Assembly (NCBI RefSeq): GCF_001189845.1 | Contig: NZ_LFLZ01000001.1 | Coordinates: 327,852 to 391,851, forward strand | Source of the DNA: Bradyrhizobium tropiciagri | Lineage (GTDB): Bacteria > Pseudomonadota > Alphaproteobacteria > Rhizobiales > Xanthobacteraceae | DNA length: 64,000 nucleotides | Direction of reading: 5' to 3' | Part shown: piece by piece, positions 1 through 64,000 of the stretch | Layout: each line of letters starts with the position of its first letter | Position numbering within the stretch: position 1 is the stretch's first letter | Notes under the pieces: generated by a model | Database searches by the model: none | What the model was told of the DNA's origin: nothing | The model's input: the letters and a program-made list of their open reading frames with translations, nothing else | Program-made: the position numbers and the translations under genes

Positions 1-102
1 GGCCACCGACCACGGCGCCGGTGTGACACCCGCCTGCATCGCCGTTGCCAGCGCGCCGCCGCCCCACAGCAGTGCGGTCAGCGCGAACAATGCGGCGGTC
101 AT
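1..102 (-). CDS. EamA/DMT-type membrane transporter, N-terminal part only
   Basis: This is the first 34 codons of a gene that leaves the window at base 1. The visible N-terminus is a hydrophobic segment with the typical first-helix pattern of EamA (drug/metabolite) transporters, LLWGGGALATAMQAG. The ATG at 102 overlaps the TGA of the upstream marR gene (ATGA), so the two are probably translated together and the exporter is likely the target of that regulator. Substrate unknown. The family call rests on one helix and its context. Confidence 0.6.
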   Translation of the reverse strand, partial: MTAALFALTALLWGGGALATAMQAGVTPAPWSVA

Positions 103-605
103 GGCGCGCCGGCATCCTCGAGCAGCGCGCGCCAGCCGCCGGTGTCGATCCGTGCGCTTTCTCCCTCGAGCCGGGTGAGGGCGGAATCGAGCGTCGTTCG
201 CTCGCTCTCCGAGAGGCGGGCGAGCAGCCGCGTTTCGATCGCGCTGCCGAGTGCGGCGATCCGGCTGAAGGCGGTCCGGCCGCTGCGGGTGATGCTGACC
301 GCGGCGAAGCGGCGATCGGATTTGCTGGCACGTCGCACGGCGAAGCCGAGCTCCGTGAGCTGGCCGATGCCGCGGCTGGTCGCGAACGGATCGAGTGCGC
401 AGGCGCGGCCGATCTCGGAAGCATTGGCCGCGTCCCGTTCGGCGATGACGGCGAGGATGCGCCAGCCGGCCTGGCTCAGTCCGAATGTCTCGCCGTAGAA
501 GCTCTCGAGCGGGCGGGCGACCTGGGCTGCGACCAGGAACAGGCGATAGGGCAGCCAGGCGCTCAGCTTCAGGCCATCGTCGGCAGCACGGGCGGTCTGT
601 TTCAT
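99..605 (-). CDS. MarR-family transcriptional regulator
   Basis: A 168-residue winged-helix repressor of normal MarR length. Residues about 45-115 carry the fold: helix LSQAGWRILAVIAE, recognition region NASEIGRACALDPFATSRGI, and the wing with the SDRR turn (SKSDRRFAAVSITRSG). It is the first gene of an operon with the EamA transporter, overlapping it by four bases. A perfect 9-6-9 inverted repeat at 628-651, 23 bases before the start, is the obvious autoregulatory operator. Inducer unknown. The family call is safe; its role as a ligand-sensing repressor of an exporter is inference. Confidence 0.85.
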   Translation of the reverse strand: MKQTARAADDGLKLSAWLPYRLFLVAAQVARPLESFYGETFGLSQAGWRILAVIAERDAANASEIGRACALDPFATSRGIGQLTELGFAVRRASKSDRRFAAVSITRSGRTAFSRIAALGSAIETRLLARLSESERTTLDSALTRLEGESARIDTGGWRALLEDAGAP

Positions 606-627
606 GGCACGAGGCTCGCACAGATAA

Positions 628-651
628 TTGCATAGTGCAAGTACTATGCAA
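628..651. promoter_or_regulatory. Perfect inverted repeat, probable MarR operator
   Basis: TTGCATAGT, six bases, ACTATGCAA. The nine-base arms match perfectly and lie just upstream of the marR ATG (605), where binding would block the marR-eamA promoter. Arm length and position fit MarR-family operators. Confidence 0.7.
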
Positions 652-683
652 AGAGATCGAACCCGTCACGGCGCATGCGCGAA

Positions 684-705
684 AATCCCGACACACTTGT
701 CACTC
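684..705 (+). repeat. 22-base motif, copy 1 (identical to 20389-20410)
   Basis: A 22-base stretch containing CCCGACACACTTGTCACTC is identical, in the same orientation, to bases 20389-20410. Copy 1 lies 115 bases before the DUF899 start. A weaker relative with core CTTGTCAC precedes the SRPBCC gene at 21901. It may be a shared promoter element or regulator site; the TGTCAC core resembles -35 elements of some ECF sigma factors, but no matching -10 was found. Confidence 0.55.
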
Positions 706-819
706 CCACCGGCCGTCGCCGCCGCGCCAGATTGCGGCATGGCCAATGACGAACGGCCGCCAGCAATGGAACTGCGCAGTGGTGCCGGAGTTCGTCCAAT
801 TCGAGAGATGGAGATCATC

Positions 820-1617
820 ATGACCAAATCGGCTGAAAACGATCGCGGCGGACTGGCGGCAATGCAGACACCGCCTGTCGTGTCGCGGGAGGCGTGGGAG
901 GCGGCGCGCCTAGAGATGCTAGTGAAGGAAAAGGCGCATGTGCGGGCGCGCGACGCGCTTGCGGCGGAGCGGCGGCGGATGCCCTGGATGGCGGTCGAGA
1001 AGCCGTATGTCTTCGAGGGACCGAACGGCAAGGTGAGCATGCTCGATCTGTTCGAAGGCCGCCGGCAACTGATCATCTACCGCGCGTTCTTCGAGCCAGG
1101 CGTGTTCGGCTGGCCGGACCACGGCTGCCGCGGCTGTTCGCTCGGCGCCGACCAGGTCAGCCATCTCTCGCATCTCAACCAGCGCGATACCACGCTGGCC
1201 TACGCCTCACGCGCGCCGCAGGCCGACATCGCGCGGCTGAAGGCGCGGATGGAATGGGAGATGCCGTGGTACACGATAACAGACAGTTTCGATGCAGACT
1301 TCGGCGTTGCCGAGTGGCACGGCCACAACGTCTTCATCCGTGACGGCGAACGGATCTTCCGCACCTATCTCGTCAACAGCCGCGGCGACGAATCGATGGG
1401 TACGGTGTGGAGCTATCTCGACATCACGCCGTTCGGCCGCCAGGAGCTCTGGGAGGATTCGCCGAAGGGCTATCCGCAGGGCCCGACCTACAAATGGTGG
1501 AATTGGCACGACAATTACGAGGTCGAGACCGCGCCGAACGCGAAGTGGGCAGCCGTGACCGATGCCGGCGAGGCTGCGTTCCGCAAGATCGCCGAGCAGG
1601 AACGCAAGGCGACTTGA
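820..1617 (+). CDS. DUF899 family thioredoxin-like protein
   Basis: Codes for 265 residues if started at the ATG at 820, which has GGAG about seven bases upstream. In-frame codons back to 628 have no such site. The protein has the features of the DUF899 family: an N-terminal helical part, then a thioredoxin-like fold with C103-R-G-C106 in WPDHGCRGCSLGAD and a C-terminal aromatic stretch ending in WWNWHDNY. Members are cytoplasmic and of unproven function; a redox or thiol role is inferred from the CxxC. It is monocistronic. The 22-base motif at 684-705 lies in its leader and may control it. Confidence 0.85.
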   Translation: MTKSAENDRGGLAAMQTPPVVSREAWEAARLEMLVKEKAHVRARDALAAERRRMPWMAVEKPYVFEGPNGKVSMLDLFEGRRQLIIYRAFFEPGVFGWPDHGCRGCSLGADQVSHLSHLNQRDTTLAYASRAPQADIARLKARMEWEMPWYTITDSFDADFGVAEWHGHNVFIRDGERIFRTYLVNSRGDESMGTVWSYLDITPFGRQELWEDSPKGYPQGPTYKWWNWHDNYEVETAPNAKWAAVTDAGEAAFRKIAEQERKAT

Positions 1618-1650
1618 GGGGTGGAGCAGGGAGGACGCATGGCGTCCTCC

Positions 1651-2553
1651 CTAGCGGCCATCGTTCTTTGCGGCAGAGAGCGCCTTCAGTGCAGACAAGG
1701 TCTGCCGCAGGCCGCGGTCGAGGCGCTTGTCGCGGCGGATCACGACCGCGAGGCGGCGATGCAGCTTTGGCGACAACGACCGGACAGCCAGGTCATGCTG
1801 CTTGGCCCTGGCCGGCACTGCCATGCCGGGCAGGATCGCGCAGCCGAGGCCGGCGCGCACCATCTCCTTGATCGCCTCGACGCTGCCGAGCGACATCAAC
1901 GGCTTCAGCGACACGCCGCCGCGCGCCAGCCACTCGTCGGCGGTGCGCCTCGTGTTGCCGCCGGGCTCGAACAGCAGAACCGGCCTGGTCGCCAGCACCT
2001 CCGGCGTGATCCGCGCCGGCAGCTTCATCTCGCGCGGCGCGATCAGCACGAACTCGTCGTTCATGACCGGGGTGATCTCAAAGCTTCGTCCCGACACCGG
2101 CAGCGTGACCAGCGCGATGTCGATCGTGTTGTCCTCGACAGCTCGCGCGATCTCCGCCGTGTTGCCGGTCGTGACCGTGATCTCGAGCGAAGGCAGTGCG
2201 GCCCGCAACTCCCTCAGGATCGGCGGCAGCAGGAAGATGCAGGCGGTCGCCCCGGTGCCGAGCCGCACGCGGCCTGCCGTTCCCGTGGTCTGCTGCGCAA
2301 CGGCGTCGACCGCCGACGTCACCGCCGCGTTGATCTGCTGCGCGTGCGAGAGCAAGGCGACGCCGGCGGCCGTCGGCCTCGCCCGTCGTCCGACCCGCTC
2401 GATCAAGGTCGCATTCAGGCTCTTTTCGAGCTGGCGCACCTGCAGGCTCACCGCTGGCTGCGTGAGCTGCAATCGCTCGGCCGCGGCGGAGAAGCTGCCG
2501 CTATCGATCACGGCGGCAAAGCTTTCGAGATAGTCGAGGTTGAGGTTCTTCAT
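1651..2553 (-). CDS. LysR-family transcriptional regulator
   Basis: 300 residues from the ATG at 2553, chosen because AGAGGT sits six bases ahead; upstream in-frame codons run into the operator. Residues 1-60 are the LysR winged helix (LDYLESFAAVIDSGSFSAAAERLQLTQPAVSLQVRQLEK). The rest is the two-lobed effector-binding domain. It is divergent from the acetyltransferase-MFS pair, with a CTTATGC-N3-GCATAAG dyad and a CTTATATAAG dyad between them, the standard layout for a LysR activator and its targets. Effector unknown. Confidence 0.9.
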   Translation of the reverse strand: MKNLNLDYLESFAAVIDSGSFSAAAERLQLTQPAVSLQVRQLEKSLNATLIERVGRRARPTAAGVALLSHAQQINAAVTSAVDAVAQQTTGTAGRVRLGTGATACIFLLPPILRELRAALPSLEITVTTGNTAEIARAVEDNTIDIALVTLPVSGRSFEITPVMNDEFVLIAPREMKLPARITPEVLATRPVLLFEPGGNTRRTADEWLARGGVSLKPLMSLGSVEAIKEMVRAGLGCAILPGMAVPARAKQHDLAVRSLSPKLHRRLAVVIRRDKRLDRGLRQTLSALKALSAAKNDGR

Positions 2554-2563
2554 CAAAGTACCT

Positions 2564-2604
2564 CTTATGCTGCGCATAAGTTATCAAAGCTTCACTTATA
2601 TAAG
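2564..2604. promoter_or_regulatory. Two dyads in divergent promoter region, probable LysR sites
   Basis: CTTATGC-TGC-GCATAAG at 2564-2580 is a perfect 7-3-7 palindrome that contains a T-N11-A LysR box. The perfect decamer CTTATATAAG follows at 2595-2604. Together they fill the space between the lysR start (2553) and the proposed start of the divergent gene (2657). Confidence 0.65.
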
Positions 2605-2656
2605 GCCGGAGCGCATAGTCCGGCAAGCGACGGCTTCGGCAGATCGGGAGCAGGCA

Positions 2657-3442
2657 TTGTCTGGCCTCAAGCGCATTGGCGGCGTTATCGTCGAGCTGGG
2701 GCGTTATCTTGCGGTCTCGCCGCATTCGCGCATCCGCCGCTGGCAGGCGCTACGCGAGCTCGACGATCGTCTGCTGGCGGATGTCGGACTGTCGCGCAGC
2801 GATGTCGAGATGAGCCCATGGTGCGTGCAGAATGCGCCGATGCGCCGCCGAAGCACAGGCATGATGCCGCAGGACGAGAGTGGAAGGATGAGAGACAGCG
2901 AAGCCACAGTGATCCGCGACGCCACAGAGGTCGACATGGCGGAGGTGCAGCACATCTACGCCCATCACGTGCTCAACGGGCTGGCGACCTTCGAGGAGGT
3001 GCCGCCGACCGTGGACGAGATGCGCGGCCGCCGGAGCGCCGTGCTGGCGGCGGGGCTGCCGTATCTCGTGGCCGTGGTCGACGGACGGGTGGCCGGCTAC
3101 TCCTATGCGACGGCGTACCGGCCGCGGCCGGCCTATCGCAACACCATTGAAGACTCGGTCTACGTGTCGGAAGCCCTGCGCGGCCGCCGCGTCGGGGCTG
3201 CGCTGCTGCAGGCGCTGATCGAACGATCGGAGACGGGGCCCTGGCGGCAAATGATCGCCGTGATCGGCAACAGCGGCAATGTCGGATCGATCGCACTGCA
3301 CCGTCGCATGGGTTTCGAGATGGTCGGAACGCTGAGATCGGTCGGCTTCAAGCTCGGGCAATGGGTCGACACCGTGCTGATGCAGCGGCCGCTTGGGCCG
3401 GGCGCCTCCACGCTTCCCGCGGAGCGGGAATTGCTGCGGTGA
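2657..3442 (+). CDS. DUF1127 segment fused to GNAT (phosphinothricin-type) acetyltransferase
   Basis: Proposed TTG start at 2657 with GGGAG six bases upstream (261 residues); earlier in-frame codons fall inside the LysR operators. Residues about 22-50 (SRIRRWQALRELDDRLLADVGLSRSDV) are a DUF1127 motif, normally a free small protein. From about residue 78 there is a complete GNAT domain of the phosphinothricin/methionine-sulfoximine type (VIRDATEVDMAEVQHIYAHH, acetyl-CoA loop LRGRRVGAALLQALI). An alternative ATG at 2888 would give the GNAT alone at normal family length. It probably detoxifies an amine antimetabolite and passes it to the MFS gene it overlaps. Substrate is inference. Confidence 0.75.
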   Translation: MSGLKRIGGVIVELGRYLAVSPHSRIRRWQALRELDDRLLADVGLSRSDVEMSPWCVQNAPMRRRSTGMMPQDESGRMRDSEATVIRDATEVDMAEVQHIYAHHVLNGLATFEEVPPTVDEMRGRRSAVLAAGLPYLVAVVDGRVAGYSYATAYRPRPAYRNTIEDSVYVSEALRGRRVGAALLQALIERSETGPWRQMIAVIGNSGNVGSIALHRRMGFEMVGTLRSVGFKLGQWVDTVLMQRPLGPGASTLPAERELLR

Positions 3443-4617
3443 TCGCTCGACGCGTCGTGGCCGCCCTCGGGCTGGCTCAACTGATCTCGTGGGGCGCGAC
3501 CTATTATCTGATCGGCGGCTTCGGCGAGCAGATATCAGCGGATCTCGGCTGGGGGCGCGACATCGTCTACGGCGGATTCGCCGCTGCGCTACTGGTAATG
3601 GGCGTGACGTCGCCCCTTGCGGGGAGGTGGGTGGACAGAAGCGGCGGCCGGCAGGTCATGGTCGCGGGCGCCGTGATCAACGCGCTCGGCTGCGCCGGTC
3701 TCGCGGTCTCGCATCAGATCGGTACGTACTTCGCATCGTGGATCGTTCTCGGGCTCGGCATGCGGTTGACGCTGTACGATGCGGCATTCGCCGCGCTGGC
3801 CCGGATCGGCGGACCGGAGGCGCGCCGCGCGATGTCCGGGATCACCCTGCTCGGCGGCCTGGCGGCAACCGTGTTCTGGCCGCTCGGCCATACGCTCTCG
3901 GAACAGTTCGGCTGGCGCATCGCGGTGCTGGTCTACGCCGGTCTCGCATTGCTGACGATCCCGCTGCACGTGCTGATCCCGACCAAGCGGTTTGCCGGCG
4001 TATCGAGCTCCGCGGCGCCGGCACATAAGCAACCACGCGCCGCCAGCCGCCGGCAGCTTGCGGCGGCGGGCGGGCTCTATGCCGTGATCATGACCGGCGC
4101 CAATTTCCTGAATGCCGGCATGTCCGCGCACATGATCGCGGTGCTCTCGGGCCTCGGGCTCACCGTCACGGTGGCCGTCTGGATCGCAACGCTCCGGGGC
4201 ATTGGGCAATCCGCTGCGCGCCTTTGCGAAATCCTGTTCGGTGCACGGCTCGATCCGCTGGCGCTCAATCTGACGGCTTGCCTGATCATGCCGCTCTCCT
4301 TCATCGCCGGATTGTTCAGCGGGTCGTCGAAGGAGATGGCGATCGCCTTCGCGCTGCTCTACGGCGCCTGCAACGGCATTCTGACCATCACGAGGGGAAC
4401 GCTGCCGCTGATCCTGTTCGATCATCGCAGCTACGGCACGCTGGTCGGCCGGCTCATCGTTCCGAGCTTCATCCTGCCGGCGGCAGCGCCCCTGGTCTAT
4501 GCGATCGTGATCGACCGGTTCGGCGATGCGAGCGCGCTCTATCTCTCCACCGGCCTCGCCATCACGACGTTGCTCGCAGCCGCCATGCTGAAGGTGATGT
4601 TTCCCAGAACTTCTTGA
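3439..4617 (+). CDS. MFS transporter
   Basis: The GTG at 3439 overlaps the acetyltransferase stop (GTGA) and has GGAGCGGGAA upstream, so the pair is translationally coupled. 392 residues with about twelve hydrophobic segments and an MFS A-like loop after helix 2 (GRWVDRSGGRQVMVAGA). Inner-membrane secondary transporter. Genetic coupling to a GNAT and a divergent LysR suggests export of an acetylated or toxic small molecule. Substrate not deducible. Confidence 0.8.
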   Translation: MIARRVVAALGLAQLISWGATYYLIGGFGEQISADLGWGRDIVYGGFAAALLVMGVTSPLAGRWVDRSGGRQVMVAGAVINALGCAGLAVSHQIGTYFASWIVLGLGMRLTLYDAAFAALARIGGPEARRAMSGITLLGGLAATVFWPLGHTLSEQFGWRIAVLVYAGLALLTIPLHVLIPTKRFAGVSSSAAPAHKQPRAASRRQLAAAGGLYAVIMTGANFLNAGMSAHMIAVLSGLGLTVTVAVWIATLRGIGQSAARLCEILFGARLDPLALNLTACLIMPLSFIAGLFSGSSKEMAIAFALLYGACNGILTITRGTLPLILFDHRSYGTLVGRLIVPSFILPAAAPLVYAIVIDRFGDASALYLSTGLAITTLLAAAMLKVMFPRTS

Positions 4618-4688
4618 GTTCGAGGACTCCCTGGGGCGAGCGGCACAGATTATCCTGTTTCAAAACCACATAAGGGAGGAAGAAGAAC

Positions 4689-6152
4689 ATGATGCCGTCG
4701 ACCAAGACCCGCCTTGCTGCGTTGGCCCTTGCCGCGTTGCTGTCCTGTGCCGGAGCGGGACATGCGCGCGCCGAGCGGCCGGGCGACCGCACGGTTGCGC
4801 TGCTCAAGAAGCTGATCTCGTTCGATACTTCGAACGGCCCGGGCGATACGCGCGCGCTCGCCGAGTACCTGAAGTCGCAGTTCGCGCCGCTGGGCGCCGA
4901 GGTGGACATCTTCGTTGCCCCGAACGGCAAGGCCGCGCATTTCATCGCGCGGCTGCGCGGTGACGGCTCGAAGAAGCCGGTGCTGCTCGCCGCGCATGCC
5001 GACGTCGTTCCGGTCGAACGCGAGAAGTGGACCGTGGAGCCGTTCGCCGGCGTCGAGAAGGACGGTTTCGTCTACGGGCGGGGCGCGATGGATTTCAAGG
5101 GCGGGCTTGCCGTCTTCGCGAGCGCCGTGATGCGGCTGGCGGAAGAGAAGACGCCGCTGGCGCGCGATGTGATCTTCCTGGCCGAGGCCGACGAGGAGCA
5201 GGGGCAGTACAGCACGGTGTGGCTGGCGAAGGACCATTGGGACAAGATCGACGCGGAATTCGCGCTGAACGAAGGCGGCTACGTCCTGCAGGAACGCGAC
5301 GGCAGGGTGCGCCAGATCAATGTCACGACGGCGGAAAAGCTCTCGGCGACCTTTGCCTTGAAGGCGACCGGTCCCTCCGGCCATTCCTCGCGGCCGTTCC
5401 CGGCGGGCGCGATGGCCAACGACCGCCTGATCGCGGCGCTGGCCAAGCTCGCGGCGCACGATCCGGCCGTCAAGCTGGTGCCGGCGACGGAGGCCTATTT
5501 CAAGGCGCTGCTGCCGATCAGTTCGGAGCAGACGGCAGCCGATATCAAGCAGCTGTTGGCCGCAAAGGAGCAGGGCGATCTCGAAGCAGCCGGAAAGAAG
5601 CTGGTTGCCGACAATCCCAAGGACAGCCTGCTGCTGCATGCTCTGCTGCGCGACACCATGGTGATCACGATGATCGACGCCGGCATCAAGCCCAACGTCA
5701 TCCCCGGCGACGCCAAGGCGGTCGTGAACACGCGGCTGCTTCCGGGAACGACGACGGACCAGATGATCGCCGAGATCAAGCGCGTGGTCGGCGATCCCGG
5801 CATTGAAGTCAGCATCGTGACCTCGCTAACGCAGCAGGCGGCGCGGGACGCCTATCTGATGCGGAGCAAGATCCCGGCATCGCCGGTCGATACCGAGCTT
5901 TATGCCGCGCTGGATCGTAATGCCAAGCGGGTCTGGAAGGACGCGGTCCTGGTGCCGACCATGTTCGAGGCGGGGACCGACGCCACCGCCTGGCGCGAGC
6001 GCAATGTGCCCGTCTACGGCATCTATCCGTATCCGCTCGACGACGACATCCTGAGCCGGATGCATGGCAACGACGAAAGGATCGGCGTCGAGGCCGTCAA
6101 GCAGGGCGCGGAGTGGGTCTACAACACGCTTCGCGAGGTCGCCAAGAAGTAG
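4689..6152 (+). CDS. Secreted M20-family metallopeptidase
   Basis: 487 residues. The start has GGGAGG ten bases upstream. Residues 1-28 form a signal peptide ending in GHARA, so it acts in the periplasm. The zinc ligands of the M20/M25/M40 family are visible: H103 and D105 in LLAAHADVVP, D135 in GRGAMDFKGG, E169-E170 in EADEE. The lid (dimerisation) domain follows at about 220-370 (GPSGHSSRP). Likely a dipeptidase or carboxypeptidase-like amidohydrolase for uptake of peptide nitrogen. It appears monocistronic; the 3' end nearly meets the convergent DUF1993 gene. Confidence 0.88.
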   Translation: MMPSTKTRLAALALAALLSCAGAGHARAERPGDRTVALLKKLISFDTSNGPGDTRALAEYLKSQFAPLGAEVDIFVAPNGKAAHFIARLRGDGSKKPVLLAAHADVVPVEREKWTVEPFAGVEKDGFVYGRGAMDFKGGLAVFASAVMRLAEEKTPLARDVIFLAEADEEQGQYSTVWLAKDHWDKIDAEFALNEGGYVLQERDGRVRQINVTTAEKLSATFALKATGPSGHSSRPFPAGAMANDRLIAALAKLAAHDPAVKLVPATEAYFKALLPISSEQTAADIKQLLAAKEQGDLEAAGKKLVADNPKDSLLLHALLRDTMVITMIDAGIKPNVIPGDAKAVVNTRLLPGTTTDQMIAEIKRVVGDPGIEVSIVTSLTQQAARDAYLMRSKIPASPVDTELYAALDRNAKRVWKDAVLVPTMFEAGTDATAWRERNVPVYGIYPYPLDDDILSRMHGNDERIGVEAVKQGAEWVYNTLREVAKK

Positions 6153-6155
6153 CGA

Positions 6156-6665
6156 TCAATTCGAGAGGTAGTTGCCGAGGAAGTCACGCTTGCCGAGCGG
6201 CACGCCGCGATGGCGCAGGATGGCGTAGGCGGTGGCGACGTGGAAGAACAGGCTCGGCAGCGCGAAGCCGTGGAGGTAGCGCGCTGCCGGCATTGGCGGG
6301 ACACCGAAGGGCAGAGTGATGAGACGTTCCGCTGCCTGGTCGAATGCCCGAACCGGGACCGTGCCGATGTAGTCGAGCGTCCGCGAGATCCGGGCGTGGG
6401 CCTCGGCGAGACTTCGTTCATCGTCGGCAAAGGGCGGTGGCTCGAGACCGGCTAGCCGCCCGGCGGCGCCCTTGGCGTGATCGCTGGCCCGTTGCACCTG
6501 GCCGACCAGCGTCAGCATATCGGGCGCCAACCGCGCCGCGAGCATGGCGTCGGGATCGAGACCGCGTTCGCGAGCGTCGGCCTCGCCCTTGCGCAGGAGA
6601 TCGGCGAGTGCGTCGAGCATCTGGCGAAATACCGGGACGGATGCATCGTAGAGCGGTGCGGTCAT
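6156..6665 (-). CDS. DUF1993 family protein
   Basis: 169 residues with the all-helical layout of DUF1993 proteins (N-terminal FRQMLDALADLLRKGEA; C-terminal LPSLFFHVATAYAILRHRGVPLGKRDFLG). The fold resembles DinB-like four-helix bundles; function is unknown. It lies fifteen bases downstream of the MFS gene on the same strand and is probably the second gene of that operon. Confidence 0.8.
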   Translation of the reverse strand: MTAPLYDASVPVFRQMLDALADLLRKGEADARERGLDPDAMLAARLAPDMLTLVGQVQRASDHAKGAAGRLAGLEPPPFADDERSLAEAHARISRTLDYIGTVPVRAFDQAAERLITLPFGVPPMPAARYLHGFALPSLFFHVATAYAILRHRGVPLGKRDFLGNYLSN

Positions 6666-6680
6666 GGCATTCTCCTGATT

Positions 6681-8117
6681 TCAAGCAGCCGGCTCGCGCG
6701 GCAGCCACAGCGACAGCCAGCCGCCGAGCGCCAGCAGCGCGACGTTGCAGCCGAGCGCGATCGTGAAGGCGTGGGCGTAGTCGCCGGCCTGCGGATGCGT
6801 CCCGAGCAGGCTGTAGAAGACGCCGCCGATCACGGCGACGCCGAGTGCGGCGCCGATCTGGAAGGTCGAGATCATCATGCCCGACGCCAGCCCGGCATGG
6901 CGCGGATCGATGCTGCCGATCACGGCCTTGATGACCGACGGCATCACGGTGCCGAAGCCGAGCCCGCCGCAGATCAGGCCGAACTCCACACTCTGCGGAA
7001 GCACTCCGTCGACCGACAGCATCACGATGCCGAAGCCGATGACCTGGAGCGCGAAGCCAAGCGTCAGCGTGCGCGCGCCGAGCCATTGCATCACCAGCGA
7101 CGACACCAGCGAACTCACGAAGAACCCCGTCGCAAAGGGCAGGGTGGCGAGGCCGGCCGCTAGCGGTGAAAAATGCAGCCCGCTTTGCAGGTAGACCGCA
7201 AAGGTCAGATAGAACGACGACAGCATGTAGAAGGCGAGCGCCATCACCAGCCCGATCACGAAGTCGCTGTTGCGCAGCAGATGCAGGGCAACCAGCGGAT
7301 TGCCGCCACGTGCGGACAGCCGCGCCTCGAAGCGGACGAAGGCGGCGAGCATCAGCGGAGACGCCAGCAGCATCGCGATGATCCAGACCGGCCAGCCGGA
7401 TTCGCGTCCTTCGATCAGCGGATAGACCAGAAAGCCGAGCGTGAGCGACAGCAGGACGACGCCACCGACATCGAGCCGTTGGGCATGCTCGGCACGCGAG
7501 TCGGTCAGGAACAGCAGACCGCCGATGAACGCGGCGAGGCCGATCGGCACGTTGATCAGGAAGATCGCCTGCCAGGCCAGTCCGAAGGGATGCGCCGAAA
7601 CCAGCACGCCGCCCAACACCTGGCCGCAGATGTTGGCAAGACCGAACGTCGCGCCGTAGAAGCCGAGCGCGCGGCCCTGTTCGGCCGCGGGGAACAGCAC
7701 GCGGATCGAGGCGAGCACCTGCGGCGCCATCACGGTGGCGGTGAGGCCTTGCAGGATCCGCCCGGCGACCAGCACGGTGGGCGACCATGCAATGCCGCAC
7801 AGCATCGATGCGATCGTGAAGCCGGCAACGCCGGTCAGGAACATGCGCCGCCGGCCGAGCAGGTCGCCGAGCCGGCCGCCGGTGATCAGGAAGACCGCGT
7901 AGGTCGCGGCATAGGCCGAGATCACGAACTGCACCTCGCTCGCCGTCGCGCCGAGATCGTCGCGAATGGCGGGCAGCGCGAGGTTGACGACGTTGAAGTC
8001 GAGGATCGGCAGGAAGGCGCCCGTCAGCAGCACGGGCAGGGCCAGCCAGCGCCGCGGGTCGACCATTGCCGGCCGCGTGTCGTGCAATTGCAACGTCTCG
8101 GTGGTCTCGCTTGTCAC
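6681..8117 (-). CDS. MFS drug exporter, DHA2 (EmrB/QacA) type
   Basis: 478 residues from a GTG at 8117, preceded by GAGGAG seven bases away; the longest ORF to 8228 runs through the divergent promoter and the neighbour's start. About fourteen hydrophobic segments, with DHA2 signatures: LDFNVVNLALPAIRDDLG in helix 1, GGRLGDLLGRRRMFL in the 2-3 loop, and the motif C region GQVLGGVL. Proton-coupled drug or metabolite export. The LysR gene at 8223 is divergent and probably controls it. Confidence 0.85.
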   Translation of the reverse strand: MTSETTETLQLHDTRPAMVDPRRWLALPVLLTGAFLPILDFNVVNLALPAIRDDLGATASEVQFVISAYAATYAVFLITGGRLGDLLGRRRMFLTGVAGFTIASMLCGIAWSPTVLVAGRILQGLTATVMAPQVLASIRVLFPAAEQGRALGFYGATFGLANICGQVLGGVLVSAHPFGLAWQAIFLINVPIGLAAFIGGLLFLTDSRAEHAQRLDVGGVVLLSLTLGFLVYPLIEGRESGWPVWIIAMLLASPLMLAAFVRFEARLSARGGNPLVALHLLRNSDFVIGLVMALAFYMLSSFYLTFAVYLQSGLHFSPLAAGLATLPFATGFFVSSLVSSLVMQWLGARTLTLGFALQVIGFGIVMLSVDGVLPQSVEFGLICGGLGFGTVMPSVIKAVIGSIDPRHAGLASGMMISTFQIGAALGVAVIGGVFYSLLGTHPQAGDYAHAFTIALGCNVALLALGGWLSLWLPREPAA

Positions 8118-8182
8118 CTTCCAACTCCTCTGCATCGTCGGCGCGACGCACCAACGTCCCGGAAGATGGCCTGTCTGTTTGT

Positions 8183-8196
8183 GATAAGGTATTATC
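8183..8196. promoter_or_regulatory. Palindrome between divergent MFS and lysR, probable operator
   Basis: GATAA-GGTA-TTATC, a perfect 5-4-5 palindrome in the 105-base gap between the MFS GTG (8117) and the lysR ATG (8223), with AT-rich composition unlike the surroundings. Confidence 0.5.
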
Positions 8197-8222
8197 CAGA
8201 GTCGCCAAGCGAGTTTGCAAAA

Positions 8223-9134
8223 ATGCACAGCCCCCTCGACTGGAATGATCTCCGGCTCGTCCTCGCTGTCGCGCGAGAGGGCAGCCTCTCAGGCGCGGCG
8301 CGCAGGCTGGGCGTCACGCATTCGACGGTGTTTCGCCGTCTCGGCACGATCGAAACGGCGATCGGTACGCGGCTGTTCGAGCGCTTCCGCGACGGCTATG
8401 CGCAGACACCGGCCGGCGAGACCGCGGCCGCGTCGGCGGCCCGGCTCGAGGACGAGGTGCTCGCGCTCGAGCGCAAGCTGGCGGGACAGGATCTCAGGCC
8501 GTCGGGCCCGGTCCGGATCACGACCACGGACACGCTCGGCTCGGTGCTGGTGCGGCATCTGCCGGCGATGCGCGCTGCGCATCCGGAGATCCGGCCCGAG
8601 ATCATCGTCTCGAATGCGATGGCCAACCTGACGCGCCGCGAGGCCGACATCGCGATTCGGCCGACGCCGGCGCCATCCGAACTGCTGGTCGGACGGCGCA
8701 TCGCCGAGATTGCCCATGCGGTCTACGGATCGCGTGCCTATCTCGCCCGGCATGACGACAAGGATCTGTCCGCACACGACTGGATCGGGCTCGACGACGC
8801 GCTGGCGGGTACCGTGATCGCCGACTGGATGCGGAAGAACCTGCGTTCGGCGCGCGTTGCCTGCCGCGTCGATGCGCTTCCGGCGCTGCGCGACGCAGCG
8901 GCGGCTGGAATGGGTCTGGCTCTGCTTCCTTGCTATGTCGGTGATCTCGCACCCGCGCTGCGCCGCCTGACGCCGAAGCCGCTCGCTGAGCCGCGATCGT
9001 CGCTATGGCTATTGACGCATGACGATCTGAGGCGCACCGCGCGCATCCGCGCCACGCTGGATTTTCTGGCCGAGGTGCTTGGGTCGGAACGCGCGCTGTT
9101 CGAGGGAAGGCGCACCGACCGGGCGCGGCGTTAG
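8223..9134 (+). CDS. LysR-family transcriptional regulator
   Basis: 303 residues. The N-terminal winged helix is clear (DWNDLRLVLAVAREGSLSGAARRLGVTHSTVFRRLGTIE), followed by a LysR substrate domain of the group that often controls exporters. The ATG at 8223 is the first Met near the promoter; the ORF is open far upstream, but that part is antisense to the MFS gene. It is divergent from the DHA2 exporter and presumably regulates it. Its end almost meets the convergent LysR gene at 9168. Confidence 0.87.
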   Translation: MHSPLDWNDLRLVLAVAREGSLSGAARRLGVTHSTVFRRLGTIETAIGTRLFERFRDGYAQTPAGETAAASAARLEDEVLALERKLAGQDLRPSGPVRITTTDTLGSVLVRHLPAMRAAHPEIRPEIIVSNAMANLTRREADIAIRPTPAPSELLVGRRIAEIAHAVYGSRAYLARHDDKDLSAHDWIGLDDALAGTVIADWMRKNLRSARVACRVDALPALRDAAAAGMGLALLPCYVGDLAPALRRLTPKPLAEPRSSLWLLTHDDLRRTARIRATLDFLAEVLGSERALFEGRRTDRARR

Positions 9135-9167
9135 CCGGTAGGCGATCTCGCGCGCGCCACTGATTGT

Positions 9168-10079
9168 TCAGGACCCGGCAGCGACAGCGATGGTTCGCGT
9201 GTTCCCCGCTGCGCCGCCTGCGCTCGTGGGCGGACGATGGTGCTCGCGAAAGGCGTTTGCCAACGTCTTCAACGCCGCGCGCGACCTCGCGTCTGACAAC
9301 GTCGACAGCAGCATGATCTCGGATGGAGGCAGGGCGGGGAGGCCGAACTTCTCGGTCACCTCGATCGTGCCGGGCGGCGCCACCCGGCGTGAGAACACCG
9401 AGATCGCCAGGCCCGCCGAGACCGCATCGGCGACGGCAAAGGCGCCGCAACCGAGGAAGGTTTCCGTCCACGGCAGTGCTGCTGCGTCGAGCGCACGCGT
9501 CGCGGTGTTGAGGATGCCGCAGGCGGGTGACGATGCCGCCAATCGGAACGGCTCTCCGGGGCGATGGAGAAAGTCCGGCGTGGCAAACCAGCCGAAATGA
9601 TCGGGGCCGAGAACGACGCCGTCGCGGCGATCGTCGTCCCGAAAAATAATCACGGTGTCGATCATCCCGCGATCGAAGGTGTCGAGCAGATCACGGGCAT
9701 CGTCGAGCCGAACCTCGATCGTGAGCATGGGATCATGTGCATTGAGCCGGGCGAGCAGGGTGGGAAGTTCGGGGGCGCCGACGTGAGTGGCGATCCCGAG
9801 TGAAAAGCGGCGACGGGCTGACGACAGTCCGGCGACGGCGCGGTCATGCGCGGCGAGCAGTTCGCGCGCGGGAGCGAGGAACTCGGCACCCTGGGCCGAC
9901 AGGCGCACCAGCCGCGGGGTTCGCTCGATCAGTCTGTGGCCGACCTGGCGCTCCAGCCGCTTCAGCTTGACGCTGATCGCGCCCTGCGTCGTGCCGAGCG
10001 CTTCGGCAGCGCGCGTAAAACTGCTGAGCTCGGCGATGGTCACGAAGGTCTTGACGGCGTCGATGTCGAGCGTGGTCAT
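9168..10079 (-). CDS. LysR-family transcriptional regulator
   Basis: 303 residues from the ATG at 10079 (another ATG at 10088 is possible). Winged helix at residues 1-60: LDIDAVKTFVTIAELSSFTRAAEALGTTQGAISVKLKRLERQVG. The C-terminal effector domain is somewhat reduced. It is divergent from the MFS gene at 10294 across about 210 bases, an arrangement that repeats the lysR/exporter pair just to the left. Confidence 0.87.
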   Translation of the reverse strand: MTTLDIDAVKTFVTIAELSSFTRAAEALGTTQGAISVKLKRLERQVGHRLIERTPRLVRLSAQGAEFLAPARELLAAHDRAVAGLSSARRRFSLGIATHVGAPELPTLLARLNAHDPMLTIEVRLDDARDLLDTFDRGMIDTVIIFRDDDRRDGVVLGPDHFGWFATPDFLHRPGEPFRLAASSPACGILNTATRALDAAALPWTETFLGCGAFAVADAVSAGLAISVFSRRVAPPGTIEVTEKFGLPALPPSEIMLLSTLSDARSRAALKTLANAFREHHRPPTSAGGAAGNTRTIAVAAGS

Positions 10080-10293
10080 GTCAATCATCCGGAATTGTTG
10101 TCTCTGAAATATCTAGTCATCCAATTCACCAATGCTCAAGGCGTCACTAGCTTTACATGGTGAAGCGCCGCGGCCACCCGATTCCTGCCGCTGCTGCGTC
10201 AATACATCGTGAGTCGATCGACCGACGCTGCTGCCAGCACCCTGGCAACAGCGTGCGGTATGCCGTTGGCTTGCCACAACAAAAGGCCTGATC

Positions 10294-11811
10294 ATGTCTA
10301 CTGAACTGAGCCGCCGCGGCGCTGTCGTGCTGTCTGCCGTATGCCTTGCCTGCCTGATGTTCGGATTGGAGATCTCCAGCATCCCCTCGATTCTGCCGAC
10401 GCTGGAGCGGGTGCTGCATGCCGACTTCAAGGCGCTGCAATGGATCATGAATGCCTACACCATCGCGGTGACCACGGTGCTGATGGCGATCGGGACGGTG
10501 GCGGACCGCTATGGGCGCAAGCGCATCTTCCTGGTCGCGATCGCAGCGTTCGGAATCACCTCGCTGATCTGCGGTGTCGCCTCGAGCGTCGAAATGCTGA
10601 TCGTCGCCCGCTTCCTGCAGGGGCTCAGCGGTGGCGCGCTGCTGATCTGCCAGATCGCCGTGCTCTCGCACGAATTCCAGGGCGGCCGTGTACGCGCCGT
10701 CGCCTGGGGCTGGTGGGGTGTCATCTTCGGCATCGGTCTCGGCTTCGGGCCGATCATCGGTGGTGCCGTGGTCGCGGTGCTGAGCTGGCAATGGGTATTC
10801 CTCGTCCACGTGCTGTTCGCAGCCGTGGCGTTCGTGCTCACGATCGGCGGCGTGCATGAGTCGAAGGACCCGAAGGCCAGCAGCCTCGACATCGCCGGCA
10901 TCGTGACGATGTCGCTCGCGGTGTTCTGCCTTGCGTTCTACATCACGCAGGGACCGGATCTCGGCTTCGCCAGCCCGAAGGCGCTCGCGATTCTCGGCGT
11001 CTCGGCGGTGAGCTTCGCAGCGTTCCTCGTCGCCGAGAGAATCAGCCGGCGGCCGATGTTCGACTTCTCTGTATTTCGGATCCCGGCGTTCTCCGGTTCG
11101 ATCGTCGGCTCGGCGGCGATGAATCTCAGCTACTGGCCGTTCATGATCTATCTGCCGATCTGGTTTCACGCCGGCCTCGGCTATGACAGCGTGTCCGCTG
11201 GCCTTGCGCTGCTGGCCTACACGCTGCCGACGCTGGTGATGCCGCCGTTCGCCGAGCGGCTGTCGCTGCGCTACCAGCCGGGCCTGATCATCCCGGCGGG
11301 GCTGTTCACCATCGGCACCGGATTCATGCTGATGAAGTTCGGCAGCGCTGCCGCGCAGCCCGACTGGCTGACGATGCTGCCGGGCTGCCTGCTTGCCGGG
11401 ATCGGCCTCGGCATCACCAATACGCCGGTCACCAACACGACGACCGGCTCGGTCTCGAGCGATCGCGCCGGCATGGCCTCCGGCGTCGACATGAGCGCGC
11501 GGATGGTCTCGCTGTCGGTCAACATCGCGCTGATGGGCTTCATCCTGGCGAGCGGTGTGCTCGCGCATCTGAAGGCGGTGCTGCCCGCGCTCGACGGCGC
11601 GCAACTCCTTGTCCTCGCCGAGCGGATCGCGTCCGGCGATGCCGCGTCCGCACCTGAGCTGACCGGCCCGGTCGTGCACCAGGCGCTCGCGAGCGGTTTT
11701 GGCTGGGTGATGCTTTATGGCGGTATCGGCGTCTGGATCATGGCCGCAATCAGCTTCCTGATCTTCAACGCACGAGCGGTGCGGCAGGCCGAAGCTCAGG
11801 GCACCAAGTGA
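10294..11811 (+). CDS. MFS drug exporter, DHA2 type
   Basis: 505 residues with about fourteen transmembrane segments, as in EmrB/QacA transporters. Signatures: MFGLEISSIPSILPTLE, GTVADRYGRKRIFLVAI (motif A), ARFLQGLSGGALLICQ and GPIIGGAV (motif C). Compared with the 6681 exporter it has a longer loop near the C-terminus (residues about 430-465). Probably regulated by the divergent LysR; substrate unknown. Confidence 0.85.
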   Translation: MSTELSRRGAVVLSAVCLACLMFGLEISSIPSILPTLERVLHADFKALQWIMNAYTIAVTTVLMAIGTVADRYGRKRIFLVAIAAFGITSLICGVASSVEMLIVARFLQGLSGGALLICQIAVLSHEFQGGRVRAVAWGWWGVIFGIGLGFGPIIGGAVVAVLSWQWVFLVHVLFAAVAFVLTIGGVHESKDPKASSLDIAGIVTMSLAVFCLAFYITQGPDLGFASPKALAILGVSAVSFAAFLVAERISRRPMFDFSVFRIPAFSGSIVGSAAMNLSYWPFMIYLPIWFHAGLGYDSVSAGLALLAYTLPTLVMPPFAERLSLRYQPGLIIPAGLFTIGTGFMLMKFGSAAAQPDWLTMLPGCLLAGIGLGITNTPVTNTTTGSVSSDRAGMASGVDMSARMVSLSVNIALMGFILASGVLAHLKAVLPALDGAQLLVLAERIASGDAASAPELTGPVVHQALASGFGWVMLYGGIGVWIMAAISFLIFNARAVRQAEAQGTK

Positions 11812-11872
11812 ATTGATGCCGCCGCGCTCGCCCCAGGATGAGAAGTGCGCAGGGGCGGGCGGGCGGCATCGG

Positions 11873-12292
11873 TCACTTCACGAGGGTCAGCAGCGGCTTG
11901 TCCTTCTCGACGATATAGGCCGCAAGCTCGCTGGCGGTGACGTTGCCGACATTCTTCGCCGCATGGATGGTGCCTGCGGGGATGAACAGCACATCGCCGG
12001 CTTTCAGCGTTGCCGGCGGTCTGCCCTCGACGTCGTATTCGAGCGTGCCTGATAGCACATATAAGATCTCTTCGCCGGGATGGGTGTGCTGGCCGAAGGC
12101 CTTGCCCGGTGCGATGTCGACACGCACCTGGACGGCTTCACGGCCGGGTGCGCTGAGGTCGTGGCGCTGCAGATCGGTTCGAGCGATGCCGGCCGGCTGC
12201 TGCGCCTGCGCGCTCGGGATCGTCAGGAGACTTGCAGCGAACAGGGCCGTCCTTGCGAGGAGACGCGTCGCCGTCATCAGCTTGCTGGTCAT
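11873..12292 (-). CDS. Secreted cupin-domain protein
   Basis: 139 residues from the ATG at 12292, which has AGGAG at the right distance; an upstream Met at 12334 lacks one. Residues 1-30 are a signal peptide (cleavage near SAQA/QQ). A single small cupin barrel follows with the metal-binding set H69-T-H71-P-G-E-E75 and H110 in AGTIHAAKN. A periplasmic metal-dependent cupin of unknown substrate. It is 79 bases downstream of ohr on the same strand and may be co-transcribed with it. Confidence 0.83.
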   Translation of the reverse strand: MTSKLMTATRLLARTALFAASLLTIPSAQAQQPAGIARTDLQRHDLSAPGREAVQVRVDIAPGKAFGQHTHPGEEILYVLSGTLEYDVEGRPPATLKAGDVLFIPAGTIHAAKNVGNVTASELAAYIVEKDKPLLTLVK

Positions 12293-12371
12293 CTTGAACT
12301 CCTGGAGTTGTGCTGTCCGACCGCGAGCCGGCAAGCGGCCGGCCCGCGTCGGAGGTCATCATGTGATCGTC

Positions 12372-12773
12372 TCAGACCAGCGTGGTCGTGACGTCGATGT
12401 TGCCGTGAACCGCCTTGGAGTAGGGGCAGATGCCGTGCGCGGCTTCGATCAGCTCCTGCGCAACCTCGCGCTCGACGCCGGGAACGTGGACGTTGAGGCG
12501 CGCGCTCAGGAAGTAGGCGCTGCCGGCCTGGTTCAGGTCGATCTCGGCATCGACCTCGGGCTCGCTTGCGAGCTTGACCTTGCGCTGTCCGGCGGCGAGC
12601 TGGATTGCGCCGATGTAGCAGGCCGACCAGGCGGCGGCGAACAGGTTTTCGGCGGCCGGGTGCGGCTGCGGCAGCTTGACGTCGAGGAAGCCGTCGCGCG
12701 AGCGGGCGGCGCCGTTCGGGCCGGCGGTGACGTGGGTCTTTCCGGTGACGAGAACCTTTGCATTGGCGGTCAT
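12372..12773 (-). CDS. ohr: Organic hydroperoxide reductase Ohr (OsmC family)
   Basis: 133 residues from the ATG at 12773, with AAGGAG upstream. The two catalytic cysteines are in place: C52 in AAWSACYIGA and C116 in HGICPYSKA, with the family E/R pocket region between. Ohr reduces organic and fatty-acid hydroperoxides with lipoylated partners in the cytoplasm. Divergent from ohrR, with two long inverted operator copies between them, so expression is expected to be peroxide-induced. Confidence 0.93.
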   Translation of the reverse strand: MTANAKVLVTGKTHVTAGPNGAARSRDGFLDVKLPQPHPAAENLFAAAWSACYIGAIQLAAGQRKVKLASEPEVDAEIDLNQAGSAYFLSARLNVHVPGVEREVAQELIEAAHGICPYSKAVHGNIDVTTTLV

Positions 12774-12793
12774 GGCGAACTCCTTTGGGTTGG

Positions 12794-12889
12794 ATATAAA
12801 TCGTGTCCGATATAATCGGATGCGAGTTGAAATAGATCTCGGGTTTGGCGATGTCAAGCACTTCCGATTTAATCGGATACGATTTATAT
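12794..12889. promoter_or_regulatory. Two inverted copies of a 27-base OhrR operator
   Basis: Each site holds a perfect 6-3-6 palindrome: TCCGAT-ATA-ATCGGA at 12806-12820 and TCCGAT-TTA-ATCGGA at 12863-12877. The similarity is longer. Bases 12794-12820 match the reverse complement of 12863-12889 at 24 of 27 positions, including the flank ATATAAATCGT. One copy faces ohr and the other ohrR, so each promoter has its own site. Confidence 0.82.
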
Positions 12890-12921
12890 TGGCCGAGACT
12901 TCACGAACTCCGGAGACGCCC

Positions 12922-13389
12922 GTGACCCGCACTCCCAAGGCCGACGCAAAGGGCCGAAAACTCTCGAATTTTCTGTGCTTTGCGGTCTATTCGGCCAATC
13001 TGGCCTTCGGCCGCGCCTACAAGCCGATCCTGGACGCGGTTGGCCTGACCTACACCCAGTACATTGCCATGATCGCGCTGTCGGAGGCCGACGATCAGAC
13101 GGTCAGCGCGCTCGGCGAAAAGCTGTTCCTGGAATCCAACACGCTGACGCCGATCCTCAAGAAACTGGAGCAGAGCGGCTACATCAGCCGTACCCGCGAT
13201 CCCGCCGACGAGCGGCAGGTGCGGGTGAGCCTGACTGCGGCCGGCCGGCGCCTGCTCGACAAGGAAATCAATGCGTCGCTGGTCGAAGCCACCGGGCTCG
13301 GCGACGAGTTTCCGATCGTGCAGAAAAGCGTGGTCAGGCTGCGTGACAATCTGCTGCATCACACGCGCGGCGATTCGAAGAAGGGCTGA
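12922..13389 (+). CDS. ohrR: OhrR-type MarR repressor
   Basis: 155 residues from a GTG at 12922, preceded by CGGAGA with a five-base spacer; no ATG is available downstream of the operators. A MarR winged helix with the N-terminal cysteine of one-Cys or two-Cys OhrR sensors in the first helix (LSNFLCFAVYSANLAFGRAY). Recognition helix region NTLTPILKKLEQSGYISR and wing DPADERQVRVSLT. Oxidation of the cysteine by organic peroxide should release it from the ohr/ohrR operators. Confidence 0.92.
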   Translation: MTRTPKADAKGRKLSNFLCFAVYSANLAFGRAYKPILDAVGLTYTQYIAMIALSEADDQTVSALGEKLFLESNTLTPILKKLEQSGYISRTRDPADERQVRVSLTAAGRRLLDKEINASLVEATGLGDEFPIVQKSVVRLRDNLLHHTRGDSKKG

Positions 13390-13462
13390 TCGTTCGGCAG
13401 CAGATTGTAACGCGCTGCATCCGCATGGCGGCCTTCCGCATTTTCGCCACCGCGCGACCGGC

Positions 13463-13498
13463 AACTCTCCTCCGCCTCGGATGACGCGGAGGAGAGTT
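13463..13498. terminator. Strong stem-loop downstream of ohrR
   Basis: AACTCTCCTCCGC and GCGGAGGAGAGTT form a perfect 13-bp stem with a 10-base loop. There is no T-run, so it may be a factor-assisted terminator or 3' stabiliser for ohrR, or a decayed repeat. Confidence 0.5.
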
Positions 13499-13502
13499 CG
13501 AG

Positions 13503-13688
13503 TTGCGCAGGACGTTGCTACCCATCTGCGGGATGATCGCCACGATGAGCCACGCAGCGATCTTCGGCGTCGGCTTGATCTGGGCGTCGCCATTCGGGCC
13601 GCTGCGCTTCGACTACGCCGTGCCGATCACGAAGGGCAAATACGACATCGTGCAGGAATTCCGGTTCGGCGGCGGGACGTCGTTCTAG
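13503..13688 (+). pseudogene. Remnant of the 3' end of bamA (outer-membrane assembly factor)
   Basis: The last ~40 residues of this short ORF, GVGLIWASPFGPLRFDYAVP followed by a stretch ending in EFRFGGGTSF, are the C-terminal beta-strands of a BamA/Omp85 protein, including the terminal aromatic residue recognised by the BAM machinery. The preceding ~15 codons do not look like BamA and no POTRA or barrel sequence precedes them. It is best read as a scrap left by recombination or duplication. Confidence 0.7.
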
Positions 13689-13709
13689 GAGGGCGACGGC
13701 GTCGCGTGA

Positions 13710-14246
13710 TCAGGCCGTCGATGCGACCTCGCCGCCGAGCGTCGCCAGCACGAAATCGGCGCGCGCGGACGGCGAGCTCTTCGGCAGGATAGCGACGTCG
13801 TAGCCGAGCATGGGAAACGTCTGCATCAACCGGTGATATTCCGTCGTCGCTGCCTCGAAGCCGTGCCGGCGCTCGGAATCGGTGACGTAGATCTCAGGCC
13901 ATGGCGGCGTCATGAAGACGCGTTTGTGGTAGCGATGCACGGAGCAGATCGCGCGCAGCACCGGCTCGCCCGTCAACGCCTCCAGTGCCGTCGCCGCGTC
14001 GACGAGGCCACGATCGAAGAACACCCATCCGGAATGGGTCTTTGCCAACGCCATATCCTTCAGCGCGACGTCGATGGCGCGCCGAAGGAAGGCCGCGGCA
14101 TCGACCCAGGGCAGGGCCTTCCCACCGGATGTGATCTCATCGGCGATGATGCGGCGGCCGGGCTCTTCGACGACCGGATAGCCGCGTGCGTGCAGCTCGG
14201 CCAGCAGCGTCGATTTGCCGCCACCCGAACAGCCGGAGATCGGCAC
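13710..14246 (-). CDS. AAA-family ATPase/kinase-like protein
   Basis: 178 residues from a GTG at 14246; an in-frame stop lies just upstream, and CTG at 14261 is the only other option. Walker A is right at the N-terminus (SGCSGGGKST), followed by an aspartate-containing strand (GWVFFDRGLVD). It fits the AAA_28 group of small P-loop proteins, some of which act as nucleotide or NadR-like kinases. The very short sequence before the P-loop suggests a compact single-domain enzyme. Role unknown. Confidence 0.72.
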   Translation of the reverse strand: MPISGCSGGGKSTLLAELHARGYPVVEEPGRRIIADEITSGGKALPWVDAAAFLRRAIDVALKDMALAKTHSGWVFFDRGLVDAATALEALTGEPVLRAICSVHRYHKRVFMTPPWPEIYVTDSERRHGFEAATTEYHRLMQTFPMLGYDVAILPKSSPSARADFVLATLGGEVASTA

Positions 14247-14486
14247 GAAGCGATTTTCCAGGAGATGTTCCTTTCACCATAATAGGACGTGAACCGGCAT
14301 TCCATGGATGCGGGTGGCCGGAGAGGCGGGAAATGTCGGGGAAGGTGCCGCGGAGATGTCTCGACGCGCGAGGCGAGCATAGCCTCGAATGTGACACAAG
14401 CGCGGCGTGCTTGACGAATTGTTCAGCGCCGCGTCGATAATGTCCATTCACGCAGGCCTGCATCCTGCTTGAAGGGGACGACGCAC

Positions 14487-15653
14487 ATGGCCTTACGCTC
14501 GATCATCTGCATGACGCTCGCGCTGCTGTTCGGCGGCGCAGTGCTTCAGCCGTCGCGCGCGGCAGACGCCGGGGGACCTATTCGTATCGGCGCGGTGCTG
14601 CCGTTTTCCGGTGGCGTCGAGCTCTACGGCCGGCAGGCCAGGCTCGGGCTCGATCTCGCCGCGAAGGATATCAACGCGGCGGGCGGTATTCTCGGACGGC
14701 CTGTCGAGGTGATCTATGCCGATGACAAGACGCGGCCGGAGCCGGCCGCCGACGCGATGCGTTCGCTGGTCGAAAAGGATGGTGTGCTGGCCGTGGTCGG
14801 TCCGATCACCTCGCGCAACCTGAATGCACTGGTGCCGCTTGCCGAGAGCTCGAAGACGCCGCTGCTCTACGCCACCAATTACGAGGGCGGCAAATGCAGC
14901 CGCTATCTGTTTTCGTTCGGCGCGGTGCCGAACCAGGAGCTTGGCCAGCTGCTGCCCTACATGACGCAGAGCTTCGGCAACACTTATTTCCTGCTCGGCG
15001 CCGACCGGGTCTGGCCGCACCAGATGTTCGACATCGCGCAGCCCTTGATCGAGAAGCTTGGCGGCAGGGTGGTCGGGACGAAATACACGCTGGGGACGGA
15101 GACCGACTTCTCACCGCTGATCAAGGAGGTCGCGGCGAGCAAAGCCAAGGTGCTGCTGTTCGCGCTGAAGGGCGACGGGATGGACTTCATCCGCCAGGCC
15201 GACGATGCCGGTTTGCTGAAGGACATCACCGTCGCGTTCCTTGGATTGTCGGAGGTCGATCTCGGCATCTTCCGCGGCAAGGGCCAGAACATGGTGACGG
15301 TGGTGCCGGCGGTCGCGGCGAGCGACGACCCCTCGGTCAAGGCATTCGTCGCAAAGGCTCGCGCCGCCGCGGAGCCGGGCGTTGCCGTGTCGAACTATGT
15401 GATGACTCACTACAACACGTTGATCGCGCTGAAAGCCGCGGCCGAGAAGGCCGGCAAGCTCGACAAGGAGGCCATCATCGACGCAATGGCGGGCCTCACC
15501 ATTCCGTCGCCGACCGGCCCAGTGACGCTCGGCCAGAATCATCACACGGCGATGAACATGTTCATCGCCGTGACGCAGGGGACGGAACTCGTCCAGGTCC
15601 GTGCGCTCGGCCAGATCACACCGCAGCCCGGATGCAGTCTGGCGGGCCGTTGA
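14487..15653 (+). CDS. Periplasmic amino-acid/amide-type ABC substrate-binding protein
   Basis: 388 residues from the ATG at 14487, with AAGGGG about eight bases upstream. Residues 1-26 are a signal peptide (ALLFGGAVLQPSRA). The mature protein is a two-lobed type I binding protein of the LivK/AmiC/FmdD class (IRIGAVLPFSGGVELYGRQA, VVGPITSRNLNALVPLAESS). No permease or ATPase gene is adjacent, so it is an orphan receptor that either serves transporter genes elsewhere or has a sensing role. A TTGACG / GATAAT pair at 14411 and 14436 (19-base spacing) is a weak promoter candidate. Confidence 0.83.
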   Translation: MALRSIICMTLALLFGGAVLQPSRAADAGGPIRIGAVLPFSGGVELYGRQARLGLDLAAKDINAAGGILGRPVEVIYADDKTRPEPAADAMRSLVEKDGVLAVVGPITSRNLNALVPLAESSKTPLLYATNYEGGKCSRYLFSFGAVPNQELGQLLPYMTQSFGNTYFLLGADRVWPHQMFDIAQPLIEKLGGRVVGTKYTLGTETDFSPLIKEVAASKAKVLLFALKGDGMDFIRQADDAGLLKDITVAFLGLSEVDLGIFRGKGQNMVTVVPAVAASDDPSVKAFVAKARAAAEPGVAVSNYVMTHYNTLIALKAAAEKAGKLDKEAIIDAMAGLTIPSPTGPVTLGQNHHTAMNMFIAVTQGTELVQVRALGQITPQPGCSLAGR

Positions 15654-15777
15654 CTGGAGGCCGGGGCGCGTACTGATAACCGCACGACCTGACGTTGGGG
15701 ATATCGCCTCGTCACCCAAAATCGACACTGGCGGCTCGCTTCGATAGGCCACTCCGGCTCGCGCGCGACCAAACAAT

Positions 15778-16587
15778 TCAGCCTTCCGCGCGCAGGGCCG
15801 CCTCGACGCGCTGGATCAGCCGCTCCCGCATCTCAGGCTTGGCCCCGCCGAGCAGAAGGAATACGCGGACGATCGGCAAATAGGGCTGCATCGACGTCGT
15901 CAGCGCCGCAGGGGTTGTGCCGGTCAGCCGCGCATACTCTGCCTGCAGAACCGAATTGACCGTGGCCCGCCCCGGATCGTCGGCGTGTTCCGGGTCAAGC
16001 TCGGCAATCAGGACATGGCACTGCGCAATCTCGTAGGCGGCGGGTGCACGAGCCGCGCCGATCCAGTCGATCAATCTCGGGCCCTGCGCCGTCATGATCA
16101 CGTTGCCGGGGTGAAGATCGGAATGGCACAGCACGTCATCGGGTGCGAGGTGCTCGATCAGCGCGAGGACGCCGGTGGTGATGCGCTCCGGCAGCACGCT
16201 GCCGCCGAACCGCAACCTGGCGGCCATCGCCTCGCGCAGCGAAAGTGCGTCCGGCGGCGGTCGCGTCTTGTGAACGGCATGGCAGAGCGTCGCAAGAATT
16301 GCGCCCGCTTGTTCACGGGTGACGGCGCCAGTGCGCGTAGCCTGCAGCAGGGTCGGTCCATCGAACCGGGGCAGCACGATGCCGAAGCGCCCGTCCAGGG
16401 CGACTTCGCCGAGCACCTCCGGCGCCGGGCCGCCGGCGGCGAAGACCGCGCGAGTCATTCGCGTCTCGTGCTGGACCACCCATTGCGGGATACCTGGCTT
16501 GGACAGCTTGACGACCTGACCGGGCGCCCAGGCGTAGACGTCAGCGAAAAGCCCATCGCCGATCTTCTCTCCCAGCGATCCCTGCAT
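15778..16587 (-). CDS. Aminoglycoside-phosphotransferase-like kinase
   Basis: 269 residues from the ATG at 16587, which has GGGAG upstream; the ORF extends to 16770 but that part overlaps the divergent MFS start. Protein-kinase-like fold: nucleotide loop GEKIGDGLFADVYAWAPGQVVKL, catalytic loop LCHSDLHPGNVIM (H-x-D-x4-N) and metal-binding LIDW. APH-like enzymes phosphorylate hydroxyl groups of small molecules; the real substrate here is unknown and antibiotic resistance cannot be assumed. Confidence 0.83.
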   Translation of the reverse strand: MQGSLGEKIGDGLFADVYAWAPGQVVKLSKPGIPQWVVQHETRMTRAVFAAGGPAPEVLGEVALDGRFGIVLPRFDGPTLLQATRTGAVTREQAGAILATLCHAVHKTRPPPDALSLREAMAARLRFGGSVLPERITTGVLALIEHLAPDDVLCHSDLHPGNVIMTAQGPRLIDWIGAARAPAAYEIAQCHVLIAELDPEHADDPGRATVNSVLQAEYARLTGTTPAALTTSMQPYLPIVRVFLLLGGAKPEMRERLIQRVEAALRAEG

Positions 16588-16762
16588 CCCTGTTCTCCCG
16601 CGATAGAGGAAACACGGCGGCGAGCAAAAAGGAACCCCTCCCGTCGCGTGGGCGCCGGACACTGCCAGGCTCAAAAAAGTGTGAGCTTGAACGGCCTTCG
16701 GTGTCGGTTCCAGTCCGGTCCGTTCGTCTTCCATCCAGAACGAGCTGCATGGGAGTTCCGGA

Positions 16763-18136
16763 ATGAGCAATTCGACCTATCGCTGGGTGATCGTCGCGGC
16801 CGGTGGCCTGCTCGGCTGCGTCGCGATTGGCGGCATGTTCTCGCTGCCGGTGTTCCTGCAGCCGATGGCGCGGGAGACCGGCTGGTCGGTGACCGGCATC
16901 TCCAGCGCCATGACGATCGGCTTCCTGGCGATGGCCTTCACCAGCATGATCTGGGGCACGTTGTCCGACCGCTTCGGGCCGCTCCCGGTGGTGCTGACCG
17001 GATCGATCGTGCTGGCGGCGAGCCTTGCGCTGGCAAGCCAGGCCCCATCGTTGCTGGCATTTCAGTTCATGTTCGGCGTGCTGGTCGGCGCCGCGACGGC
17101 TGCGATCTTCGCCCCGATGATGGCCTGCGTCACCGGCTGGTTCGATACCCATCGCAGCATCGCCGTCTCGCTGGTGTCGGCCGGCATGGGCATGGCGCCG
17201 ATGACGATGTCGCCGCTGGCGGCCTGGCTGATTTCCCACCATGACTGGCGGACCGCGATGCTGATCGTCTCAAGCGTCGTCGGCGCGATCATGATCCCGG
17301 TCTCGTTCCTGGTGCGCCGCCCGCCTGCGCTAAGGGGTGACCACGCTGCAGCGGCGACCGCGAACGGGGAGCCGGCGATGTCGCTGGGGCAGGCGCTGCG
17401 CTCGCCGCAATTCATTATCCTGATCGCGACCAATTTCTTCTGCTGCGCCACCCATTCGGGCCCGATCATCCACACGGTGAGCTACGCCGTTACCTGCGGC
17501 ATTCCGATGGTCGCTGCGGTGACGATTTACAGCGTGGAAGGGCTCGCCGGCATGGGCGGCCGCATCGCTTTCGGGCTGCTCGGCGACCGCTTCGGCGCCA
17601 AGCGCGTGCTGGTGCTGGGCCTGTTGGCGCAGGCATTCGGCGCGCTCGGCTACGTCTTCGTGCGTGAGCTTGCTGCATTCTACGCGGTCGCGGCGGTCTT
17701 CGGCTTCATCTATGCCGGCACCATGCCGCTGTATTCCGTGCTGATCCGCGAGAATTTCCCGTTGCGGATGATGGGCACCGTGATAGGTGGCACCGCCATG
17801 GCCGGCAGCCTCGGCATGGCGACCGGACCTCTGGCCGGCGGCCTGATCTACGATACCTTCGCGAGCTACACGTGGCTCTATGTCGGCTCCTGGGCCACAG
17901 GCCTCGGCGCGTTCCTGATCATGATGACGTTCCGGCCGATGGCGACGGCGCGGCCCACCGCGGTGCCGGCGCGGCGTGAGATTCGCAACCTGTCTCCTGA
18001 TCCGACATATTATTCTTGTCGGATGCCGGCCGAAGGCGATCACGTTGTGGCATCATGGACAGTCATCGCAGTGCCCCTCCATGAGAGCCGACTATGCACT
18101 ATGATCTGCAATGGTCTCCAGCCGAGAAGAAGATAG
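16763..18136 (+). CDS. MFS transporter (monocarboxylate/oxalate-formate type)
   Basis: Twelve hydrophobic segments over residues 1-395. Features of the MCT-like/OFA branch: GWSVTGISSAMTIGFLAMAF and WGTLSDRFGPLPVVLTG. It probably imports or exchanges a small carboxylate. The last ~50 codons (from about 17985) are hydrophilic, contain an inverted repeat at 18000-18024 and overlap the next gene by 43 bases. The normal stop may have been lost or shifted, since a TGA lies out of frame near 17979. Confidence 0.8.
   Translation: MSNSTYRWVIVAAGGLLGCVAIGGMFSLPVFLQPMARETGWSVTGISSAMTIGFLAMAFTSMIWGTLSDRFGPLPVVLTGSIVLAASLALASQAPSLLAFQFMFGVLVGAATAAIFAPMMACVTGWFDTHRSIAVSLVSAGMGMAPMTMSPLAAWLISHHDWRTAMLIVSSVVGAIMIPVSFLVRRPPALRGDHAAAATANGEPAMSLGQALRSPQFIILIATNFFCCATHSGPIIHTVSYAVTCGIPMVAAVTIYSVEGLAGMGGRIAFGLLGDRFGAKRVLVLGLLAQAFGALGYVFVRELAAFYAVAAVFGFIYAGTMPLYSVLIRENFPLRMMGTVIGGTAMAGSLGMATGPLAGGLIYDTFASYTWLYVGSWATGLGAFLIMMTFRPMATARPTAVPARREIRNLSPDPTYYSCRMPAEGDHVVASWTVIAVPLHESRLCTMICNGLQPRRR
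18000..18024. promoter_or_regulatory. Inverted repeat upstream of the FRP-like gene
   Basis: Perfect eight-base arms ATCCGACA and TGTCGGAT around an AT-rich nine-base centre, 70 bases before the ATG at 18094. It looks like an operator, or a stem ending the MFS transcript. Confidence 0.45.
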
Positions 18137-18426
18137 CGCGTGCGGCCTATGATTCAGCGGTGCAGTGCGCCCTGGCCAGGCTAATGGTCGAATTCAAGCG
18201 GCGGGCCAGCGCGGCGGCGACACCGTCGGACATGTGGGACGTTGGCGACTATCTGAGCCAACGAAAGCGGGACCTCGATCAGATGTTCGACTATCGGTAC
18301 TCGCAGCTGCCTTTTGTTTTTGCGCGCTTCATTCGAGAAGGGTATCTCGACGAGACACAGCTCGCCGAGTTGTCGGACGAAAAGCGCCAGATCATTCGCT
18401 CTATTCTATCCCTTGCCAGCAAGTAG
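18094..18426 (+). CDS. Fluorescence recovery protein (FRP)-like protein
   Basis: 110 residues, all helical. The whole length follows the cyanobacterial FRP pattern: LQWSPAEKKIARAAYDSA, the conserved core DMWDVGDYLSQRKRDLD, then FDYRYSQLPFVFARFIREG and a C-terminal short helix pair. In cyanobacteria FRP binds the orange carotenoid protein and speeds its return to the inactive form. No OCP-like gene is seen in this window, so the partner here must differ or be elsewhere. Its start overlaps the 3' extension of the MFS gene. It is convergent with the beta-propeller gene. Confidence 0.75.
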   Translation: MHYDLQWSPAEKKIARAAYDSAVQCALARLMVEFKRRASAAATPSDMWDVGDYLSQRKRDLDQMFDYRYSQLPFVFARFIREGYLDETQLAELSDEKRQIIRSILSLASK

Positions 18427-18432
18427 TCGCCA

Positions 18433-19077
18433 TCACGCGCGGCTGCGCTTCGGCCGCCGGATGGCGCGCACCTTGTTGTTGGTCGAGCCGCTGCCGCAGA
18501 AGAACCGGTCCTTGCCGTCGGACTCGAGCCCGGAGACGAACGTGCCCTTCGGCATCTCCAACCGTTCCATGACTTCGCCGGTCTGCGGATCGATGCGCCT
18601 GACGTCGCTCTGGTCCTCTTCCCAGGTGCCGTGCCAGAGTTCGCCATCGACCCAGGAGACGCCGGTGACGAACCGGTTGCTTTCGATGGTACGAATGACC
18701 TTGCCGGTTTCCGGATCGACCTGCACGATGGTGCGATCGCGATACTGGCCGACCCACAGCGAGCCTTCCGCCCAGGCGAGGCCGGAGTCGCGGCCGCCGC
18801 CGGGCGAGGGGATCGTCGACACCACGCGTCCGCTGTTCGGCTCGATCTTCAGGATGCGGTCCTCGGCGATCTGGTAGAGGTGCTTGCCGTCGAAGGCGGT
18901 GCCGGCATGGGCCGCGATGTCGAGGGTGCGGGTGGTGATGCCGCTGTCGGGATCGAAGGCGACCAGCTGGCCGCCGGCCGCGAACCAGACCTGCTCGCCG
19001 TCGAAGCTGACGCCGCCGACGCTCTCGACGCCTTCGAAGGCATATTCCCGGATGATCTCGGCTTCGGACTTCTTCAT
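18433..19077 (-). CDS. Beta-propeller protein (Vgb/glutamine-cyclotransferase/SMP-30-like)
   Basis: 214 residues from the ATG at 19077 (GGAG upstream). Built of repeated four-stranded blades of about 40 residues with recurring FDPDSG, IEPNSGRVV, VDPETGKVI and IDPQTGEVM turns, about five blades. No signal peptide, so probably cytoplasmic. The repeats resemble Vgb and glutamine cyclotransferase propellers, but no catalytic set can be assigned. A shared intergenic repeat (19100-19147) lies just upstream. Confidence 0.7.
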   Translation of the reverse strand: MKKSEAEIIREYAFEGVESVGGVSFDGEQVWFAAGGQLVAFDPDSGITTRTLDIAAHAGTAFDGKHLYQIAEDRILKIEPNSGRVVSTIPSPGGGRDSGLAWAEGSLWVGQYRDRTIVQVDPETGKVIRTIESNRFVTGVSWVDGELWHGTWEEDQSDVRRIDPQTGEVMERLEMPKGTFVSGLESDGKDRFFCGSGSTNNKVRAIRRPKRSRA

Positions 19078-19099
19078 GCAGCGCTCCAGGTTCCTGTTT

Positions 19100-19147
19100 G
19101 ACGCGCTTTCTTCACGCGAACCGGTATCCACTTCGCTCGAAAACGCT
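19100..19147. repeat. 48-base intergenic repeat, copy A
   Basis: The reverse complement closely matches 56350-56397: both contain GCGTTTTCGAGCGAAGTGG, then CCGGTTCGCG and AGAAA(A/G)CGCG. It is a genome repeat family of the kind common between Bradyrhizobium genes, here in the leader of the beta-propeller gene. Confidence 0.75.
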
Positions 19148-19164
19148 CTGATTGCCGCCCGATG

Positions 19165-20385
19165 CTAGCCGTTCGGCAGCGGGGCAGGGAGTAACAACGT
19201 CGTCGTGAATCCCGGCACCGGAGGCGTCATCCAGCGCCGCGCCCGGGCGCGGCCGACCGATTGCACCTTGCCGGTGGCCGCCAGCGCATCGAGCGCGCGC
19301 TGCACGGTGCGCTGGCTTGCGCCGAGCGCGACCGACAGCGCCGAGCTCGACCAGGCCTCGCCGTCGGCGAGGAAGGCCAGCACCGCCGCGTGTTCTTCCT
19401 CGACCGGCAGCGCCAGCACGGTGACCTCGCGGCGGCCATGCGGCTCCAGCACGAAGCCGTCAGGCGTCGCGTTGAGATCGGCGAGCGGCTGCAAGGCCCG
19501 GCGCAGCCGCCCGATCTCGACCCGCAGCCGCGCGCGGTGCGATTCATCGGCGTGCTTGCCGCGAAAGGCGCGTGCGATCAGCGTGCCCCGCGACACGTCC
19601 TGCGGCCAGGCTTCCCCCAGCGCCCGGGCGAGCGCGAACAGCACCGGCCGCCGCGTCAGTGACACCGTGGTACGGGCGTCGCGCACGACATAGCGGCAGG
19701 CATCGACGACAAGTGCCTTCGACGCCATCAGCGCCTCGACCTCCTCGAGCAGCAGCGGCCGCTCGCTGCCGCGTGCGATTAGGCGTGCCGCGGGCGTCGC
19801 GAGCAGGTGAGCGGTACTCTCGACCTCGGCCGCAAGCGCGGCGATGCGGGCGCGCCGTGCTGCATCCCTTGCCCGTGCCAGCGCTTCGCGTGCCGGCTGC
19901 GTTCGCAGTCGCCGCATCGCGATCCCGGCGACGACCAGTTCATGGCCGACGCGCAGTGCCGGCGGAAAGGGCGCCGGATCGAGGCCATCCAGCATGCGCT
20001 CGGCCGCATCGAGGCTCCCGATCAAGAGCAGGCGGCGGATCTCGAGATAACCGGCGTGCGCGGCGTTGAGCGCATCGCCGCGCGCCGCGAGCGTTGCGCG
20101 CGCCGCGGCAAGGCTCTTGCTGGGAAAGGACAGGTCGCGCGACACCAGCGCGATCTCGGCCTCGGCCACCACGCAGCGCGCCCGCGCGATGGCTTCTCGC
20201 GGACCGAAGGCTCGGCCCGCGCGCCGCAATAGCTCCTTGGCCCGGGCGAAATCGCCGAGCCGGGCCATCGCGATGCCGCGCAGCGCCAGCGCCGGCGCAT
20301 CGTCGCGCAGGGCCACCCGTTTCAGTGCGCCGAGGGGATCACCCGCCGCGAGCGCGCGCGCCGCAGCCGTAATCAGCGAGTCCAT
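19165..20385 (-). CDS. TPR-like/tandem winged-helix transcriptional regulator
   Basis: 406 residues. Residues 1-210 are alanine/arginine-rich helical repeats, probably TPR-like. Residues about 225-320 form an OmpR/SARP-like winged helix (LVVDACRYVVRDARTTVSLT ... RLRVEIGRLRRALQPLAD). Residues about 335-390 form a second helix-turn-helix (WSSSALSVALGASQRTVQRALDALAATGKVQSVG). Two DNA-binding units plus a helical sensor part is unusual. The ATG at 20385 begins four bases from a copy of the 22-base motif also found at 684-705, so it may be autoregulated or share a regulator with DUF899. Confidence 0.75.
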   Translation of the reverse strand: MDSLITAAARALAAGDPLGALKRVALRDDAPALALRGIAMARLGDFARAKELLRRAGRAFGPREAIARARCVVAEAEIALVSRDLSFPSKSLAAARATLAARGDALNAAHAGYLEIRRLLLIGSLDAAERMLDGLDPAPFPPALRVGHELVVAGIAMRRLRTQPAREALARARDAARRARIAALAAEVESTAHLLATPAARLIARGSERPLLLEEVEALMASKALVVDACRYVVRDARTTVSLTRRPVLFALARALGEAWPQDVSRGTLIARAFRGKHADESHRARLRVEIGRLRRALQPLADLNATPDGFVLEPHGRREVTVLALPVEEEHAAVLAFLADGEAWSSSALSVALGASQRTVQRALDALAATGKVQSVGRARARRWMTPPVPGFTTTLLLPAPLPNG

Positions 20386-20388
20386 TCG

Positions 20389-20410
20389 AATCCCGACACA
20401 CTTGTCACTC
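20389..20410 (+). repeat. 22-base motif, copy 2 (identical to 684-705)
   Basis: Same 22 bases in the same orientation as 684-705. It sits between the divergent regulator gene (start 20385) and the small membrane-protein gene at 20475, and reads towards the latter. Confidence 0.55.
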
Positions 20411-20474
20411 TCGCCCTCCGAGGCCCGGTCCTAACCTAGCACATGACGACATGGATCATCTCCAGTGAGATCGA

Positions 20475-20726
20475 ATGATGACCGGAATCGAAACACAAGA
20501 GGATTGGTTGAAGGGCCGGTTTGGCGGCCGTGGTGCCATCGCCGCGCGCTGGCTGTCGCTGGCGGCGGCGCCGACCTTCGCTGTGATGGCGCTGGTGGCT
20601 GCGCTGGCGCCCGCCGACATGATCTGCGGCGCCATGCAGGGACCGTTGTCATTGCAGGGGATGGTCCCGATGTACGCGCTGATGAGCGCATTTCATTTGG
20701 CGCCGTGGTTGCGCCTGTTCCGATGA
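20475..20726 (+). CDS. Small membrane protein, function unknown
   Basis: 83 residues (82 from the adjacent ATG at 20478). Two hydrophobic segments, AARWLSLAAAPTFAVMALVAALA and MVPMYALMSAFHLAPWLRLF, so probably an inner-membrane hairpin. No family recognised. It is preceded by the 22-base motif at 20389-20410 and is convergent with the cyclase gene, ending five bases from it. Confidence 0.6.
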   Translation: MMTGIETQEDWLKGRFGGRGAIAARWLSLAAAPTFAVMALVAALAPADMICGAMQGPLSLQGMVPMYALMSAFHLAPWLRLFR

Positions 20727-20731
20727 CCGGC

Positions 20732-21859
20732 TCATGGCTCCGGCAGGGTAAAGACCGCGCAGGGCCGCACGATGCCGCGCAGCTCATGGGTGCCGAGCGC
20801 GACCAGCGGCGTCTCGGTCTCGGCGGCGAGCGCGCCCGAAACCAGAATGGTCTGCTCCAGCGGCTTGCACAAGCCTTCGAGCCGGCTGACCAGATTGACC
20901 GCGGCGCCGATCGCGGTGAAGTCGAGGCGATCGGCGGCGCCGATATTGCCCCAATGCACCTCGCCGAGATGCAGCGCCGCGCCGAACGCCAGCGGCGGCA
21001 AACCGCGGCTGCGCCGCTCGGCATCAAGATGCGCCATGCCGACGCGCGCCGCCGACACCGCGCGCAAGGCCGCCTCGCATGCGTTGCGCGCGTTCGTCGT
21101 GACCGGAAAGATCGCGAGCAGGCCGTCACCGATGAACTTCAGCACCTCGCCACCGAAAGCGTGGATCGCACCGGCGATGCGGTCGAACCAGGCATCGAGT
21201 GCTGCGATCACCTCGGCGGGCGGATGGCTTTCGGAGAGCGCGGTGAAGCCGCGCAGGTCGGCAAACAGCAGCGCCGCGCGGATGGTTTCGCCGGTGTTGC
21301 GCCGCAACGGCGCTGACAGGACGCGCGCTGCGCTGCGCCGGCCGAGATAGGCCTCCAGCGCAGCGGTCAATGTCGCGCGCGCGGCAAGTGTGGCAAGCGG
21401 CGCGGCCATGAAGCGCGCCGCCTCGCGCAATCGAACCGCCTCGGCAGGTGTGAAGGTGCGCGTCCCGATCCAGCCAAGGGTCGGGCCGTCCGGCCGCGTT
21501 CCAATCGTGTCCTCGTGGATCGGGCCGGGCGCGAGCGCGCCGAGCCAGCGCCGGCCGGCATCGCTGGACCCGACCAGTTCGGGCATTGCAAAGGGTTGTT
21601 CCGGCGCGAAGCCGAGCGCTTCGATGACCTCGCCATTCTCGGCACGCCACAGCCAGGTGCGCCTTGCGATCAGCGGGTGCGGAACTTCCAGCGTCAGGGC
21701 GCCACCGGCAAGCGGCAGGCCATCTGTGATAAGGTAGCTTCCGAGGTCCGCCAGCAACCGGTTGGCGCCCGCGGTCTCGGCCGCGGCGTCGACCAGCCAG
21801 CTCAGTGTCGAGGACAATTGCATCACTCCATCATGGGGTTGATGCGCCACCCTTGTCAC
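20732..21859 (-). CDS. Adenylate/guanylate cyclase domain protein (class III)
   Basis: 375 residues from the GTG at 21859 (GGGGAT upstream) or 363 from the ATG at 21823. The N-terminal ~170 residues resemble the uncharacterised sensor region often seen with such cyclases. The catalytic domain occupies about 185-370: the first metal aspartate in LLFADLRGFTALSE, the second in FIGDGLLAIFP, and the C-terminal part DFTAIGAAVNLVSRLEGL with the transition-state region. It makes a cyclic nucleotide in the cytoplasm. It is divergent from the SRPBCC gene. Confidence 0.85.
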   Translation of the reverse strand: MTRVAHQPHDGVMQLSSTLSWLVDAAAETAGANRLLADLGSYLITDGLPLAGGALTLEVPHPLIARRTWLWRAENGEVIEALGFAPEQPFAMPELVGSSDAGRRWLGALAPGPIHEDTIGTRPDGPTLGWIGTRTFTPAEAVRLREAARFMAAPLATLAARATLTAALEAYLGRRSAARVLSAPLRRNTGETIRAALLFADLRGFTALSESHPPAEVIAALDAWFDRIAGAIHAFGGEVLKFIGDGLLAIFPVTTNARNACEAALRAVSAARVGMAHLDAERRSRGLPPLAFGAALHLGEVHWGNIGAADRLDFTAIGAAVNLVSRLEGLCKPLEQTILVSGALAAETETPLVALGTHELRGIVRPCAVFTLPEP

Positions 21860-21900
21860 GAATTATCCCCGAACACCCACCGGCAATGGAGAATGGATCG

Positions 21901-22359
21901 ATGACTGAAGCCTTCATCGTTCAACGCGAGATCCAGATCGCAGCCCCGCCCGCCACCGTGTTTGCATTCCTGACCGATCCACAGAAGATCGTGAGCTGGA
22001 TGGGGCTCGAGGCCGAAACCGAGCTGCATCCCGGCGGGCTCTATCTGCTCAAGGGCCTCGGTGATGATCGCGGCCGCGCCGCGCGCGGTGCGTTCCGCGA
22101 GGTCGTGCCGGTGCATCGTCTTGCCTACAGCTTCGGCTGGGAAGGTGGCGCCGAAGTGCCGCCGGGATCGAGCCTGATCGAGATCGACCTGATCGGCAAG
22201 GACAGCGGCACGCTGCTGCGAATGATCCACAGTGGCCTGCCGAATGCCGAGCAGTGCGCCAGCCATGCCAGGGGGTGGGCGCACTATATGGACCGGCTCT
22301 CGCTCGCGGCGGCCGGCCGCGATCCCGGGCCGGACCACGGTCCGGCCAACCGCAAGTGA
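21901..22359 (+). CDS. SRPBCC/AHSA1-domain protein
   Basis: 152 residues from the ATG at 21901 (GGAG upstream; in-frame ATG also at 21886). A typical AHSA1 helix-grip fold: IQIAAPPATVFAFLTDPQKIVSWMG, HPGGLYLL, and a long C-terminal helix (HARGWAHYMDRLSLAA). Such proteins bind hydrophobic ligands in a deep cavity. The CTTGTCAC element at 21852-21859 in its leader recalls the 22-base motif found before DUF899 and the 20475 gene. Confidence 0.85.
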   Translation: MTEAFIVQREIQIAAPPATVFAFLTDPQKIVSWMGLEAETELHPGGLYLLKGLGDDRGRAARGAFREVVPVHRLAYSFGWEGGAEVPPGSSLIEIDLIGKDSGTLLRMIHSGLPNAEQCASHARGWAHYMDRLSLAAAGRDPGPDHGPANRK

Positions 22360-22366
22360 CATCGCG

Positions 22367-23008
22367 TCAGGTCGGCCATTTCGACCCGAGGATGATCGAG
22401 CAGAAATTTGTGCGCGTGTAGTTCATGTCCTTCAGCGCCAGCACGTCGGCCTTGACGTTGCCGAAGGTGGTCAGCGGCTTCTTGATGGTGCCGCTGGCGA
22501 AGTGATCGATGATGTTCTCCTTGAAGTTCGCTTCGCGCGGATGGTGCGCGCAGACATGGTCGCGGTGCTCGTGCGAGAAATCGTCATAGGCGATGCCGAG
22601 CACGTCCATCTCGACGCCGGCGGTGACCAGCGCGATGGTCGGACGCATGTGCTCGGGAATGCCGGGCGTGGTGTGCAGCGCGATTGACGCCCAGACGTCC
22701 TCGATGTCGCGCTCCGGCACGCCATAGCCTTTGAGGAAGTCGCGCGCGGCGTTGGCGCCGTCGACCTCGAAACGCAAATCGGGGCTCGCATGATCAGCGG
22801 TGAGGCCCATGTCGTGGAACATGGCGCCGATATAGAGCAGCTCGGGATCGAATTGCAGCTTGCGGCGGTTGCCGGTCAGCGCGCCCCAGAAGAACACGCG
22901 ACGGCTGTGATTGTAGAGCAAATCGTCCTCGGTATCGCGCACCAGCTGGGTCGCGGCGCGCGCCATGGCGCTGTCGGGTACGCGGATGCCGGCGATGATC
23001 TCGGTCAT
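22367..23008 (-). CDS. HD-domain protein, cyanamide-hydratase-like
   Basis: 213 residues from the ATG at 23008 (GGAG upstream). HD-fold metal ligands: H in LLYNHSRRVFFWG, the HD pair in IGAMFHDMGLTADH, and later H in ASIALHTTPGIPEHMRP. The spacing and the RFEVDGANAARDFL segment match the small HD proteins related to fungal cyanamide hydratase. Possibly a nitrile or cyanamide hydratase or a related small-molecule hydrolase. Divergent from a GlxA-type regulator with a palindrome between them, suggesting specific control. Confidence 0.75.
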   Translation of the reverse strand: MTEIIAGIRVPDSAMARAATQLVRDTEDDLLYNHSRRVFFWGALTGNRRKLQFDPELLYIGAMFHDMGLTADHASPDLRFEVDGANAARDFLKGYGVPERDIEDVWASIALHTTPGIPEHMRPTIALVTAGVEMDVLGIAYDDFSHEHRDHVCAHHPREANFKENIIDHFASGTIKKPLTTFGNVKADVLALKDMNYTRTNFCSIILGSKWPT

Positions 23009-23091
23009 TTCAAGACGCTCCTCGATATGGCAAGACGATGCCGTGGCGTGCGGACACGCGCGGCGCCGGCGCTCATCTCTGCGATGTGTTT

Positions 23092-23115
23092 CGGATCGCA
23101 TGATCGTGTGATCCG
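23092..23115. promoter_or_regulatory. Near-perfect palindrome between HD gene and glxA-like gene
   Basis: Arms CGGATCGCA and TGTGATCCG (8 of 9 pairs) around TGATCG, midway in the divergent intergenic region. A candidate site for the AraC-type regulator at 23218. Confidence 0.45.
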
Positions 23116-23217
23116 TAGCGTCGTTGTCGCCCGGTTCGGTCCGATCCCGCAACGATCGCGCGCCGCCGGATCGGGCCAACAAGGCGTCGTTTCGCGCCAG
23201 CGGGGCGGGGAGAAGCT

Positions 23218-24181
23218 ATGGCGGTTCAGAAGGTCGCGATCGCGATTCACGAAGGGGTTCAGGCGCTCGACGTCGCAGGCCCGGTCGACGTGTTCGCGGA
23301 GACCAACGGCTTTGTCGCTGGTGGCGATGGCTATGAGACCGTGCTGGTCGGCGCCAGCCGCGAACCGCTGCGCGCGTCAAACGGCATGAGGATCTCCGCC
23401 GACCTTAGTTTCGAAGAAGCAACGGAGAAGTTCGACATTCTGCTCGTCGCCGGTGGGCCCGAATTGCCCGACGCCGCGCCTGATCCTGATCTCACGCGTT
23501 GGCTGCGCGGAGCCCGAGCGCGCCGAACTCTATGGTTCGATCTGCACCGGCGCGTTTGCACTCGGCCACGCCGGGTTGCTCGACGGCCACAAGGTGACGA
23601 CGCATTGGCAGAACGCGCAGCTTCTGGCGGCGTGCTTTCCGGCTGCCGAGGTGATCTTCGACCGGATCTATATTCGGGACGGCAGACTGATGACCTCCGC
23701 CGGCGTGACCGCGGGCATCGATCTCGGGCTCGCGCTGGTCGCCGAGCGTCATGGGCCGCAGGTCGCGGTCGCGGTGGCCAAGCGGCTGGTCGTGGTGGCG
23801 CAACGCCAGGGCGGGCAGTCGCAGTTCAGCCCCTATCTCACCGCGCCGGTCGACGAGGACTCGCCGATTGCGCGCGCCCAGGCGCATGTCATGCAGCATG
23901 TCGGCGAGCGCCACACGCTGCAATCGCTGGCCGATGCGATCGGCATGAGCGTGCGCAATTTCGGCCGTGCCTTCGCGCAGGAGACCGGCATCACGCCGCA
24001 CGAATTCGTCGAGCGGGCGCGGGTCGACGCCGCACGCCGGCTGCTCGAGGGCTCGGACCGGGCGCTGAAGGCGGTTGCCTTCGACTGCGGCTTCGGTTCG
24101 GCGGACCGGATGCGCATCGTGTTCACCGAGCGGCTCGGCGTATCGCCTGCGCAGTACCGGTCGAGTTTTCGCAAATTGTGA
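23218..24181 (+). pseudogene. GlxA-type AraC regulator (DJ-1/PfpI plus HTH), frameshifted
   Basis: The N-terminal half (from 23218) is a DJ-1/PfpI-like domain: VAIAIHEGVQALDVAGPVDVF and FDILLVAGGPELPDAAP. The rest continues in the next frame (RAELYGSICTGAFALGHAG, then AraC helix-turn-helix units TLQSLADAIGMSVRNFGRAF and VAFDCGFGSADRMRIVFTERLG). The frame changes at the C-run 23513-23515; removing one C restores GAERAELYG. The composite is about 320 residues, normal for GlxA-like regulators. Either a sequence error or a recent inactivation. Probably regulates the divergent HD gene. Confidence 0.8.
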
Positions 24182-24269
24182 CGCCGTTCATGAAGCAGAC
24201 GCGTGATCGGGGATAGGATCAACCTGCCCGAATTGTGCTCCAATCATGCAACGTTTCAGCGAGGCTGCC

Positions 24270-24836
24270 ATGGACGCGCTCACGCTCTTCATCATCCGTC
24301 ATGCCGAGAAACCAGGCGAGTCCTGGCCGGGACCCGGCTTCACCGTGGACGGTGTGTCCGATACCGAGTCGCTCGTGCTGCGCGGCTGGCAGCGCGCCGG
24401 CGCGTGGACCGCATTATTTGGCACCGATCTCACCGTCGGCGACTATGCCAAGCCCGATGCGATCTATGCCGCGACGCCAGGCACCACGCCTAATCAGCCG
24501 CCGTCGAGCCGTCCGGCCGAGACGATCTCGGCGCTGGCCGCGCGCCGCGAGCTGACACCCAACCAAAGCTTCGGCAAGGGTGACGAGCCGGCGTTGATGA
24601 AGGCCGTGCTGGCGCTGAAGGGCGTCGTGCTGCTGTGCTGGGAGCACAAGGCGATCATCTCCGATATCCTGCCGCTGATCCCGGTCAGCAAGGGCAAGCC
24701 GCCCACCAAATGGGAGGGCGACCGGTTCGACGTCGTGCTGCGCTTCGAGCGCGCCAAGGGCGACGACAAGTTCGCCTTCAAGGAGCTGTTTCCGAAATTG
24801 CTGTCCGGCGATTCCGACAAGCCGCTGGGCGGCTGA
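24270..24836 (+). CDS. Histidine-phosphatase (phosphoglycerate-mutase-like) family protein
   Basis: 188 residues from the ATG at 24270, with GCGAGG upstream; the ATG at 24246 lacks one. The catalytic RHAE motif is in LFIIRHAEKPGE, close to the N-terminus. The second histidine of the family may be in LLCWEHKAIISDIL. No signal peptide. A small branch-1-like phosphatase of unknown substrate. It is followed by an intergenic palindromic repeat that may end its transcript. Confidence 0.78.
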   Translation: MDALTLFIIRHAEKPGESWPGPGFTVDGVSDTESLVLRGWQRAGAWTALFGTDLTVGDYAKPDAIYAATPGTTPNQPPSSRPAETISALAARRELTPNQSFGKGDEPALMKAVLALKGVVLLCWEHKAIISDILPLIPVSKGKPPTKWEGDRFDVVLRFERAKGDDKFAFKELFPKLLSGDSDKPLGG

Positions 24837-24858
24837 GAGCCTCTAAATCTATTCAGCC

Positions 24859-24945
24859 CGTCATTGCGAGGAGCGATAGCGACGAAGCAATCCATGCTTC
24901 CGCGTGTGCCGCGCGATGGATTGCTTCGCTTCGCTCGCAATGACG
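24859..24945. repeat. Palindromic intergenic repeat (REP-like)
   Basis: The outer arms CGTCATTGCGAG and CTCGCAATGACG are perfect complements, and inner parts also pair (GAAGCAATCCAT with ATGGATTGCTTC). The sequence type is a familiar high-copy intergenic element in Bradyrhizobium relatives. It sits between convergent genes and may stop both transcripts. Confidence 0.8.
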
Positions 24946-24988
24946 AGCATAAATCCGTCACCCCTCAGCCGCGCTGCGGCTCTGCCTG

Positions 24989-25342
24989 TCAATCGAGCCC
25001 GAGCGCCTTGCGCGATTTGCGCGCCAGTTTCGCGGCGATCAGTGCATGCGCCTGATCGAGATAGGCCTTGAGCTCGGCGTCGGGCAGGGCGTCGTTGTCA
25101 ACCAGCTGCACCCATGTGGCGCGCGCCAGATAGGGTGCGGGCCGCGCCAGGCCCTGCTCGATCAAGAGCTGATAGGCCATATTCGAGGTCTTGAACATGA
25201 AGCCGCCGGTGCTCTCGATGTAGCCGCCGGCCAGCGCGAACATCTTGCCGCCGACCTTGAACACCGACGTGCCCTCCCATTGCACCACCTTGGTGGCGGC
25301 GGGCAGACGCAGGCAATGGGCTTCGAAGGATTTGGGGCGCAT
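24989..25342 (-). CDS. MmcQ/YjbR family protein
   Basis: 117 residues from the ATG at 25342. A YjbR (CyaY-like fold) protein: FEAHCLRLPAATKVVQWEGT, VFKVGGKMFALAG, and the C-terminal helix (ELKAYLDQAHALIAAKLARK). Family members are small DNA-binding-like proteins without a settled role. The longer ORF to 25399 lacks a ribosome binding site. Confidence 0.8.
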   Translation of the reverse strand: MRPKSFEAHCLRLPAATKVVQWEGTSVFKVGGKMFALAGGYIESTGGFMFKTSNMAYQLLIEQGLARPAPYLARATWVQLVDNDALPDAELKAYLDQAHALIAAKLARKSRKALGLD

Positions 25343-25482
25343 GTGTCGGAAGGGCTGTGAGGGCTCAAAGCCATAAGCCAGCCGCGCGACGGTCGACAAG
25401 CCCGGTGAGGGCGGCGGTGCCGGGCTGGCTCCGGTCCCGCTGCCTCACGAAAACGTGGGTTGCCGCTGTTTCATCTGTAGAT

Positions 25483-25496
25483 ATATCGTAAGATAT
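25483..25496. promoter_or_regulatory. Palindrome at the padR promoter
   Basis: ATATC-GTAA-GATAT in an AT-rich patch 23 bases before the padR ATG at 25519. PadR operators are typically ATAT-type dyads, so this is a good autoregulatory candidate. It overlaps the alternative ATG at 25495, which argues against that start. Confidence 0.5.
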
Positions 25497-25518
25497 GTTT
25501 TCAGTAAGGAATCAGAAA

Positions 25519-26148
25519 ATGAGACGATCGATGTTTCGCGACCGGGACCACGAGGGCTTCGGATTTGGCTTCTTCATGTCCCGACACGGCAGGGGCGGCC
25601 ATCGCTTCGGCCGCGGCGGCCATGGCTTCTTCGGGCGAGGTGGCGGCGGCGACTTTCCGGGATCGCGGCGGCTGTCGTCGCAGGACCTGCAACTCGTGAT
25701 CCTGGCGCTGCTCGGCGAGCAGCCGGCGCACGGCTACGAGTTGATCAAGAAGATCGAGGAGCGGTCGGACGGCTTCTACAGCCCGAGCCCGGGCGTGATC
25801 TATCCGGCGCTGACCTTCCTCGAGGACACCGGGCACGCCAGCGTCACCCAGGACGCGGCGCGCAAGCTCTACAGCATCACCGAGCAGGGCAAGGCGCATC
25901 TCGCCGAGAACCGCGCCACCGCCGACACCATTCTCGAAGCGCTGTCGCGGATCGGCCGCCGCATGGAGGATGTGCGCGAAGCCTTCGCCGGCGTCAGCGA
26001 TCTCGATGGCGGAGCGTCCGACGATGTGCACCGCGCCCGTCACGCGCTGAAGAGCGCGCTGCGCCAGAAGCGCGGCTGCGATGCCGCCGAGGCGCGCCGC
26101 ATCGCGAAAATCCTCGACCGCGCTGCCGCTGAAATCCTGCAGCAATGA
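25519..26148 (+). CDS. PadR-family transcriptional regulator
   Basis: 209 residues from the ATG at 25519 (AAGGAAT upstream). A His/Gly/Phe-rich N-terminal stretch (residues 1-45), possibly metal-binding, precedes the PadR winged helix (LQLVILALLGEQPAHGYELIKKIEERSDGFYSPSPGVIYPALTFLE; residues about 52-125). A C-terminal dimerisation helix follows. PadR proteins of this shape usually repress transporters or act on metal and antibiotic responses. The target is unclear because the downstream gene is a GNAT. Confidence 0.87.
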   Translation: MRRSMFRDRDHEGFGFGFFMSRHGRGGHRFGRGGHGFFGRGGGGDFPGSRRLSSQDLQLVILALLGEQPAHGYELIKKIEERSDGFYSPSPGVIYPALTFLEDTGHASVTQDAARKLYSITEQGKAHLAENRATADTILEALSRIGRRMEDVREAFAGVSDLDGGASDDVHRARHALKSALRQKRGCDAAEARRIAKILDRAAAEILQQ

Positions 26149-26344
26149 CGATAGTCGCAGGCAAGGAGTAACGCTGCCGCTCAAGGGCGGCAGCGAGCTC
26201 TGCCTGAAAGTGGCGCGAGGTTCGGTTCCGCACGCAGATATCACCTCGCGCTGGCGTGATTGTCAGCCGCAACGACCTCACGGCCTGCTGGATTTTGCCG
26301 GCGCTTCTTGCTCTGCTCTCAGAAAACAGGGAGCGAAGCGCCGC

Positions 26345-27040
26345 ATGTCTGAAGTCCCGCCTATTCATCCACTCGATCGCCCGATCTGGAGCGCGCTGAC
26401 CACACGACAGCGCGACCTTGCCGAAGTCAGCACCAATGCCCGGCGCTTTCCGGTCGCGATCGCACCCTTCGCGGACATGGCCGACATGTCGCCAGAGAGC
26501 TTTGCTGCGCTCGGCGCGCTGCTGTCGGGCCCGGAGATTGCGGTGCTGTTCACGCCTGATCCGGTCGCCGTGCCGCCGGAGTTCAAGGTGCTGCTGGCCG
26601 AGACCGGCGAGCAGATGATCGGCACGCCGGCGGACTTTTCTCTGCCCGACGTCGAGATCGCCAGGCTCGGCGTAGCCGACGTTCCGGCGATGATGGCGCT
26701 GACGGAACTGACCAAGCCTGGACCGTTCAGCGCGCGGACCCATGAGCTCGGCAACTTCTTCGGCATTCGCGTTGGCGGCGAGCTGGTCGCGATGACCGGG
26801 GAGCGGATGAAGCCGGGGAATTATACCGAGATGACCGCCGTCTGCGTGCATCCGGATCACCGCGGCCGCGGCTACGCGCAGGCGCTGCTATCGGCGGTCG
26901 GCCGCCAGATCGTGGCGCGCGGCGAAATTCCGTTCCTGCACGTCTTCACCGGCAACGTCTCGGCGATCGCGCTCTATCGCCGCCAGGGCATGGAAATCCG
27001 CCGCCGTCTGCACATCACGGTGGTGCAGAAGCAGGGGTAG
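26345..27040 (+). CDS. GNAT-family N-acetyltransferase
   Basis: 231 residues from the ATG at 26345 (GGGAG upstream); the long upstream ORF extension overlaps padR. The N-terminal half is a degenerate GNAT-like lobe. The C-terminal half (from about residue 110) is a full acetyl-CoA-binding domain: TEMTAVCVHPDHRGRGYAQALL and VFTGNVSAIALYRRQGMEIRR. This matches the FR47-like acetyltransferases with a duplicated fold. Substrate unknown. Confidence 0.82.
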   Translation: MSEVPPIHPLDRPIWSALTTRQRDLAEVSTNARRFPVAIAPFADMADMSPESFAALGALLSGPEIAVLFTPDPVAVPPEFKVLLAETGEQMIGTPADFSLPDVEIARLGVADVPAMMALTELTKPGPFSARTHELGNFFGIRVGGELVAMTGERMKPGNYTEMTAVCVHPDHRGRGYAQALLSAVGRQIVARGEIPFLHVFTGNVSAIALYRRQGMEIRRRLHITVVQKQG

Positions 27041-27193
27041 GCCGCGGCTGAAGGGGAATACAGAGATAGATGGGACTGGCGTTGCGCTCGTTGAGAGCAC
27101 TCTGTTGCCGGTGAGATGCACCAAGCGCCTCTCACATTGCACTCGTCCCGGAGTTAGGCAATTCTTGGAGCGAGCCTTACGGAGGGACAAGCG

Positions 27194-27702
27194 ATGCGAT
27201 CGCGCTGGTTGGAGCTTATCGCATTCCTGCTGGTGATTTTCGTCGAGGAGCCGGCCATGGCCGAAAATCTAACCGTTAGCGAAGAAACGGGATCTGAGAT
27301 CGCCACCCTTGTGGCCGCTCAGGCTGCCGCTTGGGATAAGGGCAATGCGGAGGCGTTCTGTGATCGCGCGCTGCCCGATATTTCATTCACCAACATCTTT
27401 GGTATGTTCTCAGTCGGCAAAGCGCCATTTGTCGCCAACATGAGCGAATATTCTCGACCATTTACAAGGGTAGTAGCAATCGTCTGCAGATCGAGCACAT
27501 CGCGTTGGTCAAGCCAGACGTTGCAATCGTCGATATCTTGACGGTCGTGACGGGCGTTCAGCGTCCGCCCCCCGGCGTTACGTTTATCGACGGTGCGTTA
27601 CACTCGCGGCTGCAACAAGTTTTGGTGCGGCGGGCGGACGGCTGGTGGGTCGCGTCCTTTCACAATGTCGCCGTGAACCCGGCTTACCCACCCAAACCGT
27701 GA
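27194..27702 (+). pseudogene. Secreted SnoaL/SgcJ-EcaC-type protein, frameshifted
   Basis: The start has GGAGGG upstream. Residues 1-23 are a signal peptide. Then an NTF2-like domain (IATLVAAQAAAWDKGNAEAFCD) runs to about 27438, where the frame is lost. The correct continuation is one base off (HERIFSTIYKGSSNRLQIEH, then VKPDVAIVDILTVVTGVQ and GWWVASFHNVAVNP). One missing base near 27437-27440 explains it. NTF2-like secreted proteins of this type are of unknown function. Confidence 0.72.
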
Positions 27703-27818
27703 CGAGGGTGCGTTCACCCAGATCGGCGAGCGCGCAGTGTCGCTCATTAGCCCTTCGCGACCTCTCGCGTCGCCGCACGAATCTGGTCGCTGCAAGCGTA
27801 CAGCGTACGTAGGCTTCG

Positions 27819-27959
27819 TTGCCCGATGCCGCGGCATCGCTCGGGCTGTCGGAGCGGACGGTCGAGAACCATTTGCGGCGTGCGCGGCTCAGGCTCGGCG
27901 TCGCGACGACGGCGCAAGCCATCAGGCTCGCGATCCGCAGCGGCGGGATCGAGGATTGA
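27819..27959 (+). pseudogene. Remnant of a LuxR-type HTH domain
   Basis: An open frame ending at the TGA 27957-27959 reads ASLGLSERTVENHLRRARLR, then LGVATTAQAIRLAIRSGGIE: the C-terminal helix-turn-helix of a LuxR regulator. There is no start and no receiver or autoinducer domain upstream, so it is a scrap. The rest of 27703-28000 shows no gene. Confidence 0.6.
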
Positions 27960-27994
27960 AGAGTGGGCGGACGATCGCTCGCTCGTCCGTCGCA

Positions 27995-28032
27995 CCAAAA
28001 AAGAAAGGCCCGGGCGCATGCGCGTCCGGGCC
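27995..28032 (-). terminator. Rho-independent terminator of the rsr transcript
   Basis: On the minus strand the stem GGCCCGG/CCGGGCC (28026-28032 with 28007-28013) encloses a further partly paired GCGCATGCGC and is followed by a T-rich run (27996-28006). It lies 20 bases after the rsr stop. Confidence 0.85.
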
Positions 28033-28051
28033 CATTGTTGTCGAGCAGGCG

Positions 28052-29376
28052 TCAGTGCATCGTCTGTTCCGACGCTGCGATCCAGGCGATGACGGCCTCG
28101 GAGAAGCCGTCGACCCGGGTCCACGGGCCGTGTCCGACGCCGTGCTGGTAGGACGCCACGTTGACCATGTAGCCACGTCCCTTCGGGGCGGGCACCTGGT
28201 CGTGGCTCTGCTCGTCGGTTAAGACGATCAGGCGATCGCCCTTGCGGTCGATCTGCGTCACCGCCTTGCCGAGATACGTCCCGCCATGCGGCTGCGCGCC
28301 GATGATCGCATCGCGCAGCGCGAAGCCGCGGCGCGGCGGCAGCTTCACGACCTCATTGCTGAACGTGAAGATCTCCACCTCGTCGCAGACTCGCGGGCGA
28401 GAATCGCAAGCCCGCAGGCCGCCTCCGCCCGCGTCATCTCGGATTGGGCCGAGAGCGGCGAGAACATCGATCCCGACACGTCGATCAGGAGCCGCGTGCG
28501 GCCGTCGAGCCGCGCGTAGTCCTTGACCGACTTCAGCATCGCTGCCTCGAGCTCCGGCTCGAAGTCCGGCGCATAGCGCGCCGCCGTGATGAAGCGGTAG
28601 GGCAGGATGCGGTCGGTCCGCATCGCGTCGATCGCCTCCGCGATGGTCCGGCGCGGCACCTCCGCCTTCTGCATCAGGCGCAGGTTGCGGAGCAGCGCCA
28701 GCCCGCCGAGCCGGTTCTCGGCGATCAGCCGCTCGAAGGTCTCACGCTTGTCCTTGCCGGACGACAGCGAAACCTCCCAGGTGTCGGGCGAGGCCAGCTC
28801 GCCGTCGACGAGCTGCTTCCACACCTTCTCCTGCGCGGTGTCCTTCGGCTTGGCGTGGACCAGGAACAGCACGTCCTTGATCCGCACCGCGCCGTCGCGA
28901 TCGTACTTCGCGAGCTGGTAGGCGTCGAACTTGGTCAGCGCCCGCGCCAGGCCCTTCTTGATCTGCGCCGAGACGGGCTGACGCTTGCGCTGCTGCTGAG
29001 GGCCGAGCGCATCCGCCCAATAGATCGCAAGCAGCTCGGTCATCTCGTCCGGCCGCTGGATCACCCGCGCCAGCGTATCGGCGACGAGGGCGCGATGGGC
29101 CGGATGCCGCGCCATCTCGCGAACCACGAGCAGCGGCGCGTGCCGCAGCTTCATGGTCTCGCGCGCAGCGATGGCGAGTTCGGCCGTGCGCTCGGGCGCG
29201 ACCAGCGGCACCAGCGCCTTGATGCGATCGGCGATCGCAACCCCGTCCTCGTAGAACTGGCTCTCCCACAGGAGGCAGTTCAGCAGCGCGCGCCGCAATT
29301 CCATCTCGGGCGTGAAGCGCTTGCCGCGCGCACCCTCACGGGTGAAGGCGCGCATGATCTTGTTGATCGTGGCCAT
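28052..29376 (-). pseudogene. rsr: Ro60/TROVE-domain RNA-binding protein (Rsr), one frameshift
   Basis: A strong GGAGG precedes the ATG at 29376. Residues 1-290 are the TROVE HEAT-repeat ring (RALLNCLLWESQFYEDGVAIADR, ARETMKLRHAPLLVVREMAR). Then a von Willebrand A domain has the MIDAS set D299-x-S-x-S (LLIDVSGSM), GGTYLG and LTDEQSHD. The reading frame slips near 28388 (+ strand 28385-28392); adding one G gives LAILAREVCDEVEIFTFSNE, with the C-terminus read from 28378 to 28052. The composite is about 441 residues, shorter than Deinococcus Rsr or human Ro60. Ro proteins bind Y RNAs and misfolded RNAs. Four Y-RNA-like units lie directly upstream on the same strand. Confidence 0.87.
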
Positions 29377-29416
29377 GATGGCCTCCTTTCTGGGTGAGTA
29401 TGGATTGGAAGGTGGT

Positions 29417-29542
29417 GCCGGGGAACTCGCGAGGCTGGACCGCCCACCGAAGGGCTTACGTGCTCTACCACTGAGCTACGAACTTTCGTTCGGGAGGATT
29501 CGAACCTCCGACACCGAAGTAACAGCGCTCTTCACCACCGGC
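29417..29542 (-). ncRNA. Bacterial Y RNA (YrlA-like), unit 1: permuted tRNA mimic
   Basis: 126 bases on the minus strand, 40 bases before rsr. The 5' GCCGG (29542-29538) pairs with the 3' CCGGC. Inside, in order: the conserved 5' box GTGGTGAAGA and TTACTTCG, a T-arm GGAGG-TTCGAAT-CCTCC, a stem CGAAC-GAAA-GTTCG (an acceptor-like stem closed by a GNRA tetraloop), then a D-arm GCTC-AGTGGTA-GAGC, and the 3' box TCGCGAGTTCCCC. The tRNA halves are in reversed order, so no mature CCA end is possible. This matches the known design of YrlA: a Ro-binding stem plus a tRNA-mimic module. Confidence 0.82.
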
Positions 29543-29551
29543 ATTGACGGA

Positions 29552-29715
29552 CCACGACCCGGGAACAGGCGATTGCTGAGACCACGGCCAGCCAAGGCCG
29601 GCCGGGTAGCGCTCTATCCGCTGAGCTACCGGTGCACATGACACCGGGCGGGATTCGAACCCGCGACCTCTCGTTTCAGAGACGATGTAACAGCGATCTT
29701 CACCACGGGGCGTGG
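29552..29715 (-). ncRNA. Bacterial Y RNA (YrlA-like), unit 2
   Basis: 164 bases. The outer stem CCACG/CGTGG continues as CCCG/CGGG. 5' box GTGGTGAAGATCG and TTACATCG. T-arm GCGGG-TTCGAAT-CCCGC. Acceptor-like stem CCGGTG-TCATGTG-CACCGG, with a 7-base loop instead of a tetraloop. D-arm GCTC-AGCGGATA-GAGC. 3' box TCGCCTGTTCCC. It has the longest acceptor mimic of the four (6 bp). Confidence 0.82.
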
Positions 29716-29719
29716 AAGG

Positions 29720-29850
29720 GGTCGGCGGGGAACAAGCGATGCTGTTGCTGCCCTTGCGGGCGAACCGCCTTTCGGCGTGCGGGCCTCGAACCCGCTCGGC
29801 GCCGTAGCGCCTTACCACGAAGTAACAGACATCTTCACCACCGCCTGACC
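29720..29850 (-). ncRNA. Bacterial Y RNA (YrlA-like), unit 3, reduced D-arm
   Basis: 131 bases. Outer stem GGTC/GACC plus GGCGG/CCGCC. 5' box GTGGTGAAGATGTC and TTACTTCG. T-arm GCGGG-TTCGAGG-CCCGC. Acceptor mimic CGCC-GAAA-GGCG with a GNRA tetraloop. The D-arm is reduced to GCCC-GCAA-GGGC and lacks the AGTGGTA loop. 3' box TCGCTTGTTCCCC. Confidence 0.78.
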
Positions 29851-29878
29851 GACGCAACTGCGCCGGCCGTTGATAGGT

Positions 29879-30063
29879 ACGCTGGGGAACTGGCGATATC
29901 GGTGTCAGTGACGACAACACAGCCGCTCGCCTTGCGGACGAGAGACTGCGCCGGGCCGCACGCGGACCTTTGCCAAGCCACATCCCGGTGCGTGTGTCAC
30001 AGGCGGGATTCGAACCCGCTCTTTCCGGTGGAGCGAAGTATCCGACATCTTCACCACCAGCGT
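29879..30063 (-). ncRNA. Bacterial Y RNA (YrlA-like), unit 4, most diverged
   Basis: 185 bases, promoter-proximal in the array. Outer stem ACGCTGG/CCAGCGT. 5' box GTGGTGAAGATGTC and ATACTTCG. T-arm GCGGG-TTCGAAT-CCCGC. No clean acceptor or D-arm; instead a longer hairpin arm with GCAC...GTGC flanks and extra sequence before the 3' box TCGCCAGTTCCCC. It either binds a different partner or is decaying. Confidence 0.7.
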
Positions 30064-30302
30064 CGGTTGAGCCGCGGTGATGCGGCAAACCGTTTTGAAA
30101 AAGTTTCGTCGCGGCACAGTCGACGCGCCGCATATTGCGAACTCCTCGGAGTTCGCTCTGCCATCGGTATCCGGCTCATCGCCTCGTTCCCTCCGGCAGG
30201 CCCCGCGCGCTTGGGCACGCGCGTCTCCGCGCGAGCCCCGGGATCCGGGTCTCCCGTTCCGGCTTGCGCCGGGCAGTTCAGGTGAGCCTTGCTGCGGACA
30301 AC
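30064..30302. other. Intergenic region upstream of the Y RNA array
   Basis: 239 bases between unit 4 and the sRNA terminator. No convincing ORF on either strand. It should hold the minus-strand promoter for the Y RNA/rsr unit, but no clear -35/-10 pair stands out. Confidence 0.4.
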
Positions 30303-30445
30303 AAAAAACCCTCCGGAGCAGCTGGCTCGGGAGGGTCCACATTGATTGCGGACTGTCGACCTCGCGCTATGCGAGGTCGCTCCCATGAGCCGGGCACACG
30401 CTGTCGATCGGCCGCAGGCCGTTCGACAGTTGGCGGAATCTTTCA
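30303..30445 (-). ncRNA. Candidate structured small RNA ending in an intrinsic terminator
   Basis: Read on the minus strand there are three successive hairpins: CTGTCGA/TCGACAG with inner CGGCC/GGCCG (30401-30429), GACCTCGC-loop-GCGAGGTC (30358-30378), and a terminator CCCTCC/GGAGGG (30309-30335) followed by TTTTTT (30303-30308). A 34-codon ATG ORF begins in the minus strand near 30471 and ends inside the second hairpin; it lacks a ribosome binding site. It is probably a trans-acting RNA or a leader. It lies directly upstream of the Y RNA array on the same strand. Confidence 0.6.
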
Positions 30446-30564
30446 AATCCGTAGTGCATCATCTGGCTCATGTTTGATCGCGAGCGATGGTGCTCGCGAA
30501 GGTTGCGGGACATACGCCTCGTCGATGTCGATGTCAACAATCGAAATGATAGCGACAGAAGAAT

Positions 30565-31505
30565 TCAGCGCCGCTTGTGCGTCTTCGTCTTGCTCGCCGG
30601 CTTGCTGCCGTGCGCAGCGATCCGCGTCAGCGCATCTGCGAACGCGTGTGCAGCGGGGCCGAGCGGCTCGTCGAGCCGGTGCGCGAGATAGGCCTCCATC
30701 GCAAGCGCGGCGTTGCGACCAAGTGCGCCGGTCTCGATCCGCACCAGGCGGCGTTCGTTCAAGTCGCGCGCCACTTGCCACAGCGGCAGCCGGCCCCAGC
30801 CGAGCCCGGCCAGGATCATGGCGTGCTTGGTGTCCTGATTGCTGACCCGGCAGATTTGCGGCGAGAGCACGCCGAAGTTGCGGCCTTCCGACAGCGGCGT
30901 CGGGTCCGACAGCACGATCTGCAGATGATCGGCGAGGTCGGCGACGCTCTTGCGGCCACGGCGCGCGAGCGGATGGCTTGCGGAGGCGACGGCGATGATC
31001 TGCACGGAGCAGATCGCGTCGAGCGCGAGGCGGGGGTCGCGGAAATCTTCGCCGACGGTGACGGCGAGCGCGCTGCGCCGCTCGGTGAGGGCTGCGATCG
31101 GACCGCCCATCGGTTCGACCGCGAGCCGCACGCTGACGGATGGATAGGCCGTGCGCATCTCCGTCAGCGCTGCGCCGACGGCGGCGATTGGAAACAGCGT
31201 GTCGACGACGAGTGCGAGTTCCGACTCCACCCCGTCGCCAAGGCCGTGGGCCCGCGCCCGCATCGCATCGACGCGGAGCAGGAGGTCGCGCGCATTGCCG
31301 AGCAGCGCCTTGCCTTCGGCCGTCAGCGCCGGGCGATGGCTGGAGCGGTCGAACAGCGCGAGGCGAGCTCGGCCTCGAGGTTGGCGATGGCGTGGCTGAC
31401 CGCGGACTGCACCCGCGCCAGCCTGGTCGCGGCGGCGCGAAAGCTGCCGCTGTCGGCGATGGCGACGAAGACGCGGATCTGATCGAGCGTGAGGTTATCG
31501 AGCAT
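30565..31505 (-). pseudogene. LysR-family regulator, frameshifted
   Basis: The N-terminal winged helix reads from the ATG at 31505 (LTLDQIRVFVAIADSGSFRAAATRLARVQSAVSHAIANLEAEL). Near 31363-31365 the frame is lost; one extra G gives LALFDRSSHRPALTAEGKAL, and the effector domain continues to 30565 (ELALVVDTLFPIAAVGAALT). The composite is about 313 residues, normal for LysR. Divergent from the MFS gene at 31605. Sequence error or recent inactivation. Confidence 0.8.
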
Positions 31506-31604
31506 GATCTATGAGATCGATCGACTGGATGCAAAACATATCACTCCTTTCGATGGCCTGGAAACGCTATTTGTGATGACTTGAGCCTGGGACGGAGTGC
31601 ACGC

Positions 31605-32828
31605 ATGACGATCGAGACGGCCGTGGCGCCGCAGAGCGATGCCAAGCGATGGGCGACGGTCGCCATCGTGATGGGCTGCGGGATCGGTGCCGCATTGCAG
31701 GTCGGCAAGGTGCCGATCGCCGCGGCGATGCTGCAGCAAAACCTCGGCATCGACCTCGCCGCGGTCGGAACGGTCGCCGGCATCTTCGCGGTGCTGGGGC
31801 TCGTCGGCAGCGTGCCGGCCGGCGTCGTGATCGCCGCGGTCGGCGCGCGCAGGGTGTTGCTGTGCGGCCTTGCGGCCATCACGCTCGGCGCGGCGTCGGG
31901 CGCGCTCGCGCCGTCACTTGCGGTGTTGCTGGCATCGCGGCTGCTGGAAGGGCTCGGCTTCCTGCTGGTGATGGTGGCCGCGCCCGCATTGCTCGATCGT
32001 GTCGTGGATGTCAGCGCGCGCAACGTCACCATGGCGGTGTGGAGCTGCGTGATGCCGTTCGGGATCGCGCTGGCGCTGCTGGCCGGCCCGATGTTCGACG
32101 GCTGGCGCGCGATCTGGTGGGCCAGCGCCGGCTTTGCCGCCGTGCTGTTCGTCCTCGCCGGCATCACCGTGCCTGAGGTGGCATCGCGGACTGGCGCGGC
32201 GCGCAGCGGGCTGATGCAGGAAGCCATTGCGCTGGCGCAGCGGCGCACTCCGGCGCTTCTCATGGTGCTGTTTGCGCTATACAGCCTGATGTTCTTTGCG
32301 CTGTTCAGCTTCCTGCCGATCCTGTTGACCGAGCGGCTCGGCGTCTCCGGTCAAGCCGCAGGCGGTCTCAGTTCTCTGGCGGCGGCGGCCAACGTGGTCG
32401 GCAATCTTGCTGCCGGCAATCTGCTGGCGCGCGGCGTCAACCGCAATGTGCTGATCGCCGTGGCGGCATTGGTCATGGGCGTCTCTGCACTCGGGATCTT
32501 CCTGCCGTTGCTCGGCGGGTGGGGCTCATTTTGGCTGTGCCTGCTGTTCTCGGCTGTCGGCGGCCTGATCCCGGCGACGCTGCTCGCAACCGCACCGGCG
32601 GCGGCGCGTTCGGCGGCGATGGTGCCGGTCATGATGGGGCTGTTGATGACCGGCAGCAATTTCGGCCAGGTCTGCGGACCGATCGCGGTCGGCGCCGTCG
32701 TCTCGGCCTGGGGCTGGGGCGCGGCCAGCGTCATGGTGGCTGCTGCGGCGATCCTTGCCGGTCTCGCGGCATGGCTGCTCGCGCGCGGCGATCACAGCGC
32801 CGTAAGCGAGGCTACGGACCCGGCTTGA
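31605..32828 (+). CDS. MFS transporter
   Basis: 407 residues from the ATG at 31605 (ACGGAG upstream). Twelve hydrophobic segments; the motif A loop is weak (GARRVLLCGL). It resembles the CynX/NimT-like and sugar-efflux branches of MFS. Divergent from the frameshifted LysR, which is probably its regulator. Substrate unknown. Confidence 0.8.
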   Translation: MTIETAVAPQSDAKRWATVAIVMGCGIGAALQVGKVPIAAAMLQQNLGIDLAAVGTVAGIFAVLGLVGSVPAGVVIAAVGARRVLLCGLAAITLGAASGALAPSLAVLLASRLLEGLGFLLVMVAAPALLDRVVDVSARNVTMAVWSCVMPFGIALALLAGPMFDGWRAIWWASAGFAAVLFVLAGITVPEVASRTGAARSGLMQEAIALAQRRTPALLMVLFALYSLMFFALFSFLPILLTERLGVSGQAAGGLSSLAAAANVVGNLAAGNLLARGVNRNVLIAVAALVMGVSALGIFLPLLGGWGSFWLCLLFSAVGGLIPATLLATAPAAARSAAMVPVMMGLLMTGSNFGQVCGPIAVGAVVSAWGWGAASVMVAAAAILAGLAAWLLARGDHSAVSEATDPA

Positions 32829-32892
32829 CGGCGCGGACGCAGAGGGCGAAGGAGTGATCAGTCTCTCACGCCAACGACAACAGGAAAGTTTC

Positions 32893-33237
32893 ATGACACG
32901 CGTGCGCTGTATCACCGAAATGGGCATGGGCGTCGACGTGCACGGCCGCGACGCCACCAAGGCCGCCAAGCGGGCAGTGTCGGATGCGATCCGTCATTCC
33001 AGCCTCGGCTTCTTCCGCATGCTCGGCAAGACCGCCAACGACATGTTCGTCGACGTCACGATCGCCGTGCCTAATCCCGAAGATGTCGATACCGAAGCCG
33101 TCGCCAAGGAACTGCCCTATGGCACCAAGACCGTGAAGGCGATCGCGGGCGGGCTCGAGATTCCGTCCGATCTCGGCAACGATCCGATCCTGATCGCGAA
33201 CGCCGCCGTCATCGTCAGCTTCGACGACGGGAGATGA
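32893..33237 (+). CDS. Lin0512 family protein
   Basis: 114 residues from the ATG at 32893 (AGGAAAG upstream). Conserved pattern of the Lin0512 (TIGR02058) family: CITEMGMGVDVHGRDATKAAKRAVSDAI, FVDVTIAVPNPEDVD, and a C-terminal VIVSFDDG. Small cytoplasmic protein of unknown function, 64 bases after the MFS gene and possibly in its operon. Confidence 0.85.
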   Translation: MTRVRCITEMGMGVDVHGRDATKAAKRAVSDAIRHSSLGFFRMLGKTANDMFVDVTIAVPNPEDVDTEAVAKELPYGTKTVKAIAGGLEIPSDLGNDPILIANAAVIVSFDDGR

Positions 33238-33264
33238 TCATGGTCGAGCGGACCATTGCCCCGC

Positions 33265-33290
33265 GTCGTCCTGGCTTTCGCTGGGACGAC
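33265..33290. terminator. Stem-loop between convergent genes
   Basis: GTCGTCC and GGACGAC pair around a 12-base loop in the 61-base gap between the Lin0512 gene and the convergent SDR gene. Probably a bidirectional terminator or a fragment of a genome repeat. Confidence 0.5.
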
Positions 33291-33298
33291 CGAGGTGG

Positions 33299-34180
33299 TC
33301 AATCGCCGCCTTTGAAATAGTCCGGCTTGCCGGTGGTCCAGGTCTCGCCCCAATGCTGGCCACCGCCGTCGACGGTCAGCGTCTCGCCGGTGATGAACTT
33401 GCCCGAGGGCGCGGCGAGATAGACGGCGGCTTCCGCGATGTCCCAGGGCGTGCCAGGGCGCATCATCGGGTTCGAGCGCGGATAGGCGGCGCGCGCCGCC
33501 TCGCTGTAGACGTTCCAGCCCTCGGTCTCGATCGCGCCGGGGGCGATGCAATTGATGCGGATGTTCAGCGGCGCCCATTCGACCGCGAGCGCGCGCGACA
33601 GGCCGATCACACCGGAGCGCGCCGCGATCGTGTGCGCGATGCCATAGAGGCCGTGGGTCGTGACCACGACGACATTGACGATGCTGCCTTGATGTTTGCG
33701 GTCGCGCCAGCGTTGTGCCGCGGCCTGCATCATGTACCAGGTGCCGTTGAGGTTGGTGTTGATGACCGCGTTCCAGCCCTTGATCGAGAAATTGATGGCG
33801 GCCTGCGGGAACTGGCCGCCGGCGCTGTTGACGAGATGATCGACGCGGCCATGGGCAGCCCACAATGCATCGAACATCGCATTGACCGCGTCGGCATCCT
33901 TGATGTCGGCGACGTGCGCGGATGCCTGAAGCCCGCGATGGCCGAGATGATCGACCAGCGCATCGAGCTTGTCGGCATTGCGGCCGACCACGACGACGTG
34001 GGCGCCGAGCCGGGCGAACAGCCATGCGATAGCGCGGCCGATGCCGCCGGCGCCGCCGGACACCACGACCACCTGACCGGCCAGCGCATCGGCCGCGAAC
34101 ACGGTCGGATGTGTCGCGAGTTCGTCGTCGGAAAGGCCGAGCGTTGCACTCGTCTGTTGATCGTGCTGTTGATCGTCCAT
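33299..34180 (-). CDS. Short-chain dehydrogenase/reductase, DECR-like, atypical active site
   Basis: 293 residues with an N-terminal extension of about 30. Cofactor motif VVVSGGAGGIGRAIAWLF and structural NSAGG are normal. The usual Y-x3-K is not: the aligned segment is GLYGIAHTIAARSGVIGLSR, with Arg where Lys should be and no Tyr four residues before. The following LAVEWAPLNIRINCIAPGAI and ETEGW match 2,4-dienoyl-CoA reductases, which also use a shifted set. A reductase acting on acyl-CoA is likely; activity is uncertain. Divergent from the GST gene. Confidence 0.8.
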   Translation of the reverse strand: MDDQQHDQQTSATLGLSDDELATHPTVFAADALAGQVVVVSGGAGGIGRAIAWLFARLGAHVVVVGRNADKLDALVDHLGHRGLQASAHVADIKDADAVNAMFDALWAAHGRVDHLVNSAGGQFPQAAINFSIKGWNAVINTNLNGTWYMMQAAAQRWRDRKHQGSIVNVVVVTTHGLYGIAHTIAARSGVIGLSRALAVEWAPLNIRINCIAPGAIETEGWNVYSEAARAAYPRSNPMMRPGTPWDIAEAAVYLAAPSGKFITGETLTVDGGGQHWGETWTTGKPDYFKGGD

Positions 34181-34258
34181 GGCCGGTTGCAGACCTTGCG
34201 GCTTTCAATGAGCTCCGTACATTAGCCGTCCAACAATAACCATGCAAAGAATGCCGAC

Positions 34259-34963
34259 ATGACCGACCTCACAGCCTTTCCCATCACGAAGCGCTGGCCC
34301 GCCCAGCATCCGGATCGCCTGCAACTCTATTCGCTGCCGACGCCGAACGGCGTGAAGGTCTCGATCATGCTCGAGGAGATCGAACTGCCCTACGAGGTGC
34401 ATCTCGTCGACTTCAACAAGGACGACCAGAAGACACCGGAGTTCCTGTCGCTGAACCCGAACGGCAAGATCCCGGCGATCCTCGATCCGAACGGCCCCGG
34501 CGGCAAGCCGCTGCCGCTGTTCGAGTCCGGCGCCATCCTGCAATATCTCGCCGAGAAGACCGGCAAGCTGCTGCCGGCGGACGCCGCACGCCGCTATCAG
34601 GCGATCCAGTGGGTGCATTTCCAGATCGGCGGCATCGGGCCGATGTTCGGCCAGGTCGGCTTCTTCCACAAATTCGCCGGCAAGGACTATGAGGACAAGC
34701 GGCCGTTGCAGCGCTACGTCGCGGAGTCCGCGCGCCTGCTTGGCGTAATGGAGACGCATCTCGCCGGGCGGCAGTGGTTCATGGACGATGAGTACACCAT
34801 CGCCGACATCTCGATGCTCGGCTGGGTGCGCAATCTGATCGGCTTCTATGGCGCGCGCGAGCTCATCGAATTCGACCGGTTCAAGAACGTCGCCGCCTGG
34901 CTCGAGCGCGGTCTGAAGCGGCCGGCTGTGGAACGCGGGTTGAATATTCCGAAGCGTCCCTGA
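34259..34963 (+). CDS. Glutathione S-transferase, YfcG/nu-class-like
   Basis: 234 residues. Thioredoxin-like N-terminal domain with LYSLPTPNGVKVSIMLEEIELPY (the TPN motif takes the place of the catalytic Tyr/Ser) and the glutathione-binding LFESGAILQYLAEK. A helical C-terminal domain has the N-capping box YTIADISMLGW. This pattern is that of YfcG/YghU disulfide-bond oxidoreductase GSTs. Cytoplasmic. Confidence 0.9.
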   Translation: MTDLTAFPITKRWPAQHPDRLQLYSLPTPNGVKVSIMLEEIELPYEVHLVDFNKDDQKTPEFLSLNPNGKIPAILDPNGPGGKPLPLFESGAILQYLAEKTGKLLPADAARRYQAIQWVHFQIGGIGPMFGQVGFFHKFAGKDYEDKRPLQRYVAESARLLGVMETHLAGRQWFMDDEYTIADISMLGWVRNLIGFYGARELIEFDRFKNVAAWLERGLKRPAVERGLNIPKRP

Positions 34964-34968
34964 GCAGG

Positions 34969-35513
34969 CTACTTCAGCAACTCATAGAGGACGGGATTGT
35001 CGGCGCAGGCGGCAAGCCGCATTCGAGCAGGGGCGAGGCCACGTTCAGCGCCGTCAGCCCGATCACCAGCCACACCGCTCCTTGCGCGAACTTGCCGGGC
35101 GCAGTGACTTGTGCTGTGCGGTGGTCGAACTGGCGGTCGAACAGCAGCGTGGCCGCGAGCAGGACGATCGCCGCGATGAATCCGATCAGCGCCCACGTAT
35201 AATAATGATAGCCGAGCAGCGCCGAGCCGTAGCCGGCATCGCCGGGGAGGATGTGCAGCAGCACCTGCCGGGTCGAGACCGAGGCGCCGAGAACAGCCGT
35301 CAGCAGCGACAGGGCATAATGGCTCGGACGCGGTCCGAAGCGGATGTTCAGGATCGGCCCGATCGCCAACAGGGCGAAAAGGATGCGCTGCAACAAACAC
35401 AGCGGGCAGGGCAGCTCGTGCAGCAGCAGCTGCGCGGCAAAAGCTGCGGCCAGCAGCAGCGCGAGGCCATAAAGCGCGAGGGCATTCAGGGTCACGGCCT
35501 GGGTGTCGGTCAT
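34969..35513 (-). pseudogene. Disulfide-bond formation protein B, frameshifted near its end
   Basis: Four transmembrane helices. The first periplasmic cysteine pair is in LHELPCPLCLLQRIL (CxxC). The second pair should be in LLECGLAACADNPVLYELLK, but the frame slips at about 35010-35013 (a G lost after TTG), giving an 18-residue wrong tail. Correct reading ends at 34969. DsbB re-oxidises DsbA with quinone. DUF5993 lies immediately upstream on the same strand. Confidence 0.82.
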
Positions 35514-35521
35514 CGCTGGCC

Positions 35522-35680
35522 TCAGAACGACAAAGTGAGACGGTCGGTGGCGTGGTGCAGCAAGGTCGCGACGCAGGCGACCAGGATCACGGCGAACAAG
35601 CCGATCGCCAGGGGACGCGGACCACGCCAGGCCACCAGCATGGCGATGGTGATGGCGAGAAACAGTGCGGTGAATTCCAT
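35522..35680 (-). CDS. DUF5993 family small membrane protein
   Basis: 52 residues from the ATG at 35680 (GGAGGCTGAGG just upstream). Two hydrophobic segments: FTALFLAITIAMLVAW and LAIGLFAVILVACVATLLHH. DUF5993 genes commonly sit next to dsbB-like genes, as here (eight bases apart). Function unknown; probably an accessory of the thiol-redox protein. Confidence 0.75.
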   Translation of the reverse strand: MEFTALFLAITIAMLVAWRGPRPLAIGLFAVILVACVATLLHHATDRLTLSF

Positions 35681-35822
35681 CCTCAGCCTCCGGGTGCGGG
35701 CCGGCCGCAGTCTATGACAGATTCGTGTGTGCTCGCGGCGACGCGAATGGGCATTGTCGCTTGCGCGCGGCTCCGCCAAGATGGCATCACCAGTTGAGTT
35801 CACTTCCAGCCCGGGGCACCTC

Positions 35823-37150
35823 ATGACCACAGACGCGATCAAGCCCGCCGTCCATCACAAACATCAGCCCTGGTACAAGATCCTCTATATCCAGGTGCTG
35901 ATCGCGATTGTCGCGGGCGTCTTGATCGGATACTTCTACCCCGGTCTGGGCAAGGAGTTGAAGCCGCTCGGCGACGGCTTCATCGCGCTGATCAAGATGA
36001 TGATCGCGCCGGTGATCTTCTGCACCGTGGTGCACGGCATCTCCTCGATGGGCGATCTCAAGCGCGTCGGCCGGGTCGGTCTGAAGGCGCTGATCTATTT
36101 CGAGGCGGTGTCGACGGTCGCGCTCGCGGTCGGCCTCTTGATCGGCGAGCTGCTGCAGCCCGGCCGCGGCTTCAACATCGATCCCGCCACGATCGATCCG
36201 AAGTCCGTGTCCACTTACGTCACCCAGGCGAAGGAGCAGGGCATCGTCGCGCATCTGATGGCGATCATCCCCGACTCGTTCTTCGGCGCGCTCGCGCGCG
36301 GCGACCTCTTGCAGGTGCTGCTGATCTCGATCCTGTCGGGCTTTGCCATCGCCTTGATGGGCAAGCCCGGCGAGCCGATCGCCGAGGCGATCGACAAGGC
36401 GTCGAAGATGTTCTTCGGCATCATCCGCATGATCGTCCGCGTGGCGCCGCTCGGCGCGTTCGGCGCGATGGCCTTCACGGTCGGCGCCTACGGCCTCGGC
36501 TCGCTGGTCAACCTAGCGGCGCTGATCGCCACCTTCTACCTCACCAGCATCCTGTTCGTGCTGATCGTGCTCGGCGCGATTGCGCGGCTGGCGGGTTTCT
36601 CGATCATCCGCTTCATCGCCTATATCAAGGACGAGCTCCTGATCGTGCTCGGCACCTCGTCGTCGGAAACGGTGCTGCCGCAGATGATCCAGAAGATGGA
36701 GCATCTCGGCGCCTCGCGCTCGGTGGTCGGCCTCGTGGTGCCGACCGGCTACAGCTTCAATCTCGACGGCACCAACATCTACATGACGCTGGCGACGTTG
36801 TTCCTGGCGCAGGCCACCAACACGCATCTGACGATCTGGCAGGAGCTCGGCATCCTCGGCATCGCATGATCACCTCGAAGGGCGCCTCCGGCGTCACCGG
36901 CGCCGGCTTCATCACGCTCGCCGCGACGCTGTCGATCGTGCCCGATATTCCGATCCAGTCGATCGCCATCCTGGTCGGCATCGACAAGTTCATGAGTGAG
37001 TGCCGCGCGCTGACCAACCTGATCGGCAACGGCGTCGCCTGCGTCGTGATCAGCCTCTCCGAAGGCGAGCTCGACAAGGACGCGCTACACGAGACCATGG
37101 CGCATCCGCTCGAGCTCGGCGAGGCGCTGGAGCCGGGCGGGAGCGGCTAG
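35823..37150 (+). pseudogene. dctA: C4-dicarboxylate transporter DctA, frameshifted
   Basis: DAACS-family Na+ or H+/dicarboxylate symporter. Start ATG 35823. Diagnostic parts: the serine-rich hairpin [20 protein letters not shown], the binding motif [25 protein letters not shown] and, after the break, [22 protein letters not shown] and [12 protein letters not shown]. The frame is lost at 36862-36867 (GCATGA); restoring GCAATG joins the two halves. DctA feeds malate, succinate and fumarate to rhizobia and bacteroids. No DctB/DctD genes are adjacent. Confidence 0.85.
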
Positions 37151-37368
37151 GGCAATATGAGGTAAGGGGGCCGTTGCAGGGCGGGCGCTGCCAAAATATC
37201 GAAAACAACCCCATGCAAAGCGGCCCGGCGGCGGCCCGCGTTCGACCAGGCAACTTGACACGTCGGGCAATTCAGGGGTATTTTCTAATATTCCGAAATT
37301 GTGCGGTGTCCCTTCGCCCCGCCGCGCCCACATCGCTGGCGAGCCTGTCGACCAGTTTGGTGAAGAAG
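37151..37368. other. Intergenic region before the AraC gene, probable repeat
   Basis: Bases about 37193-37280 (with GAAAACAACCCCATGC and TGACACGTCGGGCAA) look like a recurring Bradyrhizobium intergenic element. No convincing promoter was identified. The AraC ORF stays open through it, but this part is not protein-like. Confidence 0.4.
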
Positions 37369-38385
37369 ATGCTCCTGGATATCGGTCTTCGCGGCGGGGC
37401 CCTCGCTTTGCTGGTGCTGCTCGCGCTCGACGCCCTCCTGCAGTTGCGCAACAGTCGGCTCGGTCGCATAACCCTTGTTTTCGACCTGTGCGGAATTGCG
37501 TTTCTCATTGAGACAGCTCCACAATTTCGCGACAGCCAGGCGGTGTGGATCCTCTTCCTCCGGCTGGCGAGCAATATGGCGGCGGCCGTCTTTGTGCTCT
37601 GGAGCGAGGAGGTATTCGACGACACGGCGAGGCCGCCATGGATTGGTTGGACTGCGGTGGGTGTGATGGCGTTGCTTGCGATCTGGTCCGTGGTCACCGA
37701 TTCTTCATGGGCCTGGCTCGCAACCCATGTCTGCGCTGTGTTGCTTGTGGTGATCGCGATCGGTCGCGTTCTGCTGGGCCGAGCCAACGACCTGGTCGAG
37801 CTGCGGCGCCGGGATCGGATCGTGTTCGCATGGGGTTTGGGCCTCGCGATCGTGGGCTGCACGCTGATCGGGTCGAGCAATCTCGCGATGACGCCCGCGC
37901 TTCCCGGTGTGCTGGGCATCGCGCTTGCGGCTGCCTTGTTCCGCTTGCATAGGGCAAGCCCGATCTCCGCGGTCGCCGCAGCGCCACCGGCATCGGGCCC
38001 GGCCTCATCAACATCCGAAATGACCGAGGCGGAAGCGGCCCTCTATCGGCGTTTGCAGACAGTGATGGAGGTGGAGCGGGCCTACCGCGACGGCAGCATG
38101 ACCATCGCCAGCCTGGCCAAGCGGCTCGACACGCCGGAGTACCGCGTACGCCAGCTCATCAATCAGCGGCTCGGCTATGGCAACTTCGCCCGCTTCGTCA
38201 ACTCCTACCGGCTGGCGGAGGCGCGCTCGGCCCTGGCCGATGCCGGCCAGGCGCGTGTCCCGATCCTGACGATTGCACTGGATGCCGGTTTCGAGTCGAT
38301 CGGCCCGTTCAATCGGGCGTTCAAAGCGGTGACCGGAGAAACGCCGAGCACATTCCGCAAACGGACCCTGGCCGGGCCGGTGTGA
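37369..38385 (+). CDS. AraC-family regulator with N-terminal membrane domain
   Basis: 338 residues from the ATG at 37369 (other starts are possible). Residues 1-200 contain six or seven hydrophobic helices. Residues about 230-335 are the AraC DNA-binding domain (MTIASLAKRLDTPEYRVRQLINQRLGYGNFARFVNSYRL, then ILTIALDAGFESIGPFNRAFKAVTGETPSTFRK). Membrane-anchored AraC proteins sense an envelope or extracellular signal. It reads towards the acyltransferase gene 118 bases away, its likely target. Confidence 0.85.
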   Translation: MLLDIGLRGGALALLVLLALDALLQLRNSRLGRITLVFDLCGIAFLIETAPQFRDSQAVWILFLRLASNMAAAVFVLWSEEVFDDTARPPWIGWTAVGVMALLAIWSVVTDSSWAWLATHVCAVLLVVIAIGRVLLGRANDLVELRRRDRIVFAWGLGLAIVGCTLIGSSNLAMTPALPGVLGIALAAALFRLHRASPISAVAAAPPASGPASSTSEMTEAEAALYRRLQTVMEVERAYRDGSMTIASLAKRLDTPEYRVRQLINQRLGYGNFARFVNSYRLAEARSALADAGQARVPILTIALDAGFESIGPFNRAFKAVTGETPSTFRKRTLAGPV

Positions 38386-38502
38386 CGCACCGATTGTCGC
38401 AAACGGCCAGGCTTTGCGGGTTTCGGCGACCCAAAGTGCGACTTTCGGCGCGACCGGCTCGGTCTTGGCCACCATGTTCGGCGTCCAGCATTGGAGACGC
38501 AC

Positions 38503-39657
38503 ATGGCACAGCCCGTTCGACCGACGACCCACAGGCTCCTCTATATCGACAATCTGCGCTGGTCGGCGATCAGCATGGTGGTGGTCATGCATGCCGCCGT
38601 CACCTACTCGCCGTTTGGAAGCTGGTACTATCGCGAACATCCGCCGTTGGGCCTGGGCACCCGGGTGGCCTTTGCAGCCTATCAGGCGCTTCAGCACGCA
38701 GTCTCGATGGGGCTGCTGTTCGGCATCGCCGGATACTTTGCCGCCGGCATGGTCGCCCGCCGCGGCGTCGCTGGCTTCTTGAAGGAACGGCTGTACCGGC
38801 TCGGCGTACCCCTGCTTCTTTATATCGGGCTGATCGGACCTCTGACGGAGTACTACGTGGCGGGATCATGGTGGTCGCAGCCGCGCCGGAGTTTCACCGA
38901 GGACTGGTTGCACCACGCCTCCAACGGCCAACTTCTTGATGGGTCCGGCCCGCTCTGGTTCTGCCTTGTGCTGTTGCTGTTTTCCGGCTGCTTTGCCTTG
39001 CTCTGTAGATTCCGGCCGATCGGCCAGCCCTCCGCCCGGCCGGTACCGAGCCCCGCCGCCGTGCTCGGCTTTGTCCTGGCGATGAGCGCCGTGACGTTCG
39101 CGGCGGGGCTGCTGGCGCCGGATGGCCGCACCATCCTCAACATCGCCATTCACGACGCGCCGCAGTACCCCTTCATGTTCGCCGCCGGGGTCGCAGCGTG
39201 GCGTGGCGATTGGTTGCGACAGATTTCGAGCGGCGCGGGACGGCGCTGGCTGGTCTACGGGCTGGCGGGGAGCATCGCGCTGTGGGCAGCGATCGTCGTG
39301 TTCGGGGGAGCTCTCGAAGGTCGGCTGGCCGACTACGGCGGCGGTTGGCACTGGCAGGCGGCAGGCATGGACTTTTGGCGGTCGGCAACGTGCGCCTCGC
39401 TCAGCCTGGGGTTGGTGGTGCTGAATCGTGACCTGTTCGACTGGCAGGGTCCGGTGACGAGGTTTCTCAGCCGGAATGCCTTCGGCGTTTACGTCCTGCA
39501 CGCCCCCGTGCTCATCGCGGTGACCCGCGCAATGCATGATTGGTCCGTTGCCCCGCAATGGAAATTCCTGTTGGCAAGCCTCACCGGCGTGGTCGCCAGC
39601 TTTCTGGTCGTCGGATTGCTGGCTCGGCGCGTTCCAGGGCTGCGCGCAGTCCTGTGA
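38503..39657 (+). CDS. Acyltransferase 3-family membrane protein
   Basis: 384 residues from the ATG at 38503 (GGAGA six bases upstream). About ten transmembrane segments. The family motif is at the N-terminus: LLYIDNLRWSAISMVVVMHAAV, with the catalytic His, and RLYRLGVPLLLY later. These enzymes acylate surface sugars (OafA-like) or other envelope molecules. Paired with the upstream membrane-bound AraC regulator. Confidence 0.85.
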   Translation: MAQPVRPTTHRLLYIDNLRWSAISMVVVMHAAVTYSPFGSWYYREHPPLGLGTRVAFAAYQALQHAVSMGLLFGIAGYFAAGMVARRGVAGFLKERLYRLGVPLLLYIGLIGPLTEYYVAGSWWSQPRRSFTEDWLHHASNGQLLDGSGPLWFCLVLLLFSGCFALLCRFRPIGQPSARPVPSPAAVLGFVLAMSAVTFAAGLLAPDGRTILNIAIHDAPQYPFMFAAGVAAWRGDWLRQISSGAGRRWLVYGLAGSIALWAAIVVFGGALEGRLADYGGGWHWQAAGMDFWRSATCASLSLGLVVLNRDLFDWQGPVTRFLSRNAFGVYVLHAPVLIAVTRAMHDWSVAPQWKFLLASLTGVVASFLVVGLLARRVPGLRAVL

Positions 39658-39780
39658 ACGTGGGGTCTGTGGGGCAAACGGCTGCCGGCGACGCGCGACG
39701 TCGCGGAGTAAGGACTCTTATTCCCAAAGCGCTGTCAAAAAAGATTGATGGGCGAAATCGCTCGCAGCCAAGCCGAATGC

Positions 39781-39795
39781 TAGACGATCGGTCTA
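39781..39795. promoter_or_regulatory. TetR operator TAGACGATCGGTCTA, copy 1
   Basis: A perfect dyad in its half sites (TAGAC/GTCTA), embedded in an 18-base identity (TGCTAGACGATCGGTCTA) shared with 42277-42294 in front of the tetR gene. It lies 150 bases upstream of the secreted barrel gene, within the otherwise empty gap 39658-39945. Confidence 0.8.
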
Positions 39796-39945
39796 ATTCA
39801 TGGCACCTCGGAAAAGCGCGGTGAAATCAGCTTTGGTTGGGGCTCGCTCGCTACCGAGCGGTGACCGGTTGATGAGGGAATCTTCAACAAACAACGTCCG
39901 CCCATACCTTGACGGTCGGGTGGATTCCAGCATGAGAGGTCACGC

Positions 39946-40464
39946 ATGTTTCGCAATATCGCGCTTGGAATGACGATCACTCTCGCAATGGCTCTAACCG
40001 CGCCGGTGGCCATTGCGCAGCAAAAGCACCACGTCAGCTATGATACGCCGGCAACTCAGACGGTATACACCCAACAACACGTCATCGACGTCGGCGACAC
40101 TCCGGGACATCAAGCTCGGCTCTTCGAAATTCGGCGGACCTATGGTGACGATGCCCCCCTCATCAACGGATCGAGGTTGAAGGAGCAGTGGACACGCGGC
40201 ATGTCGGACTACATCGACAACAACGGTCCGGCTCTCATCTACAACGTTTGGATACTGGAGAGCGGGGAGAAGTTCTTTGTCAGGACATCTCTGGTCGCTC
40301 AAAGCAGTGGAGATGGGAAGCTTACGAACATGACATCGGGCGTCATTACAGGTGGCACGGGTAGCCTCGCCAGAATGCGCGGCATCATCAGCAGTCATGG
40401 CCCGTCCGAGCCGAACGCCGGCGTCAATGCCAATCAGACGGACATCGACTATTGGATGGAGTGA
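39946..40464 (+). CDS. Secreted dirigent/allene-oxide-cyclase-like barrel protein (tentative)
   Basis: 172 residues. Signal peptide 1-24 (LAMALTAPVAIAQ). The mature part is beta-rich and contains SGVITGGTGSLARMRGIIS, which resembles the GGTGxFAGARG strand-turn of AOC/dirigent-type barrels. There is little else to anchor it. The first gene behind the TetR operator at 39781, probably transcribed with the alpha/beta hydrolase downstream. Confidence 0.55.
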   Translation: MFRNIALGMTITLAMALTAPVAIAQQKHHVSYDTPATQTVYTQQHVIDVGDTPGHQARLFEIRRTYGDDAPLINGSRLKEQWTRGMSDYIDNNGPALIYNVWILESGEKFFVRTSLVAQSSGDGKLTNMTSGVITGGTGSLARMRGIISSHGPSEPNAGVNANQTDIDYWME

Positions 40465-40588
40465 GAAGGCCTTCGCGATAGGCGATGGACCGGTGAAAAA
40501 GTTGCCGGTCCATCATGTCCGTTCTGATACGGCGTGTCGTGATCAAAGAATGCTCGAAACCAGCCGCTATCCCTTATGGAAAATTCCC

Positions 40589-42178
40589 ATGCCGCACCGT
40601 CGAAACGGGCGAATTGTGATGTCCTTGTTTTTCTTGTTCAGCCTGATCTCGACGGCGCGGCCGGTGAGCGCAGAAGTTACCCGGATCGAGTTCACGTCGA
40701 AGCAGCCTTACGGCACATTTCGCGCCGGCGACTATGTGATCTGGCAGGGCAAGATCCGCGGCGACCTATCGCCGCAAGAGGCCATCCCTGGGATCGACAA
40801 GGCGCCGCGCAATGAACGCGGGCGCGTCGATTACGCGGCGAAGATCATTCTCATGATGCCGGCGGCTCCGCGCGGGGAAAACGGCGCGTTGCTGGTGGAC
40901 CTACCCAACCGCGGGCAAGTCTGGGCCGAGGCGATCTACAACTCGCCACGCGACGTGCGGTTTCTCCCGGGCACGCTGGAGCAGGGCACCGGCTTTCTTC
41001 AGGACTATGGTTTCGCGGTTGCGGAGGTTTTTTGGGAGCTTGGACAGGGGGCGGAGCTGCCTTCGTTCGCTGACGCCGATGGCAAGACACGCTTCGTCGA
41101 GGGAGTGGGCTTTGCCATCGTCCGCGATGCCGCGGATTTCTTCGCGCATGCAGCTTCTGACAAGGGTGGAACGCCCAACCCGCTCAAGGGAGCGATCAAC
41201 CGCGTGCTCGCGAGCGGCAGGTCCCAGGATGGACGATTCCTGAAGACCTTTCTCCTGGACGGCTTCAACATGATGGGCAACCGGCGCGTCTTCGACGGAA
41301 TGCATGTGTTCGTCTCGGCCGCTGGCCTTCTTCCGATCCTGCAGACGGGCCTTGGACCAATGTCGAGCGCCGAGGGGGCTCCCACATTCGACAACCCGGA
41401 TTTTCCCGGCGTGAATGACGGACCGCTCACGATCGGGGAGATCACGGCCAAGGTCGAGGCGCGCGGCGAGGTGCCTCCGAGGATGATGCTCGTGAACTCC
41501 ACCACGGACTACTATTCGCTGCGCGCTTCGCTTGGCCGCACGGGCGCGTCCGGAACCGCGGATCAGCCACTGCCCGCCAATGTGCGGATGTACGATATCG
41601 CGGGAGGCCCGCATGTACCCTCCCCCAGGGCACCGGCCTGCAAACTGACGCCGGGCCGCCTCGATTGGTCGCCGCTGTCGCGGGCCCTGCTGCTGCACCT
41701 TGATGCCTGGGTAAGCCGCGGTACCATGCCGCCTGCCAGCGAACTGATGTCGCTTGAAGCCGCGGGCGGCGAGCCACCTGCGCTACGTGCCCCGACCAGG
41801 CTTTCCGCCGCAGTGATACAAGTGCCGAAGCGCGATCAGGACGGCAATGCGCTCGGCGGCGTGCGGCTGCCGGATGTCGCGGTGCCGACTGGCACCAATG
41901 GCGCCCAGAACCAGCCGCAGACATTCACCTGCATGCTGATCGGGTCCTTCTCGCCATTCGCAGCGACGAAAGCGGAACGAGAGCGTACCGGTGACGCCCG
42001 CCCGTCGATCGAAGAGCGCTATCACGGCCGCGACGATTACGTGAACCGGATCCGGATCGCCGCCCAGGATCTGATAGCGCGTGGGTTTCTGCTGCCGGAA
42101 GACGCGGCAGTGATCGTTCAGGAAGCCGCGTCGACTAACCTGTTCGCGCCCGCACCAACGAATGCCGAGCCACGTTGA
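40589..42178 (+). CDS. Secreted alpha/beta hydrolase (Abhydrolase_10-like)
   Basis: 529 residues from the ATG at 40589, whose n-region MPHRRNGRIVMSLFFLFSLI gives a proper signal peptide (cleavage near VSA/EV); the ATG at 40619 is an alternative. Long N-terminal beta domain with GALLVDLPNRGQVWAEAIY, a hydrolase core with LDGFNMMGNRRVFDG, and a C-terminal region with RMYDIAGGPHVPS containing the likely catalytic His. It resembles the large alpha/beta-hydrolase-domain proteins of uncertain substrate. Probably under TetR (42306) control. Confidence 0.72.
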   Translation: MPHRRNGRIVMSLFFLFSLISTARPVSAEVTRIEFTSKQPYGTFRAGDYVIWQGKIRGDLSPQEAIPGIDKAPRNERGRVDYAAKIILMMPAAPRGENGALLVDLPNRGQVWAEAIYNSPRDVRFLPGTLEQGTGFLQDYGFAVAEVFWELGQGAELPSFADADGKTRFVEGVGFAIVRDAADFFAHAASDKGGTPNPLKGAINRVLASGRSQDGRFLKTFLLDGFNMMGNRRVFDGMHVFVSAAGLLPILQTGLGPMSSAEGAPTFDNPDFPGVNDGPLTIGEITAKVEARGEVPPRMMLVNSTTDYYSLRASLGRTGASGTADQPLPANVRMYDIAGGPHVPSPRAPACKLTPGRLDWSPLSRALLLHLDAWVSRGTMPPASELMSLEAAGGEPPALRAPTRLSAAVIQVPKRDQDGNALGGVRLPDVAVPTGTNGAQNQPQTFTCMLIGSFSPFAATKAERERTGDARPSIEERYHGRDDYVNRIRIAAQDLIARGFLLPEDAAVIVQEAASTNLFAPAPTNAEPR

Positions 42179-42279
42179 GTGAGCCAAGCCGGAGCCTGGG
42201 CCTGCCACCGAACTAGTGGATGGAGTGAGAGGGTCTCCGCCACTTGCAGAACGCCGCATCACGGGCAGTTTGCTTCTGC

Positions 42280-42294
42280 TAGACGATCGGTCTA
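42280..42294. promoter_or_regulatory. TetR operator TAGACGATCGGTCTA, copy 2
   Basis: Same 15-base palindrome (18 bases identical with flank) as 39781-39795, ending eleven bases before the tetR ATG at 42306. Autoregulation of tetR and control of the 39946 operon follow naturally. Confidence 0.82.
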
Positions 42295-42305
42295 TCACGA
42301 TCTGC

Positions 42306-42938
42306 ATGAGCAGGACGCTGCCTCGCCGCCGTCGCGGGCGACCTCCCAAGGAGCTTGCCGGCACCAGCGCGACCCGTGACGCGCTGGTCCGTGCAGGTGT
42401 CGTTATGCTGACGGAGAAGGGCTATTCCGCGACGGGGATCGAGGAAGTCTTGCGGAGCGTCGACGTGCCAAAGGGGTCATTCTACCACTACTTTCCGAGC
42501 AAAGAGGCATTTGGAGCGGAGCTGATCGACAGCTACGCTGGCTACTTTTCGCGCAAGCTCGACAGCTTCTTCTTGAACGAGCAGCATCCCCCGCTCGAAA
42601 GGCTCAGAGGTTTTACCGACGATGCTACGTCCGCCATGAAGCGCTACCGTTATGCGCGAGGCTGTTTGGTGGGCAATCTTGGGCAGGAGATGAGCGTACT
42701 TCCACAATCATTTCGCCAGCAGCTGTTCGATGTGTTCATCGACTGGCAGCAGCGCACTGCCAAGTGCTTGAGAGCTGCCCAGGCTACTGGTGCGATCTCT
42801 TCCAACCAAGATTGCGACTGGCTTGCCGAGTTCTTCTGGATCGGTTGGGAGGGCGCGGTTCTTCGCGCCAAACTCGAACGCCGTTCCGAACCGCTTCATT
42901 CCTTCTCGAAGGGCTTTTTCAGGCTCCTCGGTGAATGA
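42306..42938 (+). CDS. TetR-family transcriptional regulator
   Basis: 210 residues from the ATG at 42306. It has no ribosome binding site and follows the operator by eleven bases, so translation may be leaderless. N-terminal HTH: TRDALVRAGVVMLTEKGYSATGIEEVLRSVDVPKGSFYHYFPSKEAF. The C-terminal ligand domain is of the AcuR/NemR-like type (RYARGCLVGNLGQEMS). Its likely regulon is itself plus the secreted barrel/hydrolase operon, through the repeated palindrome. Confidence 0.88.
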   Translation: MSRTLPRRRRGRPPKELAGTSATRDALVRAGVVMLTEKGYSATGIEEVLRSVDVPKGSFYHYFPSKEAFGAELIDSYAGYFSRKLDSFFLNEQHPPLERLRGFTDDATSAMKRYRYARGCLVGNLGQEMSVLPQSFRQQLFDVFIDWQQRTAKCLRAAQATGAISSNQDCDWLAEFFWIGWEGAVLRAKLERRSEPLHSFSKGFFRLLGE

Positions 42939-43034
42939 GTCGTTTTTCGTGTAGATGGCCGCAGGCAAAATCCACCACACTATCTCCGTGCCATCATTTC
43001 AACCGGCTTTGATCAGCCGCGAGAGCCTGCCGAT

Positions 43035-43148
43035 CTAGAACATCCCGTTGAGCTGATCGATCTCATGCTCGTGGCAAACGGCGCTCAGGTTGTCGAATTC
43101 TTGACTTTGCAAGCGCATCCCCGAGCTGATCGTCGCGTCCTCAAAGCG
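43035..43148 (-). pseudogene. Remnant of a peptide deformylase C-terminus
   Basis: An open frame ending at the TAG 43037-43035 reads LSAVCHEHEIDQLNGMF. HEIDQLNG corresponds to deformylase motif 3 (HEIDHLNG) with the second metal His changed to Gln. Upstream codons reach only about 35 residues before a stop, and motifs 1 and 2 are absent. A non-functional scrap. Confidence 0.65.
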
Positions 43149-43151
43149 GCT

Positions 43152-44705
43152 TCAGTCCGGGACGCCGGCCGCCTTCAGGGTTTCACGATAAGTCGCGGAC
43201 ATCGATTCCACCGGGAACGGAATTCGCGAAAGGAATCCGGAGACCGTGAACGCCGGGTCGACCTTGAGCAGCTCGCGCGCGATCTGGGTCGCGCGCTCGC
43301 GTTCGCCGGTCTTCACCAGCGCCACGATCAAGACGCGCAGGGCGACTGCGAAGCGGCGGTTCTGCGCCAGCGCCTTGTCGGCCCACATCACCGCCTCAGC
43401 AAAGTTCTGGTCAAGCACCGCGCAGATCGCCAGCGCCGCGGAGGCGAACCAGCCGCGCGGGTCGCGCGGGTTGAGCCGCTGTGCGCGCTCGATCATGGCG
43501 CGGCCGGCCGTCTGGTTGCCGCGCATCGCCTCGATCCAGCCGCCGAGCACCAGCGCCATCGCCGAGTTCGGGTTGATCGCAAGCGAGCGCTCGAACAATT
43601 CGCGCGCGGGCTCGATCTCGTCGGCCATGTTCCAGATCGCGAACGCCGCCATCCACAGCACCTGCGGATCACCGGGCGTAAGCTCCACCGCGCGCCAGGC
43701 CTGCGCGACTGCGCGCTCCCGGTAGGCGTCATCAGGCTTCAGCCAGCCCTGGACATGGCGCATCGCATGGCAATAGGCCGATGCAGCAAGCGCCGGCGCG
43801 TAATTGGGATCGAGCGCCAGCGCCTGGTCGAGACAATCGAGCGCGGCTTCCATGCTCTCGGGCGTGAACTCGTAGCGCAGACTGTAGGCGCGCAGCAGCA
43901 GATCGTAGGCGTCGAGCTTGTCGGGCGGCGCTGCACGCACCCGCTCGGCTTCGGCGACCAGCATCGTCGGCTCGATCGCGCCGACGACATTCTCGGTGAT
44001 GCGGTCCTGCAGGTCGAACACGTCGGTCGCGGCGCCGTCGAAGCGGTCGGCCCACAGATGCGCGCCGGAGACGGCGTCGATCAACTGTCCTGTGATGCGT
44101 AGCCGGTCGCCGCCGCGGCGGACGCTGCCCTCGAGCACGTAGCCGACGCCGAGCTCGCGCCCGACCTGGCGGATATCCACCGCCTTGCCCTTGTAGGTGA
44201 AGGCCGAGTTGCGCGCGATCACGGTGAGGCGGCTGCAACGGGAGAGCGCGGTGGTGATGTCCTCGGCGATTCCGTCGGCGAAATAATCCTGCTCGGGGTC
44301 GCCGCTCATGTTGGTGAAGGGCAGCACCGCGATCGACGGGCCCTCGCTCGGCCGTGGCGGGGCGGCGTTATTGGCAACCGGACGAGCGGGCGCGGTGTCC
44401 TCCCTGACATCGCCGACAAAGCGGAGACCTTTGCGGGGCAGGGTGCGGATCAGCCGCTGCTCCTCGCCATTGTCGCCGATTGCGGTCCGCGCGGCATTGA
44501 CCCGGCTGCTCAGCGTCGCCTCCGAGACGATCCGCCCATGCCAGACCGCGGCCAGCACGTCGTCGCGGCTGACGACGCGGTCGCGGGCACGGATCAGGAA
44601 TTCGAGGAGGTCGAAGACCTGCGGCTCGACGGCCACCAGGGCATCGCCACGGCGCAGCTCCCGGCGCTCGGAATCGAGGGTCAAGTCGTTGAAATGGTAG
44701 GTCAA
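43152..44705 (-). CDS. Winged-helix/TolB-N/TPR regulator (CadC/adenylate-cyclase-like)
   Basis: 517 residues. Residues 1-100: an OmpR-type winged helix (LTLDSERRELRRGDALVAVEP ... VSEATLSSRVNAARTAIGDN). Residues about 125-245: the TolB N-terminal-like domain seen in many rhizobial cyclase-type proteins (SIAVLPFTNMSGDPEQDYFADGIAEDITTALSR). Residues about 270-490: tetratricopeptide repeats (ALDCLDQALALDPNYAPALA). No cyclase catalytic domain is present, so it is a DNA-binding relative of that group. Target unknown; the divergent gene is the hydrolase at 44867. Confidence 0.85.
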   Translation of the reverse strand: MTYHFNDLTLDSERRELRRGDALVAVEPQVFDLLEFLIRARDRVVSRDDVLAAVWHGRIVSEATLSSRVNAARTAIGDNGEEQRLIRTLPRKGLRFVGDVREDTAPARPVANNAAPPRPSEGPSIAVLPFTNMSGDPEQDYFADGIAEDITTALSRCSRLTVIARNSAFTYKGKAVDIRQVGRELGVGYVLEGSVRRGGDRLRITGQLIDAVSGAHLWADRFDGAATDVFDLQDRITENVVGAIEPTMLVAEAERVRAAPPDKLDAYDLLLRAYSLRYEFTPESMEAALDCLDQALALDPNYAPALAASAYCHAMRHVQGWLKPDDAYRERAVAQAWRAVELTPGDPQVLWMAAFAIWNMADEIEPARELFERSLAINPNSAMALVLGGWIEAMRGNQTAGRAMIERAQRLNPRDPRGWFASAALAICAVLDQNFAEAVMWADKALAQNRRFAVALRVLIVALVKTGERERATQIARELLKVDPAFTVSGFLSRIPFPVESMSATYRETLKAAGVPD

Positions 44706-44866
44706 ATCGAAGAGTCCGGCGGCCGGCGGCTGAGTCCGCGGCGGAACCTAGCACAGGCGGGGCGGAGCCAAAATCAAGACAGCATGAAAGGAAAATCAAT
44801 GCGATCTGAAAGCGTGCTGTCATGGACCTTGGCATAGTTGGCGGGAACCACACGCAGGAGATCGCC

Positions 44867-45907
44867 ATGTCCCAATCCATCAATCCGCAACGCCGCCGTT
44901 TCCTTGGGATCGCAGGTGGGATCCTCGCCGCTTCCAGGCTCGGTTTCATTGGATCTGCCAGCGCGCAGCCCAAGTCGGCAGCGCCCGCGGTCAAGGTCGG
45001 CGCGCGCACCTCGATCGGTCCGGTGAAGCAGATCAATGCCGGCGTGCTCGATACCGGCTATGTCGAGATGGGCCCGGCCTCAGGTCCTGCGGTGATCCTG
45101 CTGCACGGCTGGCCCTATGACATCCACAGCTATGCCGACGTCGCGCCGGCGCTGGCGGAAGCCGGTTACCGCGTGATCGTGCCGCATCTGCGCGGCTATG
45201 GCACCACGCGCTTCCTCTCCAGCGACACGATGCGCAGCGGCCAGCCGGTCGCGGTCGCCGCCGACATCATCGCGCTGATGGACGCCCTGAAGATCGAGAA
45301 GGCCGTGCTCGGCGGCTACGATTGGGGCGCGCGCACCGCCAACATCATGGCGGTGCTCTGGCCCGAACGCTGCAAGGCGATGGTGTCGGTCAGCGGTTAC
45401 CTGATCGGCAGCCAGGCGGCCGGCAAGGTGCCGCTGCCGCCGAAGGCCGAGCTGCAATGGTGGTACCAGTTCTATTTCGCGACCGAGCGCGGCCGCGACG
45501 GCTATGCCAAGAACCGGCACGACTTCAACAAGCTGATCTGGCAGCTCGCCTCGCCGCAGTGGCAGTTCGACGACGCCACCTATGACCGCAGCGCTGTTGC
45601 CTTCGAGAACCCCGACCATGTCGATATCGTGATCCACAATTACCGCTGGCGGCTCGGCGTTGCCGAGGGCGAGGCGAAGTACGACGCGTTCGAGAAGACG
45701 CTGGCGCAGGCGCCCGTCATCGCGATCCCGACCATCACGATGGAGGGCGACGCCAACGGCGCGCCGCATCCGGAGCCTGCAGCCTACGCCAAGAAGTTCT
45801 CCGGGCATTACGAGCATCGCCAGTTGCCCGGCGGCATTGGCCACAATTTGCCGCAGGAAGCGCCGCAGGCCTTCGTCCAGGCCATCATCGACGTCAGCAA
45901 GGCCTGA
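44867..45907 (+). CDS. Tat-exported alpha/beta hydrolase (epoxide hydrolase/dehalogenase-like)
   Basis: 346 residues from the ATG at 44867 (CAGGAG upstream). Twin-arginine signal NPQRRRFLGIAGGILAAS, so it is exported folded. Alpha/beta-hydrolase core: oxyanion LLHGWPYDIHSYADVAPAL, nucleophile elbow GGYDWGAR with Asp as the nucleophile (epoxide hydrolase/haloacid type rather than Ser), and the last catalytic His in GGIGHNLPQEAP. Followed by cytochrome P460 after twenty bases, probably one operon. Confidence 0.85.
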   Translation: MSQSINPQRRRFLGIAGGILAASRLGFIGSASAQPKSAAPAVKVGARTSIGPVKQINAGVLDTGYVEMGPASGPAVILLHGWPYDIHSYADVAPALAEAGYRVIVPHLRGYGTTRFLSSDTMRSGQPVAVAADIIALMDALKIEKAVLGGYDWGARTANIMAVLWPERCKAMVSVSGYLIGSQAAGKVPLPPKAELQWWYQFYFATERGRDGYAKNRHDFNKLIWQLASPQWQFDDATYDRSAVAFENPDHVDIVIHNYRWRLGVAEGEAKYDAFEKTLAQAPVIAIPTITMEGDANGAPHPEPAAYAKKFSGHYEHRQLPGGIGHNLPQEAPQAFVQAIIDVSKA

Positions 45908-45927
45908 GCGAGAGCGGACCGCAGACC

Positions 45928-46437
45928 ATGAGACAGGTTGTGAAATGGGCAGCTGCCGCGATTGCGGCAGCCTGCATCAGCGCGTCATTGCCGTTTGCCG
46001 TCGGGCATGCCGATGACAATGCACCGGCATCGCCGATCTTCGGCGTGAAGATTCCCGATGGTTATCGCGACTGGAAGCTGATCGCGGTCGGCGAGGAGAC
46101 CGGGCTCGACGAGCTGCGCAGCGTGCTCGGTAACGCGACCGCCGTGAAGGCGTATCAGGACGGCGCCGCGCGCTTCCCCGACGGCACCGTGCTGGTGAAG
46201 CTGGCCTGGAAACGCAAGCCGGTTGCGGGCCTCAACGGCGCCTTCATCACGGGGCCGGCGACCACTGTCCAGGTCATGGTCAAGGACAGCGCCAAATATG
46301 CCGCGACCGGCGGCTGGGGCTTTGGCCGCTTCATCGACGGCAAGCCGGTCGATGCCGCCCAGCACGAGACGTGCTTTGCCTGCCACGAGGCCTACGCCAG
46401 CGACCAGGATTTCGTCTTCACGCACTACGCGCGCTGA
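45928..46437 (+). CDS. Cytochrome P460-family protein
   Basis: 169 residues. Signal peptide 1-29 (cleavage near GHADD). A single c-type haem site C-x2-C-H in AAQHETCFACHEAYASDQDF near the C-terminus, preceded by the P460/DUF fold with GGWGFGRFIDGKP. P460 cytochromes oxidise hydroxylamine or NO in some bacteria; others only detoxify. Co-transcribed with the exported hydrolase. Confidence 0.87.
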   Translation: MRQVVKWAAAAIAAACISASLPFAVGHADDNAPASPIFGVKIPDGYRDWKLIAVGEETGLDELRSVLGNATAVKAYQDGAARFPDGTVLVKLAWKRKPVAGLNGAFITGPATTVQVMVKDSAKYAATGGWGFGRFIDGKPVDAAQHETCFACHEAYASDQDFVFTHYAR

Positions 46438-46483
46438 ACGCCCACAATATCGGTGTGGAGACCTGATGGCTCCGATCTGGCGC

Positions 46484-46522
46484 TGCGATTGCTGCGAGGC
46501 TAATTTCCCCGCAGCAATCGCA
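46484..46522. promoter_or_regulatory. Perfect 13-bp inverted repeat before the ArsC-like gene
   Basis: TGCGATTGCTGCG (46484-46496) and CGCAGCAATCGCA (46510-46522) can form a 13-bp stem with a 13-base loop. The 3' arm ends on the A of an in-frame ATG at 46522, which favours the TTG start at 46537. It may be a terminator of the P460 transcript or a translation-control element. Confidence 0.6.
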
Positions 46523-46536
46523 TGTGGGGAACGGCT

Positions 46537-46905
46537 TTGACCATCACCATCTACGGCATCAAGAACTGCGATACCATGAAGAAGGCGCGCGCCTGGCTCG
46601 ACGATCACGGCGTCGCCTACGACTTCCACGACTACAAGACCGCTGGCATCGCCAAGGACAAGCTCAAGCAGTGGAGCGAGGAGGTCGGCTGGGAGACGCT
46701 GCTCAACCGCGCCGGCACCACCTTCAAGAAGCTGCCCGATGCCGACAAGGAAGGTCTGAACGAGCGCAAGGCGCTGGCGCTGATGGCCGAGCAGCCGTCG
46801 ATGATCAAGCGGCCCGTGCTCGATCTCGGGCCGAAGCGCGTCGTCGGCTTCAAGCCGGATATCTATGCCAAGGAAGTGCCGGCGAAGGCGCGCAAGAAGG
46901 GCTGA
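46537..46905 (+). CDS. ArsC/Spx/YffB-family thiol protein
   Basis: 122 residues from a TTG at 46537 with GGGGA seven bases upstream; the ATG at 46522 is an alternative but is covered by a stem-loop. Thioredoxin-like YffB protein: TITIYGIKNCDTMKKARAWLDDH with the single active Cys, VGWETLLNRAGTTFKKL and the conserved IKRPVLDLG with Arg. More like YffB than a real arsenate reductase; probably acts in glutathione-linked redox. Confidence 0.85.
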   Translation: MTITIYGIKNCDTMKKARAWLDDHGVAYDFHDYKTAGIAKDKLKQWSEEVGWETLLNRAGTTFKKLPDADKEGLNERKALALMAEQPSMIKRPVLDLGPKRVVGFKPDIYAKEVPAKARKKG

Positions 46906-47037
46906 CGCGTTCGGCGCGAGCCAGGACGTGGACTCATAAACGCCAGCGGGCCGATGTCCGCTTGCGCAGAACAAGCTGATATCGCGATTCACGTTGAAAT
47001 CGGTCGAAAATGACCCATAGCGGCCCGCTTGATTTAA

Positions 47038-47051
47038 AGACCAGTTGGTCT
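47038..47051. promoter_or_regulatory. Operator-like palindrome before tetR (47063)
   Basis: AGACCA-GT-TGGTCT, twelve paired bases, ending eleven bases before the ATG. The same spacing as at the other tetR gene (42294 to 42306). A related site, GACCGATCGGTC, lies before eamA. Confidence 0.7.
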
Positions 47052-47062
47052 ATATTTCTTCG

Positions 47063-47677
47063 ATGAGCAACCGAACCTCTGTGCCGTTGCCCCGCGGTCG
47101 CCCGCGGAGTTTCGATGAGGACGCTGCCGTCGAACGCGCGATGGGCGTGTTCTGGTCGCGCGGCTATCATGCCACGGCGCTGCCAGATCTGCTTCGTGCG
47201 ACGAAGCTCTCGCGTGGCAGCCTTTACGCTGCTTTCGGCGACAAGCATTCGCTCTTCCTGCGCGCGCTCGATCGTTACATCGATGATGCCGTGACACGGT
47301 TGAATATCGAGCTTGACCCTCGCAAGGACCCGGTAGATGGCCTGCGGGCCTACCTTGCTGGATATGTTGACCGCACGAGCGGTGCCCATGGTCGACGCGG
47401 ATGTCTGGTGATCGCCACGGCCATGGAACTGGCCGGGCGTGACGCTGACGTCAATCGTCGCATCGCGAACTTCTTCAAAGTCATGGAGGCGCGGGTGGCG
47501 GATGCGCTTTCCCGTGCGAAGACAGCGGGCAAGTTAGCCGATGGTGTCGATCCTGCAAATGCTGCCCGCATTCTCGTCTGTTTCGTCGAGGGGCTGCGAG
47601 TCATCAGCAAAACGGCGTCCACGGGAGCCATAACGCACGCCGCCGCGGACGCTCTGCTCGATCGTTTCATCAGGTAA
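47063..47677 (+). CDS. TetR/AcrR-family transcriptional regulator
   Basis: 204 residues from the ATG at 47063. HTH: FDEDAAVERAMGVFWSRGYHATALPDLLRATKLSRGSLYAAFGDKHSLF. C-terminal domain of the AefR/YsiA-like branch, with RRGCLVIATAMELAGRDADV. Probably represses itself and the downstream EamA exporter, as both promoters carry GACC-type palindromes. Confidence 0.88.
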   Translation: MSNRTSVPLPRGRPRSFDEDAAVERAMGVFWSRGYHATALPDLLRATKLSRGSLYAAFGDKHSLFLRALDRYIDDAVTRLNIELDPRKDPVDGLRAYLAGYVDRTSGAHGRRGCLVIATAMELAGRDADVNRRIANFFKVMEARVADALSRAKTAGKLADGVDPANAARILVCFVEGLRVISKTASTGAITHAAADALLDRFIR

Positions 47678-47720
47678 CCAAGTCCAGGGCCCGTTCTCAC
47701 AATCGGCTTGTCAATATCTG

Positions 47721-47732
47721 GACCGATCGGTC
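47721..47732. promoter_or_regulatory. TetR operator-like palindrome before eamA
   Basis: GACCGATCGGTC, a perfect 12-base palindrome, 17 bases before the eamA ATG, matching the pattern GACC-N4-GGTC of 47038-47051. Confidence 0.7.
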
Positions 47733-47749
47733 GTTTAAAGGAGAATACG

Positions 47750-48610
47750 ATGTCTGCGATCCAGATGGTTTGCGCGGTGGCCGTTCCCTTGCTCTGGGGT
47801 TATCAGTTCGTGATCATCAAAATGGGCATTACGGAGTTTCCGCCGTTCTTTTTCCTGGCGCTGCGTTTCTTGGCCACTGCGCTTCTGCTTATTCCGCTGG
47901 TCAAAAAGCCGACGCGTGAACAGTTGCGTCCGATCGCAGCTATCTCGTTTTTTCTTGGTGGGTTGAACTTCGGGCTCTTCTACGTGGGTCTTGGGCTCGG
48001 CTCGGGAAGCATGACGGCTGTTGCATATTTACTCTCCACGCCCTTCACGGTCCTGTTGGCCTGGCCGCTGCTGGCGGAGAGGCCGTCTCTCACCACTCTC
48101 TCCGGGGTGGTGCTTGCATTCGCCGGCGTCCTTGTGCTGAGAGCGGAGCCCGGCCTGTCGGCAAACGGGTTGCCACTGCTGCTGGTGGTCGGAGCCGCCT
48201 TCGCATTCGCGGTGTCCAACGTCCTGACCAAACGCTACGGTCCTTTTGACCCCTTGATGTTGATGGGTTGGTCGTCCCTGTTCACGGTGCCGCAGGTCAT
48301 GTTGATGTCGCTGCTCCTTGAATATGGACAACTGGCGAGCCTCGTTGCTGCGGATGAACGGGGGTGGCTGGCGCTCGCCTACACAATTTTCATCGGAGGA
48401 ATTGTCGGATTTGGCCTTTGGTTCTGGCTGATCGCTCGCTGCTCGATGGCGCGCGTCGCCCCCTTCGGTCTGCTCCTGCCGGTGTTCGCCTTGATGTCGA
48501 GCGCATTGTTCCTTGGCGAGCCGATGACTCCGAAGCTGATTGTTGGTGCGCTGCTGGCGATCTCTGGTGTTGCCTTGACACAGTTTGGACCGAGCGCTCG
48601 AACGGCTTGA
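47750..48610 (+). CDS. EamA/DMT-family exporter
   Basis: 286 residues from the ATG at 47750 (AAAGGAG upstream). Ten transmembrane helices in two EamA repeats (VPLLWGYQFVIIKMGITEFPPFFFLALRF; second repeat from VVGAAFAFAVSNVLTKRYG). Similar in shape to O-acetylserine/cysteine or drug exporters (EamA, YdcZ/RarD). Likely repressed by the TetR just upstream. Confidence 0.87.
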   Translation: MSAIQMVCAVAVPLLWGYQFVIIKMGITEFPPFFFLALRFLATALLLIPLVKKPTREQLRPIAAISFFLGGLNFGLFYVGLGLGSGSMTAVAYLLSTPFTVLLAWPLLAERPSLTTLSGVVLAFAGVLVLRAEPGLSANGLPLLLVVGAAFAFAVSNVLTKRYGPFDPLMLMGWSSLFTVPQVMLMSLLLEYGQLASLVAADERGWLALAYTIFIGGIVGFGLWFWLIARCSMARVAPFGLLLPVFALMSSALFLGEPMTPKLIVGALLAISGVALTQFGPSARTA

Positions 48611-48729
48611 GCGCGAAAGTTGCGTCGTGGTGAGTTTCCGCTCCTTGCCAAAACCGACATGCCGTGGTCACCCGGCGATGTGCGGTTTTAGGGGGTGGGG
48701 CCGACATGGCGGATTTATTAGTACGCGCC

Positions 48730-49347
48730 CTAGCTCAGTTCGACCGTATCCTGGCTCGCCGCATGATCCATTGGGACGAACCTGCGGTCGATCACCGCGC
48801 GCATCGTGACCACCGGGACGGCCCTGGCCTTCACGCCCATCAGATTGTGCAGCCGGAAGCCGCCCTCGATGCTGATCGCCTTGTAGGAGCCCACGATGTG
48901 CTCGACGCGGTTGCCGCGTCCGAACGGCAGCAGCAGGCGTTCATAGGAGACATCCTTGCCGTCGGCGTCCGTGACCTCCGCAACGGTGTAGGTCGGACGC
49001 TTGCGCACGAGGCAGGCGCGATACGAGAGGATGACGCCGGCATAGCGTTCCGGGCCGATCGCATCATCGAGATAGCGGTTGGCGCGCAGCCGCGGGTCGA
49101 CATGCTCGTTGCCGTAAGCCGTGGTCAGCCGTGCGCCTTCCTGCGTGATCAGGAAGCGCGCGTCTTCGCCTCCGCCGACCACGTCAAAGCCCATCATGTC
49201 GGCGCGCTCGTCGGCGCTGCCTTCGGTGTGGAAATCGCACAGCAGGGGAACAGTGTCAGGCGTGCGCAGCGCGCGCAGCCAGGCGTTCAGCAGCACCCGC
49301 TGCGTGATCGATTTGACCACCGATGGATCGGCACTCTTGAATGGCAT
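48730..49347 (-). CDS. PAS-domain protein (PAS_5-like)
   Basis: 205 residues from the ATG at 49347; the ORF could extend to 49398. The pattern SITQRVLLNAWLRALRTPDTVPLLCDFHTE and DVVGGGEDARFLITQEGARL matches the single-PAS proteins common in Rhizobiales (former DUF, PAS_5). No output domain. A sensor-like protein of unknown partner. No clear operon; the next genes are on the other strand. Confidence 0.75.
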   Translation of the reverse strand: MPFKSADPSVVKSITQRVLLNAWLRALRTPDTVPLLCDFHTEGSADERADMMGFDVVGGGEDARFLITQEGARLTTAYGNEHVDPRLRANRYLDDAIGPERYAGVILSYRACLVRKRPTYTVAEVTDADGKDVSYERLLLPFGRGNRVEHIVGSYKAISIEGGFRLHNLMGVKARAVPVVTMRAVIDRRFVPMDHAASQDTVELS

Positions 49348-49803
49348 CGCTAGCCGAAGTGAGGGATGGTTTGGCCGCGGGCACAAAGCCGCAGCCACGT
49401 GTTCAGGACATCATGGTGCCGGATCGATCTGACGACCGAGGAATTGGCGCTTTCGAAATACAAGGCTCTAGCCGTTCATCATGCAATGGCCGGGAGTTTC
49501 GGCGAGAGGCGGAAATATTCTATGAAAGGGAATGTCCGGAGCAAAACAGCCTTAATGGCGACTTTCCGAGGCGCAAAGCGCGTTCAAATACCATTCGACT
49601 AAGGATCAACCGGAACCGGTCGTCTCGATACTGCACCGCACAGCTTTCCACCTTGCGTAACTGCCGCAGATGACGGCATATTCCGGCCCGGAGGCGACAG
49701 GCCCCCGGACGGTTTCCAAGACGTACGGACAACCTGTCGAACATGAAAAAAGCTGGCCACGCGGGCGAGGGGCTTCGCGGCGATGGCGTATGGGGGAATC
49801 TAT
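49348..49803. other. Intergenic region before the liv operon
   Basis: About 450 bases without a believable gene. Short open frames exist, but they have no family features. It should contain the promoters for the PAS gene (left) and the liv operon (right). No strong inverted repeat was seen. Confidence 0.4.
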
Positions 49804-50559
49804 TTGGCCGATGAGTTCATCCTCGAAACCAGCGGATTGACCAAGGAATTCGCGGGTTTCTTCGCCGTTCGCGACGTCGCGCTCAAGGTGCGTCGCGGCA
49901 GTATCCATGCGTTGATCGGGCCGAACGGCGCCGGCAAGACCACCTGTTTCAATCTGCTGACCAAATTCCTGAAGCCGACGGGCGGGCAGATTCGCTACAA
50001 GGGCCAGGACATCACCGCGATGCCGCCGGCCGACGTGGCGCGGCTCGGGCTGGTCCGCTCGTTCCAGATTTCGGCGGTATTTCCGCATCTGACCGCGCTC
50101 GAGAACGTGCGCGTCGCGCTGCAGCGCCAGCACGGCTCGTCATTCGATTTCTGGCGTTCGAAGAGCGTGCTCGACCGCTTCAATCCGCGCGCCCATGAAC
50201 TTCTGAACGACGTCGGCTTGAGCGAGTTCGCCAACACGCCGGCGGTCGAGATGCCGTACGGCCGCAAGCGCGCACTTGAAATTGCAACGACGCTCGCGCT
50301 CGACCCCGAGATGATGCTGCTCGACGAACCGATGGCCGGCATGGGCCACGAGGACATCGACAAGATCGCGGCGCTGATCAAGCGGATCTCCGCCAAATAC
50401 ACCATCCTGATGGTCGAGCATAACCTCTCGGTGGTGGCCAACCTCTCCGACATCATCACCGTGCTGACGCGCGGGCAGGTGCTGGCCGAGGGCAATTACG
50501 CCGACCTCTCCAAGGACGAGCGCGTGAAGGAAGCCTATCTGGGAGCGGGGCATGGCTGA
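49804..50559 (+). CDS. livG: Branched-chain amino-acid/amide ABC transporter ATPase LivG
   Basis: 251 residues from a TTG at 49804 with GGGGGAA ahead; the ATG at 49783 (258 residues) is also possible. Walker A in LIGPNGAGKTTCFNLL, Q-loop region VRSFQISAVFPHLTALEN, signature VEMPYGRKRALEIATTLA (the YGxxR variant typical of LivG), Walker B MMLLDEPMAGM, and the H-loop in MVEHNLSVV. First gene of livGFKHM; overlaps livF by eight bases. Confidence 0.92.
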   Translation: MADEFILETSGLTKEFAGFFAVRDVALKVRRGSIHALIGPNGAGKTTCFNLLTKFLKPTGGQIRYKGQDITAMPPADVARLGLVRSFQISAVFPHLTALENVRVALQRQHGSSFDFWRSKSVLDRFNPRAHELLNDVGLSEFANTPAVEMPYGRKRALEIATTLALDPEMMLLDEPMAGMGHEDIDKIAALIKRISAKYTILMVEHNLSVVANLSDIITVLTRGQVLAEGNYADLSKDERVKEAYLGAGHG

Positions 50560-51295
50560 GGCAAAACTGGCGGAGAGGCCCGTGGCTGCGGCCGGCGCCG
50601 AGGTGCTGACGGTCAACGATCTGCAGGCCTGGTACGGCGAATCGCACATTCTTCACGGCATCAATTTCAACGTCAGGGCAGGCGAGGTGGTGACGCTGCT
50701 CGGCCGCAACGGCGCCGGCAAGACCACGACGCTGAAGTCGATCATGGGCGTGATCGGCAAGCGCTCCGGCTCGATCCGCTTCGACAACAAGGAGATCATC
50801 CGCGCCACCTCCGACCGCATCGCGCGGCTCGGCATCGCATTCTGCCCCGAGGAGCGCGGCATCTTCTCCAGTCTCGACGTACGCGAGAATCTGCTGCTGC
50901 CGCCGGTGGTGCGACCGGGCGGCCTGCCGCTCGACCAGATCTTCACGCTGTTTCCGAACCTGAAGGAGCGTCTCACCAGCCAGGGCACGAAGCTCTCGGG
51001 CGGCGAGCAGCAGATGCTGGCGATTGCGCGCATCCTGCGCACCGGTGCGCGCTTTTTGATGCTGGACGAGCCGACCGAAGGGTTGGCGCCGGTCATCATC
51101 CAGCAGATCGGGCACACCATTGCGCGCCTGAAGTCGCAGGGCTTCACGATCCTGTTGGTCGAACAGAATTTCCGTTTCGCCTCGACCGTTGCCGACCGCT
51201 ACTACATCGTCGAGCACGGCAAGGTGATCGACGGCTTCGCGAATTCCGAGCTGTCGGCCAACATGGACAAGCTTCATACCTATCTCGGCGTCTGA
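50552..51295 (+). CDS. livF: Branched-chain amino-acid/amide ABC transporter ATPase LivF
   Basis: 247 residues. Walker A LLGRNGAGKTTTLKSIM, signature KLSGGEQQMLAIARIL, Walker B FLMLDEPTEGLAPVI, H-loop in LVEQNFRFA. Pairs with LivG to energise the LivHM permease. The ATG overlaps the livG end, indicating coupled translation. Confidence 0.93.
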   Translation: MAEAKLAERPVAAAGAEVLTVNDLQAWYGESHILHGINFNVRAGEVVTLLGRNGAGKTTTLKSIMGVIGKRSGSIRFDNKEIIRATSDRIARLGIAFCPEERGIFSSLDVRENLLLPPVVRPGGLPLDQIFTLFPNLKERLTSQGTKLSGGEQQMLAIARILRTGARFLMLDEPTEGLAPVIIQQIGHTIARLKSQGFTILLVEQNFRFASTVADRYYIVEHGKVIDGFANSELSANMDKLHTYLGV

Positions 51296-51336
51296 TTTCG
51301 CCCGAGCCAGAAAATTTAAAGACTGAGGGAATCCCC

Positions 51337-52557
51337 ATGAAGAACACGATTTCTGCGCTTCTGCTCGGCACCGCGATCGCGCTCAGCGTCGCGAGCATTG
51401 CCTCCGCCGACGACAAGGTCGTCAAGATCGGCGTGTTGTCGGATCAGTCCGGCCTCTACGCGGACCTCGCGGGTCCCGGCTCGACGCTGGCGGCCCAGAT
51501 GGCGATCGAGGATTCCGGCCTCAAGGCCAAGGGCTGGACCATCGACCTGATCTCCGGCGATCACCAGAACAAGCCCGATATCGGCACCACCATTGCCCGC
51601 CAGTGGTTCGACGTCGACAAGGTCGACACCGTCGTCGACGTGCCGAATTCCGGCGTCGCGCTCGCGGTCAACAACGTCGTCAAGGAGAAGAACGGCGTCT
51701 ACATCAATTCGGGCGCTGCGACCTCGGACCTCACCAACGCGCAGTGCTCGCCGAACACCGTGCACTGGACTTACGACACCTATATGCTCGCGCACGCCAC
51801 CGGCCAGGCGCTGGTGAAGGCGGGCGGGGACACCTGGTTCTTCCTGACTGCAGACTACGCGTTCGGCGCGGCGCTGGAGCGTGATACCACCGCGGTTGTC
51901 ACCGCCAATGGCGGCAAGGTGGTCGGCGGCGTCAAGCATCCGCTCAACACCGCGGACTTCTCCTCGTTCCTCCTGCAGGCGCAGGCCTCCAAGGCCAAGA
52001 TCATCGGCCTTGCCAATGCCGGCGGCGACACCACCAACTCGATCAAGCAGGCGGCCGAGTTCGGCATCGTCAAGGGCGGCCAGAAGCTCGCCGCGCTCTT
52101 GCTGTTCCTCACCGACGTCAAGGCGATCGGCCTCGAGACCGCGCAGGGCCTGAACTTCACCGAGACGTTCTACTGGGACCTCAACGACAACACCCGGGCG
52201 TTCTCGAAGCGCTTCTCGGCGCGGATGAAGAACAGCGCGCCCCCGACCATGGTGCAGGCCGGCGTCTATGCGGGGCTGATGCATTACTTCAAGGCGCTGG
52301 AAGCGCTCGGCGGCAATCCGCATGACGGCGCCAAGGTGGTCGCGAAGATGAAGACGATCCCGACCGACGATCCGCTGTTCGGCAAGGGCGAGGTCGAGGC
52401 CAACGGCCGCGTCACGCACGACGCCTATCTGTTCGAGGTGAAGAAGCCCTCGGAGTCCAAGGGACCGTGGGACTTCTACAAGCTGGTCGGCACCGTGCCG
52501 GGGAACCAGGCCTTCACGCCGCTCGACAAGAGCACCTGCGCGCTTCTGAAGAAGTGA
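51337..52557 (+). CDS. livK: ABC transporter substrate-binding protein, LivK-like
   Basis: 406 residues. Signal peptide 1-24 (ALSVASIASADD). Type I periplasmic binding fold: VVKIGVLSDQSGLYADLAGP, LKAKGWTIDLISGDHQNKPD. The pocket (NSGAATSDLTNAQCSPNTVHW) suggests an amide or amino-acid ligand rather than only Leu/Ile/Val. Located between the ATPases and the permeases; a stem-loop follows it. Confidence 0.9.
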   Translation: MKNTISALLLGTAIALSVASIASADDKVVKIGVLSDQSGLYADLAGPGSTLAAQMAIEDSGLKAKGWTIDLISGDHQNKPDIGTTIARQWFDVDKVDTVVDVPNSGVALAVNNVVKEKNGVYINSGAATSDLTNAQCSPNTVHWTYDTYMLAHATGQALVKAGGDTWFFLTADYAFGAALERDTTAVVTANGGKVVGGVKHPLNTADFSSFLLQAQASKAKIIGLANAGGDTTNSIKQAAEFGIVKGGQKLAALLLFLTDVKAIGLETAQGLNFTETFYWDLNDNTRAFSKRFSARMKNSAPPTMVQAGVYAGLMHYFKALEALGGNPHDGAKVVAKMKTIPTDDPLFGKGEVEANGRVTHDAYLFEVKKPSESKGPWDFYKLVGTVPGNQAFTPLDKSTCALLKK

Positions 52558-52564
52558 CGATCAT

Positions 52565-52593
52565 GCCCGCCGCCGCGCGCGTGGCCGGCGGGC
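52565..52593 (+). promoter_or_regulatory. Stem-loop between livK and livH
   Basis: GCCCGCCG and CGGCGGGC form an eight-bp GC stem with a 13-base loop, without a T-run. In transport operons such a hairpin commonly protects the binding-protein message and lowers downstream expression. Confidence 0.55.
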
Positions 52594-52620
52594 TTCATCT
52601 ATCCAGCGAAAGCTCATTCG

Positions 52621-53484
52621 ATGCAGGCTCTCTACGCACAGCTTCTGGTGGGACTGATCAACGGCTCGTTCTACGCGCTGCTCAGTCTGGGGCTCGCCGT
52701 CATCTTCGGCATGCTCAACATCATCAATTTCGCGCACGGCGCGCTCTACATGATGGGCGCCTTCGTGGCGTATTTCCTGCTCAATCTGGGCGGCATCAAC
52801 TACTGGTGGGCGCTGCTCATCGCACCTGTCATCGTCGGCATCTTCGGCATGATCCTCGAACGGACCATGCTGCAATGGCTGGCCGGGCTCGACCATCTCT
52901 ACGGACTGCTGCTGACGTTCGGCATCGCGCTGATCGTGCAGGGCGTGTTCCAGAACTATTTCGGCTCCTCCGGCCTGCCTTACTCAATCCCGGATCAGCT
53001 CAAGGGCGGCGTCAACCTTGGCTTCATGTTCCTGCCGATCTATCGCGGCTGGGTCGTGATCTTCTCGCTGGTGGTGTGCCTTGCCACCTGGTTCCTGATC
53101 GAGAAGACGCAGCTCGGCGCTTACTTGCGCGCCGCCACCGAGAATCCGACGCTGGTACGCGCCTTCGGCATCAACGTGCCGCGCATGATCACGCTGACCT
53201 ACGGGCTCGGCGTCGGCCTTGCCGCGCTTGCCGGCGTGCTGTCGGCGCCGATCAACCAGGTCCGCCCGCTGATGGGCGCCGATCTCATCATCGTGGTGTT
53301 CGCGGTGGTCGTGATCGGCGGCATGGGCTCGATCATGGGCTCGATCATCACCGGCTTCGCGCTCGGCGTGATCGAGGGACTGACCAAGTATTTTTATCCC
53401 GAAGCCTCCAACACCGTGGTGTTTGTCCTGATGGTGGTGGTGTTGCTGGTGAAGCCAACGGGACTGACGGGACGGGCGGCCTGA
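52621..53484 (+). CDS. livH: Branched-chain amino-acid/amide ABC permease LivH
   Basis: 287 residues, eight to nine transmembrane segments. LivH signatures: LINGSFYALLSLGLAVIFGMLNIINFAHGALYMMGAF and LRAATENPTLVRAFGINVPRM (the coupling loop), VFAVVVIGGMGSIMGSIITG. Forms the inner-membrane channel with LivM, one base downstream. Confidence 0.92.
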   Translation: MQALYAQLLVGLINGSFYALLSLGLAVIFGMLNIINFAHGALYMMGAFVAYFLLNLGGINYWWALLIAPVIVGIFGMILERTMLQWLAGLDHLYGLLLTFGIALIVQGVFQNYFGSSGLPYSIPDQLKGGVNLGFMFLPIYRGWVVIFSLVVCLATWFLIEKTQLGAYLRAATENPTLVRAFGINVPRMITLTYGLGVGLAALAGVLSAPINQVRPLMGADLIIVVFAVVVIGGMGSIMGSIITGFALGVIEGLTKYFYPEASNTVVFVLMVVVLLVKPTGLTGRAA

Positions 53485-53485
53485 T

Positions 53486-54454
53486 ATGTCAGCATTGACC
53501 GACGATACACTTCCGATGACGCCGCGCGCGATGCGCGACGAGATGATCGTATTCGCCGTGATGGCGGCGCTGCTGGCGGTGGTGCCGTTCACGGGGATCT
53601 ATCCGTTCTTCGTGATGCAGGCGCTGTGCTTTGCGCTGCTCGCCTGCGCCTTCAACCTGCTGATCGGCTATGGCGGCCTGCTGTCGTTCGGCCACGCCAT
53701 GTTCCTCGGCACCGCCGGCTACGTTTCGGCGCATGCGCTGAAGGTGTGGGGGCTGCCGCCGGAGCTCGGCATCGTGGTCGGCACCGCCGCGGCGGCCCTG
53801 CTCGGCCTCGCCACCGGCTACATCTCGATCAAGCGGCAGGGCATCTACTTCTCGATGATCACGCTGGCGCTGTCGCAGCTGCTCTACTTCCTCTATCTGC
53901 AGGCGCCGTTCACCCACGGCGAAGACGGCATCCAGGGCATCCCGCAGGGCCATCTGTTCGGGATCTTCGATCTCTCGAAACCGTTGGTGCTCTATTACGT
54001 CGTGCTGGCCGGCTTCCTCGCCGGCTTCCTCTTGATCTACCGCACCATCAACTCGCCGTTCGGCGAGGTACTGAAGTCGATCCGCGAGAACGAGCCGCGC
54101 GCGATCTCGCTCGGCTACAAGACCGACCAATACAAGCTGCTGGCCTTCATCCTGTCGGGCACGCTGGCGGGCTTTGCCGGCTCGCTCAAGGTGTTCGTGG
54201 CGCAGAACGCTTCGCTGACCGACGTGCACTGGTCGATGTCCGGTGAGATCGTGCTGATGACGCTGGTCGGCGGCCTCGGCACCATCTTCGGCCCGGTGGT
54301 CGGCGCATTCGTGATCATCGCCATGCAGCAGTATCTCGCTGGTTTCGGCCAGTGGGTGACGGTGATCCAGGGCGTGATCTTCGTGTCCTGCGTGCTGCTG
54401 TTCCGGCGCGGCCTGGTGGGTGAGCTGGCTCACCTGCTGCGGCGGTCGCTGTAG
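53486..54454 (+). CDS. livM: Branched-chain amino-acid/amide ABC permease LivM
   Basis: 322 residues, about nine transmembrane segments. LivM features: ALLACAFNLLIGYGGLLSFGHAMFLGTAGYV, the coupling loop KSIRENEPRAISLGYKTDQYKLLAFILSG, and EIVLMTLVGGLGTIFGPVVGA. Last gene of the operon. Confidence 0.92.
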   Translation: MSALTDDTLPMTPRAMRDEMIVFAVMAALLAVVPFTGIYPFFVMQALCFALLACAFNLLIGYGGLLSFGHAMFLGTAGYVSAHALKVWGLPPELGIVVGTAAAALLGLATGYISIKRQGIYFSMITLALSQLLYFLYLQAPFTHGEDGIQGIPQGHLFGIFDLSKPLVLYYVVLAGFLAGFLLIYRTINSPFGEVLKSIRENEPRAISLGYKTDQYKLLAFILSGTLAGFAGSLKVFVAQNASLTDVHWSMSGEIVLMTLVGGLGTIFGPVVGAFVIIAMQQYLAGFGQWVTVIQGVIFVSCVLLFRRGLVGELAHLLRRSL

Positions 54455-54601
54455 GGCAGGGGCCCCGCGGCTTGTCTCCGACATAGCAGTGGATGACCGC
54501 CCGTTCGGGCGGCCAAGCTGCTGCGCATTCAGCGCAATTTGTTCTATGACAGTTTTGTGATGGTCGCTAAAAGGGCCGTCCCGAAACGATGGAACTGAGA
54601 C

Positions 54602-55246
54602 ATGCTGCGCTGGTTTCGCGCCTTTCTGCCCAAGGAAGAGCGATTTTTCGACCTGTTCGCCCGCCACGCCCAGACTTCCGTGCAGTGCGCGAAGGCCTTG
54701 CAGGACATGCTGAGGGGGGGCGAGGAGACCCCGGTCTTCTGCCAGCGCGTCAATCAGTTCGAGAACGACGCCGATAGCGTCACCCGCGAGGTGCTGACCG
54801 CGGTTCGCCGCACCTTCATCACTCCGTTCGACCGCGGCGACATCAAGAACCTGATCACCGCGATGGACGACGCGGTCGACCAGATGCAAGCGACCGCAAA
54901 GGCGGTGATGCTGTTCGAGGTGCGCGAGTTCGAGCCGCCGATGCGCGAGATGGGTGGCCTGATCGTCGAATGCGCCAATCTGGTCGGCCGCGCGCTGCCC
55001 CTGCTGCAGGCGATCGGCCAGAACGTCTCGATGCTGACCCAGATCACCGAAGAGCTGACCAAGCTCGAGGGCCGGGTCGACGATCTCCAGGACATCGGGC
55101 TCAAGGAGCTGTTCCTGAAGCATCGCGACGCCAACACGATGGACTTCATCGTCGGCGCGGAGATCTACGATCACCTCGAGAAAGTGGCCGACCGTTTCGA
55201 CGACGTCGCCAACGAGATCAACTCGATCGTGATCGAGCAGGTATGA
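54602..55246 (+). CDS. DUF47/PhoU-like accessory of Pit phosphate transporter
   Basis: 214 residues, all-helical (PhoU-like coiled bundles): QRVNQFENDADSVTREVLTAV and ITPFDRGDIKNLITAMDDAVDQMQ. DUF47 proteins are almost always next to pit and are thought to control it. Its TGA falls inside the palindromic repeat at 55245-55317, and pit follows 100 bases later. Confidence 0.9.
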   Translation: MLRWFRAFLPKEERFFDLFARHAQTSVQCAKALQDMLRGGEETPVFCQRVNQFENDADSVTREVLTAVRRTFITPFDRGDIKNLITAMDDAVDQMQATAKAVMLFEVREFEPPMREMGGLIVECANLVGRALPLLQAIGQNVSMLTQITEELTKLEGRVDDLQDIGLKELFLKHRDANTMDFIVGAEIYDHLEKVADRFDDVANEINSIVIEQV

Positions 55247-55317
55247 GCATGATTCGGAAAAGTGTGCAGCGGTTTTCCCTGCGACAAACGCGAAGCGTTT
55301 GCGCGGAGATCATGCTC
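55245..55317. repeat. Palindromic intergenic repeat between DUF47 and pit
   Basis: Outer arms GAGCATGAT and ATCATGCTC, with an inner hairpin CAAACGC-GAA-GCGTTTG. The sequence (GATTCGGAAAAGTGTGCAG) is of a class repeated many times in Bradyrhizobium genomes. It begins within the stop of DUF47 and may moderate read-through to pit. Confidence 0.75.
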
Positions 55318-55346
55318 AAAGAACAACAATAGAGCGGGGCCATCAC

Positions 55347-56351
55347 GTGGACGCCGCGCTGGGCCTTCCGGTTCTTACCATCCTGATCGCGGTCGCGCTG
55401 CTGTTCGACTTCCTGAACGGCCTGCATGATGCCGCCAACTCGATCGCGACCATCGTCTCGACCCGCGTGCTGCGGCCGCAATACGCGGTGTTCTGGGCGG
55501 CTTTCTTCAACTTCGTCGCCTTCGCGGTGTTCGGCCTGCATGTTGCCAACACGATCGGCACCGGGATCATCGATCCGTCGGTGGTGGATGCGACCGTGAT
55601 CTTCGCCGCGCTGGTCGGCGCGATCGCCTGGAACGTGATCACCTGGGCGCTGGGCATTCCCTCGTCGAGCTCGCACGCCCTGATCGGCGGCCTGGTCGGC
55701 GCCGGCATGGCGAAGGCAGGCATTTCGGCTGCGGTGTGGAGCGGGCTCACCAAGACCTTGCTCGCGATCGTGCTGTCGCCGCTGGTCGGCTTTCTCTTGG
55801 CGCTGGTGCTGGTTGCGATCGTGTCCTGGCTCTCAGTGCGCTCGACGCCATTCGCGGTCGATCGCGCCTTCCGCATCCTGCAATTCGCCTCGGCGTCGCT
55901 CTATTCGCTCGGCCATGGCGGCAATGATGCGCAGAAGACCATGGGCATCATCGGCGTGCTGCTCTACTCGCAGGGCCATCTCGGCGACACCTTCGAGATC
56001 CCGTTCTGGGTCGTGCTGGCCTGCCAGAGCGCGATGGCGCTGGGCACGCTGATGGGGGGCTGGCGGATCGTCCGCACCATGGGACTGCGGATCACCAAGC
56101 TGACGCCGATGCAGGGGTTCTGCGCCGAGACCGGCGGCGCCGTGACGCTGTTCTTGGCGACCTATCTCGGAGTTCCCGTATCGACCACCCATACCATCAC
56201 CGGCGCCATCGTCGGCGTCGGCGCCGCGCGGCGGCTCTCCGCCGTGCGCTGGAACGTGGCGAGCTCGATCGTCTATGCCTGGGTGATCACGATCCCGGCG
56301 TCGGCCGCGGTCGCCGCCGCGACCTATTGGGTTGTGCAGATTCTTAAGTAG
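55347..56351 (+). CDS. pit: Inorganic phosphate transporter PiT
   Basis: 334 residues from a GTG at 55347 (GAGCGGGG upstream). Two copies of the PiT signature: FDFLNGLHDAANSIATIVSTR and SLGHGGNDAQKTMGIIG, with SSSHALIGG and VSTTHTITGA. Ten or so transmembrane helices. Low-affinity metal-phosphate/H+ symport. Partner gene DUF47 upstream. Confidence 0.92.
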   Translation: MDAALGLPVLTILIAVALLFDFLNGLHDAANSIATIVSTRVLRPQYAVFWAAFFNFVAFAVFGLHVANTIGTGIIDPSVVDATVIFAALVGAIAWNVITWALGIPSSSSHALIGGLVGAGMAKAGISAAVWSGLTKTLLAIVLSPLVGFLLALVLVAIVSWLSVRSTPFAVDRAFRILQFASASLYSLGHGGNDAQKTMGIIGVLLYSQGHLGDTFEIPFWVVLACQSAMALGTLMGGWRIVRTMGLRITKLTPMQGFCAETGGAVTLFLATYLGVPVSTTHTITGAIVGVGAARRLSAVRWNVASSIVYAWVITIPASAAVAAATYWVVQILK

Positions 56352-56397
56352 CGTTTTCGAGCGAAGTGGGAGCCGGTTCGCGGCAAGAAAACGCGTC
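56350..56397. repeat. 48-base intergenic repeat, copy B
   Basis: Matches the reverse complement of 19100-19147 (common core GCGTTTTCGAGCGAAGTGG). It lies between the convergent pit and SMR genes and begins within the pit stop codon. Confidence 0.75.
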
Positions 56398-56411
56398 CCA
56401 AAAAGGAGTAA

Positions 56412-56726
56412 TCAGCCGACGAGCTTCAGCCCGACGATGCCGGACACGATCAGCCCGATGCTGGCAAGCCGCATCGCGGTCGCCGGTTCGCCGAGCAGGA
56501 TGATGCCGAGCGCCGCGGTGCCGACCGCGCCGATCCCGGTCCAGACCGCGTAGGCGGTTCCAATCGGCAGCGTCTTCAGCGCCAGGCCGAGCAGGATGAT
56601 GCTGCCGGCCATTGCGGCGAGCGTCAGCACCGACGGCACCAGCCGCGAGAAGCCCTCGGTGTATTTCAGCCCGATCGCCCAGCCGATCTCGAGCAGGCCA
56701 GCGGTGAACAGAATGGCCCAAGCCAT
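56412..56726 (-). CDS. SMR-family exporter, Gdx/SugE-like
   Basis: 104 residues from the ATG at 56726 (GGAGGG upstream). Four helices; the essential E13 in [16 protein letters not shown], and the WAxGLK motif typical of the guanidinium-exporter (Gdx, formerly SugE) branch. No guanidine riboswitch could be recognised in the short leader. Works as an antiparallel dimer in the inner membrane. Confidence 0.87.
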
Positions 56727-56879
56727 CACGAACCCTCCAGATAAGGCAGGGTCGTCCCCGCGGGTGGTATGGTGAGAAGAAGGTCGTCCCTCGCGTCCCC
56801 ATATGGGGATGGTGCGGCCACGCCGCATTGCGACAAATCGCCCTTGATTGCGCCCGTTTTCCCTGCCAAATGCCCCGCC

Positions 56880-58499
56880 ATGTCCGACATCTCAGTTTCA
56901 GCCGAATCGCCGTCCCGCTCGCCGCTTTCCGAGGAAGTGGCGCGCCGGCGCACCTTTGCGATCATCTCGCACCCGGACGCCGGCAAGACCACGCTGACGG
57001 AAAAGCTGCTGCTGTTCGGCGGCGCCATCAATCTCGCGGGCCAGGTCAAGGCCAAGGGCGAGCGGCGCAACACGCGTTCGGACTGGATGAAGATCGAGCG
57101 CGAGCGTGGCATCTCGGTCGTGACCTCGGTGATGACCTTCGAGTTCAACGAGCTCGTGTTCAACCTGCTGGACACGCCGGGCCACGAGGACTTCTCGGAA
57201 GACACCTATCGCACGCTGACCGCGGTCGACTCCGCCGTCATGGTGATCGACGCCGCCAAGGGCATCGAGGCGCGCACCCGAAAACTGTTCGAGGTGTGCC
57301 GGCTGCGCGACATCCCGATCATCACCTTCATCAACAAGATGGATCGCGAGAGCCGCGATACGTTTGAGCTTCTGGACGAGATCGAGAAGACGCTGGCGCT
57401 CGACACCACGCCGATGACCTGGCCGGTCGGCCGCGGCCGCGACTTCCTCGGCACCTATGACGTCGTCAATGGCGGCGTGCGGCTGCTCGAGGGCGGCGGC
57501 GCCAAGACCGGCGCCACCGAGCAGATCGACATCGCCGATCTCGGCAGGCGCAACCCCAATCTCGACGTCGCCGAGGTCAAGGACGAGCTCGCGCTGGCGT
57601 CGGAAGCCTGCAAGCCGTTCGAGCTCGCGGCGTTCCGCGAGGGCCATCTGACGCCGGTCTATTTCGGCAGCGCGCTGCGCAATTTCGGCGTCGGCGACTT
57701 GCTCGAAGGTCTCGGCAAGTTCGCGCCGGCGCCGCGCGCGCAGGATTCCGATCTGCGCAAGGTCGAAGCGGCGGAGCCGCGGATGAGCGCGTTCGTGTTC
57801 AAGATCCAGGCCAACATGGATCCGAACCATCGCGACCGCATCGCCTTCGCCCGGCTGTGCTCGGGCAAGCTCAGCCGCGGTATGAAGGCCAAGCTGGTGC
57901 GCACCGGCAAGAACATGAGCCTGTCGAGCCCGCAATTCTTCTTCGCGCAGGACCGCTCGGTGGCCGACGAGGCCTTTGCCGGCGACGTTGTCGGCATTCC
58001 CAATCACGGCACCTTGCGGATCGGCGATACGCTCACCGAGGGTGAGGATCTGACCTTCGTCGGCGTGCCGAGCTTTGCGCCGGAAATCGTCCGCCGCGTT
58101 CGCCTCACCGATGCGATGAAGGCGAAGAAGCTCAAGGAAGCCTTGCAGCAGATGTCGGAGGAGGGCGTCGTGCAGGTGTTCCGCCCGCGCGACGGCGCAC
58201 CGGCGCTGGTCGGCGTGGTCGGCCCGCTGCAGCTCGACGTGCTGAAGGCGCGGCTCGACGCTGAATACTCGCTGCCGGTCGAGTTCGAGGTCTCTGAATT
58301 CTCGCTGGCGCGCTGGATCTCTTCCGACGATCGCAAGGCGCTCGACGCTTTCATCGCCGCCAACAATTCCGGCATCGCCGACGACGTCGACGGCGATCCG
58401 GTGTTCATGGCCAAGAACGAGTTCTATCTCGGCTACACCCGCGAGCGCGCCGAGGGCATCACCTTCTCCAACGTCAAGGACGTCAAGAAGAAGGCGTAG
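56880..58499 (+). CDS. prfC: Peptide chain release factor 3
   Basis: 539 residues from the ATG at 56880. GTPase motifs: G1 [14 protein letters not shown]2/switch [13 protein letters not shown]3 [12 protein letters not shown]4 NKMD. Domain 2 around 300-390 and the RF3-specific C-terminal domain ([36 protein letters not shown]). Recycles RF1/RF2 after termination. Monocistronic. Confidence 0.95.
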
Positions 58500-58514
58500 T
58501 TGCCACATACTCAG

Positions 58515-58619
58515 TGTCGTCCCCCGGCTCGACCGGGGGACCCAGTACGCCGCGGCTTATCCGCTAATCACCGCTGTCTCTGGAATACTGGATCGTCCGG
58601 TCGAGCCGGGCCGATGACA
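58515..58619. repeat. Intergenic palindromic repeat after prfC
   Basis: Starts TGTCGTC and ends GATGACA. It contains the hairpin CCCCCGG-CTCGA-CCGGGGG (58521-58539) and the segment TACGCCGCGGCTTATCCGCT. The type is widespread between Bradyrhizobium genes and may end the prfC transcript. Confidence 0.7.
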
Positions 58620-58721
58620 GCGGGGGCGTGGCGAGAAAAGCGCGAGGACGTGAACCGGCCCCGCTTGCTCCGCTCCGGCCGCGGTACCATTTTCCCCGGA
58701 GCGCATCCCGGGTCCAACCGC

Positions 58722-59333
58722 ATGTTCCGACGCGTTGCCATCTGCCTCGCTTTTGCCGTGCTGGCCATCGGCCTTGCCGGCAGCGCCTTTGCGCGGCAGC
58801 GGCACCAGACGAACCCGGTGCCGTTCGCACACACGCCCTGCAGCGTGCTCGACAACGGGCCCTGCATCCCGTCCTACTGCAGTGTGCTCAATCACGGGCC
58901 GTGCCTGCCCGAAATCGATTATCCGTACGGCGAAAATCTCCAGCTTACGATCCTGACCGTGCCGCCCGAGGGGCAGGCCGAGAAGTATCGCAAGCCGGAT
59001 CATGATCTCGATACCATCGGCGATTTGTTCGCGGCGCTGCGAGCCTGCTGGGCGCCGCCGCCGCCCGACGATGCGCGCGAGGGCATGCAGATGTCGGTGC
59101 GCTTCAGCTTCAAGCGATCAGGCGAGATGATCGGCACGCCGCGCCTGACGTTTTCGACGCGGGGCATCCCGGCCGATACCCGCACCACCTACCTCAACGC
59201 GATCAATGCCTCGCTCGATGCCTGCCTGCCGCTGAAATTCACCGGTGGGTTGGGCGGCGCGCTCGCCGGCCGCCCGATCATGATCCGCTATGTCGACAAC
59301 CGCGAATTGGCCAAGCCGGCGGGTAATCCATGA
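58722..59333 (+). CDS. Secreted protein with TonB-like C-terminal region, unknown function
   Basis: 203 residues from the ATG at 58722; the ORF extends upstream through a genome repeat. Signal peptide 1-24 (LAIGLAGSAFAR). A Cys/Pro motif repeated twice in the mature N-terminus (CSVLDNGPCIP, CSVLNHGPCLP). The C-terminal half (LFAALRACWAPPPPDD, VRFSFKRSGEMIGTPRLTF, ASLDACLPLKF) resembles the TonB/TolA C-terminal fold. Periplasmic; role unknown. Confidence 0.6.
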   Translation: MFRRVAICLAFAVLAIGLAGSAFARQRHQTNPVPFAHTPCSVLDNGPCIPSYCSVLNHGPCLPEIDYPYGENLQLTILTVPPEGQAEKYRKPDHDLDTIGDLFAALRACWAPPPPDDAREGMQMSVRFSFKRSGEMIGTPRLTFSTRGIPADTRTTYLNAINASLDACLPLKFTGGLGGALAGRPIMIRYVDNRELAKPAGNP

Positions 59334-59414
59334 TCCGCCACCCGGCGTGACGGATTGCGTCCCGCCCGGCGAAGATGTTACGCGAAGGCATTAGTCGATC
59401 AGGGGAGGAACATC

Positions 59415-59999
59415 GTGGGACTGCTCGTCATGATCCTGGGTCTCGTGCTGTTCCTCGGCATCCACGTGCTGAGCAGCCTGCGCGACCTGCGCGGTAGTAT
59501 CGTCAATGCGATGGGCGAGGGCGCCTACAAGGGCGTCTATTCGCTGGTGTCGTTCGCCGGCCTCGGTCTGATCATCTGGGGTTTCGGCCACTACCGCGCG
59601 ACCGGATGGATCGACGTCTGGACGCCGCCGACCGCGTTCAAGCACGTCGCGGTGGCCTTGATGCTGCCCGCCGTCATCCTCGTCGTCGCCTCCTATATCC
59701 GCGGCCGGATCTACACCACGCTGAAGCACCCGATGCTGGCGGGCGTGAAGCTGTGGGCGTTCGCGCATCTGCTTGCCAATGGCGACCTCGGTTCGATCAT
59801 CCTGTTCGGCTCGTTTCTCGGCTGGGCGGTCTATGACCGCATCTCGCTGAAGCGCCGCGCGGATGCAGGCGCGCCGCCGATCCCGGTGGGCGGCCCGACC
59901 AACGACCTGATCGCGATCGCGGTCGGTGTCATCGCATATCTGGCGCTGGCGTTTGCGTTCCACCCGGTCGTGATCGGCGTGCCTGTCATGGGAGCCTGA
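59415..59999 (+). CDS. NnrU-family membrane protein
   Basis: 194 residues from a GTG at 59415 (GGGGAGGAA upstream). Six or so helices with the NnrU pattern: [62 protein letters not shown]. Homologous to the 15-cis-zeta-carotene isomerase/NnrU group linked to nitric-oxide reduction; the true role here is open. It ends two bases before panB. Confidence 0.87.
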
Positions 60000-60001
60000 C
60001 A

Positions 60002-60823
60002 ATGTCTGTTCAATCCACCATCAAGCGCAAGACCGCGCCCGATCTGCGCGCCCGCAAGAACGGCGAACCGATCGTGATGCTGACGTCCTATCACGCGCAC
60101 ACCGCCGCGCTGGTCGACAAGCATTGCGACGCCATCCTGGTCGGCGATTCCCTCGGCAACGTCATGCACGGCTTCGAGACCACGGTGCCGGTCACTCTCG
60201 ACATGATGATCCTGCAGGGCCGCGCTGTCATGCGCGGCTCGCAGGCTGCGCTCGTCGTGGTGGACATGCCGTTCGGCTCCTATGAAGGCTCGAAGGAGCA
60301 GGCGTTTCAGTCCGCGGTGCGGATCATGAAGGAAACGCTGTGCGGCGCGGTCAAGCTCGAGGGCGGCGCGCGGATGGCCGAGACGGTCGCGTTCCTGTCC
60401 GAGCGCGGCATTCCCGTGATGGGCCATATCGGCCTGACGCCGCAGTCGATCAACACGCTCGGCTCGTTCCGCGCGCAGGGCCGCGAGGAAGACAGCTGGG
60501 CGCCGATCGAGAACGACGCCAGGGCGATCGCGGAAGCCGGCGCCTTCTCGATCGTGGTCGAGGCGGTCGCCGAGCCCTTGGCGCGCAAGATCACGCAATC
60601 GATCGGTGTCCCCACCATCGGCATCGGCGCAAGTGCTGCCTGCGACGGCCAGGTGCTGGTGCTGGAGGACATGCTCGGCCTGTCGCCGCGCGCGCCGAAA
60701 TTCGTGCGCCGCTATGGCAATCTCGGACCGATGATCGAGGAGGCGGTCGCGGGCTATGCGCGCGACGTGAAGAGCCGCGCCTTCCCGGGGCCGGAGCACG
60801 TCTACGGCATGAAGAAGAGCTGA
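60002..60823 (+). CDS. panB: 3-methyl-2-oxobutanoate hydroxymethyltransferase
   Basis: 273 residues. TIM-barrel Pan[34 protein letters not shown] with the metal Asp, [31 protein letters not shown] and [19 protein letters not shown]. First step of pantothenate (CoA) synthesis. panC is not adjacent. It lies between nnrU and an acyl-CoA synthetase with close spacing, probably one operon. Confidence 0.95.
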
Positions 60824-60833
60824 CGAGGCGCGC

Positions 60834-62432
60834 ATGGACTGGTCGCAACACGCACTTCCGCCGATGCGGCTCGAGCCCAGGTTCGGCGACCGCGTCGTGC
60901 CGGCCTTCCCGGAGCGGCCGGCCAGCCTGTGGGCGATGATCGCGGACGCGGTCGCGCGGAACGGCGACGGCGAGGCGCTGGTCTGCGGCGCGACGCGCCT
61001 GACGTGGCGCGAGGTCGCCGAGCAATCGGCCAGGGTCGCGGCGGGCTTTGCCCGGCTCGGCCTCGTGCCCGGTGACCGTGTCGCCATCCTGCTCGGCAAC
61101 CGCATCGAATTCGTGCTGACGATGTTCGCCGCCGCCCATGCCGGGCTGGTGACGGTGCTGCTCTCGACCCGCCAGCAGAAGCCCGAGATCGCTTATGTGC
61201 TGAACGATTGCGGCGCGAAATGTCTGGTCCACGAGGCCACGCTTGCCGATCGCATCCCCGACGCCGCCGATATTCCAGGCCTTGCGCATCGTGTTTCGGT
61301 GAGCGACGACAGCACGTCGCAATTCATCGCGTTGCGGGACAATGCTCCGGCCCAGGCGCCGGCGGAGGTGAGGGAAGAGGACACCGCGATGATCCTCTAC
61401 ACCTCGGGCACCACGGGCCGGCCGAAGGGCGCGATGCTCGCCCATTGCAACATCATCCACTCCTCGATGGTGTTCACCTCGTGCCTGAAGCTGACGCAAG
61501 GCGATCGCTCGATCGCGGCGGTGCCACTCGCGCATGTCACCGGCGCGGTCGCCAACATCACGACGATGGCGCGTTGCGCCGGCGCGCTGATCATCATGCC
61601 GGAGTTCAAGGCGGCTGAGTATCTGAAGGTCGCGGCGCGCGAGCGCGTCACCTACACGGTGATGGTGCCGGCGATGTACAATCTCTGCCTGATGCAGCCG
61701 GATTTCGACAGCTACGATCTGTCGAGCTGGCGCATCGGCGGTTTCGGCGGCGCGCCGATGCCGGTTGCGACCATCGAGAAGCTCGACGCCAAGATCCCCG
61801 GACTGAAGCTCGCCAATTGCTACGGCGCGACCGAGACCTCGTCGCCCTCGACCCTGATGCCGGGCGAACTCACCGCAACCCATATCGACAGCGTCGGCCT
61901 GCCGTGTCCCGGCGCCGAGATCGTCGTGATGGGCGCCGACGGCCGCGAGGTGCCGCGCGGCGAGATCGGCGAACTCTGGATCTGCAGCGCCTCCGTCATC
62001 AAGGGCTACTGGAATAATCCGAAGGCGACCCAAGAGAGCTTCACCGCCGGGTTCTGGCACTCCGGCGATCTCGGTTCGATCGACGCCGACAATTTCGTTC
62101 GCGTGTTCGATCGCCAGAAGGACATGATCAACCGCGGCGGCCTGAAGATCTATTCCGCCGAGGTCGAGTCGGTGCTGGCCGGCCACCCGGCCGTGGTCGA
62201 GAGCGCGATCATCGCAAAGCCGTGCCCGGTGCTCGGCGAGCGCGTGCACGCCGTGATCGTGACCCGCAATGACGTCAACGCGGAGAGCCTGCGCGCCTGG
62301 TGCGCCGAGCGGCTGTCGGACTACAAGGTGCCGGAGACGATGGCGCTGACCTCAGAGCCCTTGCCACGCAACGCCAATGGCAAGGTGATCAAGCGCCAGC
62401 TCAGGGAGAGCCTGACTGCGGCAGGAGCGTGA
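60834..62432 (+). CDS. AMP-dependent acyl-CoA synthetase/ligase
   Basis: 532 residues. ANL motifs: A3 MILYTSGTTGRPKGAMLAH, A5 NCYGATETSSPS, A7/A8 WHSGDLGSIDADNFVRVFDRQKDMINRGGLKIYSAEVE and the C-terminal catalytic lysine in LPRNANGKVIKRQL. Acid substrate not deducible; medium-chain or aryl acids are likely. Ten bases after panB. Confidence 0.88.
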   Translation: MDWSQHALPPMRLEPRFGDRVVPAFPERPASLWAMIADAVARNGDGEALVCGATRLTWREVAEQSARVAAGFARLGLVPGDRVAILLGNRIEFVLTMFAAAHAGLVTVLLSTRQQKPEIAYVLNDCGAKCLVHEATLADRIPDAADIPGLAHRVSVSDDSTSQFIALRDNAPAQAPAEVREEDTAMILYTSGTTGRPKGAMLAHCNIIHSSMVFTSCLKLTQGDRSIAAVPLAHVTGAVANITTMARCAGALIIMPEFKAAEYLKVAARERVTYTVMVPAMYNLCLMQPDFDSYDLSSWRIGGFGGAPMPVATIEKLDAKIPGLKLANCYGATETSSPSTLMPGELTATHIDSVGLPCPGAEIVVMGADGREVPRGEIGELWICSASVIKGYWNNPKATQESFTAGFWHSGDLGSIDADNFVRVFDRQKDMINRGGLKIYSAEVESVLAGHPAVVESAIIAKPCPVLGERVHAVIVTRNDVNAESLRAWCAERLSDYKVPETMALTSEPLPRNANGKVIKRQLRESLTAAGA

Positions 62433-62612
62433 ACTGGGGAGCCCACGCAGTCCCGCCGTGGCCGCGACAAACTTCCCCGGTTAACGCTTTGATCCGCCTC
62501 GCTTTGCCTTGCCTCCGCCACACCGTTAGGGTAACGCCGCCGCGGTGTGGGGATCGGGTAGGGGCCAGGCTCCACCCAGATTCGCGGTCCCGAGGGGATG
62601 GGATAGCTTTAA
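62433..62612. other. Intergenic region before the TPR gene
   Basis: 180 bases without a gene; GC-rich. A short stretch (62529-62570) could hold a promoter, but no clear boxes are visible. Confidence 0.35.
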
Positions 62613-63269
62613 GTGTCTGAATTATTTGACGAAGTAGACGAGGAAGTCCGTCGCGATCAGCTCAAGAAGCTGTGGGACAAGTACTCGATCTTTATCATCG
62701 CGCTGGCGGTCCTGGTGATCGCCGGCGTCGGTGGCTGGCGCGGCTACCAATATCTCGAGGCCAAGAAGGCCGCCGAGGCCGGTGCGGCGTTCGACCGCGC
62801 CATCGAGCTGTCGGACCAGAGCAAGCACGCCGAGGCCGAGGCCGCCTTTGCCGATTTGATCACCAAGGCGCCGTCCGGGTACCGCAACCTGGCGCGGCTG
62901 CGCATGGCTGCCGAGGTCGCGACCCGCGATCAGCCGGCCGCCGCGAAGCTCTATGACGAGATCGCAGCCGACCGCAGCGTCGGCGGTCCCGAGCAGGATC
63001 TGGCGCGGATCCGCGCCGCGCAGCTCGTGATGGACACCACGACCTATCCGAACATGCTGCAACGGCTCGAGGCGACGGCAACGTCGAAGGATTCGACGTT
63101 CCGTCATTCCGCGCGCGAGTTGCTGGCGCTGTCGGCGTGGCACGCCAACGATGCCACCGCCGCGCGCAAGTGGCTCGACCAGATTGCCAATGACGGCGAG
63201 ACGCCGCCGAGCATGCGCTCGCGCGCCGAAGCGCTGCAGGCCCTGTTGCCGCCGGTCGCGAAAAGCTGA
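62613..63269 (+). CDS. YfgM-like membrane-anchored TPR protein
   Basis: 218 residues from a GTG at 62613. Short cytoplasmic N-terminus (FDEVDEEVRRDQLKKLWDKYS), one transmembrane helix (IFIIALAVLVIAGVGGW), then periplasmic tetratricopeptide-like helices (RAIELSDQSKHAEAEAAFADLITKAPSGY). As in YfgM, it probably helps envelope protein folding. In related genomes this pair is followed by bamB/der; here a lipoprotein follows. Confidence 0.85.
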   Translation: MSELFDEVDEEVRRDQLKKLWDKYSIFIIALAVLVIAGVGGWRGYQYLEAKKAAEAGAAFDRAIELSDQSKHAEAEAAFADLITKAPSGYRNLARLRMAAEVATRDQPAAAKLYDEIAADRSVGGPEQDLARIRAAQLVMDTTTYPNMLQRLEATATSKDSTFRHSARELLALSAWHANDATAARKWLDQIANDGETPPSMRSRAEALQALLPPVAKS

Positions 63270-63306
63270 GCTGGCGCGAAACCCGAGTTTGAGTGAGAGA
63301 TCGACC

Positions 63307-63864
63307 ATGCGCCGCTCGCAACGCCTGATCGCAGCCGCAGTTCTGACCGCGCTATGCAGCGCGCTGGCAGGCTGCGGCGGTGGCGGCATGGCCAATTTCG
63401 ACCCCAGCGATTTGCTCGACTTCCTCGACACCAAGAAGAAGCTGCAGGGCGACCGCAAGCCGGTCTTCCCCGAAGGCGTGCCCGGCCTCGAGCAGGGCGT
63501 GCCGAAGGAATTGTACAAGGGCTCGCAGCAGGAGCAGCTCGACCAGCAGAACGCTGCGGCCGCGGCCGCCGCCCAGCCGGCTCCGCCACCGGAGCCGCCG
63601 AAGGGCGCCAAGAAGCACGCCAAGCGCACCGCTCCATCAGCGGATCAGGCAGCAGCGCCCGACGCCGCGACCGAGGAGGGCGCCCCTGCCGCGGTGCCGC
63701 CGGATCCGAAGCCGAAGAAGATCGTCCGCCGCCGCACCACGGCACCGCCGGCCGACGACCAGCAGGCGCAGCCTGCGGCACCGGCCCAGCAGCAGACCCA
63801 GACCACGCAACAATCCGGCGGCGCGTTCCCCGCGCCGCTACCGAGCGGCGGATTTAGCCGCTAG
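63307..63864 (+). CDS. Proline/alanine-rich lipoprotein
   Basis: 185 residues. Lipobox LCSALAGC with Cys23 as the lipidated residue. After a short conserved segment (FDPSDLLDFLDTKKKLQGDRKPVFPEGVPG) the rest is low-complexity, rich in Ala, Pro, Gln and Lys, and probably unfolded. No known domain. Follows the YfgM-like gene and is likely in its operon. Confidence 0.78.
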   Translation: MRRSQRLIAAAVLTALCSALAGCGGGGMANFDPSDLLDFLDTKKKLQGDRKPVFPEGVPGLEQGVPKELYKGSQQEQLDQQNAAAAAAAQPAPPPEPPKGAKKHAKRTAPSADQAAAPDAATEEGAPAAVPPDPKPKKIVRRRTTAPPADDQQAQPAAPAQQQTQTTQQSGGAFPAPLPSGGFSR

Positions 63865-63882
63865 TCACAAGCAGGATTCCAC

Positions 63883-64000
63883 CTCGCCCCGCCTGTGGGG
63901 AGAGGTCGAATTCAAGCACAGCTTGAATTCCGGGTGAGGGGGAGTCTCCACGAACTCACGATTTGCGGTGTTCGCGGAGACAGCCCCTCACCCCAACCTC
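63883..64000. repeat. Composite intergenic repeat at window end
   Basis: Contains GAATTCAAGC-ACA-GCTTGAATTC (63908-63930) and wider arms GGTGAGGGG / CCCCTCACC (from 63933 to the window end). A common repeat type in these genomes; truncated by the end of the window. Confidence 0.65.

What the first reader, a model, noticed from the sequence alone, without database searches (positions are those of the whole stretch)
29417..30063. Four tandem Y RNA-like genes upstream of a Ro60 gene
Four units of 126-185 bases lie head to tail on the minus strand directly before rsr. Each has a 5' box (GTGGTGAAGA), a 3' box (TCGCnnGTTCCC), a TTCGAA T-arm and a closing stem. This is the layout of bacterial Y RNAs (YrlA class), known to tether Ro60 orthologues to nucleases. 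I know of no description of a four-copy array with graded loss of tRNA features, so a set of Y RNAs with different partners is possible.
Basis: partly seen in the sequence, partly recalled or inferred. Interest (0 to 1): 0.93.

Follow-up and report, generated by a model that had tools for sequence, protein, structure and literature searches.

The report
Four-slot Y RNA array, permuted tRNA
Upstream of a Ro60 gene in a Bradyrhizobium genome lie four tandem RNA units whose order is kept in relatives that carry the gene; they are likely Y RNAs that Ro60 would hold, and one of them is predicted to fold as a complete tRNA with its parts in rotated order, anticodon arm included, often (in relatives) beside an RNA-repair ligase gene.

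Summary
Four head-to-tail units (29417-30063, minus strand) precede rsr. A box pattern finds four units before rsr in 63 of 78 loci; it hits 72 of 77 TROVE genomes and, once each, 3 of 188 genus genomes without TROVE. Each unit's nearest relative in another genome is the same slot, 232 of 232. Proposed stems covary in slots 1, 2 and 4, least clearly in 4. Slot 1 has the Rfam YrlA architecture. Slot 2 goes further: its pieces, rejoined in tRNA order, give a full ARAGORN tRNA in 27 of 27 rows (shuffles 0 of 540), so it is a predicted circularly permuted tRNA with an intact anticodon arm. U33 is frozen (73 of 73) while the triplet changed at least 32 times. Related units occur in other alphaproteobacteria, Acidobacteria and phages; in three of eight phage records one is labelled tRNA. 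rtcB follows rsr in 39 of 80 loci, but the window's genome has no RtcB and its rsr frame is broken. No transcript, Rsr binding or partner was tested. New variant of a known kind.

The parts
29417..29542 (-). Unit / slot 1 (next to rsr): YrlA-type permuted tRNA mimic, Ro-type basal stem in place of the anticodon loop
   Evidence: Boxes; 99.4% of cells paired on 31 rows; Rfam YrlA 36.7 bits, below cut-off
29462..29509 (-). Slot 1 tRNA-like module: T arm 29493-29509, closed acceptor 29479-29492, D arm 29462-29476
29553..29714 (-). Unit / slot 2: predicted complete circularly permuted tRNA plus Ro-type stem and a variable hairpin (29584-29605)
   Evidence: 97.2% of cells paired on 27 rows, 10 pairs with double changes; ARAGORN on rejoined pieces 27 of 27
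29670..29686 (-). Slot 2 anticodon-arm hairpin (7-nt loop 29675-29681, triplet 29677-29679 = CTG)
   Evidence: Stem pair col 37:45 is CG 10 / UA 10 / AU 7 of 27; U33 in 73 of 73 units
29648..29664 (-). Slot 2 T arm
29629..29647 (-). Slot 2 acceptor stem, 7 bp, closed by a 5-nt loop
   Evidence: 98.4% of cells paired, one pair with double changes
29611..29626 (-). Slot 2 D arm
   Evidence: never varies, so no covariation
29724..29845 (-). Unit / slot 3: T arm and acceptor-like hairpin, D arm missing here
   Evidence: Sequence; form varies between relatives, at least 18 changes; covariation not tested
29879..30063 (-). Unit / slot 4: Ro-type stem, a T-stem-like hairpin (30003-30019) and a long conserved non-tRNA domain
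   Evidence: 96.6% of cells paired on 30 rows; no D-arm motif in 58 of 58 loci
30067..30420 (-). Conserved leader upstream of the array, with (by eye) a terminator-like hairpin and T run
   Evidence: Found in 72 of 72 array genomes; its upstream part lies before rtcB in rsr-less relatives
28345..29376 (-). rsr (Ro60 orthologue), reading frame interrupted; TROVE domain present
   Evidence: Pfam TROVE 60.2 bits; interruption
28052..28390 (-). C-terminal part of rsr in another frame
   Evidence: tblastn places residues 330-441 of a relative's Rsr here

Best explanation
The locus is predicted to encode four Y RNAs that likely share one Rsr (Ro60) docking stem but would present four different effector modules. 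Shown by sequence and comparison: a common 5'/3' box pair in every unit; slot-specific closing stems; four slots kept in relatives; a YrlA-type tRNA mimic in slot 1; a predicted complete permuted tRNA with anticodon arm in slot 2; a shape-shifting slot 3; a conserved non-tRNA domain in slot 4; loss together with rsr by deletion. Inferred: each RNA is cut out of one transcript through its own closing stem and binds Rsr through the boxes. The tRNA-shaped slots then bring tRNA-binding partners (PNPase, as in the described Rsr-Y RNA-PNPase machine, or tRNA maturation and repair enzymes) to the Ro ring, and slots 3 and 4 bring others. The ring thus works with interchangeable adaptors inside an RNA-repair module (array-rsr-rtcB) that the window's own species seems to have partly lost.
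For: Units before rsr: four in 63, five in 2, three in 5, two in 2, one in 2 and none in 4 of 78 loci. Box hits in 72 of 77 TROVE genomes; of 188 others, 3 have one hit each: two deletion relics (G162, G163) and one chance-like (G136). Same-slot nearest neighbour 232 of 232; own closing arm best in 215 of 232. Covariation above shuffles. Slot 2: T and D motifs in 58 of 58 loci; rejoined pieces called tRNA in 27 of 27, 0 of 540 shuffles and 0 of 54 halves; its single-sequence fold shows all four arms. rtcB about 1.4-1.5 kb behind the rsr start in 39 of 80 loci. TROVE and RtcB: 63 both, 14 and 54 one, 134 neither, Fisher p 1.7e-15, kinship not corrected, RtcB paralogues lumped. Leader in 72 of 72 array genomes and, in 11 rsr-less genomes, 279-442 bp before an RtcB match.
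Against: No transcript, binding or partner evidence. No unit reaches the Rfam cut-off. The window's rsr frame is broken and no RtcB is found in its genome, so the system may be decaying here, or the break may be an assembly error. No sigma-70-like promoter or sigma-54 site was found. For slot 4, sliding the partners by -2 columns gives nearly as many double-changed cells (25 against 28), though only 40.9% of cells pair; for slot 1 the +3 slide gives 6 double-changed pairs against 5. Slot 1 lacks the T-arm motif in 5 of 58 loci and slot 3 varies widely; in single-sequence folds slot 1's D arm does not form. 188 of 265 genus genomes lack TROVE. Related units lie on a contig without rsr in G043.
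Confidence: 0.6

Rival explanations
1. Slot 2 (and similar units elsewhere) is chiefly a decoy or bait for anticodon nucleases: a tRNA shape with a correct anticodon loop, held by Rsr beside the repair ligase RtcB, would absorb or report tRNA cleavage.
For: Anticodon-loop rules are kept (U33 73 of 73, purine at 37 in 72 of 73) while 19 triplets occur, none a stop anticodon. rtcB lies next to rsr in 39 of 80 loci. A published passage suggests that YrlA might competitively inhibit the RecA-dependent anticodon nuclease (PMC7790460, passages). Phages carry related units.
Against: Triplet positions change 16-19 times, no more than the other variable unpaired columns (10-20), which fits absence of constraint as well as an arms race. 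The same paper reports that fragments of YrlA were not detected, so it is not a substrate of that nuclease. The window genome has no RtcB.
Confidence: 0.2
2. The anticodon arm of slot 2 is only an inherited structural prop: the RNA came from a tRNA, the fold is kept for the elbow that binds the partner, and the loop has no job.
For: The triplet drifts; T arm, D arm and the conserved D-loop and T-loop letters hardly change.
Against: U33 never changes on a tree where the other six loop positions change 4-21 times, so the loop conformation seems selected.
Confidence: 0.3
3. The units are ordinary tRNA genes or tRNA pseudogenes in an array near rsr.
For: ARAGORN calls tRNA-Gln at 29640-29713 and gives a native-order call in 10 of 27 slot 2 rows. 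In G043, related units sit among 15 ARAGORN tRNA genes.
Against: Acceptor and D-arm pairing is in rotated order, with a double-changed acceptor pair. Rejoining is needed for calls in 27 of 27. Slots 3 and 4 lack the D-arm motif here. Shared non-tRNA boxes in all units.
Confidence: 0.04
4. The array is a relic of a lost RNA-repair module in this species, without present function.
For: rsr frame interrupted, no RtcB in the genome; relatives show deletions of different extent.
Against: In the window the boxes of all four units are exact and the stems of slots 1, 2 and 4 are formed save single pairs. Ten other array genomes also lack RtcB, and 76 of the 77 other oriented rsr loci have an open frame of at least 400 codons. 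The draft assembly may carry an error.
Confidence: 0.25

Closest known systems
YrlA bacterial Y RNAs (Rfam RF02553)
   Same: Next to rsr; basal stem of paired ends; T arm, closed acceptor and D arm in that order; slot 1 has the Rfam consensus architecture
   Different: No unit reaches the Rfam cut-off. The end sequences differ from the Rfam consensus. Slot 2 keeps a separate anticodon hairpin that the Rfam consensus lacks; slots 3 and 4 lack the D arm here; four slots
S. Typhimurium rsr-yrlBA-rtcBA RNA-repair operon (PMC7790460, passages read)
   Same: Y RNAs, rsr and rtcB side by side in many relatives
   Different: Array upstream of rsr, four RNAs instead of two, no sigma-54 site seen; rtcB absent from the window's genome. 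A Rhizobium plasmid has the order rtcR, rsr, Y array, rtcB
Rsr-Y RNA-PNPase complex (RYPER) of Deinococcus (PMC8394870, passages read)
   Same: A Y RNA as tether between the Ro ring and an effector is the model used here
   Different: No binding data here; a set of four RNAs would allow several effectors
Permuted tRNA genes of algae and archaea (recalled)
   Same: 3' part of the tRNA precedes the 5' part
   Different: Here the break lies between D and anticodon arms and carries a Ro-type stem; nothing here shows rejoining to a tRNA

Membership tests
YrlA / bacterial Y RNA | Encoded beside an rsr (TROVE) gene | tested here: met
YrlA / bacterial Y RNA | 5' and 3' ends form a basal stem with conserved boxes | tested here: met
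   Closing stem and Ro-type stem paired in 96-100% of cells in slots 1, 2 and 4; slot 3 by closing-stem energies only
YrlA / bacterial Y RNA | tRNA-like domain with T, acceptor and D arms | tested here: inconclusive
   Met for slots 1 and 2 in the window; D-arm motif absent in slots 3 and 4
YrlA / bacterial Y RNA | Score above the Rfam RF02553 gathering cut-off (69 bits) | tested here: not met
   Best 40.3 bits
YrlA / bacterial Y RNA | RNA is made and binds Rsr | not testable with these tools
   No expression or binding data
YrlA / bacterial Y RNA | Substrate of tRNA modification enzymes (DusA, TruB) | not testable with these tools
   Only the conserved T-loop and D-loop letters are seen
RNA-repair operon (rsr-Y RNA-rtcB) | rtcB next to rsr | tested here: not met
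   Not in the window, none in the genome; met in 39 of 80 loci of relatives
RNA-repair operon (rsr-Y RNA-rtcB) | RtcR and a sigma-54 promoter | tested here: inconclusive
   No -24/-12 pattern upstream; RtcR not searched
Ordinary tRNA gene | Acceptor, D, anticodon and T arms in linear order | tested here: not met
   Order is anticodon, T, acceptor, D in slot 2; a weaker native-order call exists in the window

The most novel reading that the evidence does not exclude
Bacteria and phages encode a second, so far unrecognised class of Y RNA: a complete tRNA cut open between D and anticodon arms and grafted onto a Ro60-binding stem. It serves as a swappable mock tRNA that lures anticodon-cleaving or tRNA-handling enzymes to a Ro60-RtcB repair station, as one member of a multi-RNA adaptor set.
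Probability: 0.25. Interest if true: 0.85.

Novelty: new variant of a known kind. Interest (0 to 1): 0.66.

Why it matters
Y RNAs have been predicted in many bacteria (PMC12282133, passage), but their function was studied in Deinococcus only, as of a 2020 paper (PMC7790460, passage). A kept four-slot set turns 'what does the Y RNA recruit to Ro60?' into a comparison of four natural modules in one genus. Slot 2 would be a natural tRNA with everything but a free end, whose loop keeps U33 while the triplet drifts: a clean tool to ask who reads anticodon-arm shape. The frequent rtcB neighbour and the presence in phages tie Y RNAs to tRNA damage and repair. Some phage 'tRNA' annotations beside rsr should be revisited.

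Tried and rejected
Ordinary tRNA array: rejected because the arm order is rotated and slots 3-4 lack the D arm here. Rfam identification at curated cut-off: no family in the window; weak YrlA scores alone mean little, since YrlA hits at E up to 1 ring in 13 of 14 control genomes, none over the cut-off. Positive selection on the anticodon-like triplet: considered, not supported, because other variable unpaired columns change as fast. Sigma-54 control: no site found. Plasmid origin: 7 weak plasmid matches covering 9% of the array. Weak model matches (35-40 bits) at four places in genus genomes turned out to lie on tRNA-Asn genes.

Prior literature: the key primary papers (PMC4201824, PMC6047535, PMC6281776, PMC3646564) are not held. 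Searches listed no paper that I recognised as reporting an anticodon-armed Y RNA or a four-RNA array; I saw listings and, of six papers, passages. From recall, the 2014 paper says that at least one Y RNA per species has the tRNA-like domain, so several Y RNAs per species are known.

Rows left out: slot alignments used near-duplicate-filtered rows of the 58 four-unit main-clade loci. Slot 1: 31 of 37 (left out: L063, L088, L107, L111, L122, L126, which lack the T-arm or D-arm motif). Slot 4: 30 of 35 (left out: L051, L071, L072, L090, L122, short forms). Slot 2: 27 of 27, one (L094) cut short by my parser, kept, left out. Slot 3 was not tested for covariation. The structures were drawn after looking at the same alignments (slot 4 partly by RNAalifold on them), which favours them. 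The scan required U33 and a purine at 37, so its counts say nothing on loop conservation; one search did not constrain the loop, but did ask for a stem pattern. The 33 loci given to besides the window were picked, most because they had shown units.

Full report
What is there. On the minus strand of the window, four units lie head to tail directly before rsr: slot 4 (30063-29879), slot 3 (29845-29724), slot 2 (29714-29553) and slot 1 (29542-29417), then the rsr start at 29376. Each unit carries GTGGTGAAGA at its 5' side and TCGCnnGTTCCC at its 3' side, both exact. Rfam gives nothing in the window at curated cut-offs. At relaxed thresholds YrlA (RF02553) matches slots 2 and 1 at 40.3 and 36.7 bits and slot 4 at 15.9 (cut-off 69); sub-cut-off hits also ring in 13 of 14 control genomes, so these are supportive only with the synteny. 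ARAGORN calls one tRNA-Gln inside slot 2.

rsr and surroundings. The ORF 28345-29376 has the Pfam TROVE domain. Its frame is interrupted near residue 329: the rest of the protein lies in another frame. Of the 77 other oriented rsr loci only L081 has an open frame shorter than 400 codons. An intact relative (L093) also shows a weak Ro60 vWA match, 21.2 bits against a cut-off of 27.7. The window's genome is a draft, so an assembly error is possible. The two next genes upstream are a LysR-type regulator and an MFS transporter. No RtcB is found in the whole genome.

Is it conserved? TROVE is present in 77 of 265 genus genomes, the window's included. I fetched 78 loci around the TROVE genes of the other 76 and one from a genome of another family (G043). 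Two of these 79 (L087, L095) encode a different TROVE type that the Rsr query does not match. Among the remaining 77 and the window, a box pattern finds four units in 63, five in 2, three in 5, two in 2, one in 2 and none in 4 (L058, L059, L081, L106); a few counts are low because of contig ends, N runs or diverged boxes. Over whole genomes the box pattern (up to 1 mismatch) hits 72 of the 77 TROVE genomes and, once each, 3 of the 188 others; the reversed pattern hits once, in G163. G162 is a relic with half of slot 2, all of slot 1 and the last 30 codons of rsr before an intact rtcB. G163 holds the leader and the start of slot 4 joined to the middle of rsr, again before rtcB. G136 has one mismatch and no rsr trace in the stretch fetched. 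G097 keeps the leader, without array, rsr or rtcB in 6 kb. In these genomes array and rsr were lost together by deletion. Units with diverged boxes elsewhere would escape this pattern.

A case that does not fit neatly. In G043 the slot 2 model finds units at up to 71.4 bits on contig C223 (8.1 kb), which carries 15 ARAGORN tRNA genes and no match to Rsr or RtcB queries; its only TROVE gene found is on C110 (9.5 kb), also among tRNAs and with two units of its own. The two contigs may or may not adjoin.

Four slots, not four copies. For 58 main-clade loci with four units, the nearest unit in another genome is the same slot in 232 of 232 cases. Each slot has its own closing stem; the unit's own 3' arm is the best partner for its 5' arm in 215 of 232 cases, which would keep tandem units from mispairing (inference). 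T-arm plus D-arm motifs are found in 46, 58, 13 and 0 of 58 loci for slots 1 to 4. Slot 3 comes in full, middle and minimal forms (19, 29 and 10 loci) that change at least 18 times on the rsr tree.

Structure. On 27 slot 2 sequences, 44 proposed pairs are formed in 97.2% of cells (shuffled 92.9%, slid structures 28-45%), with 58 double-changed cells against 16.6 in shuffles. Slot 1: 99.4% (31 rows, 29 double-changed cells against 6.1). Slot 4: 96.6% (30 rows, 28 against 9.6). Against this: a few shuffles reach the observed number of double-changed pairs or pair types in slot 2 (3 of 500 each) and of pair types in slot 1 (8 of 500); slot 1 slid by +3 has 6 double-changed pairs against 5; slot 4 slid by -2 has 25 double-changed cells against 28, though only 40.9% of cells pair. 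Shuffling does not keep kinship, so these figures are not probabilities, and the structures were drawn on the same alignments. The single-sequence fold of slot 2 shows the anticodon, T, acceptor and D arms; in slot 1 the D arm does not form. The array with part of its leader folds better than all 20 shuffles (z -2.8). In slot 1 the proposed order is T arm, closed acceptor, D arm, inside a short stem that stands for the anticodon stem and runs into the Ro-type stem, as in the Rfam YrlA consensus: a tRNA opened in its anticodon loop. That short stem has letters in 22-23 of 31 rows; the window is among those with a gap there.

Slot 2 is different. Before the T arm stands a hairpin with a 4-5 bp stem and a 7-nt loop; one stem pair occurs as CG 10, UA 10 and AU 7 of 27. 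Order: anticodon arm, T arm, acceptor 3' strand, short loop, acceptor 5' strand, D arm. Put into tRNA order in a script, these pieces are called a full tRNA by ARAGORN in 27 of 27 rows; native order gives 10 of 27, shuffles 0 of 540, single halves 0 of 54. So slot 2 reads as a complete circularly permuted tRNA, opened between D and anticodon arms. Across 73 such units in 70 of 78 loci, loop position 33 is T in 73, position 37 a purine in 72, and the triplet takes 19 values, none a stop anticodon. On the rsr tree the triplet changed at least 32 times, position 33 never, the other loop positions 4-21 times. Triplet positions change about as often as other variable unpaired columns: the triplet looks free, the loop shape held.

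Wider occurrence. A covariance model of the slot 2 tRNA module (26 rows) was run on the window and 33 picked loci: the best match reaches 45 bits or more in 28 of the 33, among them Hyphomonadaceae and other alphaproteobacteria, Acidobacteria and phages. The score alone does not prove the anticodon hairpin. In 41 genomes the ten array genomes score 99.9 bits or more, the 15 other genus genomes at most 40.1, and order-level genomes at most 37 apart from G043; the four genus places checked at 35-40 bits lie on tRNA-Asn genes. A separate scan found a T-acceptor-D unit within 1.5 kb upstream of rsr in 46 of 46 named Bradyrhizobium-titled loci (many the same genomes as above), 20 of 33 others and 6 of 8 phage loci, with an anticodon hairpin in 46, 11 and 2; one of the two phage hairpins (L221) looks spurious, while the unit next to that phage's rsr shows one by eye that the scan missed. 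Shuffles gave none, and 1.5 kb downstream of rsr 0 of 79. A complete Hyphomonadaceae chromosome (L199) shows at least five units by eye. Rsr matches 80 phage records; of the eight fetched, three have a GenBank tRNA feature overlapping such a unit (Kikimora tRNA-Ser, 10KY502B tRNA-Thr, CcrColossus tRNA-Gln).

Link to RNA repair. rtcB lies about 1.4-1.5 kb behind the rsr start in 39 of 80 loci; three more show it near 3.45 kb at the edge of the stretch, one (L127) a distant relative at 32% identity, and one is the relic L132. Genus-wide, 63 genomes have both TROVE and RtcB, 14 TROVE only, 54 RtcB only and 134 neither (kinship not corrected, RtcB paralogues lumped). Eleven array genomes, the window's included, lack RtcB. 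A leader of about 350 bp before the array (30067-30420) is found in 72 of 72 array genomes. In 16 genomes without TROVE parts of it remain, 15 of them with RtcB; in 11 the leader match ends 279-442 bp before an RtcB match. This suggests one regulon. The leader's hairpin with T run is seen by eye; the terminator scan did not list it, and no sigma-54 or sigma-70 pattern was seen. A Rhizobium plasmid shows the order rtcR, rsr, a Y array, rtcB.

Mechanism. Shown: anatomy, slot conservation, covariation, joint deletion with rsr, frequent rtcB neighbourhood. From papers (passages only): in Deinococcus, Y RNA tethers Rsr to PNPase; the YrlA tRNA-like domain is a substrate of DusA and TruB; Salmonella has rsr-yrlBA-rtcBA, and its YrlA gave no fragments under the induced anticodon nuclease (PMC7790460; PMC8394870). 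Inferred: the boxes dock each RNA on Rsr, and the inserts recruit different partners. Not tested: expression, binding, partners.

Limits. The genomes are one per species and unnamed, apart from the named set, which overlaps them. The co-occurrence and covariation controls ignore kinship. Two of the three covariation sets left out diverged rows, named in Tried and rejected. Novelty could not be checked against the main primary papers, which are not held.

Noticed in passing
window 30067-30420 (-): Strongly conserved leader with, by eye, a terminator-like hairpin and T run; in rsr-less genomes its upstream part sits 279-442 bp before an RtcB match, and five genomes (G118, G186, G245, G276, G283) have two copies, one at array-rsr and one near a separate RtcB match.
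   Followed up: partly
L221:1766-1840, L222:1292-1359, L224:728-795: GenBank tRNA-Ser, tRNA-Thr and tRNA-Gln features beside phage rsr genes overlap permuted Y RNA units, so these labels are probably wrong.
   Followed up: partly
L230:500-2900 (-) (G043:C223): Units with Y-type boxes and permuted tRNA modules, with CCA after the acceptor strand, lie among 15 ARAGORN tRNA genes on a contig without rsr.
   Followed up: partly
L087 (G149) and L095 (G165): A different type of TROVE gene lies among many tRNA matches in about 7 kb, with a YrlA-like match beside it.
   Followed up: no
L220: Rhizobium beringeri plasmid pRlX3: rtcR, rsr, about five YrlA-type units (by eye) with ends like the Rfam consensus, rtcB.
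   Followed up: partly
L058 and L106: A second Rsr type (about 48-50% identity) has, by eye, roughly three units with a different 5' box (GCCGTAG...TTACTTCG) upstream.
   Followed up: no
L227: Bacteroides phage crAss001 encodes a TROVE protein; no permuted unit was found upstream of it.
   Followed up: no
window 28052-29376 (-): rsr frame interrupted near residue 329, and no RtcB in the genome: partial loss of the module or an assembly error.
   Followed up: partly
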